Origin: Cloeon dipterum
Taxonomy: Eukaryota; Arthropoda; Insecta; Ephemeroptera; Baetidae
Assembly (NCBI RefSeq): GCF_949628265.1
Contig: NC_088790.1
Location: forward strand, 5,832,545 to 5,896,544
DNA: 64,000 nt
Reading direction: 5' to 3'
Shown here: positions 1-64,000 of the stretch, piece after piece
Layout: each line of letters starts with the position of its first letter
How positions within the stretch are numbered: the stretch's first letter is position 1
Notes under the pieces: model-generated
Databases searched by the model: none
Seen by the model: only the letters and a program-made list of their open reading frames with translations
What the model was told of the DNA's origin: nothing
Translations under genes and position numbers: made by a program

Positions 1-1035
1 ATTAAGGCAAAATCCAAGCAGAATGGGTTTTTGAAAAATTGTAATTTTGTTAAGTGGAAAATTTCCACGTCTATAAATATTAAAAAATTGCGAATATAAA
101 AAAACTAAGGTGGGCACAACTCCAATTTTTTAACATGATTTGACTTCTTAGTTGGGCTATATATCTTGATTGATATTTTGAGCCATAAAATACTATTTTT
201 TGTAGTTATAAACACATTTTTCAATTCGAATGTCGTGGGGTCTCCTGATGTGACTTGGGTGACAAAATATATGACCAATTGAAAGTACTGAACGAAACAT
301 AGTTGAATGGGTTTTTTTTGTCCGAGTCTCTATATAGGCGAAGTCATATATTATGCTGTCGAAAAAACACGACTTTTCCAAAATATCAACTTTCAATTCC
401 AAGCGGATGGGGGTTTGAGCCTACTATGGTTCATTTTAAAGCCTCCAGAAATAGGGCTAGTTGCTACCAAAATTTTAGGCAAATTAGCCGACCCCTGCCA
501 ATAGTAGGGAGACAGTGCTCGCCGCTTGAAATACATGCAAACCTTGGAGCTGATTTTCTCGTAAATTTAAGCAGTACTTGTTGATGGATCCAATTTTCGG
601 AATGATTTTATTTCCCGTAATTTTTAGGCACACCGATCCTCTTTAAAACACGTAGATAGCTGTTATGCAACCAGCAGGGGCGGAGCGACGAGCGGATTGC
701 CTACCTCAGCCAACTGCAGGCGCAACAGAAGGCGCGCCCCAGCCTTCAAGCAATTTCATTGCCAAGTAAAAAGCGATTGAAGATCGACGGATCTGTGCAG
801 CGTATTGAGCATTGCAAATAAAAGCACTATAACGTTGCGAATCTTTGCACGCGATTGCTGACGGGTGTTGAGCCAGAGCGTGAAAGTTGCGAGAGTGAGG
901 GTGTTCGAGTGTGTGGCCGCGGCGCCGGCATTGGTAGAGGAGGCGCCCGGGGCGGAGCACGGAGGCGGGGTCGGGGGCGAGCGACAGGAACTTTCTTCGC
1001 CCTGGGCTCTGCAGTCAGAGGCCGTGTTGACAGGC
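1..1035. other. upstream region of the T-box gene
   Basis: No gene is recognised in the first 850 bases, which are AT-rich. From about 880 to 1090 the sequence becomes strongly GC- and CpG-rich, like a CpG-rich promoter or 5' UTR. The frame open from 865 has only a GTG at its head, so the first true ATG in that frame is at 1036. Confidence 0.5.
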
Positions 1036-6582
<5,547 letters not shown>

Positions 6583-9221
6583 GAAAGGACGGTCCATCGA
6601 GTGTCTGTGTTTTCAGGAAAAAAACCAAAGAGCTTTTCACCGTGCCTCCGTGAATATCAAAATATGTGTAAAAATAAATTAACTGCCAATAAATGTTTAT
6701 TTAATATTATTATACATTATATTATTTTAAATGTTCTTTGTAAAAACGGAAGTATTTAATTAAATGTCGATATTTACACATTCAGTAAATTTGATTTTTA
6801 TTCGTGAACTCCCACTGGTTGTTTCTCGAGGCTCTCTTGTGACGCTGAGAGAGCGGCAGAGACCCGAGACTCTTTCGCATTAAAGGCCGACGTGTCTCTC
6901 ACCACCTGAGGCTAAATTTACGCCGGGCACAGGACTCTTTTACTCGCAACCCTTCCTCTATCTCTCGTTTGAAATGTGCATGCTAGTACACTCTCAGACT
7001 TTATGGCCTTTCAACATTATTTATATAAAGCCTTGATTTTTTATCGACGTTTTTTTACAAATAAATCTCAAATCTTGAGCAATACGAAATTTTTATAGCA
7101 AGGTGTATTTGGGCTCTTCAAAATTTCAATTTTAAAACGCAATGGGAAAAGGGAGCACATTCCGCGTGGGATAATCGCTTTCAAAGCAACGAGCGTGAGA
7201 CGCGGCGAGTGTATCATTTTCGCCTTAAAAGATACACACACGCGTGGTCGGGAGTTTATCCAGCAGCTAGCAGAACAGGGTAATGTTGTTTCAGAAGGGA
7301 AAAAGTGGCATCTGGTTTTTAGGCGCAGAAGGACGTAAAATCGTCTTTCGTCGCGTGAGTATTGTTGTTGTTATTGAGTTCACGATTGGTTTAAAGAAGA
7401 AGAGTCGCCTCTCTACTCCAGTTTATAAAAGTAGAGTAAACATTTACTCTTTCTCTCCGCTTTGAACATGCCCACAGTTTGTTTTTGCTGGGAACCAGCG
7501 GCTTGGAATTACAAAATCTCTTCCAGGCCGCGATTCTGCCAAACACTCAATTTTTATGCCCGCGCGCTTCTCTTTCTTCCTGCGCCGCGGCCGACTCTGC
7601 TGTCAGCGTTTTCAATGTGCCGCATAGATAGACTCGGGACGAGAATCATGAAGATTTCAAACTTTTTGCCTTGAACACAAATAAGTTATTTGCTCTGTTT
7701 TTGGTCGGTTGAATGTTAACAAGCAGCGCTGGAGTTATGAAAAGAAGCCTTCTCTTTCTCATACACACACCCGCCCGTGTCTGTTGCTCGCGCTGCTGCG
7801 TCGAGGAGCAGAAGTATATAAATTTGTGTTGTGACGCCCAGGGGATAATTGATGTTGTGTTTTTGTAAGCGAGACAGCTCTAGTGCTAGCACATGTGGCA
7901 CTTTGTAATGAATGGCCCCACACACCAAAATGCCCCATGCATAAATAAATAGATAGATATATGTGTATCACTGCACTCGGCGTAAGTTAAAACTACCGAT
8001 CTCTCAAATTGTAAGCAAAAAATTGTTAGGAATTCTTCAATAAATACAGAAACAGTAATTTTAATTTTAGAAATCTAATGAATGGTTGTGTCTTGTGTCT
8101 TGATAGAAATTAATTTTTTCATTTAGTTCAGAGAAAGACTGACGTACGAATCAAAATTTTAAATTGAGCTTCAATATTCAATTAAATTTTTTCCACTGTA
8201 CGAATCAAGAATCTCTTCAAGTATTTTTAATTAACATAACAGATTTTTTTCTTAATCTGAAAATTCGATTTAAATATCGTTCATCTATTCATGATATTTT
8301 CAAGGCAAAAAAGATATTTCGCTTGATTTGATACAGCGTGCTTCAAAGCTCAATGTGGGCAGCACCTTTTTGTGAAGAAACTGAGAGCTCATCATGCTAT
8401 TTAACTCTGCAGTGGAGCGCGTGACGCGTCACACGACGACCGACTGAAGAATGCAAAGAGGAAGCATAATTGAGTCGGAAGGCTGCAGCTGAAAAAAGGG
8501 AGCGGAGCTAATTTATTTTCTCACTCCTCAACGCTAATTACACAAATTATATTTACAAAACATGCGCATGTTGGCGCATTCAATCCAGCATTGTTTCACT
8601 TGCCAGGTGAATACAATCTTGAATTGAATGAAAATCAAGTGTGATAATTAGAGGGTAGACACCCTTTGACAGCTTCAGTTTTCTCATGAAGATTAAAATG
8701 GTGTGCAATTTTTGGAACTGTGATGGTTAGAAGCTACGATTTTGTGAAAAAACACGTTTTCTTGTAAAGACAGGTATTATAAAAAATAGTGTGACAGCTA
8801 AATCTCAGGTTTTCTCAGGTTTCCAACAGTCGCATTTACATAAAATGCATGTCGCTCAAATCTTCTTCACGTCCCATGATTTACTTAAGTAGTTTCAGGG
8901 TGATATATACATTTACTTCCGTTGCGCAGCGAGGTGCAAAAAAAATTGTTGCGTTTAGTAGGGTTCATAAAGGGGGTTGAAAAGCACCCTTAGACTACTT
9001 TGGCTATCCAGGGAAGATGAGAATAGTCTATTGGTGGTAGTTTTTAAAAAATCTGATCAATAGAAGCTGACTTTTAGGCGTGTAAATCTTTTTTAAAACC
9101 CGAAAAAGCACCCATTTTTAGTTTTTATTTTTTAATAAAGGATCGAGGCAAAATTGAATTCCAGATTTTGACAAACTTATCTTATGCATGTTAGCATTTT
9201 GCACTCTACAAGTTTTTTTTT

Positions 9222-9372
9222 TTTTTTTGCTCTTTTTATCCCTGTCCGAGGACTGGGAAGGACGCGCACTGCACTGGCACGAATGCTGAACCCGGGTCCC
9301 AATAACACCGCGAACGGATAACATGGGCGCACCAGGCCGTACAGGGACCCTGCCCACTCAAGGGCCAGTTAG
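9222..9372 (-). repeat. dispersed retroelement-like repeat, copy B
   Basis: Reverse-complement match to the 3' part of copies A and D. The T-run at 9211-9228 corresponds to the 3' poly-A tail. It shares GCGAACGGATAACATGGGCG with the others. Confidence 0.75.
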
Positions 9373-10290
9373 CAAAATCCAAATTAAAAAATCCAGATTT
9401 TTTAATAAATTTATTCATAAAACGCAATTTTTATTTACAAAATTAAATGTTTGATAATGTTTTTGAACTACGCAAAACACAGAAGATTTGATATCTGAAT
9501 ATAAACGTAATTTAAAGATCATTTAAGCCCCGGTTCGGATTCTTTTTAAACACATCCCCGATAAAGGCAAATGACACTCCAAAATGATGTAAAATAATTA
9601 CATGCAAAGAGAAAAGAAATCATTTTATTTGGAAATCAATTTTATAATGTGCGATACTTTGAGAATTATTTTTTGTGACATAAATTGGTAATTTTCTTGA
9701 AACAAAAATTTCTAAATGAAAATTCAATTGAAAGGTGGATAAAAATTGTTCATGAAGTGAGTGCTGCCTTCGAGCTTGCAGCGTGATTTGAATTGATTGC
9801 ATTGTTGAGGAGCGTCCTCGTAAAAAAAGAATCTCACAGATAGAATTACCGCCTTCAGCGGCAATCAAGTATGTGCTTTGAGCCTGACCGCGCTGTACCA
9901 CTTAAAGAAAGTACGATTTCAAGTGCCGCACCTAATCCTCCGCATGTCCGAGACGGACGGACCACCCTTAAAGGTCCACTCGTGAAAAAGCATGAATGAG
10001 TCAGAAGCATAGTCGGCAGCAAAAAGAGCTGAAAAGTCGACTTTCGAGTTGGCAGAAGTTACGTTGAGGGGCGTCGTCGGAAATAGCGGCCGCGGCGCCG
10101 ATATTTGTGTCAGCGGGGCCATCAATGTGTCGTCGGCGCAAACCAACTGCAAGCCGATTCGAGCCCTTTTTACTCTCTCCAAAATTTCACCACCTCGCCC
10201 CAACACTTCCTAGCCAAACAAAATTCACTCCCATTTCATGGTCCGATAATAAATGCCGACATACTCTCTCTTATTCGGACCGAGAGTAGT

Positions 10291-10310
10291 GCTGCTGCTG
10301 CTGCTGCTTG
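10291..10310. repeat. (CTG)n microsatellite
   Basis: About six CTG units in non-coding DNA. It translates as poly-Ala in one frame but lies in no supported gene. Confidence 0.7.
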
Positions 10311-11785
10311 GAGAAGCAAAGTTTGTCCTTCCTTCTATAACTGTGCGCTCACAAACTTGTGAGGTCTTTTTTTAAATTTTAGTTTTATTGCTCGAAAACC
10401 AGAATCGAAAACACACATGCCGTAAAGGGTGATGTTCTTTCAACTCTGTTCTCGGGGGAAATGGTTCCAGGTGCAAATGCAATTTGTTGCAGCGGCAGCG
10501 TGCGTGTGTTTTTTGTCACACGGAGTGTCGTTTTGACGCTTGGGTGGCATTCGCCGAGCTGCGAGAGCAAAAGTTTGGGGGTGTCACCGCATATATCTCT
10601 CTCCAGATCCTGCACCCCCTGGAGACGTGCGCGCTTAATATTTATTTGTTTTAACTTCCTTCTCGGCGTTTTTGTTTGCTCAGTCGCGTCGCAACCAATT
10701 AGATTTACGAGTTCATGTTGCAAAAGAACGAATTTCAAGAAAACCAATTGCACACTGAGATTTTCATCAGAATTTACTTTAAAATTATTTATTCTCATCA
10801 ATTTTTTAATACAAATCTTCCGAGCGTTCGTTTTTCAAATCGTTGTTATTTGATAATTAAATTGAATCATTTGCTTTCTCATAGTTTAAAAAAGAATTAA
10901 ATATTGTTTAATTGGAGAAAAATTCAAAAGTTGGCAGAGGAAATTTTCCATTTGCTTGTTCGGTTTGAGAGAGTAATTTAAAAATTGTGCAAGGAGATTA
11001 GAGATTATTAACAGAATTAATTGAATCACTGGTTAAATTTGAACTGCAATATCAGTATAACAATCCCTGTTAGTCTCTTCAGTTAAACTTGGCCATTGAA
11101 ATACTCTCCAGTGTCCTCCACACGGACTTACTGAAGAATTGACTATACAAGCAAATTGACAATTTGTTTTAACATCGCTTTCATTCATTTTTCGTTCCAA
11201 ATATTCCTCTTAAAATTGGAATATTAACTTCAATTTGATTTTGTATCATCGATATAATTTAAAATAGCAAAAACTAAATTTAATTCATGAAAGACCGACA
11301 CAGTAAAATAATATGTATGTTCTAATATATTCAAGGAACTTGAGATCATGCAAATTGCAAGGTGTTTTGTTGTTTGAATTGAATTTGGACAGTGAATAGC
11401 GGAAAGTAAGAGTGCTGAAAGTGACAAATAATGGGATAAATCCATCTATCTAATTGATTTCACGACGAGAGTTAAAGAGCCAAGGAGATAATGTTTGGCT
11501 TTCCGCGCAGTGCCACGATGGGTTTTGCTTTGGGTCAGTGTTGTTTACATGAAAAACGCAAGATGCGGTCACAGCAAATATTCGGCTATAAAAATTGTAT
11601 AATGTTATTTAATTATTCTCCATTCAGGTACACTTAGATGGCTAAAAATTAAAACACAATGTTTGCAATGATTCAAATTAACATGAAAAAATAAAAAATA
11701 TTTCAGAGTTACACATATTAAAATTATACAATATTATTAAGAGTCAAATATAAAACAAATTTACAGCACAATGAATGGAGAAGTC

Positions 11786-11950
11786 TTGGGCTCACTTCGG
11801 CGTTGTCCTCCAGGGAAGGGTCTTATTATAGTAATTACTTTGTTTTCCTGAAGTTTCGCCCTTTCTCACATAGTCTCTATTTGACTTGTGAAAAAACTAG
11901 TGTATTATTATGACAAAGTGTGCGAATAAACATAAAATAAAAATATTAAT
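11786..11950 (+). repeat. retroelement 3'-tail repeat, copy 1
   Basis: About 160 bases running from GGGCTCACTTCGGC through TTCGCCCTTTCTCACAT to TGACAAAGTGTGCGAATAAA. Matched by 12341-12492 and more weakly by 32995-33135. The ATAAA-rich 3' end is typical of non-LTR retrotransposon tails. Confidence 0.7.
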
Positions 11951-12340
11951 GGAAAAAAGCTCTTCGTTAGCGGACAACCCGCGGAAGTACAGTACAGCAA
12001 CATCCTCGCAATGGTGTGCTGCCCGAGTTGAGCCATTGTAGCTGGTGAAAATGACCAGGCACCGCCGAGCAAAAAATTCGGCGAAGCCAGTCCCGCCAGC
12101 CGCCGCCTTACTTCTCGCAGCTGACAATGAGACCTCTAATAAAAAGTAATAGTCACCCGTAAAGAGAGGTGAGAGAGTTAATTAATTTTCTAATATATAA
12201 ATAGGACACCAAGGAAATTAAATATATGATATTTTGAAAATAGCCAAAATATATTATATTAATCCTATTAATCAAAATGTTTACAATACATACATTATAA
12301 TGGATTTATATTAAATTAAAGAAAATACAAAAATTCATTC

Positions 12341-12492
12341 TGGGCTCACTTCGGCTTTGTCCGCAAGGGCAGGGTCTTAGTAACGTGTTTTCCTGAAGTG
12401 TCGCCCTTTCTCACATGATTTCTATCTGTATTTGACTTGTGATAACATTAATGTATTATGACAAAGTGTGAGAATAAATAATAATAATAACA
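12341..12492 (+). repeat. retroelement 3'-tail repeat, copy 2
   Basis: Same family as 11786-11950, ending in GACAAAGTGTGAGAATAAAT followed by an (AAT)n tract. It lies about 310 bases upstream of the Ess2 start codon. Confidence 0.7.
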
Positions 12493-12802
12493 AGGATGTT
12501 AACGAGTTGTTTATCTTTTTGAACAAAATCATCGCAAGGCCGTGCATTTAGTTTGCTGGTTTCCCATTCTCATACTCCAAATTACTCTTTCTGAAAGTCA
12601 GAAAGCTTCAATAATTCATTTTTCCTTACGCGCGCATGCAGAGAAATTTTAGTCTAGACTTTTAACGAGCCAATCAGCGATCAGAAAATAATAGCCACGT
12701 GACCTCACAATATGGCCGCAGTTTATTTTGATGTCCATCGAGACAGTGCTAGAGTGAAAGCAGTGCGATTTATCCGAAGTTATCTGGTAACACGAAGGTA
12801 AA

Positions 12803-14574
12803 ATGCAGAGTCCGGCCCCCGGGGGTGTGGGGGCAGGTGCCCTGGAGGCAATGCATGCCTCGCACGAGGAAGATAAATCCGTATTCAAGAAACCTCTGGT
12901 CCCAAAGGGCCGAGTGAAGAAAAGAACGCTGAACCAAGTTGTCTTGGACGAAGATTCTTACACTCAGGAGCTGGCTAATATCATTGAAAGAGACTATTTT
13001 CCCGATCTGGCAGAGATTCGAGAGAAAACGCAGCCGCAGATTCCTCAAAAGTGTAAGTTGGTCTACTTATTCACATGGAAAGAAATATTGTAAAGTCATA
13101 TTAATTTATTGCCATTATCTACTTACAGTAGTCGCTGACGAGAGCCCCGCCACTTTTGAGACTCCTGAGAGAACCAATGAGCAGCCTAAGGACAAGTTTT
13201 GGGACAAAGTGGACCAGAAAGGTGTCACGAAGCTCAGTCTTGACCAATTCCTCAACAAGCACACTTCAGAAGACAATGAGAGCTTCCACGACATATTATC
13301 CAAAGCCGAGGAACGGCGGAAACAAAAGGTTTGTCTTGTCCTCCACGTCAATACTACTTGGAATTAATTAAAATTAAATTGTTTTCACAGTATTCGTGGC
13401 TCTACGGTGCAGAGGATTTGCATGCGATCGAAAGGAAAAAACAGTTGGCTCTTCCATCCATAGAAGAACAAGCCAAGGGCTTGGAGAAACCATTGAATGT
13501 GGACGGATGGGACTACAAAAGCCAAAATTACATTATGTACATTCCTGATGGTATGTTAAGCTAAAAGTATTGCAGTTTCTTGCTTAAATTTAAAGTACAT
13601 TCCACTCAAAATCACAAAATAATCAAAATAAATTCCAGGTGCTCCGCTGAGTGAACAAGAGGTTATTGAAATGGCTGCTAATAGACACGAAGTGGTGCCT
13701 GAAAATACGAGACTCAAATCCAACCCGTTCAATGACGCCGCCAACAGAGCGAAAATCGTGGCAGCCGCCCATCTCCAGTCCAAAATCAACGAGGGCCGGA
13801 TTGGCGTGGATGGGCAAGTCGTGGCCTCAGCCAGTCCGCAGATCAAAGGTTTCTCCTTGGTTCGGACGCCGTCGCCTGCTCCTGGCCGAGGCGGAGAGAC
13901 CCCTGTCATGACCTGGGGAGAAATCGAAGGAACGCCTTGTCGCCTGGACACGCCGTCATTTCGCATGGCTGAGACTCCGCGTCGAGAGCAAATTGCCATG
14001 GAACTGGCAGACAAGGCTGGACAGCGACACCGTGATTTAAAATTGAAAGCCATTCAGGCAGCTCGGCGCAACATTGCGTTAACGTAAGCTTACTTGTGCA
14101 GTTCTTTCTTCACAAAAAACTGGGTTGTTGTGGATTTCCTGCATGTTTTAAAATTCAGAAAAAAATATGAAAATTCAGAAAATCTTTAAACTAGTGGGGT
14201 TTTGGCTAACTTTTGCGCTATAAACCAGTTAAGTGCATTTTAGAACATTGAAAAATTGTTGAACGCTGCTTCTAATGATATTTTAACAAATTATTTTAAT
14301 CCACAGGCCAGGTAGCAAGACCCCTTTGCTGTCTCCTGCAGCGCAGAAGCTAGCTTCGGCTCGAAAAGTCGGTGACCGAGCCTTGAGAGCGTCCTACACG
14401 CCACACAGAACTCCAGGCACACCTGTTCCAACAACTCCAACTCCAAAAACGCCACTTGGTTTGACTCTCAAAAGAACTTTGCCAAAAGCACCTGTGACAC
14501 CATTACAAGGGAAATTATCAGATGACCTCCTCAACTTGCCCAAGCGAACTCGTGCAGAGTCGTTTTTCAAATAA
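12803..14574 (+). CDS. Ess2: Splicing factor ESS-2 homologue (DGCR14 family)
   Basis: Nuclear protein of the ES2/DGCR14 family, associated with the spliceosome. Exons 12803-13052, 13129-13328, 13391-13550, 13639-14083 and 14307-14574 join in phase to give 440 residues, against 476 in human. Family hallmarks are seen in order: VLDEDSYTQELANIIERDYF near the N-terminus, PATFETPE, TSEDNESFHDI, WLYGAEDLHAIE, NYIMYIPDG, LVRTPSPAPG, MTWGEIEGTP and DRALRASYTP, with a Phe-rich end (SFFK). The start at 12803 is the first ATG of the open frame and follows a short 5' leader. AATAAA at 14594 supplies a poly-A signal 20 bases past the stop. Mlx follows 525 bases downstream on the same strand. Confidence 0.95.
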
Positions 14575-15098
14575 TGAGACTGTAAAAATTGTTAATAAAA
14601 TTTATGATGTGATGCTAAATTACCATGTGTATAGCTTTTTTGTAATTATGCGCATCTTGATGGCTGTACCATGTAATTCTTACGATTAGTTTAATACTAC
14701 TGTATTAATGAGAGTTGATAGTAACTGAACAAAAAAAAAATCAAAGACACGATGTTGTGCATCAGAATAAGAATAAAAACTTTTTAAACGTGCTCGCACT
14801 CTTTTAATCTATAAATTTATTATTCGTTTTTACGTTTGAAAATAGTTAATTTCCCTTCCAAGGTTACTCAGCAAAAGAATTTTCAGGTTTTAGCTTTTAT
14901 CACTTTCCCTCCATTCGTAATTATCCACTCTCATGTCAGCTAACTCGACTTTTGAAACGAAGTGACGTTATTAAGGGGGCGTGTCGCTCAGAACTCGCTC
15001 ACTACACCTCCTACTCCTCGTTATCATTTTATTTTGATGGGAGAAATCTAAACAAACCTGTTTTTGTTGAAACTTTTAGCCAAAGGTTCTTCTGAAAA
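14575..15098. other. Ess2-Mlx intergenic spacer
   Basis: Holds the Ess2 3' UTR and the Mlx promoter and 5' UTR. Apart from the poly-A signal nothing specific is seen. Confidence 0.5.
14594..14599 (+). terminator. poly-A signal of Ess2
   Basis: AATAAA, 20 bases after the Ess2 stop codon. Confidence 0.75.
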
Positions 15099-16430
15099 AT
15101 GTCGGAAGACAACGGCGACGATCAATGGGGTGAAGAGTTGAAAAGGGAGCCGAACAGTCCTCCTTCCGTTTTCTCCAGGTGAGATTTTCCGCTGATTTCA
15201 GTGTGTGGAGGATGTTGGTTTTTTATCGATGTTGTATGATCCTCGTCCCCTTGCCACAGATGCAGCTCCACTGGTTCAATTCACACGCTGTCTAGCTCTG
15301 CGCACAACACTGATGATGAAGATGACAGTGGCACCGACACACGCTCATACAAAGAACGGCGACGTGAGGCGCACACACAGGTAATTTCAGTGTAGATTTT
15401 TGTGAAATGTTCATTTGCAGCTAGTTGAAATTAATAATGATAAGGTCCGTCAGCACCGCATTGACTCTTGTCCAAAATTCCATAACCATATATCTTAATT
15501 GCTATTATGTAATTATGCATTTGGAAGGGAACAATTTCAAGATATATCCTTGTTTTGCAAGTTTTGCCTATTTTAGTTCAAAGGATTAATAGTCTTATAT
15601 ATTTAGATCAAATATAAGGATTTTTTTCTTTGCTTCATTACTTTTAAATTTAATTTTTAATTATGTAGTATTTTGTATCAGATTTTCTAAAATTCGAAAT
15701 TATATAAAAAAACTTCAAAGATTTTAATAATGTGTGCAGGCAGAGCAGAAAAGACGTGATGCGATCAAAAAAGGATATGATGCGCTCCAAGCTCTTGTGC
15801 CGACTTGTCAGCAAGCAGATGCAGCATCTGGCTACAAATTAAGTAAAGCTACAGTTCTCCACAAATCCATCGATTACATGCAGGTAAAAACAAGTTTCAA
15901 ATTTAAAGTTTTGTCTAGCAAAAATAAATCCATTTTTCAATAAAAAAACTAATTTGAATATTTCGGGTACAGTACTTGGCACAGCAGCGCAGAAAGCAAG
16001 AAGAGGAGCGGAATGCCCTGAGGAAAGAAGTGATGGCTCTAAGAATCATGCAGGCAAACTATGAAAACATGGTTCGCGCCCACCAAGCACAGCCTGGGCC
16101 AACAGAGACTAGAGTGTCTGATGACACCAAGTTCCGATTAGTATGTTCGACTTTCGTTGCTAGCACGGTTATGCTAACGTCACTTTTACAGTTCCGAGCC
16201 ATCCTTGACAACTTATTCGCCAGCTTCAATTCATCTGTGTCGACCACCAATTTTTCAGAGCTATCTGGCTGTGTTTTTGCTTGGCTAGAAGAGCACTGCA
16301 AACCCCAAGTAATTTTGCATTTTTTTTTCTTATCAAAACCTATGTTAATAAACATGCATTGATTCCTCAGAGACTTCGATTTTTGGTCCAAAGTGTGCTC
16401 GACACATTTTCTGTGAGGAATCCTTCCTAG
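15099..16430 (+). CDS. Mlx: Max-like protein X (bHLH-Zip, Mlx/bigmax)
   Basis: bHLH-leucine-zipper transcription factor that partners MondoA/ChREBP-type proteins in glucose-responsive transcription. Exons 15099-15178, 15260-15380, 15740-15883, 15973-16140, 16192-16308 and 16371-16430 give 229 residues, close to the human Mlx isoforms. The acidic N-terminus leads to the basic helix (REAHTQAEQKRRDAIKKGYD, residues about 62-81), then the loop and helix 2 with KATVLHKSIDYM. The zipper and the conserved Mlx C-terminal dimerisation/localisation domain follow (YENMVRAHQ, ILDNLFASFN, FAWLEEHCKPQ). The intron 16141-16191 is only 51 bases, a multiple of three, and free of stops. Comparison with the family (VKFNVFQGI in human) shows it is removed. 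Poly-A signal at 16642. Confidence 0.95.
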
Positions 16431-16641
16431 TCTTGCAGTACAACCACTGGCCGCTGGTGAACATTCTTCAAAAGATTATATTTTGACCTGGTATATTCTA
16501 AATTCCATTTATCTTTTTGTTAAGTTTAATGGCGTCATAAAAATTATCATTGTTAAACGTCATAGCTATACAGTTTTATAATTTTTATTGCCTGGATGGT
16601 AACTGTCCAGAGTTTTTTGATCAGTACAAATGAGGCTTATT

Positions 16642-16647
16642 AATAAA
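16642..16647 (+). terminator. poly-A signal of Mlx
   Basis: AATAAA about 210 bases past the Mlx stop. Confidence 0.6.
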
Positions 16648-16734
16648 AAATGACATTTCAATTGGAACAGTGTATGTATTTTTCAATTTGAAACACAAAT
16701 ACACTTAGTTAACTGGAATTTACGTTTGTATTTT

Positions 16735-16740
16735 TTTATT
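16735..16740 (-). terminator. poly-A signal of OPA3
   Basis: TTTATT on the + strand (AATAAA on -), about 90 bases past the OPA3 stop. Mlx and OPA3 are convergent, so the roughly 400-base gap 16431-16830 holds both 3' UTRs. Confidence 0.65.
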
Positions 16741-16830
16741 GAGCTACAACAATTAAGAAACTGCGGTTTGAGGTACTGTACATAGAGATAATTATCGATG
16801 TTTCAAACACCATGGTAATGGACTGTCAAA

Positions 16831-17495
16831 TCACCGATTTGGTCCAAGCTTCAATTGAATCTGCGAAACTGCAGTCACTAAGCGACCAGATGGGTTTGGC
16901 TGGGGCTGCTCTTGCTCTTGTTGTTCGTGGTGAGATTGGAAGGGCATCAAAGCCCGCCTAATTGGGCCACACTGGGCCGCCGCAAGTGCTCGGTGCAACT
17001 CGGAAATTTGTGCTTTCTGTTGTTCAGTGAGAAAGTAGAGGTCAGTAATCTCAGCGTGCATTTGAGAGAGATGGTCTTGCAGTCGTTGCTGTTTCTCTTG
17101 GTCTTTGCGGCTGCTGCGTGCGTACTCGAAAATGAGGATGCCAGCTGCAGTGACAAAAATGATAGATTCACCCAAAAGGTTGGCACCCAACTCGATTGCC
17201 ATGGTCTCGTTCAATCTTGGCACAGATGCCCCTGATGACCCGAGGTTCATGCTCCACATTTTAGCTTTTACCTGAAAATTGTTTAAATTATTTCAGACTT
17301 CTCCAAGAGAAATTTTGGGTTAAATTTGAATCGTACCTCGCACCAGTTGTAGATCTGTGCAGGGGGCATGCAAATGTACGTTCGGAAAAAATAAGAGTTC
17401 TTCGCTCGTGCTTTCACAAAATTTGCAAGGGGTTTGCTTAGTTGCTTCAGCAGCAAGGCACCAAGCTTGAACGCTGGAAACGCACCGATTGCCAT
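16831..17495 (-). CDS. OPA3: OPA3-like mitochondrial protein
   Basis: OPA3 family, a small mitochondrial (inner/outer membrane) protein linked in humans to optic atrophy. Its exact biochemical role is unclear. Two exons, 17337-17495 and 16831-17271, give 199 residues (human 179). The N-terminus MAIGAFPAFKLGALLLKQ followed by SKPLAN and TYICMPPAQIYNW is the family signature. ELGANLLGESIIFVTAAGIL forms the single hydrophobic segment (about residues 75-100), and a coiled-coil-prone EQQKAQISELHRALAAA region follows. The C-terminal tail is Gln-rich and not conserved. The gene is divergent from PIG-L, with 557 bases between start codons and a hairpin MITE in the spacer. Confidence 0.93.
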
Positions 17496-18052
17496 GGTGC
17501 TGCCTGTCGGGCCCTCTCTGAGGCCTAAAAGGCCCGATATTTATCTGTAATCAACTATCCTCCCTGGACTGTCCAGAAGAAAACACTGCAGCAGAAGCAG
17601 CAAATAATGAGCAAAGCAAAAGTCCACAGCATGTGTTACGCCCCCTCGATCAGCTGTGACGCAAAACCTTAACGAGCTGTCCGAGTATCGGGCGCAAGTC
17701 GGGCGGCAGTAAGGAGAGTAAAGGTAGGAGATGCGAATAAACAGACAGAGTCACCAAAAGAGGGGAAGGGGTGGGGGCGAACAACCAGCGAACAAGCGAC
17801 GTTCACCCCCACCCCTTCCCCTCTTATGGTGACTCTGGCTGTTTATTCGCATCTCCTACCTTTACTCTCCTTAGGCGGCAGTCGCTGGTCGGGTCGCGTG
17901 ATATGATGTAGCCCAAGTTGTGGTCAATGAGAGAAGAATAATAATTAGATTTTGTTGAACTGGAGTTTGGAAAGCCGAAAGTCACGAAAGCCAATTGTGC
18001 GTTTTTTGATGTTTTAAATCAAATCCGTCGAGAGGGGCAGGGGCAGGTCCTG
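17496..18052. promoter_or_regulatory. divergent OPA3 / PIG-L promoter region
   Basis: The only space available for promoters of the two head-to-head genes. It contains a 164-base hairpin MITE (17710-17873). No TATA box is obvious. Confidence 0.5.
17710..17873. mobile_element. hairpin MITE, hAT-like, 164 bp
   Basis: Near-perfect inverted repeat. It starts TAAGGAGAGTAAAGGTAGG and ends with the complement. The arms are about 75 bases around a short GC-rich loop. It is flanked by an exact 8-base direct repeat GGCGGCAG (17702-17709 and 17874-17881), the target-duplication length of hAT elements. It carries no ORF. The terminal motif matches the element at 55594-55821. Confidence 0.92.
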
Positions 18053-19063
18053 ATGGTCCATAATATGGACGAGGCTAGTGTTTATTTGTGGGAGTGGGCA
18101 TGGGCGCTTGTGCTTTTGCTTGGGACCTACGCTTCCCTTGGGCTCATTCACTATTGGACTCGAAGAGGGACACCTTGTCCGGTCCTTGAAAAGGCGCAAA
18201 GGGTGCTCTTATTGACTGCCCATCCAGATGATGAATGCATGTTTTTTGGACCCACAATATTAGGCATTTTGGGACGTGGAAAGTCTCCCAAGAGACTGTT
18301 CCTCGTCTGTCTCTCTACAGGTTTGTTATTTGGTGCTATTAAATTTTTCTGATAACTTTTACTTACATTGATTTACTAATTTGTATTTCAGGGGATCAAG
18401 AAGGGCTTGGCGCCCAGCGAAAGCAAGAGCTGAGAAAAAGTTGCAAGGTGCTGGGCATCAAAGAAGAGGATCTTTATATTTATCAGTAAATTTTTTATCT
18501 AATTTTGATTTAAAATATTTTGAGCTTGTGTCATCAAACAATTTAGGAGCTCTCGACTAAAAGATGGCTTTGAGCATGACTGGCCTGTCGACGAAGTTGC
18601 CTCGATCGCTGAAAGGCACATCTCGCAACTAGGAGTTGACCTCGTTGTGACTTTCGACAGATACGGGGTCAGCGGCCACCCCAATCACCAAGCGCTTTTC
18701 TATGGTGTGGCAGCCCTTCATCTCAAGGGCAAAATACCCAAAGGTACGTAAATTGCACCATAGTCAAGGCAAAATATTGTATTTTCCATAATATTAGGTG
18801 TCGAAGTTATGTGCGTCGAATCTGTGAGCAGATTGCGAAAATATGTTGGCCCATGTGATAGCTTACTCTCCAGTGCGGTCGGAAACCACCAAGTGGTTTT
18901 GACTCCCGCCGAAAGGAAGCGCGTCCTGGACGCAATGTTTTGCCACAAAAGCCAGATGGTGTGGTTCCGAAGACTGTACTTAATATTTAGTCGATACACT
19001 TTCCTCAACACGCTTTCACCTATCCATGCAGAGGCGCTGGAGCTGTCTCTCGCATTGGACTAG
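18053..19063 (+). CDS. PIGL: N-acetylglucosaminyl-phosphatidylinositol de-N-acetylase (PIG-L)
   Basis: Second enzyme of GPI-anchor synthesis: it removes acetyl from GlcNAc-PI on the cytosolic face of the ER. Exons 18053-18320, 18392-18485, 18547-18743 and 18798-19063 give 274 residues (human 252). One N-terminal membrane span is seen (WALVLLLGTYASLGLIHYW, about residues 17-35). It is followed by the LmbE/PIG-L metal site AHPDDE (residues 56-61) and the second motif GHPNHQA, which carries the other zinc-binding His. VTFDRYGVSGHPNH and CHKSQMVWFRRLYLIFSRY are family-typical. A second ATG at 18065 could also serve as start. AATAAA lies at 19205. Confidence 0.95.
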
Positions 19064-19204
19064 TATTGCCTTTGAACAGACTGACAGTGCACCACACAAT
19101 GTTATCTTTGCCGATTTTTCTTTTTTTTTATATATTTGATCCTATATAGTGAGCTCAAACTGCTGTAACGAACTGTTGACCTGCGTCTCTAAGGGGACTG
19201 CAAT

Positions 19205-19210
19205 AATAAA
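19205..19210 (+). terminator. poly-A signal of PIG-L
   Basis: AATAAA about 140 bases past the stop. The tail-to-tail gap 19064-19819 with the next gene holds both 3' UTRs and nothing else that I recognise. Confidence 0.65.
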
Positions 19211-19819
19211 TTTTCATGTAATTGCATAATGAGTCAGACTTTATTTACACAGGAACGCAATGTATTCCCAGACAAAGATTTTTCATCAATTTCAGCCAAG
19301 TTAAAATTCAAAGAAATGTAAATGTCCAAAGTGTATCACAACATAATTCTTTGGGCAACTGTTTACACCAAAAATGCTTTTAAAATAAAGAATTTCCTGC
19401 ATAATATGCTAACTTAGTTGTGATAAGGGTTAAGGGTAAAATTATCTAACTTTGATAAGTTTTCCGAGCAATAAAATTTATGGAATATGTCAACACTTAC
19501 ACATTTAAGTGCGACCAACTAGCAGCAACAATAGACTCTATTGATCTTACGTACAAAAGACTTAATAACAAACATAATTTAAATAGTTATCATGTTGTAC
19601 ACTACTTTGAGGATAACATCTTGTTTGGAGGAAGGAGTGCAATGTTGAGTGATTGCGGTAAAAATTGATTTGAGAAAGTGAAAAAGTGTTAGATCAACTA
19701 GAGATAAGATGGCTGCGGCATGTCACAATAGATGCCACAATTTCAGTGCAATTTGTGTTTGTTCATGCAACTAAATTTAATAATAATAATACTGCTCAAC
19801 GAGATGAGGCCACTTGCGA

Positions 19820-22800
19820 CTAGTGCTGAAGGCGCTTCTGGCGCTTGGCCACCTGCCTAGAGTGCTCCTTCTGGAAGTCCTCTTCTGTGAGCTTGAGACG
19901 CAGCATGTGCTGCACGAGGGCCTCCTCCTCAAGAAGGCCAGGCGGTGGTTGACGGATTGCTTCCAGTGTCTCGTACATGGTCGGACACCGCTTTAATCTG
20001 GGCTGCAGGCTGCCTTTCAGCAACACCAGGCCTACTTTGAATAACACCTTCACTCCTGAAATCATAAATTAAATTTCAGCCCAGTTAGCACAGCTTACAA
20101 TTATTAATTTTCCTTAACTTTTACAAAATATAACGACCTTGCCACTATCAGAAAGGGTAAACTATTTAAATATATGCACATTTCATCATAGTGAGTCATG
20201 AGCCTAATGGAACTATGAATAAAACATTTTTCCATTATTGATCATTTAATAAAGGCACAGAAATATGTCATTTCTTACGTCGCAAAAGCATAACTTTGCT
20301 GGGCAATGACACAATAGCTTATTGGTGTTTTCACGAGGGATTACATTATTATTTAATTATTGTTTATTCTTGCTATAGTTAAATAAATATTATGGTCTGT
20401 ATTTTTTTAGCACCATCCCGATTTATGGGGATGCTGTTAGGGTTCTATACAAGTTTGGTTTAAATCTGGAGAAATTGCGTTCACATATATGCAGGAATAT
20501 CTTATGCCAAAACATTTAGCATTGTGCCTAAAGATTCCCAATCAGACAGCCTGCAACTTAAGAGTTTCAACAACATTGTTTAGAATGATCCAAATTTTTG
20601 TAATTTTCGAATCTATTCTACAATGTTGCTCAAAGTATATATGTATTAATTTATGACATGCCTAGAACCTTTCAAGATGGTGTTTCTCTTAGTTTTCGAC
20701 ATACGCAGGGTCGAAGGTTAAAAACGAGTATTTCATATATTCCTAAAAAGAAAAATCAAAATTAAATCAATCAATATTACACTTGGGGTCACCCCCGAGG
20801 TCAGAAAATATCATCAGAAGAGGTAATAAATCGGCCCCTGGCGTCAACGATCGATAATATTCCATTTGCACATGTGACCACTTTACGGACGCCTGACATG
20901 CTCGATATTGGTACAATCTGCAAGATCTGAACACCATTGTAACTGCCAAGTCGTGAACTTTCAAAATATGTATGTTAAATTCGACCCTTTGGAAGCCATC
21001 AAGGCTCTCAGGCAACGCCCAGATGTGCTTCAAGCTTCAAATCTCGGTCGAATTACGGCAAATATGGAAACACTGAATTTAGTGTCCTGAAAAATTTCTA
21101 CCATTGAAATTCTTATCTTTTTTTTTACAGATATCATAATAACAAAATTTTCTCATTTTAGAGTAATGGTAATTCATTAACAATCGAAGAACTCAAAGTG
21201 GATTTAGACTCGCACAAGCATGATGTAGGGCCGTGAATCTTAAGACCTTTTGTTGAAAATGGCAAGTTATTCTTAAAATTAGAATCTTGTTCAAATTGAA
21301 AGGGGTCTGAGACATTGTTTTAGCCTCAGCGACCCGTTTTTCTATTAAAATGTAGTACTTCTGCGGAAAAATGAAAAGGTATTTACCCAATTTCTAAAAC
21401 TATCGTGATGACTGGATATGTGCGACATTTTTCTCGATTAATCTTTTACGGAATATCTTAAGAGGGATTTTCTTTAGCACTAAAATCAATTTATTGACTG
21501 GATCATTCTGCTGTTCAGGCCTAAGTAGACTTTTTTATAGAGAGAGAGCCTTATCTTAATAAGATAAGAGTAAACTGCTGAGCAGAAACAACAAACACAA
21601 AGCTTTAGAATTTTTCCATATTCAGTATAAAAGAGGCTCAAAATAGCACATTTCTGTTAAAATCGTCAGTGGTCAGCTTCAGATGTCAAAAATTACACAA
21701 AACTCTCACAGCAGCTTTATTTAAACTTCTGCTCAGCTCATTTTGTGGGCTATGCGCTCACCAGGTCCCAAATACACCGCTGAGAAGATAATATGGGGCC
21801 CGAGTGACTGCAGAGGAGTTTGGGCTCATTGCGGCCATTATTTTGCCTCCTCTTTGATTGAAACGCCAGAAATTTGTCCCTAAAGCTGCTGGAAGGTGCG
21901 AAAACTAGCAAGTGGCTAGTCTTCCAAGCCTGTTGAGCTATATGAGCATTTTGAGTCACTAAACTAACCACCTTTTTCCATCTCCGACATTGGGAAGCCA
22001 GTATTAGATCCCGGAACTGCTCAAATGTTTCCCATTGCTTTAACACTCCTGAGCACAACGCGAGCCAACAGCCTGGCTATTTGTCAATTGAAATTACTTT
22101 TCCAAATAAATCACGAGTCTACAAAAAAAAATCAAATGAAAGATACCTTCAAAGAGGAACATGTCCCACACTCTGAGCACTGTAGACCATGGAAGGGTTC
22201 TCGTGTAGGCACAAAGGAACCACTCGGTCATGTAAAGCACTGGCTCGATTTTTTGCCGCTTCTGAAAATAACAATATATATTTGCTTCAATTCCTGATGA
22301 CTAGATTTTGAACTTACAAGGTGGCGGTACACCTGTGGCGCGACCTTCTTCAGCAAGCCAAACAGAATGTCTCCATCGATCTGAATTTGCTGCATTCCGT
22401 GGCTGTAGTAGCCATTGAGGTATTTGTGGCACACGCTCACCAGGCACCAAAATGCCTGCTCCGTGGGCATGTGCATGAGCAGAAAAGCGGCGAGCGGCGC
22501 CTGCGCCTGGCAGTAGCCCACCTCAGGGTCGAGCACCGAAAACCCCTTCAGCACCAAGAAGAGTTCCTGCTGGCCAACACCGTTTTCGCTGCAGAACATT
22601 TCATGCTGAGGGAACTGCCGGTGCAAATCCTGCAAAACAATTTGTCAGTCCAACAATTCAGGAAAATTGAGCAAGGTTTACCTTTTTTATATCGTCCAGG
22701 CACTTGGGATCGCCAGGTTGTTCAGTCAGGGACTGGTAAAGCACCTTGTGCTTGTCTTGTAGAGCTTGAGCCCCGCAGAGAAACTGCCAGGCTCGAGGGC

Positions 22801-23936
22801 GCAGTGAGTGCGGGATTCCTTTACGACATCGCTTTCGAAGCTAATTGAGCACCAATATTAAAAGCCGAGTTTTTTGGGAGAAAGATTCTTACCTTGGAGT
22901 GTTTCTCTTGCATAAAGTAATCCCAATTAGAGAGCATGCGGAGCCATTTCTTTTCTCTGCTCAAAACAACTTCACGGGGCACTCTGAAACATACAAGTGG
23001 AGAGCAATAATTAGAATAATTATAGCGTGGGTTTTTCCAATCTCGAATTATTTAAATTTTTATTTTGACTTAATATGCAGATCTAAATATGGTTTGCATA
23101 AAATGATTCACTGCAATTGTTTGAAGTTCACAAAAAACCTTAATGAGTCATGTGTATGTGTCTGTGTTGTACATAATATGTATGTACAATTGTTTGCAGT
23201 TGTATTGTATAATTATGTTTTCATGCTCTAAAAAACGCCCATCCCATGCCCTTTAAATCGTTCTGCACCAAAAGCAAAACTTTTATAAATAGAACAATCG
23301 AATTAAAACAAATTGTTCATTGATAGATATACACCTCATTGTTTTATTACAGGATGAAGAGTACCCTGCAGCCCCTATATTCGCAACTAATCCAGAAAGG
23401 GTATATTTGAAAATTTGCAATGTATATAATTCTCAACCATTGTGAAATTCATAAAAATTGGGTGTTTGTCTTATGCCGTGACCCATAATTAAAACAAAAT
23501 TTAAATCATATCAACACGACGTGTAAAAAATAAAAAAATGAGTAAAATCTGTTAATTTTCTTATTGGTCTATGTATCATAGAGGGGGTACATTACGTTCA
23601 AGGATTAAATAATTAGATTTAAAGCATAATATATATACGGAAATTAATTAATTAACATGGAATTCAGTTCAGTAAATCCATTCATTTATAGTCGTTGGTG
23701 GGGGTGTAATGCCCGGAGCAAGTGTGGGTGTAATTGGCATAACAGAGTATCTAGTTTTATCATCGCATTGCATCAAATTTACGGATGTGAATAATGGTCA
23801 CTCACGGTGGGTGGTTTGTTTGGACATGTTCTTGTCCGAAGAATCCGTACTTGTCCGGTACGGTGGACACTATAGACCAGTCCTGCGAAGAGTCGTCCGA
23901 GCAGTCGGCCTCTGGTTGGGCCCGCGGGGCCGCCAT
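19820..23936 (-). CDS. wkd: TBC1D10/whacked-type Rab GTPase-activating protein
   Basis: RabGAP of the EPI64/TBC1D10 family. Known members act on Rab35 or Rab27 in endosomal and exocytic traffic. Exons (5' to 3' on -): 23806-23936, 22893-22983, 22682-22840, 22318-22629, 22147-22261, 19820-20055. They join in phase to 347 residues. The N-terminus carries the family motif DKYGFFG (human DKFGFIVG). [19 protein letters not shown] opens the TBC domain. [12 protein letters not shown] contains the arginine finger and [18 protein letters not shown] the glutamine finger. [30 protein letters not shown] and [16 protein letters not shown] complete it. The human proteins have long C-terminal tails, and this one stops soon after the TBC domain. 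The 2-kb last intron holds a retroelement fragment. Confidence 0.93.
21752..22090 (-). repeat. dispersed retroelement-like repeat, copy C
   Basis: Reverse-complement match to 42305-42660, sharing GATCTAATACTGGC and GTGGTTAGTTTAGTGACTC. It is more diverged than copies A, B and D and reaches further 5'. It sits in the last intron of the RabGAP gene in the same orientation as that gene and stops about 57 bases short of the neighbouring exon. Confidence 0.7.
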
Positions 23937-24527
23937 CACGCTTTACATTGCCCGATGCAGGACTAAATTACAGAAAAACAGACCCAGCCTTTGCAATACA
24001 AAAACAAATATGGCTCCCAAAACCAACACCTAGCGGATAAAATTTTATTTGACCGGTTTTAATTTAGATGAAATATCACAATCGGTTAATTTAGTCGGGT
24101 GAGGCTTTGGTCTGAGACTTTCTGAGCTTGATGATGGTTCTCATTTCTCTTGAATATATTTTATTTGCATTGCTCAATAAATTTCTAAATACATGGAAAG
24201 TTTTTGGTTTGTAATTTGAATTTGAATTGGCTATTAATTTATGTTAGGATATTGAACAATGAAATGGATTAAAGGAAGAAAGCAAAATTCAAAAAGTCAT
24301 AGGCTCTCACGGTTTAATTGTGAACGAACAAAAACCGGTTAAAAGGGTCAAAAGCGCCAAACTTCATTTTTAAAACTTGAGAGGCGCTGCATGTCGCCAG
24401 CTGTGGCAAATTCCACGTCTGTAAATCGGTCTACTTTAGTTTTCAATCAAAATTGAAATTCCGGCCGATTCGGCCTGAATGGATTAGTTTTAGATACGCA
24501 AGAGGCAAACAGCCAATTCAACTAACC
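23937..24527. promoter_or_regulatory. divergent RabGAP / Arl1 promoter region
   Basis: 591 bases between the start codons of two head-to-head trafficking genes, so it must hold both 5' UTRs and promoters. No specific motif is claimed. Confidence 0.5.
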
Positions 24528-25578
<1,051 letters not shown>

Positions 25579-25692
25579 CCACCACATTCCAACCTTCACC
25601 TCCCAAGCCAGGACACTACTTTCAATATTCTTTGTTTCCACTTTGTGTTGATTTTGTGCGTCTAGTGTGGATCTAATTTAAGTATAATGCTA

Positions 25693-25698
25693 AATAAA
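25693..25698 (+). terminator. poly-A signal of Arl1
   Basis: AATAAA about 115 bases after the Arl1 stop. Confidence 0.7.
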
Positions 25699-25855
25699 TT
25701 GTATGCACTGTAATAATGCGGAATTTTACATTTAAGTTCACAATCTCATCTACAAATTATTTTTCACCAAACGTGGAAAGTTGAATTCAGCTGTTATAAA
25801 TAATTCCTCTAGTACACCAGTTGCTGAAGTCCTTAGTGTTCAAAGTCGCCAACAG

Positions 25856-26192
25856 ATGGCGCCACCGCAAACTTTGGTAATAAATTTCATTTAAGGCACT
25901 TCCGCTGTTTCAGACTCAATCCTGAAACTGTGCACTCTTCTCTTAATATGTTTTCTTTTTGCGTGCTGAAAACCAAAATTAGTCCATCCATTCATCTTAG
26001 AAACGTGGGAAAATATTTCCAAAAAATAGTTTTTTTACAGTTTTACGGCGATTGGCTTAACGGATTTCGGTTTTCAGCACGTCAAGAGAGAAAGCATATT
26101 AAATTATGAATGCACAGTGGCAAAGATTGAGTCTGAAATCCCAGCGGGAGTGCCTTAAAGTTACATTTATTACTAGTATACGGTGGCGCCAT
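25856..26192. repeat. degenerate fold-back element
   Basis: Inverted repeat with outer ends ATGGCGCCACCG and CGGTGGCGCCAT. The imperfect arms include AAGGCACTTCCGCTG, TTTCAGACTCAATC and GTGCTGAAAACC in inverted order. Arms are about 130-150 bases around an AT-rich centre. No ORF and no clear target duplication. Probably an old non-autonomous DNA transposon. Confidence 0.75.
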
Positions 26193-26714
26193 CACTTTAA
26201 ACAATAAATGTCTGTAAGCTTGGCTAGACGGCCAGAGTCACGGCGGCTGCGGTGGCTGACCACGCGATCCAAAATTAGGTGAGATATATAAAAGGGAGAA
26301 ATGGAAAAACAGCCAACACAAGTTTTTTTCCATATTTAGGCAGTGCCAGATCGGCTAATCAGGCGAGGGTGGCGCTGGCCCGGTGCATACTGATTTAGCC
26401 GATTTAGCAATAAATTTGTCGTTTGGCGCCGGCCCCTCTGATTGGGCGCCCCCAACAGCCAAAATGTTAGCGTGCAACAAAATTTCTGCCTCATGCAGAC
26501 CGGCACTTTATATTATTAATTTATGTTCTCAGTTGGTTAAAAAGTCTCATGTCCTCATGTGTACCATCTTCATCTCCCTTCGTCCTTCAGTGTCTTCTGA
26601 GTCTCATGTAAAATAAAGGAAAACAGCAAAAATAAGCCTTATTATGTTGACTCCCACTATTAGCGCGAAAGTGAAATTCAATAAGCAATATGGCAGTCTC
26701 ACCATTTTTGCCCA

Positions 26715-26805
26715 ACTTACACTTCTCGCTAGGATAGGGATTAACATTTAATCTTCCCATCAGAGCGAGAAGTGTGAGTGAGCGGAAAGTGTGAGTCCCC
26801 CATAT
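26715..26805. repeat. inverted CTCACACTTCTCGC repeat
   Basis: CTTACACTTCTCGCT (about 26716-26730) faces the complement of two further copies at 26762-26799. The outer end reads ATATGGGGGACTCACAC on the minus strand. The same end and motif occur at 62127-62370. Confidence 0.65.
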
Positions 26806-27172
26806 GTACTTTTAGCGGCTATATATGCGATACGCCTGCTATGCGAATGATTTATTAAGAGAAAATAATTATCCCATACGATTTATAGTGTTGGAATAAT
26901 TAGCAGTACGCAATAAAATTGCCATTGCCACTGCACTGTCGCAGTTTAAGAGTTTAAAGCTCAAAAACTCGAACGGTACTTGATGGTACAATACACTACT
27001 TGCTTTCAGTGCTTTCAAATAACCGGTTGTTGCTTGTTGGAACGATTGCAACCACGCTTAGTTTCAAAAATTTAAGTTTATTATGGGCTGACAGGGCAAC
27101 TCTGCCCCAAATCAGCACACATCCATAAAGTAATGATACAATTATGTAGGAACAACATTTGGAAGGAAGTAA

Positions 27173-28714
27173 TTAATGGTAGCTTGAGAATATTGCTTCT
27201 TCAATTTTCTTCTTAAATGCACTTGAATTCTCGTTCATACACAAATTTGGTGAAAGACTATTCCAATGACGATAGCACTGCACTTGGAAGCACTGTTCAG
27301 GCACAGTAACATTTACACGCGGAGCCAGAAGCCTCAGTCGATGAGCTCTGGACCTGCCTATCAAGTCAACATCGCGCATGGGGGTAACATAACATTTTAA
27401 ATATTCAGGGCAATTATTGTACAAAATCTTATGTGTTTGTGTTAATACATGCAATTGACGTCTGTCTGTAATCTTTAAGATACGACACTTTTTATACAAA
27501 GATGACAAGTTTTGCCCGCGTTTGACGTCAAATATATACCTCATGAGGTTGTTCTGTAAAACTTGCAGCTTATTCAGTTGCTCCGCGCTAAGGTTACAGA
27601 ACACGATATCACCATAATCAAAATGGGGTAGCATTAGAGTTTTTACTAGTTTAATTCTTATTTTTTCTGGCGTGACATTTCGAAATTTTTCTACATTTTT
27701 AAGTGAACCATAAACTTTTTGAAATATTTTAGAAATTTGACCCACCCACTTCAGATGCTTGTCAAAAACAACTCCTAAATTTTTTACTTTGTCACTATAG
27801 TCAAATTCAACACAGCCAGTTTCCACTTCATCACTGAATTGAATTTCAGTGTCGTTCATTTTAACTTTACTTAACTGCGCCAAGTTTAGCTTTGAGTGCG
27901 ATCTCTCAGAGCCAACAACTAGCACCTGCGTCTTGCGCGGATTGAGCTTTAAACCGTGCTTTTCCGACCAGGCGACCACGTCGCACAAAATACTGTTCAC
28001 AACCGCAATAGCGTGCTCCAACTCCTCAGGCTTGCAATTAATATACAATTGAATATCATCTGCGTACATATGGTACTTACACCGATTTTGAAAGAGATAC
28101 ACTACGTCGTGGGTATAGACGGAAAACAAAAGCGGACCGAGCACCGACCCCTGAGGAACTCCGGCCTCGATGCGGACCCACCTTGAGAATTTTCCGTCCT
28201 TGTCACGAATCGCGTGTTCTCTCTCACTTAGAAAGTTTTTAAAAAAATTTAAAACTGAATCAGAAAAATTTAGCTGCGCCAGCTTCCTGAGCAGCAGAGC
28301 GTGATCGACCAAATCAAACGCCTTCGAAAAATCAAGGAAAACCATAAGGGTTACCTCACCACGGAAATTAGAAATCCGCAAGTCCTCAGAGATTTTCAAA
28401 AGCGCTGTGGTCGTGCTATGCTGCCTGCGGAAGCCGGACTGGAACTCGTCTATCACGTTATGTATATTTAAGTACGTAATCAGCTGGTCGTGGACGATTT
28501 TTTCAAGCACTTTAGACGCAGTGCACAGGACGCTAATAGGCCGAAAATCATTACAAGCAACCGCGTGTCTAACTTTAGGTAGAGGCATTAAAATAGCTTT
28601 TTTCCACTCGGACGGGAAGTGACCTGTTTGTAAAGAGGCATTTACAATATTTGTTAACGATGGCAAAATTGAGTCAGCTGTCAATTTAAGCATTTTGGTA
28701 CAAATTGCGTCCAC
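27173..28714 (-). mobile_element. 5'-truncated non-LTR retrotransposon with open reverse transcriptase frame
   Basis: A single uninterrupted frame of 513 codons holding most of a non-LTR reverse transcriptase. Visible motifs are VFLDFSKAFDLVDHALLLRK (motif A, with FxDxxxAF), EAGVPQGSVLGPLLFSVYTH (motif B), MYADDIQLY (motif C, YADD), and the thumb-side HGLKLNPRKTQVLV. The frame starts just before the conserved finger region (SEWKKAILMPLPK). The upstream endonuclease and gag-like parts are missing, so it is 5'-truncated near 28715. The 3' UTR runs down to about 27060 and ends in ATAATAAAC. Clade is Jockey/CR1-like by motif style only. Absence of frameshifts suggests a fairly recent insertion. 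Confidence 0.9.
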
Positions 28715-28762
28715 TCTTAGCTCACTTCTCTACTCAACATGATGTGATTCATGATTCATTGC

Positions 28763-28802
28763 CAGAGGCCGTCTCGGAATAAGAACTCCGAGACTGCCTC
28801 TG
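28763..28802. repeat. short hairpin
   Basis: Arms CAGAGGCCGTCTCGGA and TCCGAGACTGCCTCTG pair with one mismatch around an 8-base loop. The following CCTCTGATTGGCTGAAAAA recurs inverted near 29562-29580. Confidence 0.7.
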
Positions 28803-29865
28803 ATTGGCTGAAAAATGCTATTGCAACCAAGGTTAGACTCTCCTTATTGTTAGGTTAGACTTTCCCTGGACCTGTGCGACATTGGATTGAATTTTGAAAC
28901 CGTCATACTTTGCGATAAAAGGTAAATTTAACACCCTATCTTCGCAGAGTTAAGGGTATAAGTAGTAAAGTTTACTGTTAAGTCTTAAAGTTGGCCAAAT
29001 GCGTCAAATCGTTGATTTTGCCCTTTGCTCAAATCATACATTTAACTGTACTTAAACCCCTTACGACCAAACTTAGACTTTCCGACTTTTCATATCGGGA
29101 TATATACGCTCTGCTTTATAACATATAACGTGAAATTATAATATAACATGCCAAACATGGTCCAACGATAAATAGTGTGCTGAATTTTAGTTCAGCATTT
29201 CCATTGATAAGCTTTATTGTTGAACTACAGCGTATTGATGGATCAAATTGCGTAATATTGAATAATATATAAAATATTCGGCTTAAAATATGATTAAATA
29301 AGGAATTTCTAATATTGGCACTTTAATCAGCTGACCTCTTTGAGATGTTGTAGAATACGCAGCAATGGGAATAAAGTAAATTATTACCCAATAATTGAAA
29401 TCATTCAGATTGTCCAGATTGTTATATAAGGTATAATTATACTATTTGACTTTTCTATATGAGTTAGACTTTATCATTATCAGCCCCTGCTCACTCATTT
29501 GGAGCGTCCGTGAGCAAGCTAAGAAGTTCAGCATCCACTGGCAGGTGGCAGGACGTTAGCTTTTTCAGCCAATCAGAGGCCGTATTGGAGTTTGTTGCGT
29601 TGCCTGTTACACCCGCATGCAGAGGGAGGCGAAGAGGGGCGCGTGTCGGAGTTTTTCGTGGGCGTAACAGGCACTTTATTTTTATTGACGGTGAGAAAAT
29701 CGAACCGGTACGTTACAATCTGGTTACAATTCACCAGAGAGAGAAATTGCTCGGGATAAATGAAATTATGCTACCTACACCATGTGAGAGCTACACTTTT
29801 TAAGTCCAACATGAACGACTTTCAAAAAGACCAAAATTGAAGTTTTAAAGTCGTTTTACGAGTTA

Positions 29866-30090
29866 GTGTAACAAGTTATTGTTAATTTGTGTGATGAATA
29901 TTGGCATCATACACGTAAAATGAGGAAATAATACGACTATTTTCATTATTTTTTTAAATTATGGCATCCCTTATGGAGATGGAGAACGAATTTAAAAAAA
30001 TATATACAATGAACAAATTTGTATTAATTTCTCGTTTTACATGTATGCCAATACTCATCACACAAATCAACAATAACTTGATGTTACAAG
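29866..30090. repeat. fold-back (inverted repeat) element
   Basis: Left arm 29866-29934 (GTGTAACAAGTTATTG, TTTGTGTGATGAATATTGGC) pairs with right arm 30021-30090 with few mismatches, around an AT-rich 86-base centre. No ORF. Probably a MITE relic. Flanking duplications are not clear. Confidence 0.75.
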
Positions 30091-30892
30091 TTTTATAATG
30101 GGACTTTGTCGCCATGAGTCGGAGTCGTGTCTTTCGTCTTTCCCGCTCTTCGCGTCGCGTGAAACAAACACGAAACAAAATAATTTGCAACCAATCACCA
30201 CTCTGACAATAGCCAGAGTAGCCAGCTGGCAGCTGCCCGCTTGTCGAATCAGAATGCACAATTGCAAAGCCGGTGAAAGACGCGTGGTGTGGTGTACGAT
30301 TGCTATTTTTTCGATATTCGAGCTGTCATTGCATCCACATCCATCAGTTGTTGAGTTGTTGCAACTTCTTCAGTCTTCTGAATCTTCGTTTTGGCCTCAA
30401 ATTCGGTTGACTGAGCCAATTCTGACCAGGTCTGTATGACACAATAATGCTATCTATACTCTGTAAAATCTATAAATTTATAATAAAAAATCATCTATGA
30501 TTATTTACTCAAAATCCACATCTTTTTCACTGATAATTATGATAGTTATTTATAGATTCTTGTGATTGGCGCGTTCGCGTTGCGTTTTTTTTGTGGCTTG
30601 ATACATACCATAGGTCTCATTGTCAGCCAGCCGCGACATCCGGCTTTTGTCACGCATGGTCAGCCGGCGTGAGAATTTGGCGCTAAGCCGCGGTTTTAAA
30701 AGTCGGAAAAACTGTCAAGTGCTGAACAAAGAAAAGGGAATCCGGGCCTTTAAATTTTATCATGATTAACCAAAAAATTCTCATTGTAAATTGTAAACCA
30801 AGCTGCTGGCTCGCATTTTTGAACGCATGCTTCGCGTGCACTATCATTGCGAGGAGAATTCGAGCGATGTTTGGCGGTTCGAGGTAAGGAGG

Positions 30893-30927
30893 GCAAGGAG
30901 TATCTAAATACTCTCCTTACAATTAGT
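30893..30927. repeat. short TAAGGAG palindrome, possible MITE derivative
   Basis: Begins TAAGGAGGGCAAGGAGTA and ends TACTCTCCTTA, like the ends of the two hAT-like MITEs at 17710 and 55594, but is only about 35 bases long. GTTCGAGG occurs on both sides, though not directly abutting on the right. Confidence 0.45.
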
Positions 30928-31219
30928 TCGAGGGATGCTGATATTTATGTATGATAATACATGTCATAAAATGAATATATTATTGCACATTTCCCACTAT
31001 CTTTCTTTGTAATGACGAGGTCTTTCGGATTTAGGACAATAAGTTACAAAGTCAAGTAGTATAATTACAGTCCTGGCCTATAAGCGATTTTGTATTATTT
31101 TGTTGCAATATTGCCTATCTATTTGAATAATTACCAAAGCCGCTCTCACGACATGAAATGGAGCGGAAATCACATTGGATAAGAATTTAACACAGGTAGG
31201 CTGGGGAATATCGGAAATA

Positions 31220-32422
31220 CACTGGCAGCCAGAGACGGCGAAATGGGCGAGGCACTTTGTCTCCCTTCCACGCTTGCCGGCTGTGACGTCAGCACCGGAG
31301 ACTTCTCGGCCAATGAGTCGTAGGTGTCAAATCCTTTATTATTGGTCGACTGGGTGTCGGAACTTGCTTGAATTTAGCATCATTGCCAAGCTACACTCTT
31401 CCTCGACATAATGAAACAAAAACGAAATCTGTACGACATTCCGTTCTCGCTCGGGAGCTGCACACATCGAGCAAAACAACGTTTCGCGCGCGCTAGTGAA
31501 TTTTTACGTTCGAGATTTACGTCCGAATTCGATCTGTAACCCCACATGTTATGCATATGTTTACTTAGAAAAATTAACGGGCTTTCCAGTGGTGTGCTTC
31601 AAAAATTTTTTGGCCCTGAACTTTCCAAGTAATAGCGCCCGCGCGCTGAAAAATAGGAATTTTTCAAATATCGTTATTTTGTAACCTCTAAATCTCGGCT
31701 TCTAACCATCAGAAAATCAATAACTACCCACCGTTGGACTCGTCTCGACCTACCCTGATGAGCTAAAATGGTGAGGGGTGCCTACCCTCCACCCTTCAGT
31801 CGCTAAACTTAAACCCCCTCGGAAAAAGTAAAAATAAGGGTGGTGTCTTAGGGGTGGAGGGTAACAACCCATTTAGGTCATCAGGGTAGGTCAAGACGAG
31901 TCCAACGGTGGGTAGTTTTTTTATTTTCTGATGGTTAGAAGCCGAGATTTAGAGGTTACAAAATAACGATATTTGAAAAAATTCCTATTTTTCTGCGCGC
32001 AGGCGCTATTACTTGGAAAGTTCGGGGCCAAAAAATTTTTGAAGCACACCACTGGAAAGCCCGTTAATTTTTCTAAGTAAACATATGCATAACATGTGGG
32101 GTTACAGATCGAATTCGGACGTAAATCACGAACGTAAAAATTCACTAGCGCGCGCGAAACGTTGTTTTGCTCGCTGTGTGCAGCTCCCGAGCGAGAACGG
32201 AATGTCGTACAGATTTCGTTTTTGTTTCATTATGTCGAGGAAGAGTGTAGCTTGGTAATGATGCTAAATTCAAGCAAGTTCCGACACCCAGCCGACCAAT
32301 AATAAAGGGTTTGACACCTACGACTCATTGGCCGAGAAGTCTCCGGTGCTGACGTCACAGCCGGCAAGCGTGGAAGGGAGACAGAAGTGCCTCGCCCATT
32401 TCGCCGTCTCCGGCTGCCGGTG
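31220..32422. mobile_element. large palindromic hAT-like element, 1.2 kb
   Basis: Two arms of about 570 bases in inverted orientation around a short centre near 31800-31845. Ends are CACTGGCAGCCAGAGACGGC (left) and the complement of CACCGGCAGCCGGAGACGGC (right). Flanked by an exact 8-base direct repeat CGGAAATA (31212-31219 and 32423-32430). The same roughly 62-codon frame (MNFYVRDLRPNSIC...) appears on both strands because the arms mirror each other, so it is not evidence of coding. It is a non-autonomous fold-back transposon of hAT target-site type. Confidence 0.9.
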
Positions 32423-32994
32423 CGGAAATATAAAAACAAGAACCTTGATCGTTTCGGTTAAAAGCACTACATAAAATACCCAAGAAAAAAGCTTGAAAAA
32501 TTGGCCATACTAAATCAGACGGTGGGGTGTGTTAACTGTGTTATGTATTCTTCACGATCCTTTAGCTTCTAGTGTAAAGTACGTAGAATTAAAGTATTAT
32601 CTACGTGTCCATCAGAGGGAAACTGTATTAGTTACATATATTTATACATAATTCCCAAATTAATTAACGGAATACAAACACGTTAAGAAAGATATCTATT
32701 AGTTAGGTTGGTATACATAATAGTGTATTGTAATTGCCAATATTCAATCTTCGCAAAGTCACTTGTATTGTAAGATGCAAATCTTTACAAACATTGTAAG
32801 GTTCTCATTTATCCATGGGTTCGTTTCGCAAAAGTAAAATTTATTTTAAATTACGCGCGTCTTACGGAGGTGGTTAGATTTGATTGTGTTTCCTTCCTCG
32901 AAAAATACTATCATGACTGTCGAATAGTGTTAAGTTTAGTGATGTGTTTTTAATACATACTATAGTCTGGGCCCACTCCGACTCACAATCAGTC

Positions 32995-33135
32995 CTCCTG
33001 GACAGGGGTTTCGTAAGTTTTTTGCCAGGAGTTTTGCCTTTTCTCACATGCTTATATTATTCTTTTTTAATGACATATTATGCAATAACATGAATGTATT
33101 TGACAAAATGTGAGAATAAACAACAACAATAATAA
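32995..33135 (+). repeat. retroelement 3'-tail repeat, copy 3
   Basis: Diverged copy of the family at 11786 and 12341, sharing TTTCTCACATG and GACAAAATGTGAGAATAAAC followed by an (AAC/AAT)n tail. Confidence 0.65.
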
Positions 33136-33911
33136 ATAATGTAGAATTATTGCATCAACGACAGAGGGATGACGAAATTGACGAAGCAATTGGAAGCCAG
33201 GAGTCGACTTAATCAATTTCTACATATTTCCTAATCGCTTTTGTGTTTGGGTGTTCAAAGTGTATGTACTTGTTAGAGCTCAAGCCGATGTCAATCAATT
33301 GAAAAATGTTAGCACTTAGTATTAAAACGATTTATCTTTCATGCTCTGTTATAAAAATGTGCAAATTACTCCATGGATAAGAAAGTTTCAAAGGATTGAT
33401 GAATTAAAATTTTGTTTCCAGCACATGAGGGATATTGAGGAGAGAAACACCGACCTGCACGAGTGTAGTGCCTTCTGCTTCTTGATTGTCTAGAAAAGGT
33501 GCGCATTTCTTGCTGATTGAATTTTGAACTGTTGCTATATGTATTTATTTTTTTGGTATTCATCTTATTGTGGTCTTATTAGCAGCGCAGAGAAGGCACT
33601 TTATTCTTCGTCAAATTTATGTTTTCCATCCAATCTTTATTCAAATACAAATAAATACTCACTTCATCCATTTTATGTTATTCATTAGACCATAATCTTC
33701 TTGTTGTGGTAAAAGTGCCAAGTACTTTTTTCTGAAAACTGGATTAATATGAGAACAGTAAGCTAGAAGTAGAGTAAAAGTTAAAAACTATTGATCATTG
33801 AGATAAACTTGCATTAAATTAAACCACCAAAATTGTAATCTTAAATAGCGAGGATGGTAAAAATTCCAGAATCTTTCCAATATTGCTAAAAAAATTATGT
33901 TTTTATTACAG

Positions 33912-34001
33912 ATGCTTCAACTGTGACAAAGAAACTTCGCTCATACATCATGATTTCAACCCAACACAATTGGTTTCAATAGAGGACACATCCCCTTCAA
34001 C
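33912..34001 (+). other. possible upstream exon of the NACHT-BIR gene
   Basis: A stretch with a good acceptor (TTTTATTACAG) and a GTAATAAT donor encodes CFNCDKETSLIHHDFNPTQL and about ten more residues. Its phase does not match the exon at 34112 using that donor. A weaker donor after CAATTG would match. Treat as a candidate only. Confidence 0.3.
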
Positions 34002-34111
34002 GTAATAATCAGCCCACAACATTTAATCAAATTTAATATTTTGGAAAATGGAGGGTGGTGCATAATTATTTGCAAATATTTCTATTTTTTAATACTTAAG
34101 CAAGAGCTTAG

Positions 34112-37100
34112 AAAAGCAATACATCTCAGTACTGGTTGGATTCATGGAAACGATTTAACGCAATGAACACGGAAAAGTAAGTTTTAATGCCATTTACAAA
34201 CTTACACCTGCTAAATCCTTTGTTGAAGGACTTTGGTGATTATTCAAGATCGAAGTCAAGGGTCTTTTAATGAGGAAGGGAAGAGACATGCTAAATTTAT
34301 AAAAACGAAATGTTTGGAGTTGAGGCAAGTCGGCTGCGAGATCGAGCACAACGATATGATTGATCTCTGTCACGAAGCATTCTTAGAGAGCCTCAAAAGT
34401 AAAAAAAATTGACTCCGGATTAAGACGTTGTTTTTAATCCAAATTGTTTTTAGGTATTGCATCAGGTTCCCGCTGTGTGATATTTATCATCATGTATCGT
34501 GGCGACGGCGGTGGGAAATACTATCCTGAAACGCAATCAGAGAACCCAAAGCCAGTGGAATTAATTGTACAGCAAATTAATTCTATTCAAGTGATTGAAC
34601 ACTGCCCAAAGATAATTTTGTTCATTGTAAATCTGTCGTTATTAATTAATCTCAGTAACTAATGTTTTTCGTTCATTAGGACTTCGAACAAAGGCAGTGC
34701 GATGTGAATAAGCCACTGTATTGCTCCAATGTCAAAAACATCATTGTTTTTCTGAGCGCAACAGAAAGTAGGTTCCTCCAATGTGTATTACGGTTCATAA
34801 TATATTAATAAAAATTATTTGAAGCAGAGTCTAACAGGAATGGCAACAGTTCAAGGATAGAATTGATTGACGCGTTGGTCATCAACATGGTGAATTTAAA
34901 AGAACGAATTGAAGTCAACCAATTGGCACAGAGGATACAAGACAGTTACACCAGAAAAATGAGCAATGGAAATGAGCTGAGTGTGCCAGTCATGACATAT
35001 CCTATGGAAGCCGATTTCTACATAAAGTACGCTACAACTATTAAATTTAATCCAACCTGGATCAATCATGTCATTAATACCTGTTAGAAAAATCTCCTTG
35101 ATGTATCAATCACATATGTGCTGTGATTTCAACTTATAAAAATCTGTTTGCCTATTTAAGTTCGAACAGCAGAGTGCCTGATGATTTTGAGCCAACCCCT
35201 GTACAAGAATTTCCTTGGATGAACCAAAGTGGATCGCAGTTGGCTAAAGGACATTGCTTTATTTTCCACGACTCGAAACACACCAAAGTGGCGAAATCTT
35301 TGGAATGTAGCTTGCAAGAGCAGTGCTTGACCTGGGAACGGCATTTCGTGGCTGACATTTGTGTTGTTCTGAGTCAAGGTAAATGGATAATCCTATTAAC
35401 TAAGCTTATTAAGTATTGTACGAAGGGATTTTTAATGAAAATCTTTTCATGTTTTCAGTATCAAAGAAAAGGGACTTGTATAATGACTTTGGAGTTATAA
35501 TCATTGCGGTCTTCGCTAAACACTTAAAAAGTCAGGAAGGCTATCTCTGCATAGACACAGGAAAGTGCTTCAGATACGCATCTGATATCTTTTTGCCAAT
35601 GTCCAGTTTGAACGAGACCCAAACATTTGAACTCATATTGGATTGCGAATATGAGGCAGTAGACCAAATTTTAGATGAGGTATTTTGGCCATACAAAAAC
35701 GTGATCACGCATTTAATAAAAAATATTTAGGTTTTGAGATCAGACCACCAAAGATTGTTCTCACCTTCTATTGAATTTTGTGCTAAAGGAGAAGGTAACA
35801 ATTTCTAGACGTAATCCAATAGGAAATACTATTTTTTGTTTGTAATTTTAGCACTCGTTGAAGCATTGATCAAAGACCTCGCTAAAATCGATGTGGAGTT
35901 AAGCATTCAACAGATCCTATTTGAGACGCTGAAAAAATTCAGCAATTGCGACAGTTCCATCTTCAGCAATGTGAATCACCAAATTTCACTGAGAAAGTGC
36001 AAGAAAATCGAAGTGCCTCTTTCACTTCAAACTGTACCAGACAATGGAGAACTCCCCAGAGAAATAGACGTGGCATCTGTTGCAAAAGAAATGATAAATC
36101 TACCTAGTAGCAGTTGGATTCTGTCTGGTGCGGCAGGCGCTGGCAAATCTGTCACAACCCGACAAGTAGCCAGGTATTTCGTTACGCACTTTCCTGATCA
36201 CCAGGTGGTATATACAAGTGAGAAATTACTCAACAAACTCTGCACCAGCAATTCTCGAGTCACTCCAGATTTGGTGATGCCACTATTTGCCACTAATGAA
36301 TCAGAACTGGTTGAAATCAAAGAAAAACAACTGAACCAAAAATTGATTATCATGGTTGACGATCTGCAATTGGTTCTCCGTGAGCATGCGGCAAGAGTGA
36401 GGCTTTTTCTAGGCACTTTGAAAGAGCTAGGCGTTACATTGTGGCTCTCAATTCGAGAATTTGATTTTGAGATACTTAGAAATTGCTTAGACCGAGCCTT
36501 CCATTTGATAACTAAGCCGCTCAGCATTGATGACCAAGCCAAAATTCTTTCAACAAAGTTGAACCTGCCGCGCAGTGCAGTTTCTATGTCCCTGCAGAAA
36601 GTCTCCCTTGGAACTCCACTTCATCTTGAAATGGTCTACTCATTAGAAAACCTAACGTCACCTGGATTTGACTTCTACCTTGACTATGTGATGAGGCAAA
36701 TTACAATTGTTCTTCCTCGCAGAAATTTAGAACCAAATGAAGAAATGTGTAATTCATCTCTCCACGAACTGTTAGTCGCTTGCGTAAAATTACGAGACAG
36801 TGGTTCATACCACGCTGACTACCAGAGTTTTGATGGCAAGAACTTTGGATTTCATCAAAGTTTTGCTAACTTTTTCTTGGCCTACAATTTTTCGGCTTCA
36901 ATGGGGTTGGAAAATGAAATCTTCCACCCTGTTCAAATTGACAAAATCTTCAGCCAGCGTGATTTGTATCAAGAGAGAGAATTTATCGAAATGCGACTAG
37001 CAAAGAGCTCAAACCTGAAGGAAGATTTCTCACTCATGTGGAGCGGGTTGGTGAACACAATCGAAACATTGAAGATGAAGGCCCATCACTGCATTTATAA

Positions 37101-40100
37101 CGTCATAAACGAGGGATGCGTCAGGCTTTGCTCGTTTCTGCTGAATCCAGAAGTGTTGAATGCGTTGGGCATTGAAAACTTTCTGGATCCTTATTCTCAA
37201 TTCATGCAGCATTGGAGAAAAGACTATCCAGAGCATTCGCCCTTGTTCTATGCCTTAAAATCGAAAGAAGAAGTCGTAGCTTTGATGCTGATGAGGAGCT
37301 CATCTTTCAAACCCCTCCCTGAAATGAAGTTCTACATCCATGAAGCCGCAAAGAAGGGATATATTCAAGCAACGCAACTGTTGATGCAGAGCCAGCTGCA
37401 GAATGCACTCAATGAAACTGATGACAGAGGATTCACCGCTCTGCACTACGCCGTGTACCACAACCAAATTGAATGGGTTCGGATGTTTCTCTTGATGAGG
37501 CACGCTAGTGCCACCGTCAACGTGTTATCGCCCAAAGAAGTCACGCCTGTCTTCTATGCTGCAGGAAACTGCAACTTGGAAATATTCAGGTTTCTGGTCA
37601 TGTATGGTGCAGACACAAGAATACGAGATGCTGAAGGATCAATAGTTTTGCACTGGATCTTGAAGTCTAAGGCAAATAACTGGCTTGAAATGCTCCAACT
37701 CGTACTATCCCTCAGGCTTTGTGACGTCAACTGCAGGGACAATAGGGGAGAAACTGCCCTCTTCGTTGCTGCCAGGGAGAATAAGTTTTCAGCATTTCCG
37801 CTTCTGGCGGAGAATGGCGCTGACATGAGCGTGTTGAATGAGAACGGACAATCTTTATTGCACATAATTGCTCAGTCTGGGGATGCTGAAGCGTGTCTGC
37901 AAATGATGGCTAGGTTAAACACGTCCATAATCAAACAAATAGATCGCCAAGGAAGAACAGCTCTGCACTTTGCCGTCGAAGCAAACTGCAACGTGGATGT
38001 GGTCCAGTTGATGCTTCTCAGCATTGCTGAATTTGTCACCGGTCTAGACCTTCATGGCCAAAACGTGCTCCACTTGGCTGTGAAACACAGCTCTGAGCAC
38101 GTTGTCGAACTGCTTGCTGAAATCGATGACATGCACTACATTTGCGACGTGAACGGAGACACCCCCATGCATCTGGCAGCGAAGAGCAACGACATCGCTG
38201 CCCTGCGCTTGCTGGTGGCCAGACGCCCTGAGGTGTTGACCATGTCTGATGAGCCGCTGATGCGGGCAGCGATAGAAACGAGGAACGCTCGAGCGATCAA
38301 GTTCATGCACATTCAGCTCCGTAGGAACTCTAGAAACCTTTTGGACAGTTTGAATTTCGAAAGCCTGCATCAAATCGGACCGAACCATGAGATGTCAGAT
38401 GTGCAGGCGGACGGCGCAGTTGCTGGCCCTTCGAGGAATATGCACGATTTTGAGGATGAAGCTAGATCAATGGAAGTGGAGGAAGATGATTTCACCGATA
38501 CATTTAGCGCAGGCCCAAGTGCACCAGTAAATAAACGATACAATTACTTCGTAAATGAACACCTGCACAATCTCAACTTGAACTTTGCGCTGCATCGTTA
38601 TTTCACGTTTAAAAGGGAAATCAGCCATGAGAAAAGATACAATTACGCTCAAAGCGGATTCTTCTACACAAGAGATGACGAAAATATCCAATGTCATTAC
38701 TGCCTTCTGCTTATCCCATTCACTGATGACTACGGCGTCAATTTAAGCTTGGACCAAGTAAATGCCAGACATGGAGCTCTTTGCAAGAGAGAAACTAGGT
38801 AATAATCAAATTCCCAATTTTCTTAATTCTATCCTCCATATTAGTAAACTACATCCTCGTCGCTGAACAAAATCAGCTATTTTTTACAAGTTTCTGTGTC
38901 ACTGTAGTGCTTTAGTTCATCAAAATTATTGCACTGTCAGCAAATTAAAATCACTTGTGCATCAAAATAAATAGGAGTTTGTTCCTTATTGGTACTTAAA
39001 TTTTCAAGACATTACGGCGCTATTGTGACGCTGTAAATTTTCTCCAGTAAATAATTGACGATTTATTTATGATATTAAGGATAAGGTCTTTTTGTAGAAT
39101 CTAAAGCCAACTTTGAATTAAGTCAAATAAAATATTAAAGTTATATTTTCCTACGTTGAAAGTATTAAGGGAAAAAATTCAGTTTTCTTCTGCGTTATTT
39201 ATTTCAATTTCCAACTCATAAAAATTCCCTTGTTTAGCAAAGGAATTTTTTCTCAATCTGTTTATGAACGGTATTTTAATAGGTTAAGTCTTTTCCATTA
39301 AATTGGAACAGTGTAACATCAATTTTTATCTTTTTCTCCTCAGAAAACCATGCCCTTTGATAAGTGGAGGAGACGTCCAAGATGTTCCAATTGTGAATCC
39401 CAGCAACTTCATTTTTGAGTCGCACAGGCTCTACTCTCTCTTGTCTGCAAGCTGGCCAAATCCCTTTGTTAGTGTCTACGACCTCGCCAAATACGGCTTC
39501 TATTACACCGGGCAGGACGACAACTGCAGATGCCTGTTTTGCAAGCTTGAGGTCAGAGGCTGGGAGCCAGGAGACACAGCAGAGGGCGAACACCGTCGCT
39601 GGAACCCTCGCTGCCCGTTCTTGGCGCCCAACAGGCAAACTGAAAATGTTAAAATTGGCGAAGAATTGAATACCCCTGAAAGTGATCATTTGAGCAATCC
39701 TTTCAAGCCAACTCCAATCGCCAAATGTAATGCTTATGTGAAGTAATTTTTACCTGGGACTAATCTGGGAATCTTATTTTAGTTGGACCCCACGTCAAAT
39801 TCTGCAAAAATGCGAAGCCAGGCATTACGATTGAAGCGCTTGGCATTACGCCAGTCGGTGACATGAAATACAGGCAGTACAGCACTTTGCAGTCCAGAGA
39901 AAAGTCATTTAAAATCTGGCCAAAGCAACTGGCCCAAAAACCAGAAGTCCTCAGTACTGCAGGATTCTTCTACACTGGTTTGTACTCAGCGTTGGCAATA
40001 ACTCGTATTTTTCATTTCTCTGTCATTCTAGGATCCGGAGATCGCGTTATCTGCTTCCAGTGTGGCGGCGGTCTCAAGGACTGGGACCCCAAAGACAACC

Positions 40101-40657
40101 CATGGGTTGAGCATGCTAAGTGGTTCAGCAGGTGTCCGTATTTGAGCATCAAAAGAGGAAAGAAGTTCATTGATGACATTATTCGAACCAATGAAGAGCA
40201 AGCCACGTTGTCACAGGATGGACCCACCATGTAAGCTTTTTTCTACCTTATTCTTGAAAGTTTCATCATAAAAGGATTGACTAAAGGAATAATTTAATTG
40301 ATATTTAAAATATAAAAGTCATAGTAATCATAAATTATTGACTCCTCTCACATTGCTCTCTGTTGCGTGTCTGCAGCAAGAACTCAAATAAATGAATAAC
40401 CATGCCAATAAATTATATAAAGTATAATTAAATAAAATAAATTATATAAAGTATTAATATATCCAATTTTATGTTGCAGAGTGAAAAAAGCGCCTGTGCC
40501 CGGAAGTCTTCAATGCTGGGTATGCAAAAGCAAGGATGCCAATTGCGTCAGTCTACCATGTGGCCACATCACCACCTGTGTATACTGTGTTGAGAAAGAA
40601 CTAGATTGTAGAGCGTGTGACAGGAGGAGAGTCGCATATACAGAAGTGTTTCTGTAA
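34112..40657 (+). CDS. caspase-like / NACHT ATPase / ankyrin / 3xBIR / RING protein
   Basis: Thirteen exons share one frame: 34112-34176, 34229-34398, 34454-34626, 34680-34767, 34828-35026, 35161-35378, 35459-35679, 35731-35794, 35852-38798, 39344-39726, 39783-39977, 40032-40230, 40480-40657 (about 1,699 residues). Domains in order: a caspase p20/p10-like region (about 18-232) without catalytic residues (MYRGDGG where SHG is expected, LFIDFEQRQ where QACRG is expected); a NACHT/STAND ATPase (about 486-735) with Walker A SGAAGAGKS, Walker B LIIMVDDLQL, a GTPLHLEMV motif and the NACHT-type FHQSFANFFLAY; ankyrin repeats (about 925-1200); BIR1 (1310-1382, atypical), BIR2 (1406-1478, CLFC...HRRWNPRC), BIR3 (1535-1615, CFQC...HAKWFSRC); and a C3HC4 RING (1652-1699, CWVCKSK...LPCGHITTC). 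The RING implies E3 ligase activity. Inferred role: immune or cell-death sensor. The 5' end is unresolved; an in-frame ATG lies at 34163. Confidence 0.88.
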
Positions 40658-40749
40658 AAAAATACTGGTAACTGGCATGCATGACGGCTTTGCTAATTTT
40701 TTTCTTTTCTTACTAGATATTTTTATATTATGTGGTGTCACGCATTCAG

Positions 40750-40960
40750 GATGCCCTTCCTTGGCTTGCCCGAGCGCCTTGCCTTAGTAAAAGGCATAAG
40801 GGTCGAGACCCAACATGGTTTTTACAATTAGTTAAGTTCAGCCTTTTATTTAAATTAGAAACGTGTATAACAACCAACGCCCTAAAATTATTTTACGTTT
40901 TAATGAAAGTGCATGTCAGAACTCAGATGGCATTTGGACAGGCCAAGGAAGGGCACAGAG
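40750..40960. repeat. inverted repeat with tRNA-like B box
   Basis: ATGCCCTTCCTTGGCTTGCC (40752-40771) is inverted at 40939-40957. Between them GGGTCGAGACCC (near 40800) resembles a pol III B box, following TTGGCTTGCCCGAGC, which could be a weak A box. Possibly a tRNA-derived SINE relic. No cloverleaf could be drawn. Confidence 0.3.
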
Positions 40961-42030
40961 TATAATCAACGTTAAAGCCAACTGTACATAATAGCTGTAG
41001 CTATATGAATCGCTCCAGAAATTTCATGCATGTAAATACTTCAAAGAAAAACAATTAATTAAACTTTATAGTGTGCTTTATTTCTCGTTTTTAGAAAATC
41101 CAAAAAATCCTACTTCTATGGAGATGGTGTCTAATAATCACCTTTTATCCACCGCTGCACTATAACTAACATAGCCAATAAGTCTCACTCGCATGGCTAG
41201 CGAATCTTGATATCATCATCTTGTGAGAAGATATGTGAAAATGAAACATTGGACCGCAATTTAATGTTTTTACACATTGCTGTGGATCCTTTGATTTCAA
41301 AACGACAATTATTTCATCATGGCTTTGCAGGGCAATTTTGCCCTATCCATTAAGTGACTGCAAATGAGTTACAAATGGAAGAGTGGGAGTTACGTATTCA
41401 TGTTGTTGTGGTAATCTTCAACTTAGATAATATCTCTTTCGATTAGGTCCGAATTCAAATCACTCTGGTATTGTCATATAAGTTTCCATGAGGACACTCT
41501 TTTTGTGAGTCCAATTAATTCTTGGACTTGTTGGAATGTGCGCTATCTAGTAGGGCAGAAGGAATTGCTCAAAATTTATTTTTTTTAGATTGGTTTGTAT
41601 GCGCTGTGTCTTTAATTCAATCAAATGCATTGCAATTTTTTCATATCATTCTGAAGTTCATCATATTTTCCTTGTTCTTGTAAGGGCTCCAGATTTAGTG
41701 CACTTTTCATGTGGAAAGCACTGCATGCTTTTTATTGTTATTTGTTAATTCCTTCTGTCATAGTTACAAAATTTAAATGCATCAAATTAAGACATGGTAA
41801 GAATGTGCAAACAAATGCTAGCAGAAAACTGCAAAAACGCTTGAAAACAAAAGTTATCTCACGCCGCACTGAGCCACAAATCACATTATTAATCACACGC
41901 TAATCATTATCACAATGCACTTATATACATGTTCAATTAGTTAATCGCTAAATTAACATTTTCCTAAAATTATCACCGTGAGAGAGAACGCGAGACCAAA
42001 TTAATTAATTATTAATTAATTTTTAATTAT

Positions 42031-42132
42031 TTTAATTATTATTATTTAATTATTATTTAATTAATTTAATTATTATTATTTAATTATTATTTAATTAATT
42101 TAATTATTATTATTTAATTATTATTTAATTAA
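42031..42132. repeat. 34-bp AT-only tandem repeat
   Basis: Three exact copies of a 34-base unit made only of A and T (TTTAATTATTATTATTTAAT...), followed by a partial copy. The flanks are also AT-only, from about 42000 to 42155. Confidence 0.9.
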
Positions 42133-42304
42133 TTTAATTATTAATTAATTTTTATTGATGATCACTGGTAGCAGTCTTAATGGTTTATATATGTGTATAT
42201 TTTTTGTTCCGTGAAAAAAACCTACTGAGGGTTTTCAGCTTAGAAGGTGCCGGGACCTAGTTAAATTGAAGGGAAAAAAACTTACTCCTGGGTGTTTAGG
42301 CGTT

Positions 42305-42727
42305 TGTAAACCAGCCCGTTGGCTCGCATTGTTAAGGCACTCTCAGGAGTGTCAAAGCAATGTGAGGTATTTGAGCTGTTCGGAGATCTAATACTGGCTA
42401 TCCAATGTCAGAAATGGCAAAAAAGTGGTTAGTTTAGTGACTCGAATTGCTCGACGGGCTGGGAGGCGCACCGGCGCCGACTCGCTACTTGCTGGTTTGC
42501 ACCTTTCCAGCATGCGTGATTTGGCTTCACGGGACAAATGTCTAGCGTTTCAATGCAGTCCTCGGTGCGGAGGCAAGTGGCCCTTGAGTGGGCTGGGTCC
42601 CTGTGCGGCCTGGTGCGCCCATGTTATCCGTTCGCGGTGTTATTGGGACCCGGGTTTCAGCATTCGTGCTAGTGCAGTGCGCGCCCTTCCCGGTCCTCGG
42701 ACGGACAGGAATAAAAAGAGCAATAAA
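42305..42727 (+). repeat. dispersed retroelement-like repeat, copy D
   Basis: The longest copy of the family at 3889, 9222 and 21752. Its 5' half matches copy C and its 3' half matches copies A and B, ending in GGAATAAAAAGAGCAATAAA. Frames are broken, so it is a relic. A short piece of its 5' end (AAACCA...GGCTCGCATT) also recurs near 30795-30820. Confidence 0.8.
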
Positions 42728-43645
42728 TCCTGTAAAGCGTACTATACGTTTGCTTAATCCTTGCCTCTTTTAGCGTTTACGGCATATCATTTTCTGAACC
42801 GGATCGGCATGTCCTGATTATCGAGTAGATACATGTCTATCCTCAAGCATGGTCAGCTTGAAGAAAATCATGTATCTTGAGTTGTGAAAGACTGAGAAAA
42901 CGTGAACACTACAATTTCCCAATGTGTATGATCAAAACACCCATGTATACGATAGAAAGGTTTGGTTTGTGTTTCTAATGGAGAAAGTAAAAAAACTGAT
43001 AAAAAAATTCAATTTACAATGATGAGTTTTCATTACATTTATCTAAACTATTACTTTTAACATGAAAAGTCTTAGTGTAAGGCTTGAAAATTCACTAAAG
43101 TGTCTAAAGAGATATTAGACACTGGAGAGTCTAAAGATAAAATGGTACAAAAATAAGGATAATTCTTTAATTTTAACAATTGCGTTTGAGGGTCAAAACA
43201 CTGCTCGCTCATGAAATAGGTAGATAAGAAATTTGTATTTAAAATAGTTGACAGTAACTTTGTAATTTTTTTTTTTATTAATTCGATTGAAATTTTTTAA
43301 ATATGAAAATTCGAATGTTCTCTTAAAAGTTTCCTTTTCGTGAAATAGGGCTTTGGGTAGAAGGCGAAACTAGTACAGCGCAATGAAGAAGTCAAGCTTC
43401 AAAGATATCCAGAATTTCAATTCAATATGATTCATGCATATATTTTGTAGTTTTGTTTTGGGAAAAAGAGACAAAACACTCAACGGCATTAGCTCCAGAG
43501 AAGCAATTCATGACTGTTTACTCAAATTGTGCAGGAAATACACTGCATCATTTGTGTTTAAGTAAATAATGGTATTTCTTGAGCAGCAAACGCTACAGTA
43601 GTACTCTTATTGTGAAAAAAGTGTTGTAAGACTTTATAAACAATT

Positions 43646-43651
43646 TTTATT
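43646..43651 (-). terminator. poly-A signal of the NUDT19-like gene
   Basis: TTTATT on + (AATAAA on -), about 80 bases past the stop. Confidence 0.65.
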
Positions 43652-43732
43652 ATTGATATAAATTTTCAAAAATTAGCATTTATTACTAGCTATCACAGTA
43701 GTAATGTCTTATATAGTAATACAAAAGTCACC

Positions 43733-44928
43733 TTAAAGCTTTTTGACAAAGTTGACTCTTCCCTCCCCTAGTATTTCAAAACGGTGATGTTTGACTGCCC
43801 GCTTCCGGAAATCCTCTATTGTCACATCTTTCATCTGGACATCTTTCTCGTCTGGATCAACAACATAATTAGAATCCCCTGAAAACATAAAAAAAGACGA
43901 ATCAGTTAAATACAACGTGTCTAATAATTGCTCATTGCTCCCAGTAGATATTAACATACCTGGCATAATAATCACAGCTCCGTCCTTAAGCAAGAAGCGC
44001 ACTGGCAAGAAGCACGAGTCACTGCAGAAATGCCTCTTGTGGGCAGCATCCGCCAAAGCTTGCAGACTATCAAACTGCGTGAATTCGTTGAACTCGTAGA
44101 GCTGTGGCGGAGGCAAATTCAGCTTTCCAGCCTTGTGCAGAGCTAGGTACTCTTGAGGGGTTCCCCACTTGGAAATTTTATTATTACACAATAATGAATT
44201 AGGTTTGAAAATATATTAGGTACCATAAAGTCTGATATTTCTCCCTGGTCGATTTGCACTGGGGGCGTCTGGTCCAGGCAGCAAATGAAGAAGACGGTGT
44301 CAAATCGTTTCTTGAAAAATGCTGGTGTTAGCCAATTCCGCGCCTCGATAAGTGACCAGACGTCGGGAAAGCACTTGAGTTGGGCACACAGCTCGTAAAA
44401 CTTATTGGGAGATGAATCAGAATTGAATTTTGCGACTTCAGTCTCGTTCAAAATCAGGTTGTGCCCGAATTTAGAAACTTTGTCTTCAGTCGGCAATCGG
44501 CAGAGCAAAATTCCGCACTCCTCAAAAGTCTCCCTTATCGCGGCAATGCGTAGAGAAATGTTGCGAGGAAGCTGCTCCTTATTTGGTGTTTTGTAAATAT
44601 TCAAGGCACCTGAAAAACCAATAATTTACAACCCTTTTTCAACAAACGCAATTTGAAAATAACCTGATGTTTTATCATCGAGGTGAAGATTTAAATTTCT
44701 AAATTGGAGCTCTTTGAGCAAATCACTCCACTGCTCACTGCTGTCATTCTGGGGCTCGATGACACCTCCAGGGAAGACATATCCGTCAGGGAGGAAAGAG
44801 CTTTTGGAAGACCTCTGCGCTGTCAAAACAACATAATCGATTGGAGCAGTTTGTTGTTTTTGGAAATTTGGGAAATTCCGTCGAGCAGCAATAATGACGG
44901 ATGACGCGTCTCGCCACCGTCGAATCAT
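43733..44928 (-). CDS. NUDT19: NUDT19-like Nudix hydrolase (CoA diphosphatase family)
   Basis: Nudix hydrolase of the NUDT19 family; the mammalian enzyme cleaves CoA and acyl-CoA in peroxisomes. Exons (5' to 3'): 44664-44928, 44224-44609, 43960-44167, 43733-43878; 334 residues (human 375). The N-terminal RRWRDASSVIIAAR and FLPDGYVFPGGVIEPQNDSS are followed by the Nudix box core RETFEECGILL. NUDT19 members carry an insert between the GG and REUxEE halves, and this one does too. NWLTPAFFKKRFDTVFFICC and the C-terminal region match the family. The protein ends VKKL, which is not a canonical SKL-type peroxisome signal, so peroxisomal targeting is not shown. No partner gene is seen upstream. Confidence 0.9.
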
Positions 44929-47900
44929 GGTCCAAAAATGTGGTAATGCGCCTGTAGATCGACATTTTAAAATTTAATCTTGTGCCACGGTACAATTGAT
45001 TTATTTTCTGTGTTTACAACTAAACTACTTACTGCTTGTCTGGTACGGTGTGAAGGTAAAGGGTTAGATGTGTTTGCTGGTGGCGATCATAGATGCCGCT
45101 TCAAATATTACAAAAAGCAAGAGAGTCGATGCTCCGAGCGTAAAAAGTCTCACTGTCGTCCATGAAGTGACTGCACAATGAGACCAAACGTTAAGTCTGA
45201 AAAACACTCTCAAAAGTGAATAATTTTTATTGTTAAAGAAATTATAAAGATAGGAATTCAATTCGCTTAAACAGGGAGTATTCAAAACTTCAGCATGTAA
45301 ATTTCAAATAAAATAATTTCAATATGTAAAATCCTCTTTTGAGAGAAAATTAAAGTTAAAAAATTTTGTAGTCTTCAATATTGGGGCTGTTTTAATTTTT
45401 GTTGCCTAGGGTGGTCCAAATATTTTCCACACTGATAAATTTTCGCTTATGTATTTTATTCCCGTCATACATATAATATGTCCTTTTATTGTAGAGACTG
45501 TAAGAGTAATATCATTTTGTAACACATATTTTTATCCAATTATAGTGGTTAAATTCCGTAATCAAAAATAATTTATTATTTTGTTACTAAACATCGAACT
45601 AAACTGGTTAATTTTGTTAATATAATGTGGTCAAATCCAACGATTCCATAGCAATATATAGATTCCTATTATTTACAACAAAAGAGTTTGATAATTATTT
45701 TTCATGAATAAAATTTCAATAACATGTCTTTAAGATCAAATATTTATATATTTTTTTAATTATTTACTTGCACTGATTTATAAATCAACATTAGTTAATT
45801 CATAAAATGACAACAATTTTCTGCAAATATGTTTATTGGTGTTAATAAGTCTTTCCATCGTTAGAGGAATTCATCTTAAAAGAAATAAAGATCGAGTAAA
45901 ATGCTAACATTCCACTCATAATCCACTAATAACCAGAACGCGCGGCATGAGGCATGAGAGGCGCGAGCTGATGATAATTGTGTGCTCGTCACTGGCTATA
46001 AAGGAGGCGAGAGAGCCACACAGCCACCAAAGGGTCACGTTATACTAACATTGCATGATTTTTATTGTACAAATCCGATCCTTCCTGCCCGATATGAACG
46101 TCTACTGACTTTCTGTTTCAACTTTGGTTGTGCTGCGTGTGCCAGAGAAATCGCATGAAATAGAGAAACAAACGGTGCTCCAATAAACTGAAAATTTAAC
46201 TTTTTCAAGTAATTGTGAGAGTGTCATTGTCAGGTCGGCAAAAAGAAACCAACATTATTTTAATCATAGAAAAAATTATCTCGGTTTTACTACTTGTGTC
46301 TATTTTTTGTAGGCTGGGCACAAGCCAGATTGAGCTAGAATAATTTACATCTGAGCGCTAATAACTCTCCTCTTAGAGTCTACGGCCGTTGATTTAGTGG
46401 CGAGGAGCGAAGGTCGCGCGCAAAAATTTCTTGGGCAGCGTGATTATCAGCGGTCAAAGTCCTCCAGGGGGAAAACCTAAGATGTGGCCATACAAGTTCG
46501 TATCGCACACCGTGAAAAAGATGAGCGGAGCATAAGTTGCAGGCCGTGTTCTGCTAAGCGCAGCATGTTAAATTCCTCCGAGAAAAATAATTAAGAATGC
46601 GTGTTTTTATAAACTGTGTAAATGCGTCAACAAGAAAACCCCAGAAATGCGTAAGAATATTGGTATTCCCACTCAAAATAGTTTTAAAAACAAGCCTTTT
46701 CATGAACATTATGAAACTCGTTGTTGTGTTGAAAAAAAAAATGAAAATCAATTAAAAGCCACGTTATGGCGTGAAAATTTTCAAGGGGAGTTTTTTCTTG
46801 TAACGTGTGGCACTTAAATTTCAATTAAACTTTGCTTCATTCGTGATTTTTCTAAAATTTGCCAACAGAAAAGCATTGTGGAATTATAAAGATAGCAATT
46901 CATTTCAGAAATTTAACAGTTTGTTGTAGGTTTTTCATTTTTTTCTAAAATAGTAATATTATGATTGCGCTCTATTTAGGCTAAAAGTTCAAAATTTTCT
47001 ACATGTTGTAAGACTGCTGGTAATTACGAGTCAAAATTTCAAGCGAAATATCCGAGAAATCATAAATTTAATCAGCTTTCTGAGAAGATTGCTGCTGAAT
47101 TATAAAGCAGAACTCGGGCCCCTTAGTGTCATTCAATGTTTTAAAAAAAATAACTTTTGCAATCAGAAAAACTTTGTGAATATATAGATCACAATTTGAA
47201 GATTTTTAATTGATCCTAGAAGCTCAATTACGTTGAAAGTCTCCAAAATTTGAGTTTTGAACGTCTATATTACTAAAAAATTGTAAACATATTAATATAA
47301 TAGAAAGTTTTCCTTTGACAAATCTTATAGGATGGTAGCAAAAAAAAAATCAAAACGCCAGAAAATTATGAGGCTGACAATCAGCGAATTTTGTTTTAAG
47401 TAACAAGTATGAGAGTGTCATCTAAAATTATTTTCCGAAGTAGAAACATAAATTTATGTGAATTAAGGTTAAATTGATACTAAAATTCCAATGAATGCTA
47501 GTTACAAAAAGCTATAAAAACAACATTGTATTCGTTGAGTTTCACGCAAATCAAGTTCCAAGTATAGTAGAGAATGCGCACGTATTATATTCATAGGCAT
47601 TATATAGATGCGATTATAAATGCCCGTTTCGTAAATATGGGTCAGTTGCACAGCGGAGTGCATCTCGTCTGATCTTCACTCTCGCGCGCGCAAGTGAAAG
47701 AGACAGATGCGAGAGAGATGCACACAAGAGGGACACAAGAAAAGTGTGACTCGTCCCGGCGGCGTGTTCGTCAATTTCCCTTCTTGCAAAATGCCGCAAT
47801 TATGAGATATTGCCTCTTGTCGAGCACACAATAATGAATACTTAATTGTCAATAACTCAGAAATGCATTTCCCTTTCCCGGAACTGCGACAGAAAAGAAA

Positions 47901-48152
47901 ACACTCTGGAGGATGAGATGAGCAGTTGCATCAAAATGGAATTATTTTTCTTAGTGCAAATATTCCGAATTCAGCGGCGGGCGTGTGGGGAAGGGGTGGC
48001 AAGAGGGATCCACGGCGTTCACCTCTCGAGGCTCAGGAGCGAGCGGAGAAAGCAAAAGCGCGGAGACGCGGCGTGCACAGTTGTACACTTGGCTGGTGCA
48101 GGGGCGGCGGTCGCCTCCGGAGCGCGAGATTATTGAGCCAGTTGTCGGCGCG
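44929..48152. other. NUDT19-like to PLA2 spacer
   Basis: No gene recognised over about 3.2 kb. A TATA-like CTATAAAGG near 45995-46003 lies in a locally GC-richer patch (45940-46040), but no ORF follows. The last 350 bases (about 47950-48150) are GC-rich and probably hold the PLA2 promoter and 5' UTR. Confidence 0.5.
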
Positions 48153-51100
48153 ATGTGCCTCCACGCAGGAATGCTCGCTCTCCTCGTGCTCGTGACTGCT
48201 TTCAGCTCCACAGCCCTCAAACAAAACGGTAGCAATATTATCTACTTGATTTTTAAAATTTCTTCAAATGTTCTCAATTTTTCGACTTGATTACCTTCCA
48301 TGCCTGATTTTTTGCTTGTGGGAAAGCCATTGTAAGATTAGTAGGATTTTATTCTCCCCACATATGATTTTTCTTTTTAATGAAGTTTAAAGGAATTAAA
48401 AATATCGATCTTTTTAAACGGGAGAAATTTTCATGACATGACTGTATCTCAACAATTTTTTGCACAGCAAATATTTCAGGGTGTAACCATTTAATGCCTT
48501 TTTTTAGTTTCCTTTTCAGATAAAAATTGATTGCGTGGTTGTAGCAAATCAACTTGCTTAAATGGTTCACACACGTGCTTTGCTTTACATTTAGATGATA
48601 TGGTCGACAGAAAAACATACACTGATCGCTTTGTATATTAAAATAAATTAAAAGTTTTTTCATCAGGCATGTAGACTTTCAAGAAATTAGAAGAAAATAA
48701 CGACTAGCAACATAGGTGAGATATGGAGTAAACCTTATCATGCCATAATATTTCCATGTTAATTTTTGAAAAATTAACTATTTTATTTTGCTCAGTAATA
48801 AGAAGGTGTGGAAATAAGTATCGAAATTATAACAAATTTTAAAACGTGTCAATTGCTTTAAGTCACCATTAAAAATTAGGTTTTTTCCACAGTACATAAT
48901 TATACACATCGATTGGTCTCGTCAAACAATCTATAAATTAAAAATCATCGTGATTGATTTTTAAATAGACTTCTAAAAATATTTGTTCAGATAAGGATGG
49001 TTGAACCGCTGGGCTTCCTTGTAAATCTAACCAGCTACTTTTCAAAATCTTATTAACTATAATATTTGATTGAACATAAAAGACTGCCGTCTCATTGCAA
49101 TAAACTCGATTTGTAAACCGACATATATAAATTTCGCTACCACCAAAAGCAATGATTAAAAATTTTATGTTATTTTCTCTCTCCATTAATGTGACTCATT
49201 TGAAATTGCTCTCTCGTGGAAAGTGTTCCCGATGTCGTTTTCCGTTGAGTTGTTTCTTAATTTATCGCGGGTGCTAATGTTTATGCTGCGTGTCCTGAAG
49301 CGATGTGCGCCTCGATTTTTTTCTGTGTTTTAAGTGCAACAAAGCTCGTGCGTGCTTAATAAAATTTATACCGAACGTTCACGCGAAAATGTCACGACTG
49401 ATCCAAATTTTCTCTTTTTCGCACCATGTTATTTCTGGAGCGATTTCGGGTCAGCAGGATAAAATAAAAATTTTATAATTTAATCCTCGAATGTCAAAGT
49501 CACTTTACTTTCCATCCAAATTGATAGATATAATGACCGTGATAACGCGGATTCGCGAGCGGGAGGAAAGTTTGCTGAATGCTAAAGTTTAATTAGCTGG
49601 CACACGGCACACGTGCGCGCACTTGCAATTTTAATTCGCGGCCAACACAATAAAGAAAATTCCCATCGCATCTGCCGAAAAATTCTTTTCCTCTCTTGAA
49701 GAGTGAAATTAGAGAAGCGGTGGCATTTCTTTATTTCTTACTCTGCTATTTTGTTGTGCATATATGCACACGGTGCAAGGAACGCAGAACGAGAAATTTA
49801 TGTTGTCTTGGAAAAAAAGGAGAACCAGCTGTCGCGCTCCCATCGCATTCTAGCTGACGACTAATAAATCATCGGAGCGTGAATTTCGCTTTTAATTAGA
49901 GTGGAAATATAGCAAAGCGTCGGCCGACACGCTTGCTGGCGAAATTCCTACGCTCTTCTCCGAAATATTTACTGAGGGCACGAAAGTAAGCATTAAAATG
50001 TCAACATTTTGGTTTGAGAAAATTCACTTCCTTGTAACTTTTTGCCAAAAATATTAAAAGTGGGTTGATAAGGACAATGCGTTCAAATTTTGTGCTGCAT
50101 TTAGCAGTTAATCAAATTTTTAGTTTGAATAATGATCTCAACAGTGGGCAATAATCAAATTAAGACCATACGCAAATTACAGTTTAATTTCTGAATTTAT
50201 AAAATTTATCGAAAAATTCAACGTTTTGTTTGATTTTGATTCCTCTGTCGCGATCTAGCCATCCGGATGCGAATTATAGGAAAATCTCCTTTCTGGAGAG
50301 AAATTAATCACGATTTTCAATAAGGACGCAGCGCTCGCCGCTTGATTTACTCAGAAATTTAAACGCCAACATGTGCAGCTTTTTATGATTCCCAATTTTC
50401 AGAGAATATTTTAGGTTAAGGGTTAAATTTTTGTAGCATTTTCCAAAACACGTAGCCAATAAAAAAGGTTACGTTTGTTCCATTAAAATTGTATGACAAC
50501 GAAATTGTTTTAAATTAAATAAATTTGTGAACGAAGCATCAACACGTGTATTAAAGAAAAATCTAAAAACTTAAAAAACGCAAATAATCGTGAATCGTGA
50601 AAATTTTTATTTGGCAAGCAGATGTCTTTGAGTGGCTATTTTTCACACTCGTCCACTCGTGAAATTTCACTGCCAACGAACTCTTTTGCTCCTCTCGTCT
50701 TGCTTAATTCGCCATTCCCCGCAAATGAACTTGATGGCTTTACTTTGTTTCCGAGCATTCGCCTTTACGCTTATTTGTTGCTCTCGCAGGTGTCCATCCA
50801 GAAGAGATGAGAAGGCAATTTTGCTTCGGCCACCGTGATTTTATTTCGTATTTTCTTTCCGCTCTAGTGCCGCGAAATCTATAAAAGCAGCAGACACTCG
50901 GATCGCGCCGCTGCTTCCAAATAAAGTGACACGAATCGCGGAGAGATCAAAACTTGCACATTTCAAGTCCAGTGTCGCATTTCAATGGAACCCATTCATT
51001 CAAGTCTCCGCGCCGATAACTGTAAATATATTTCATCTGGTCAAAGAAAGGCGCTGGCTGCGCAATGAGATTGGATATATCGAGAGGTTCACCTGCTTTT

Positions 51101-54100
51101 CGCACAGATCGGAGGTGCAGGTGCCTGCACGATAGGATAAACTAGTTAAGCGCCGATTTGCATCTCTAGCCAGCCATTGATCGTTCTGCTTTTTGCACGG
51201 GTAATTAGTTTGTCCCACATTTTCACCGATAACGAGACTCATAAAAATTCTAGCTGCTGTCGGTCGGACCGAACTATATGCTTTTATAATCACTTTCGTT
51301 CGGAGTGCGACCGCGCGCGCTCTCGCTAAATTCAAGTTTATGTGAACAAAAGTCGTCCAAGCGAGTGTATTACACCTCGAGCCTTTTTAAAATATTGCTC
51401 GGTGTGTAGTAGTTTAACCGACCGCCAACTTTCTTTGCCATCATGCTGCGCGTTCGGATTTGAAGACGACCTGCTATGGGGAGAGCTCCTTTCCAACGAT
51501 TTATTCATTTCCATATTACAACTAATACTCAGACACGCTCTATTATTGCGATCAAACATTGAGTTGCTAATCGCTTGAATTTCTAATTGTTGATTGAGGA
51601 TGAATGATGCGTCAAAATTATTAATAATAATCGAGGGAAAACGTATAATTTTCTCTCAATAATATATAGATCAGGTGTATCGAGTCTATAGAGCGAGAGC
51701 TGGTTTTTACAGTTTTATTAAAATTATAATAAGCTTGATTTTTTAAACCAGATTCCATGTCAGTTTATTAGTTAAGTGTTAGAAGGACAAAAGGCAAAAT
51801 TATAACTATGGGATATTGTAATTCTCTATTTTAGATCTCATTTAATAAAAATCAAACTAAGAAAAATCGGTGAAAAAATTCAAATAGAGAAAATTTAAAA
51901 TGAAATTTAAGTAAGAGACACATTTTCGACTTGCCAATATTGAAAAACTCAAATTAACTATATTTCTTGTAAACGAAACTGCAGCCATGGAAACCAAGTG
52001 ATAATCTACGGTTTACACACGTGATGTAAAATTTAGACGATCGACAATTTTTTCTGAGCTTCCAATCGCTGCGGAACCATCAAATCAGCACGAGTTATGG
52101 AATTTTAAGCCATCTGAGGCATACTGAAAATTATCTAAAACCATCCAAAACTGCCAAACCCGGCTAAAAGGCGCGTTTCAAACCGTCGTATTCGTTTGGT
52201 GGTATTGCAATAATTTCAGGTTCTGGTATGATTGGAAAAGGTTTCAATTCTTTCTCAAAAGAGAAAGAAAATCACCCTTCGTTTTATTTCATTTTTACAA
52301 TATTTCAGTTTAGACGAAACATTAAAGATCAAACATTTTTATTCAACATTGCATTTTTCCATTTGATAAAAATACAATTCTCTTTAACGAATATCTTGAA
52401 TTTTGGATGCAAATTTGGATTTTGTTAATTGGGTTGAAAAGACTCTCGCAAAACTATCTAATTTGTACGGTTAAAAATAGTCTTTTTCGCTAAAAAAAGC
52501 CAAAAATTTACAGCCATTACATTTATATGACAACTATTAAAATGTGCCACGCAATACAAGTTAGCCAAAATATTAAGAAATAAATATTGGAGGCAGATAA
52601 GAGGAAATGAGTTTAAGTTGATTTTGCGATAAACATGTTATCTCGTGGCCAAAACTTATTCAAGAGAAAGGATGCAACGCACGTGCATCTTGTTTAATTA
52701 AGGAAGTGAAATTAAGACCGTATGTTTGCAAAGAGGAAATTGCAAGTGTTTTAACTCGCCTCGCAGCAACCTCTTACTTCACAGCATGCATGCACTGCTC
52801 CGGTTGCATTTCGGGCACTCTCATCAAACTAAATTCTTGTAATCCTCTTTCAAGAGTGCAATTATATTACGGCATCCAATTGTTATTTTCCTTTTTGAAA
52901 GGATCTGTCGAAGGAATTCATTGGAAAGGATAGAACACCGCACTTCTATTGTATGGATTATACGCCTGGCTTAATTCGCTATATTTAATTATAGAGGGGT
53001 ACAAATAATTTTATCTTCTTGCACAGTAAATAATTCAGAATAAAAAGGACCTCAAAGCGAGTCTCAAACCTTAAATCAGAGAGCCGAATTCTGATTTTAG
53101 GGCTTTACTGCTAACCCGTTTAATTTAAATTTATGTTGCTTCGATAAATAATGTCCCTCAACCAAACGAATCAAACGTAAAATAATTTAAATATTTTGTA
53201 AATTTGCAGATTCTACAGATGTACAAGTTCCAGATGAACCAAAAAGTGCGGAACTTGCCATGGGATACAGCCATGACCCGTGGGGATCACACCAGAGCAA
53301 CCACCCTCCGGAGAAGAGTCGGCGGTCCAAGCGGCACGTGGTGCACCTGTACAACATGGTCTCATGCGCCACAGGATGCGATCCGCTGAGTTACAAGGGC
53401 TACGGCTGCTACTGCGGCTTCCTGGGTTCCGGCTTACCAACGGACGGCATCGACAGGTGCTGCAAAATACACGACTGGTGCTATCAGTCGGCCAACTGCC
53501 CCATGTTTCTCGAGTACTTCATTCCGTATTACTGGAAGTGTCTCTCAGGTCGCCAGCCCTTATGTGGTGAGTGTACTTTTGGAAACAATTAATATTAAAA
53601 AAGGCGTTTATTCTTTATTTGTTATTTTTTGGCTGCATAAAGTAAAATAATAATCAAATTTAATTTCTTCAAATAAAATATTAGTGGTTTTTGTATGTTC
53701 AATTGAAGCAAAAATTGAATGCAAAAAAGAAATTGACATTTTTATCAAAATTGTAAAATATTATCTTTAATTATCACCATTTTACTACACTAACGTGTAA
53801 ATTTGTCTGAATTGGGTGTCAATAAACCGTCTAATTCAGCTCACGAACCATCTATATTACGAAAAAGAAAAAGAATTAAACGTTTTTGTTTTACAGCCCT
53901 TCTTAGCAATATTATTAATGATCGTTTTTTAGTGAATGATAAAAATGACGATTTTAGTTTTTAAAAATAGGTAACAAATTTATATGGTAGAAGATGCACG
54001 ATTCAACAAAATAATGACAATAATGAATTTTCACAGCGGTCGAGCATGGGGAGTGGGGCGGAGGAGGTTCGTGCGCGCAGATGCTGTGCGAGTGCGACCG

Positions 54101-54200
54101 GCAGCTGTCCCTCTGCCTGAGGCAGTACCCGTGTCCTCGGACGAAAGCACTGTGCCACTCGTCGCCGCTGCGCCTTCTGCAGAATGTGTTCATGCTGTGA
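48153..54200 (+). CDS. secreted phospholipase A2 precursor
   Basis: Calcium-dependent secreted PLA2 that hydrolyses the sn-2 ester of phospholipids outside the cell. Exons 48153-48228, 53210-53566 and 54037-54200 give 198 residues; intron 1 is 5 kb. A signal peptide (MCLHAGMLALLVLVTAFSST, residues 1-20 or so) precedes a propeptide ending RRSKR (63-67), a furin-like site. The mature domain has the Ca loop YGCYCGFLGSG, the catalytic RCCKIHDWCY (His-Asp) and CECDRQLSLC with the second catalytic Asp. Cysteine pattern is that of classical (group I/II/V/X-like) enzymes rather than the insect group III type. Exon 1 is assigned by phase and signal peptide across a long intron, so it is less certain. 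The stop codon lies inside the last exon of the convergent CDK5RAP3 gene. Confidence 0.87.
48229..53209 (+). other. large first intron of the PLA2 gene
   Basis: About 5 kb, AT-rich, with no recognisable exon, nested gene or transposon ORF. Short open frames here look random. Confidence 0.5.
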
Positions 54201-57200
54201 GCACCCCCGCACCTCCCGTCAGCATCACCGGACGCCCCGAGTACTTTTTGCTCAGCTCGCCTTCCACCTGCGCCGACAGTCAGTTAGCGTGGAATCGATT
54301 CACCTCGCCACAAGTGAGTGGTGCCGCCCTTACCTGAGATTGCAGCCGACGCGTTTGCTGGATCAGTGTCTGCGTGGCCGGGCCCAGACGGGCGGCTTCT
54401 GCCACAGCCTCGCTGCGCTGCTCGGCCGCCAGCGTGGCACGTGCCTGCATTCTCGCCTCCAGAGACAATTTCTGGCTCAGTTGCTCAGCTAACTGGTCTG
54501 CGTACCTGAACATAGAGTTAGTGCAGTTGAAAACCTCATGTGCCAAAGAGGAGTTTGTACATACCAAGCAGTATTTTTGTATAAAATGTTTTCTATTTAA
54601 AATACAGAAAGACGCGTTTTCTATTTTCTCACCTGATGGAGTGTTTGATATTGTGCAAATGTTGCGTTTTCTTCTCCGTGATGGCGTCTTTCATCGCTGC
54701 TACAGATCCAATCATCTTTGTTAAGGTGCTTTCAGAGAGACCTTCGATTTGAGTGAGCCCAACCACTCCTTCGCCCTGAGTCAGTCTCGCCTGGGGTTTT
54801 AATTTTATTTTAAACGAAATATTATGGTAGGAGGACACAATATGATGAAGTACCAGCAAACTTAAAGAAATTTGGGACAGTTTTTGGAAATTATGAGATT
54901 TCAGCATCTCATCTTTCTGTGGCGCAATTTAAAAAATAAGGCGTGTTTTGGATTCCTCTCGCCGAGCCAGATTAAACTTAACTTGCCCTGGGTCAAGGTC
55001 ATTTCTGTTATTTCAAGTGTCCAATAAAAAAATTAAAATGAAGTTGTCCCCGGAAATAAAAAAATTTCAGAGTGGCGTTGTTTCTTCAGTTTTAAAGAAA
55101 TTGCCCCCATAAATTCGAAAAAAATTGGAATATATTTCAAAATATCATTTCTTGCGAAAAATATTGGCAACTTCAGAACCAGAGTTGCAAAACTGTACAC
55201 CATTAAACTTATCTCGACCTCCCCTGAACAACTAAGAGGTGCTTTTATCCTCCACTCAAAAATTTCTATATTTCAACCCTCTTTAAAAAATTAAAATTTA
55301 AAAACGCTGAAATTTTTTCCTTTAATTTTATTAAAAAATTATATTATTTTAATATTGAAATAAGGTGGTAAATTAGTGCGAGTTTTGGATGGTTAACCCT
55401 GCCCTGAGCAAGCATGAAGTCGAGACCAATGTGACGATTTGAAGTTTTTGCGATTCTGATGGTTAAAACCCGCAGTTTGGAGTCTAAGGTATTTTTTTTT
55501 GCAAATTGCGATACAAAATTCATGTTTTTTTTAGTTTGGAAATGGAATTTCTCAATAATAAAATAAAACAAATCCGAATTAATAAGGCCATTGTAAGGAG
55601 AGTAGAGACTAGGAGGCGACATTCGGTATCAGAGCTGATACCCTACTATATGCACGCCAGCTTTATTTACGATATTGCGACCCATTGTTAGACTGATTGT
55701 TTACTAGGAATCAGTCGCGTTGCTTAGCAACATACTAGCACCGTGCAAATAAAGCTGGCGTGCATATAGTAGGGTATCAGCTCTGATACCGAATGTCGCC
55801 TCCTAGTCTCTATTCTCCTTAGGCCGTTGCAGAGTGTGAAAGAATGTTTTTTAAATTTACTTATTCTCTAAATTTAACTTTTGATAAAAATAAAATCCAC
55901 GTGATAGCTTCAGTTTCCCTATAATAATTTGTACCTGCAGAAACGCTTCTAATTCCGTAAGTTCGTCAAGAACCTGGTTTCTCGTGTCAGGAAAATCTAG
56001 GACGCTGAGAGCATCCTTTCCTCTGGCGACACCATCCTCAGTGGAGGCGGCAGGCTCTTCTGGCGTTTTAATTTCTTCAATAACGCCATTTTCGACGCCA
56101 CTGTCAGCCACCTCAATGCCAAAATCAATTTCGCCGTCACCAAAATCAACCTCGTCACCAAAGTCAATCTCATCTACTGTGTCTTCTTCTTTGATTTCGA
56201 ATTTAATCTCTTCCTGCTCGATTTTAACTGGAGGCTGTCCATTTTTCCACTCATAAACGGTTAAATCCCCCTGCAAGCAAGCAAAAATTCATCCCATAAG
56301 CTCATGGAAAAGGTTTCAGAATTTTATATGGTATTAAATCCTTAAATACACACCTTTTGTGCCAATTTTGCCAGGAGGGGAGTCTGGACCTTAATCTCGG
56401 CGTCGAGCATGACGGCTGCTGTTTGCTCGTAGTGTTTCTGCGCTGGAAGGGTGTCAGCGGCCAACAGGGCTGCTTTGCTCAGCAGTTCAGGCAGTTGGCT
56501 GGACAGCTGGATTAACTCTTGCTTCAAATGGTTGCCCGGAACGCCCAGCGCTTTACACTGGGTTGCGTATTCAGCTCGAAGACTGGCAGCCGCTTTGATA
56601 GAGTCAGCCTCTCTGCGATCAGCCTCATCCTGCATCTGCAGGGCCTTGGCAGCCAGCTTCTTGTTGTAGGGCACTTCAAAATTCACGTTTCTTGCAAGTC
56701 GGTGCGCTGCTTCCGCCAAAAACAGGTTGTCTTTTTCATAGCTTTTAACAATTTCCTGCCAGTCCTTCATTCTCCGAGAGCCGTACTGGCCGAGAAAATT
56801 TTTTGAGTCCTTTTCAGTTTCCCTCAAAACGTCGATTACTCCTTTACAGCCCCAATAGTCTAGATCTGGAACCAAAAATAGATAATTTAACTCATGTTAT
56901 AACGTTGCATTGATTAATTGGCATTTGACGAAATCAACACGTACATAAATTATTCAAACAGAAGAGTAACAACTATTGCTTCGAGTGATTACAATTATAC
57001 TCGTTACAATGTAAACTCTATTAAACTATAAATTAAATCAATGTTTCAATAAAAATCGTCCAGTAAAAAGCAAATTAAATTACAAGATCCATCAAGCAGT
57101 TTCACAAGTCCATCATGTTGCGGCATGTCCTGCAGCGCGGCACTAATTTTCGCCCTGACATCTGCCAGTCTGTCACTCCAGTCCCTTTTGCAATGGTGCC

Positions 57201-57311
57201 GACTGATCAGCCACTCAAGCAGTTTCCCTGCGTTGATTTCAATTGGGAGGTCCTGTCGAAAATCGCATGAAAATCGAGAAAATCTGTGAAGAACCACGCA
57301 CTCACCTGCAT
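54190..57311 (-). CDS. CDK5RAP3: CDK5RAP3 (LZAP) homologue
   Basis: Adaptor of the UFM1 E3 ligase complex (UFL1-UFBP1-CDK5RAP3) in ER ufmylation, also linked to cell-cycle and NF-kB control. Exons (5' to 3'): 57306-57311, 57084-57252, 56354-56865, 55935-56270, 54854-54916, 54633-54790, 54334-54505, 54190-54267; 497 residues (human 506). The first exon is just ATG CAG. DLPIEINAGKLLEWLISRHH and KISAALQDMPQHDGLVKLL match the N-terminal domain. RRMKDWQEIVKSYEKDNLFL and ARNVNFEVP are near-identical to human. An acidic EIDFGDEVDFGDGEIDFG stretch follows (UFM1-interacting region in relatives). The end is SKKYSGRPVMLTGG (human SKRYNGRPVNLMG). The 54791-54853 intron is 63 bases and stop-free in frame. 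Its stop overlaps the PLA2 stop. A MITE lies in intron 4. Confidence 0.93.
55594..55821. mobile_element. hairpin MITE, hAT-like, 228 bp
   Basis: Inverted repeat starting TAAGGAGAGTAGAGACTAGG and ending with its near-complement TATTCTCCTTA. Arms are about 90 bases. Flanked by 8-base repeats GGCCATTG (55586-55593) and GGCCGTTG (55822-55829), one mismatch. Same terminal motif as the element at 17710. Lies in intron 4 of CDK5RAP3. Confidence 0.88.
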
Positions 57312-57528
57312 TATTTGTTTTCGTGTGGACGTCAACAGCAACAACAGCTGGTACGAAAAGTTAGGTTGGCGATTCTGACAGCTGACAGAGCTTATCACAA
57401 CAGGTCCCCACTCGATTTCATGCGTGCTGGTGCTATCGGTGCCGCGGTCAGAGGCTCCGAGGCTCCGAGGGAAAAGAAATAAGGAGTACTGTGCAGGTGC
57501 AAGTCATTCCTGTTTGGTCGCTCTCACA
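57312..57528. promoter_or_regulatory. bidirectional promoter, CDK5RAP3 / MFE-2
   Basis: Only 217 bases separate the two start codons, so both 5' UTRs and both promoters must share this stretch. No TATA box is seen; TCAGAGGCTCCGAGGCTCCG around 57449-57468 is a small GC-rich direct repeat. Confidence 0.65.
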
Positions 57529-60367
57529 ATGGCGCAGCTGCTCAATTTCCAGGGCCGAGTTGCCGTGGTCACAGGAGCCGGGGCTGGTGAGACCGCAGAA
57601 TTCAATTCAGCTAGAGGGCATTTATTTTAACACCCAATCTCGCTTGCGTCACAGGACTCGGTCGTGCATACGCCCTTCTGCTTGCGGAGAGAGGAGCAAA
57701 AGTGGTCGTCAATGATCTTGGTGGAGCCAGGGATGGAGGCGGCAAAAGCAGCCAGGCCGCTGACAAAGTTGTGCAAGAAATCAGATCCAAGAGTATGATG
57801 GTTTATTTTTCTCTGAGAAATTTCTATGATTTAAATTTAATTTAATTTTCAGATGGTACTGCAGTTGCAGACTACAACTCCGTAGAGGATGGCCACAAAA
57901 TTGTCGAGACTGCCGTCTCTGCCTTTGGAAGAATCGACATTTTGATCAACAATGCAGGTATTTTGCGGGACAAGAGTTTCGCCCGCATTTCCGATCAGGT
58001 ATACAAATAATAATGCGAGTCCTTGATCAATTAGAAATTTTTTTTAATTAATTTTTAGGACTGGGATCTGGTGCACGCTGTCCATTTGCGAGGCGCGTTC
58101 AAAACGACCCAGGCTGCGTGGCCGCACTTCAAGAAGCAGGGCTACGGACGCATCGTGATGACCGCCTCAAACTCTGGCCTCCTCGGCAACTTTGGCCAAG
58201 CTAACTACAGCGCAGCTAAAATGGGGCTCGTCGGGCTGAGCAACACACTGGCCATCGAAGGCGCCAAGGGCAACATCCACTGCAACGTCATCGTTCCCAC
58301 TGCTGCCTCCAGACTCACTGAGGACATTTTGCCGCCTGGTGAGAGAGAACTACAGTCAGTTTTTTGCTCTATTTTTTTTTTTATTTTTTTATTCAAACAG
58401 AGTTTTTCGCTGAACTGAAGCCAGAGCTGATCGCGCCGGTTGTGGCCTGGCTGTGCCACGAAGACAACACCGACAATGGCGCTATAATCGAGAGTGCTGC
58501 TGGTTGGGCTGGAAAGAGCTACATCGTCACCTCACAGGGATCTGTGTTGCGCAAGAGGATCGGTGATGCTGTTTCCATTGAGGATGTGCGTGACCGGTGG
58601 ACAGACGTGACTGACATGTCCACTGCCAAGTACAGGGAGAGCATTCAGGAAGCTTCTGGAGAGCTGCTGAACGTCCTGGAAGCTGTGAGGGATGGACCTA
58701 AAGAGGATGAGATCAGCAAAACGTTCCAAATCACCGATAAAGATGTCATTCTCTACGCCTTAGCTGGTTAAACTTGATTTTTGTTTTATTGCTTCAAGTT
58801 TTGATTATTAACTTCCAGTTGGAACTCCCATTTCGGATCTTCACCTGCTGTATGAAAGCCATGAAAATTTCTGTGCCCTGCCTGCCTTTTGGATTAACAC
58901 CGGTCTGGTGGCCTTGATGGAGAGCGACATAATTTTGAAAGCTATACCTGGAGAAGATATCAGCCTTGCAAATGTATAAGCAGTTTATTTATTATTATTT
59001 AATTTAATATTAATTATCAATCGCATTAGTTGCTCCATGGAGAACAATACCTAGAAATATTCGAGCAACCGGCCACAAATGGACCTTTAGAGGTGAGGTG
59101 CAAGGTTGCTGACGTTCTTGACAAAGGATCTGGGGCTGTTGTGATTGTGGACGGTAGGAATCTCTTTTATCACTTGCTGATTATGTAAAATAACACGCAT
59201 AGTGGACTTTGGCCATGTCACCTTGCTCATTATCAATTTGCTCTGGCATGGCGACAGAGTCCAGCACTTTATCAGAAGCACTCTTATTTGTTTATGGAAA
59301 TTTTCAGTTGAATCCTATGACCAGAATGGCACCAAAGTCGCTTTTAGCCAGATCACCTCCTTCTTTGTCGGGGCTGGCAATTTCGGCGGCCGCCGCACCT
59401 CTCCGCGCGCCATCAACGCGGTGGAAGTGCCCAAGAGGAAGCCGGACGCGACCATCAGACAAATGACCAACCCGCAGCAGGCCGCCGTGTATAGATTGAC
59501 TGGAGACCTGAACCCCCTGCACATCGACCCCGATTTCGCGGCCATCGGAGGCTTTGCGAAACCCCCTCTGCACGGACTCTGCTCTCTCGGCTTTGCGGTC
59601 AGGCATGTTTTGAGGCAGTACGCAAACAGTGACCCTCGCCTCTTCAAGGCTCTGAAGGTAAACTAGATTATTTTGGACCGCGTGCACTCAATCTCCGCTG
59701 CGAGAGATAAGATAAACAAGCAGCCTAATTATTTCGTTTCGACAATAGGTGAGGTTCACCAAGCCAGTTTTCCCTGGTGAGACTCTGCAGACAGACATGT
59801 GGCAAGAGGGATCTAGGATTCATTTCCAGACCAAGTGTGTCGAGAGCAACAACGTCGTGATTGGAAGTAATTGCTATCAAGTCTCAGTGGAGAGCGGAAT
59901 ATCTGAATTTGAGTTGTAGGCGCGTATGTTGACATGGTGGACAACATGAGAATCAGACAAACCTCAGCCTCAGGCCTGGGCAGCGCTGCCATTTTCGACC
60001 AGATCAAACAGCGAGTGGATGCCGACCCTGCCACTGCCAAGAAGGTCAACGCTGTCTTCCTGTACATCATCACCAAGGGTGGCAAGGAGGCCGGAAAATG
60101 GAGTAAGCTGAACAGCCCACTCGGATTCTTTGTAACTTTTTTACACCATTTTCAGCTCTGGACCTGAAGCAGGGCAAGGTGATTGCTGGCGAGGGTCAAG
60201 GAAAGGCTGACTGCATCATCACAATGGAGGACAGCGACATGGTGGAGATGGCTCAGGGCAAACTCAACCCCCAGGCTGCGTTCATGAAGGGAAAACTCAA
60301 AGTCAAGGGCAACGTCATGCTCACGCAAAAGCTCAAAGGCCTCTTGACTCTGGAATCAAAGCTGTAA
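57529..60367 (+). CDS. Mfe2: peroxisomal multifunctional enzyme type 2 (HSD17B4)
   Basis: Peroxisomal beta-oxidation enzyme performing the D-specific 2-enoyl-CoA hydratase and (3R)-hydroxyacyl-CoA dehydrogenase steps. Exons 57529-57586, 57655-57792, 57853-57998, 58059-58338, 58401-58766, 58819-58973, 59030-59153, 59308-59657, 59749-59866, 59920-60102, 60156-60367; 709 residues (human 736). The SDR domain has TGAGAGLG (15-22), INNAG and the catalytic YSAAK. The hydratase-2 domain has [13 protein letters not shown] with its catalytic Asp/His and [10 protein letters not shown]. The C-terminal SCP-2-like domain ([15 protein letters not shown] on) ends in SKL, a canonical PTS1. So the human three-domain order is complete. 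Poly-A signal at 60520. Convergent with TRAP-beta. Confidence 0.97.
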
Positions 60368-60519
60368 GCTACCCTTGTTGCTGACATCCAGGTTAAAAAA
60401 TGCCAGTTCCATTTCGACTCGGCACTTTTGCCTGCCTAGAACTGTTATTGTTATTTTATATTGATTCGCATTTTGTTAATTTTGTGATCATTCCTAAGGA
60501 TTTTATTTTTGTACCATCG

Positions 60520-60525
60520 AATAAA
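60520..60525 (+). terminator. poly-A signal of MFE-2
   Basis: AATAAA about 150 bases past the stop. The 376-base gap to TRAP-beta holds both 3' UTRs. Confidence 0.7.
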
Positions 60526-60730
60526 AAATTGGGTACTTTTTAACCGTCTTTTTTAATTATCAAAAGGGTTCACATAAATCAACAATAAGTTCAGCAACAA
60601 AAGTTTTGAGCGTTGGGACAGGCGAACTACTTATAAATATTGTGAAATGTTCGATGGGCTCAATTATCATGGAGATGTGACTTTTAAAAATGACAAAGAA
60701 ATTTTTTATAATAAGACAAAACAATTATAG

Positions 60731-60736
60731 TTTATT
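60731..60736 (-). terminator. poly-A signal of TRAP-beta
   Basis: TTTATT on + (AATAAA on -) only about 8 bases after the stop codon, implying a very short 3' UTR if used. Confidence 0.55.
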
Positions 60737-60743
60737 GAAAGAT

Positions 60744-61764
60744 TCACTCGTCCCGTCTTCTCTTTCCCTTGGCCAGAGCCTCATACTTTGACTTGCTTGA
60801 GAACCACAGAATGAAAGGAATTCCAAGGGAGGGCAGAGTCATTATTGCGAATGCACCCCAGTCCAACTGAAATAAAATACACATTATGAAAACTTCTTTC
60901 AATTTAACTAAAACTAAAAAGAAATTTGAATTTAGTTCCAATTTGTTTTAACAAGTACCATTGCATATCATTACTTTCATTCAGTTTGTTGTGATAGTGG
61001 TAAAACAATACTTATGGAATAATTTTTTGATAATTAATAACTTACCACATGAGGAGAGAACTTTCTGTCGTAGTCTTTGAAAGCAACAATAGCCCCCTCT
61101 CCTGGTTCACTAGTAACAGCCACCTGAATCTGCAAATTAAAATTTTTGTTTAGCTTGATTTGCCAGAAAGTGCAACAGAATTAATTAAATCATAAATACC
61201 TGAGATGCATCCTCGGAGGTCTTGTATCTGACCTCAGCAGCGGTGAAATTGAAGTAGCCAAATCGAGTGGGACGCAACACTACGGTGTGGCTAACATTAG
61301 CCTGAGGTGGAACCCTGTCAAGTTTCACGTGCAACTGACCTCCAACGACCTGAAAGAAAAGTTTTTATGGTTACTTCATGGCTTCTTTTGTATTTTCTCA
61401 GAGTAAAAATTTAAGAAAATCCAAAATAAAAAATTAGCAAGCGGTTGTGTGTTACCCTACAGCAGCCAAACCCCCTGCACATATGGATGCGCAAAAACGT
61501 GACTAAAAATATCGAAAAACCATTTTGAAAATACGGCACCTTGAACATTTCCTCAGGGAAGGAAAAGTCGTCGAGATGTACATCGAGGGCAGCCGTCTGG
61601 CCGACGTTGTACAAGGTGTACTTGACCACCAGGTCCATGTCCTCGACCAGGTAGCGGTTCAAAATGTGCTTCGAGGCGAGCAGACGTGCCGAGGCCTCCT
61701 CTTCTTCAGCCCGGACGGTCGCCACGGCCATACAGGCCAAAGCCAATAACCACCAACGGCCCAT
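60744..61764 (-). CDS. SSR2: translocon-associated protein subunit beta (SSR2)
   Basis: Beta subunit of the TRAP complex, an ER membrane partner of the Sec61 translocon. Exons (5' to 3'): 61540-61764, 61200-61349, 61046-61129, 60744-60866; 193 residues (human 183). Signal peptide [20 protein letters not shown]; lumenal region [20 protein letters not shown] and VKYTLYNVG; one transmembrane segment near the end ([20 protein letters not shown]); short basic cytosolic tail KRRRDE. A frame extends upstream to 61848, but the ATG at 61762-61764 gives the signal peptide and is preferred. Confidence 0.95.
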
Positions 61765-64000
61765 GTCTCTCAGAAGCAGGCTTAATTCAAGACAAATGAG
61801 CCCACGATTCAATTTCCACTCGCCGGCCCACCACTGATCTGTTGCCAACGCGACACGGCGTGCAGCTGGGGTGTGTTGTTGGAGGCACTCTTGCCAACTG
61901 TAACTGTTAACTGTGAGGGAAAACTAGCCAGAGTCAATCAGCGCAGCCGAAAAATATTATGTACCAACCAAATAAAATCTCTATGTGTGTGAAAGGGTTG
62001 TACTACATACTACGACTAGAACCAGACAGCACCCCTCCCCGCCACTTTTTATTGCCGTCGTAGTACGCACATTTCTCCTAGTACTATGGAAGCACACTCA
62101 TTCGAGTTTTCACAAAGAAAATAATATGGGGGACTCACACTTCTCGCCCACTTACTCATATTTACCTATTTAGCACTGTTACGCCCCTCCCAAACCACGT
62201 TTCCCGGCAATGGAGGCATGCAATGCCATCTATTGCATATTTCCCAATTGAGTTTTGGACCATTGAAGTGAGAGATTAATTTGTAAGAGATTTTTTTTCA
62301 CTTTGTTGAAACTCACACTTCTCGCTCAGCACTCACACATCTCGCCCACCTGACTTACACTTCTCGCTCAGTTCTTTTAAAACTTAAGATTGATGCAAAA
62401 TTTGATCATATTCGTCGCGAAATAGAACTTTTCTTATCCAAAATTTAATGGAGATTCCAAATCTGAGGTTAGATTTGTGGTCAGGCTGACAGGAAAAATT
62501 AAGAAAATAAATAATGGAGTTAAGGTAATGATTTAAAAAGTGTTTAGTTGGGGGAAATATTGTATTTTACGGACAATATTTATCGTTAAAAGATAAAATT
62601 AGGCTGATATTAAAAATTGATGAGATTTTCAAATATTTTTTGGTAAAAAAGGGTACATTATAAGGTTAGCTGACTCGGAAAGTGAGCAAGCGATAATGGT
62701 TCTCTTTTTGTTAAAATTCGATGGGTTGGTTGATTTTAAGCCACGAAGTCTCAAACGAGTCGTCTCGCCGAGACCTACCACCTGACCCACCCTGACGACC
62801 TTTTTCAGGGTACCTCACCCTGAGATCGGTCCTGGAGCCAAATTTCGCGGTTTTTCTGACGCCAACCGCTACTTTCGGCCAACTTTTATTCATCAAAAAT
62901 TCCCCGGCACTAAACTTCAAGCACGAAAAGCGCTTGTTAAAAATTTAAATAATAGAAAAAATACAGGGGGAGGAAAAATACAACGCTCAAAAAGAACTGA
63001 ACACCCTAAAAGAGTGGTTGGGGTTTGGGGTGGGATCGAAATTCTAATGGCGCGTCGTTCAGAAATTGGAATTTTTTTTATGAAAAATTTAACCCTTTTG
63101 GACAAGTTGTTTCGTCACTGCACCCCAAAATCCAACTTTGAAAAAAGGTTCCTTGTGGGAAACCACTTTGAAAAAAGTTTCAAAAATTCATCTTGCAAAA
63201 GTGTTCCTTTAGATCAACATTTTGCGCTGATTCCGAATCTGAGGCCTGTTTTTTGTTTTCGGCAGCCGGAAGGGTGTTTTGGTGGGTTGTTGCTTGGCTG
63301 ACAGGGGATGTCGGCGGTCAATATAAAAGTTTGCAAAAGGTGTCGTGCCGCACATGTTTCCGGGGTGAAGTTTTCCGCAAAGACCAAATTTGAGGTTAAT
63401 GACTCAACATTTTTCCGGAATTTTTAAGATTTAAAAGAAAATTTGGCCAAAATCGGAACATTTTGTTGCCTTCCGAGGACCACATTTCGAAGGCGGTCGA
63501 ATGTCATAAATCTCGACGCAAAAACATGAAATTCGGTTTGTGGGCATAAAATGTCGTGCTGAGCAGGATAAAATTTGGTTTTTGAAAATCCGACCGAAAT
63601 TGTCAATTTTCATAAGGGGTCCGAGTTTGGCCTTTTAGCTCAACACCTTTGGGTCCAAGAGCAAAAATAAGCACAGATTCTTAAAGCTGATGAAATTTGC
63701 AATATTATTCATGTCGGAAAATTTTTTCCATCACCTTCGAATTTTCCGGAAAATTCCTGTAAAATTTTGTTCAACTCTATCCAAAAAGAAAAATATCGGG
63801 AAAATATTTTCAACATAGTCAAACTTTAGCTTTTGTCTTAGTTAACATCCCATGAAAAAATAAAAACATTCGTGCAAGCCGTTATCATTTTGCGCGCGAT
63901 TTTCCAAGTGTCCACCTGGAAAAACCGATAAAATCAAATGTGTCCGAAAATTGTCAAATTGAACATTTTTGAACTCCTCATGAATTGCTGATTCCAAAAA
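61765..64000. other. right-hand end, repeats and no gene
   Basis: Holds a CTCACACTTCTCGC repeat cluster (62127-62370). From 62700 on there are no conserved frames. GAGTCGTCTCGCCGAGACCTACC near 62757-62779 is loosely like the centre of the palindromic element at 31740, so more transposon relics are likely. Confidence 0.5.
62127..62370. repeat. CTCACACTTCTCGC repeat cluster
   Basis: ATGGGGGACTCACACTTCTC at 62127-62146. Then at 62311-62370 there are three tandem units of about 20 bases (ACTCACACTTCTCGCTCAGC and variants). The same start and motif occur at 26715-26805. Likely a repeat family with these ends. Confidence 0.7.

Follow-up and report, generated by a model that had tools for sequence, protein, structure and literature searches.

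The window, a stretch of 64,000 nucleotides that corresponds to C5:5832545-5896544 of the 190-Mb Cloeon dipterum assembly, carries on its forward strand a 13-exon gene for a protein (P0001) in which two caspase-like domains, a NACHT-type ATPase, ankyrin repeats, three BIR domains and a RING finger follow one another in that order. The protein matches the NCBI prediction 'uncharacterized protein LOC135944969 isoform X2' at 100% end to end. The features, in window coordinates, are as follows.

34163..40657, + strand: whole coding sequence, 13 exons, 1,682 residues (NCBI LOC135944969 isoform X2, Cloeon dipterum)
34163-34176, 34229-34398, 34454-34626, 34680-34767, 34828-35026, 35161-35378 and 35459-35679, + strand: exons 1-7 of the gene model
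35731-35794, 35852-38798, 39344-39726, 39783-39977, 40032-40230 and 40480-40657, + strand: exons 8-13 of the gene model
34163..35026, + strand: caspase-like domain 1, residues 1-215, exons 1-5 (match to the family caspase profile)
34495..34503, + strand: YRG codons, residues 76-78, aligned to the catalytic SHG of the family (alignments)
35201..35997, + strand: caspase-like domain 2, about residues 229-431, without catalytic motifs, as in the rest of the family
36004..37143, + strand: NACHT-type STAND ATPase and following helical domains, about residues 434-813 (profile and predicted fold)
36127..36150, + strand: Walker A, GAAGAGKS, residues 475-482
36343..36363, + strand: Walker B, LIIMVDD, residues 547-553, with DDLQL replacing the DGFDE of the family
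37336..38274, + strand: ankyrin repeats, about residues 878-1190, limits approximate (Pfam Ank_2, E 8.9e-47)
38572..38798, + strand: BIR1, about residues 1290-1365, the most divergent BIR (Pfam stretch, limits by eye)
39417..39626, + strand: BIR2, about residues 1390-1459 (BIR search, Pfam and structure-database match)
39896..40144, + strand: BIR3, residues 1531-1595, split by an intron (BIR search, Pfam and structure-database match)
40514..40621, + strand: RING finger, residues 1636-1671, eight zinc ligands intact (Pfam and match to cIAP1/XIAP RINGs)

Every intron of this model is GT-AG, the splice phases agree and there are no internal stops, bearing out the thirteen stop-free exons in agreeing phase given by a preliminary description of the locus; its start at 34112 and length of about 1,699 residues are replaced by a start codon at 34163 and 1,682 residues. 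As had been noticed, one large exon takes in the ATPase together with the ankyrin block and BIR1; this 2.9-kb exon also contains the end of caspase-like domain 2. Where a single caspase-like fold had been described there are two such domains, both without catalytic residues in P0001. We state the domain architecture and family placement of P0001 with very high confidence.

The front half of the protein is too divergent for searching with a single sequence, and the claim was therefore tested via relatives. A PDB search with residues 1-382 returned two chance-level matches, and Pfam scans of two front pieces taken separately gave one chance-level match (E 0.079) for one and none for the other. 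With P0001 and its orthologue combined, profiles of the mayfly family described below matched the front in the correct order, at 95.0% (caspase 1), 96.7% (caspase 2) and 99.8% (NACHT), against at most 3.6% in 15 controls. For caspase-like domain 1 the corresponding values were 13.6% with P0001 alone and 88.8% with the orthologue alone, and this domain is the weakest-supported part of the protein. The structure predicted for residues 1-813 (mean pLDDT 72.3) matched a caspase fold at 229-431, with an NLR NACHT fold after it; the VIA-align output for this model has no rows on residues 1-215, which is not counter-evidence to a caspase fold there. Thus the caspase fold is supported by predicted structure in domain 2, and in domain 1 only by the profile match made jointly with the orthologue. 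The His-Cys dyad of an active caspase (peptidase C14) is absent from P0001: domain 1 has YRG, with Arg at the His place, against SHG in relatives, and lacks the CRG cysteine. In the second domain of the family as a whole, the positions aligned to the dyad hold other residues; its caspase nature rests on this alignment of catalytic places and on the predicted fold, and comparing caspase 1 with caspase-like 2 by profile gave no real match, merely a boundary overlap.

The ATPase matched the family NACHT profile at 98.8% with P0001 alone. In a Pfam scan, the NACHT model was unmatched in P0001, which gave only weak AAA/STAND matches (best AAA_16, E 0.0014), so that the NACHT assignment made at the outset stands as a NACHT-type domain by family profile and predicted fold, and not by the Pfam model. 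With its changed Walker B, this ATPase may not hydrolyse ATP. PADLOC gave one match to P0001 (E 0.033), in the ATPase part only, and its NCBIfam matches were all of ankyrin type; ankyrin proteins also swamped the results when the full alignment A2 was run against PDB, and that search was discarded.

The C-terminal tail has the BIR domains and the C-terminal RING of an IAP. Pfam recognised BIR in three stretches (E 6.4e-42, 142.4 bits against a cut-off of 22.9), and the best matches of BIR2 and BIR3 were BIRs of NAIP, DIAP1 and cIAP1. The RING scored 23.5 bits against a cut-off of 27, and 27.9 in the orthologue; despite the sub-cut-off score in P0001, its zinc ligands and its match to the RINGs of cIAP1 and XIAP identify it, and the three BIRs and RING first read here are confirmed.

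The relatives used above come from an expanded mayfly family. A NACHT search of the Cloeon genome returned at least 101 stretches, all over the cut-off, of which C4:29.2-36.1 Mb holds 45 and C2:0.79-4.7 Mb another 30; of 36 caspase matches, 9 are followed on their own strand by a NACHT match 1.07-1.64 kb downstream, and the other 27 are not. The spliced model of one locus, L027, encodes a caspase (58.3 bits against a cut-off of 21.4), a second domain unmatched by Pfam, NACHT and ankyrin repeats. Searching a protein database with its residues 1-960 gave 75 proteins at E <=0.001, and by hand count 45 of these carry PF00656 and PF05729 together (37 from Cloeon dipterum and 8 from Neocloeon triangulifer, partly redundant entries owing to two Cloeon assemblies); a BIR domain (PF00653) is annotated in none of the 75. 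The SHG and CRG dyad of caspase 1 is intact in all 51 aligned family rows, which comprise the L027 model and those 50 of the 64 proteins P0003-P0066 with more than 75% coverage, chosen by likeness to L027 and with some redundancy. A motif scan found SHG followed by CRG in 52 of the 64; among the other 12, P0004 has both motifs slightly wider apart and some proteins are without the front part.

These comparisons show that the usual family member consists of a caspase, a pseudocaspase, a NACHT ATPase and ankyrin repeats. P0001 has the same order (caspase 1, caspase-like 2, NACHT, ankyrin) without the catalytic SHG and CRG, and by sequence is a derived relative rather than a typical member. Elsewhere, the front of P0067 matches the end of the family's second domain (98.4%). 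Pfam found no caspase in the cockroach NACHT-ankyrin proteins P0072 and P0076, and the fronts of cockroach P0072, P0076 and P0077 were unmatched by the caspase profiles. BIR domains are also numerous in the Cloeon genome, with 102 stretches, 43 of them in a single cluster at C3:7.77-7.88 Mb. Among five loci read in this cluster, L002, L003, L005 and L008 combine BIRs with a RING within a single open frame; in the frame seen at L004, BIRs occur with no RING.

The same fusion occurs in other mayfly proteins. A search with the window tail among proteins of comparable length found 21 proteins, P0001 included. One of these, P0078 of Neocloeon triangulifer (1,701 residues), is the orthologue: it aligned end to end to P0001 with 39% overall identity, and its ATPase grouped with that of the window protein at 100/100 in ATPase trees. 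The preliminary description would have been contradicted by homologues that always carry the caspase-like and NACHT-BIR parts on separate proteins, and P0078 has them on one. A second Cloeon gene at locus L009 encodes P0080 (also 1,701 residues), in which caspase (46.2 against 21.4), NACHT (37.4 against 26.7), ankyrin and BIR all exceed their Pfam cut-offs within the same protein; here NACHT, ankyrin, three BIRs and RING lie in an intron-free open frame of 1,288 residues. At a further locus, L016 (G000:C3:8345000-8354900), an intact caspase-NACHT reading is followed about 3 kb on by a three-BIR RING tail 56-78% identical to that of the window, and we did not count it as a fusion gene, since it resembles two genes. 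A protein search with P0001 residues 1-900 found only P0001 itself and missed P0078, which was recovered via the tail; short-word searching thus overlooks divergent relatives, and absence from other insects does not follow from it.

Two independent acquisitions of the IAP tail are favoured over a single origin, not proven, on the grounds of the tree constraints and the differing intron layout. In a tree of tails, P0001, P0078 and L016 formed one group and P0080 fell among other mayfly IAPs, and forcing all four tails together was disfavoured (p-AU 0.017). Forcing the three IAP-tailed members together in ATPase trees gave p-AU 0.040 with 28 rows and 0.158 in a denser tree of 45 rows (Cloeon rows thinned by a third, P0065 omitted), in which P0080 was placed among Cloeon members; a single origin is therefore disfavoured by the tails and the 28-row tree, not by the 45-row tree, and in all these tests long branches are involved and related trees had already been seen when the groups were defined. 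As to layout, the window tail has introns and that of P0080 has none in its large exon.

Sequence conservation is uneven along the orthologous pair. Identity between P0001 and P0078 is 22% in caspase 1, 27% in caspase 2, 32% in the ATPase, 34% in the part after it and 37% in the ankyrin repeats, rising to 46% in BIR1, 77% in BIR2, 82% in BIR3 and 68% in the RING. P0058 and P0057, a control pair drawn from these two genera whose caspase is intact, are 57, 54, 56, 49 and 55% identical over the matching front parts. Constraint in P0001 and P0078 falls on the IAP tail rather than on the front. The catalytic dyad is lost in both Cloeon IAP-tailed proteins, P0080 having Tyr for His and Phe for Cys. 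In P0078 the places read QHG and YCD against SHG and CRG, so that His and Cys can be aligned and the surrounding motif is lost. Its caspase is altered and perhaps not dead, and the loss of activity in the Cloeon proteins may be recent, given these alignable residues. Loss of the dyad in all IAP-tailed proteins is therefore rejected, since P0078, aligned alone, keeps His and Cys near the catalytic places; this lowers the odds of the readings as a brake and as an effector swap, and raises those of a relic front.

An invertebrate NLR-like protein with an IAP E3 ligase at its output end, as initially proposed, is what the computed evidence supports, the words 'sensor' and 'effector' being interpretation. 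Our preferred reading, which is tentative and somewhat short of an even chance, is an NLR-like switch whose output runs via the IAP tail and acts on caspases. On this reading the protein would be an NLR-like chassis in which output has shifted from the caspase to an IAP E3 ligase, one that probably restrains caspases. Holding or sensing a ligand would fall to the ankyrin repeats, switching and oligomerisation to the NACHT ATPase, and the IAP tail would take the place of proteolysis as output. The partners of BIR2 and BIR3 would be caspases, or proteins on which an IAP-binding motif is exposed, and the RING would attach ubiquitin to these partners. The likeliest targets would be active caspases of its own family, given that the front retains the build of a caspase-NACHT-ankyrin protein, and P0001 could then serve as a brake or decoy subunit and recruit an E3 ligase to them; the same Cloeon genome encodes relatives whose caspase is intact. 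All these steps, from NACHT switching, ligand sensing and caspase binding to ubiquitylation and the restraint of paralogues, we infer.

The main rival, which we judge rather unlikely, makes P0001 an activator instead of a brake, with a DIAP2- or cIAP-like tail that would build ubiquitin chains and thereby launch NF-kappaB signalling of the IMD type once the NACHT-ankyrin part has sensed a microbe. The three BIRs and intact RING of the tail and the receptor type of the NACHT chassis fit this, and DIAP2 acts in the IMD pathway. BIR2 and BIR3, however, resemble the BIRs of DIAP1, cIAP1 and NAIP, an argument weakened by the fact that cIAP1 itself acts in NF-kappaB signalling, and the Pfam results for P0001 include no UBA domain.

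Second comes an ordinary IAP with a decaying NLR-like relic, also improbable in our view, in which the front would be under relaxed selection and merely localise or stabilise the E3 ligase. The front identities of 22-37%, against 68-82% in BIR2, BIR3 and the RING, speak for it, and a fast-evolving front, which is also expected from relaxed constraint, counts against the switch; the dead caspase domains and altered Walker B of P0001 point the same way. Against a relic, the complete order is kept in open frame across two genera, the protein retains Walker A and its predicted NACHT fold, and the coding model has no stop or frameshift. An artefact in which prediction joined adjacent genes can be largely dismissed as very improbable: the gene model is indeed a prediction, but one 2.9-kb exon runs from the end of caspase 2 to BIR1, P0078 is laid out identically, and P0080 has NACHT, ankyrin, BIR and RING in its intron-free frame.

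Beyond the switch itself, a wider scenario seems to us possible and on balance doubtful. Baetids may possess an enlarged NLR-like immune repertoire of about 100 NACHT genes, mostly clustered towards chromosome ends, whose usual receptor carries its own executioner caspase; an IAP E3 ligase would have been added to the opposite end at least twice independently and the caspase then turned off, so that the system gained dominant brakes or else a new ubiquitin output. If true, an insect would own an NLR arsenal in which the effector had been exchanged, a parallel to the integrated domains of plant NLRs. A genome in which receptor, protease and probable ubiquitin-ligase antagonist share one scaffold would offer a test case for the swapping and restraint of NLR outputs. 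Cloeon dipterum can be reared in the laboratory.

In the published work drawn on here, arthropods are described as without NLRs and invertebrate NLRs as without BIR; background was also taken from PMC2575513 and PMC11797021, and PMC12909245 and PMC8195603 added nothing decisive. A shrimp NACHT-LRR protein has already been described (PMC12370184), and we therefore limit any claim of novelty to the IAP tail, to the chassis of caspase, NACHT and ankyrin, and to insects. Among the matches listed in the open-licence literature we found no paper on mayfly NLR-like genes, which is not proof of absence; the one match listed for Cloeon dipterum and NACHT was a faunal catalogue.

The closest counterparts of P0001 are the mayfly family proteins (e.g. 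LOC135942246, LOC132193609), which have the same front order and match by profile over all three front domains, but whose aligned members keep the catalytic dyad; a BIR is listed in none of the 75 database hits. The BIR2, BIR3 and RING match DIAP1, cIAP1 and XIAP, which to our knowledge are without NACHT, ankyrin or a caspase-like part. The pairing of caspase 1 with caspase-like 2 in the family recalls in function that of caspase-8 and c-FLIP, where a dead caspase domain works beside an active one; the mayfly family holds both in one chain with an ATPase. The vertebrate NLR NAIP (BIRC1), the best PDB match for the BIRs of P0001, likewise combines three BIRs and NACHT in one protein, and Lepisosteus NAIP (P0094) lists BIR, NACHT and LRR-type families. 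In NAIP, however, the BIRs precede the NACHT, LRRs stand in place of ankyrin, and neither a caspase domain nor a RING is known, whereas the BIRs and RING of P0001 are C-terminal and its repeats are ankyrin; domain order and repeat type thus rule out membership of NAIP. The cockroach proteins P0072 and P0076 share NACHT and ankyrin with P0001, but list no BIR and have fronts that the caspase profiles do not match. Fungal NLRs combine NACHT with ankyrin (PMC4986451). P0001 has the NACHT-type STAND ATPase of an NLR, with ankyrin repeats where NLRs have C-terminal leucine-rich repeats, and for this reason we call it NLR-like rather than an NLR.

Immediately upstream of the caspase-NACHT-ankyrin-BIR-RING gene (LOC135944969, window 34163-40657, plus strand) lies a long inverted repeat, and two further open frames of the window were read by eye:

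Window 31258-31664 and 31977-32383: the two arms of the inverted repeat
Window 27173-28729, minus strand: LINE reverse transcriptase-like open frame, 518 residues
Window 53191-53592, plus strand: phospholipase A2-like open frame with the motif CCKIHDWC

The arms of the repeat, each of 407 nt and separated by 312 nt, are 98% complementary, and this arrangement may represent a fold-back or inverted-repeat element.

Three proteins from the database searches are also of note. One caspase-NACHT-ankyrin prediction from Neocloeon (P0050, LOC132193991) contains two ATPase regions, with matches near 600-690 and 1059-1203, representing either a real tandem or a joined model. P0067 combines NACHT and ankyrin repeats, and the short stretch ahead of them matches the final part of the mayfly family's second, caspase-like domain (98.4%); it may be a front-truncated member of this family from a further species. 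In P0096, a prediction from the ostracod Darwinula stevensoni, a weak STAND-like P-loop match is followed by one BIR, possibly making it another arthropod ATPase-BIR combination.

When the Cloeon dipterum genome was searched for BIRs, 43 of the 102 stretches were concentrated on contig C3 at 7.77-7.88 Mb, and at four of the five loci read in this cluster the BIRs and a RING lay within one open frame. The same contig carries another locus, L016:

C3:8345000-8354900: caspase-NACHT reading, with a BIR3-RING tail about 3 kb further on

Its caspase-NACHT reading has intact catalytic motifs. The tail, which closely resembles that of the window gene, is perhaps preceded by a caspase-like remnant.

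The NACHT search of the genome yielded at least 101 stretches, of which 45 clustered on contig C4 (29.2-36.1 Mb) and 30 on contig C2 (0.79-4.7 Mb). Caspase and ankyrin parts are also present in the relatives encoded by this genome. Judged from sequence, these large NACHT clusters are an NLR-like expansion within an insect, a result that outweighs the single window gene as news.
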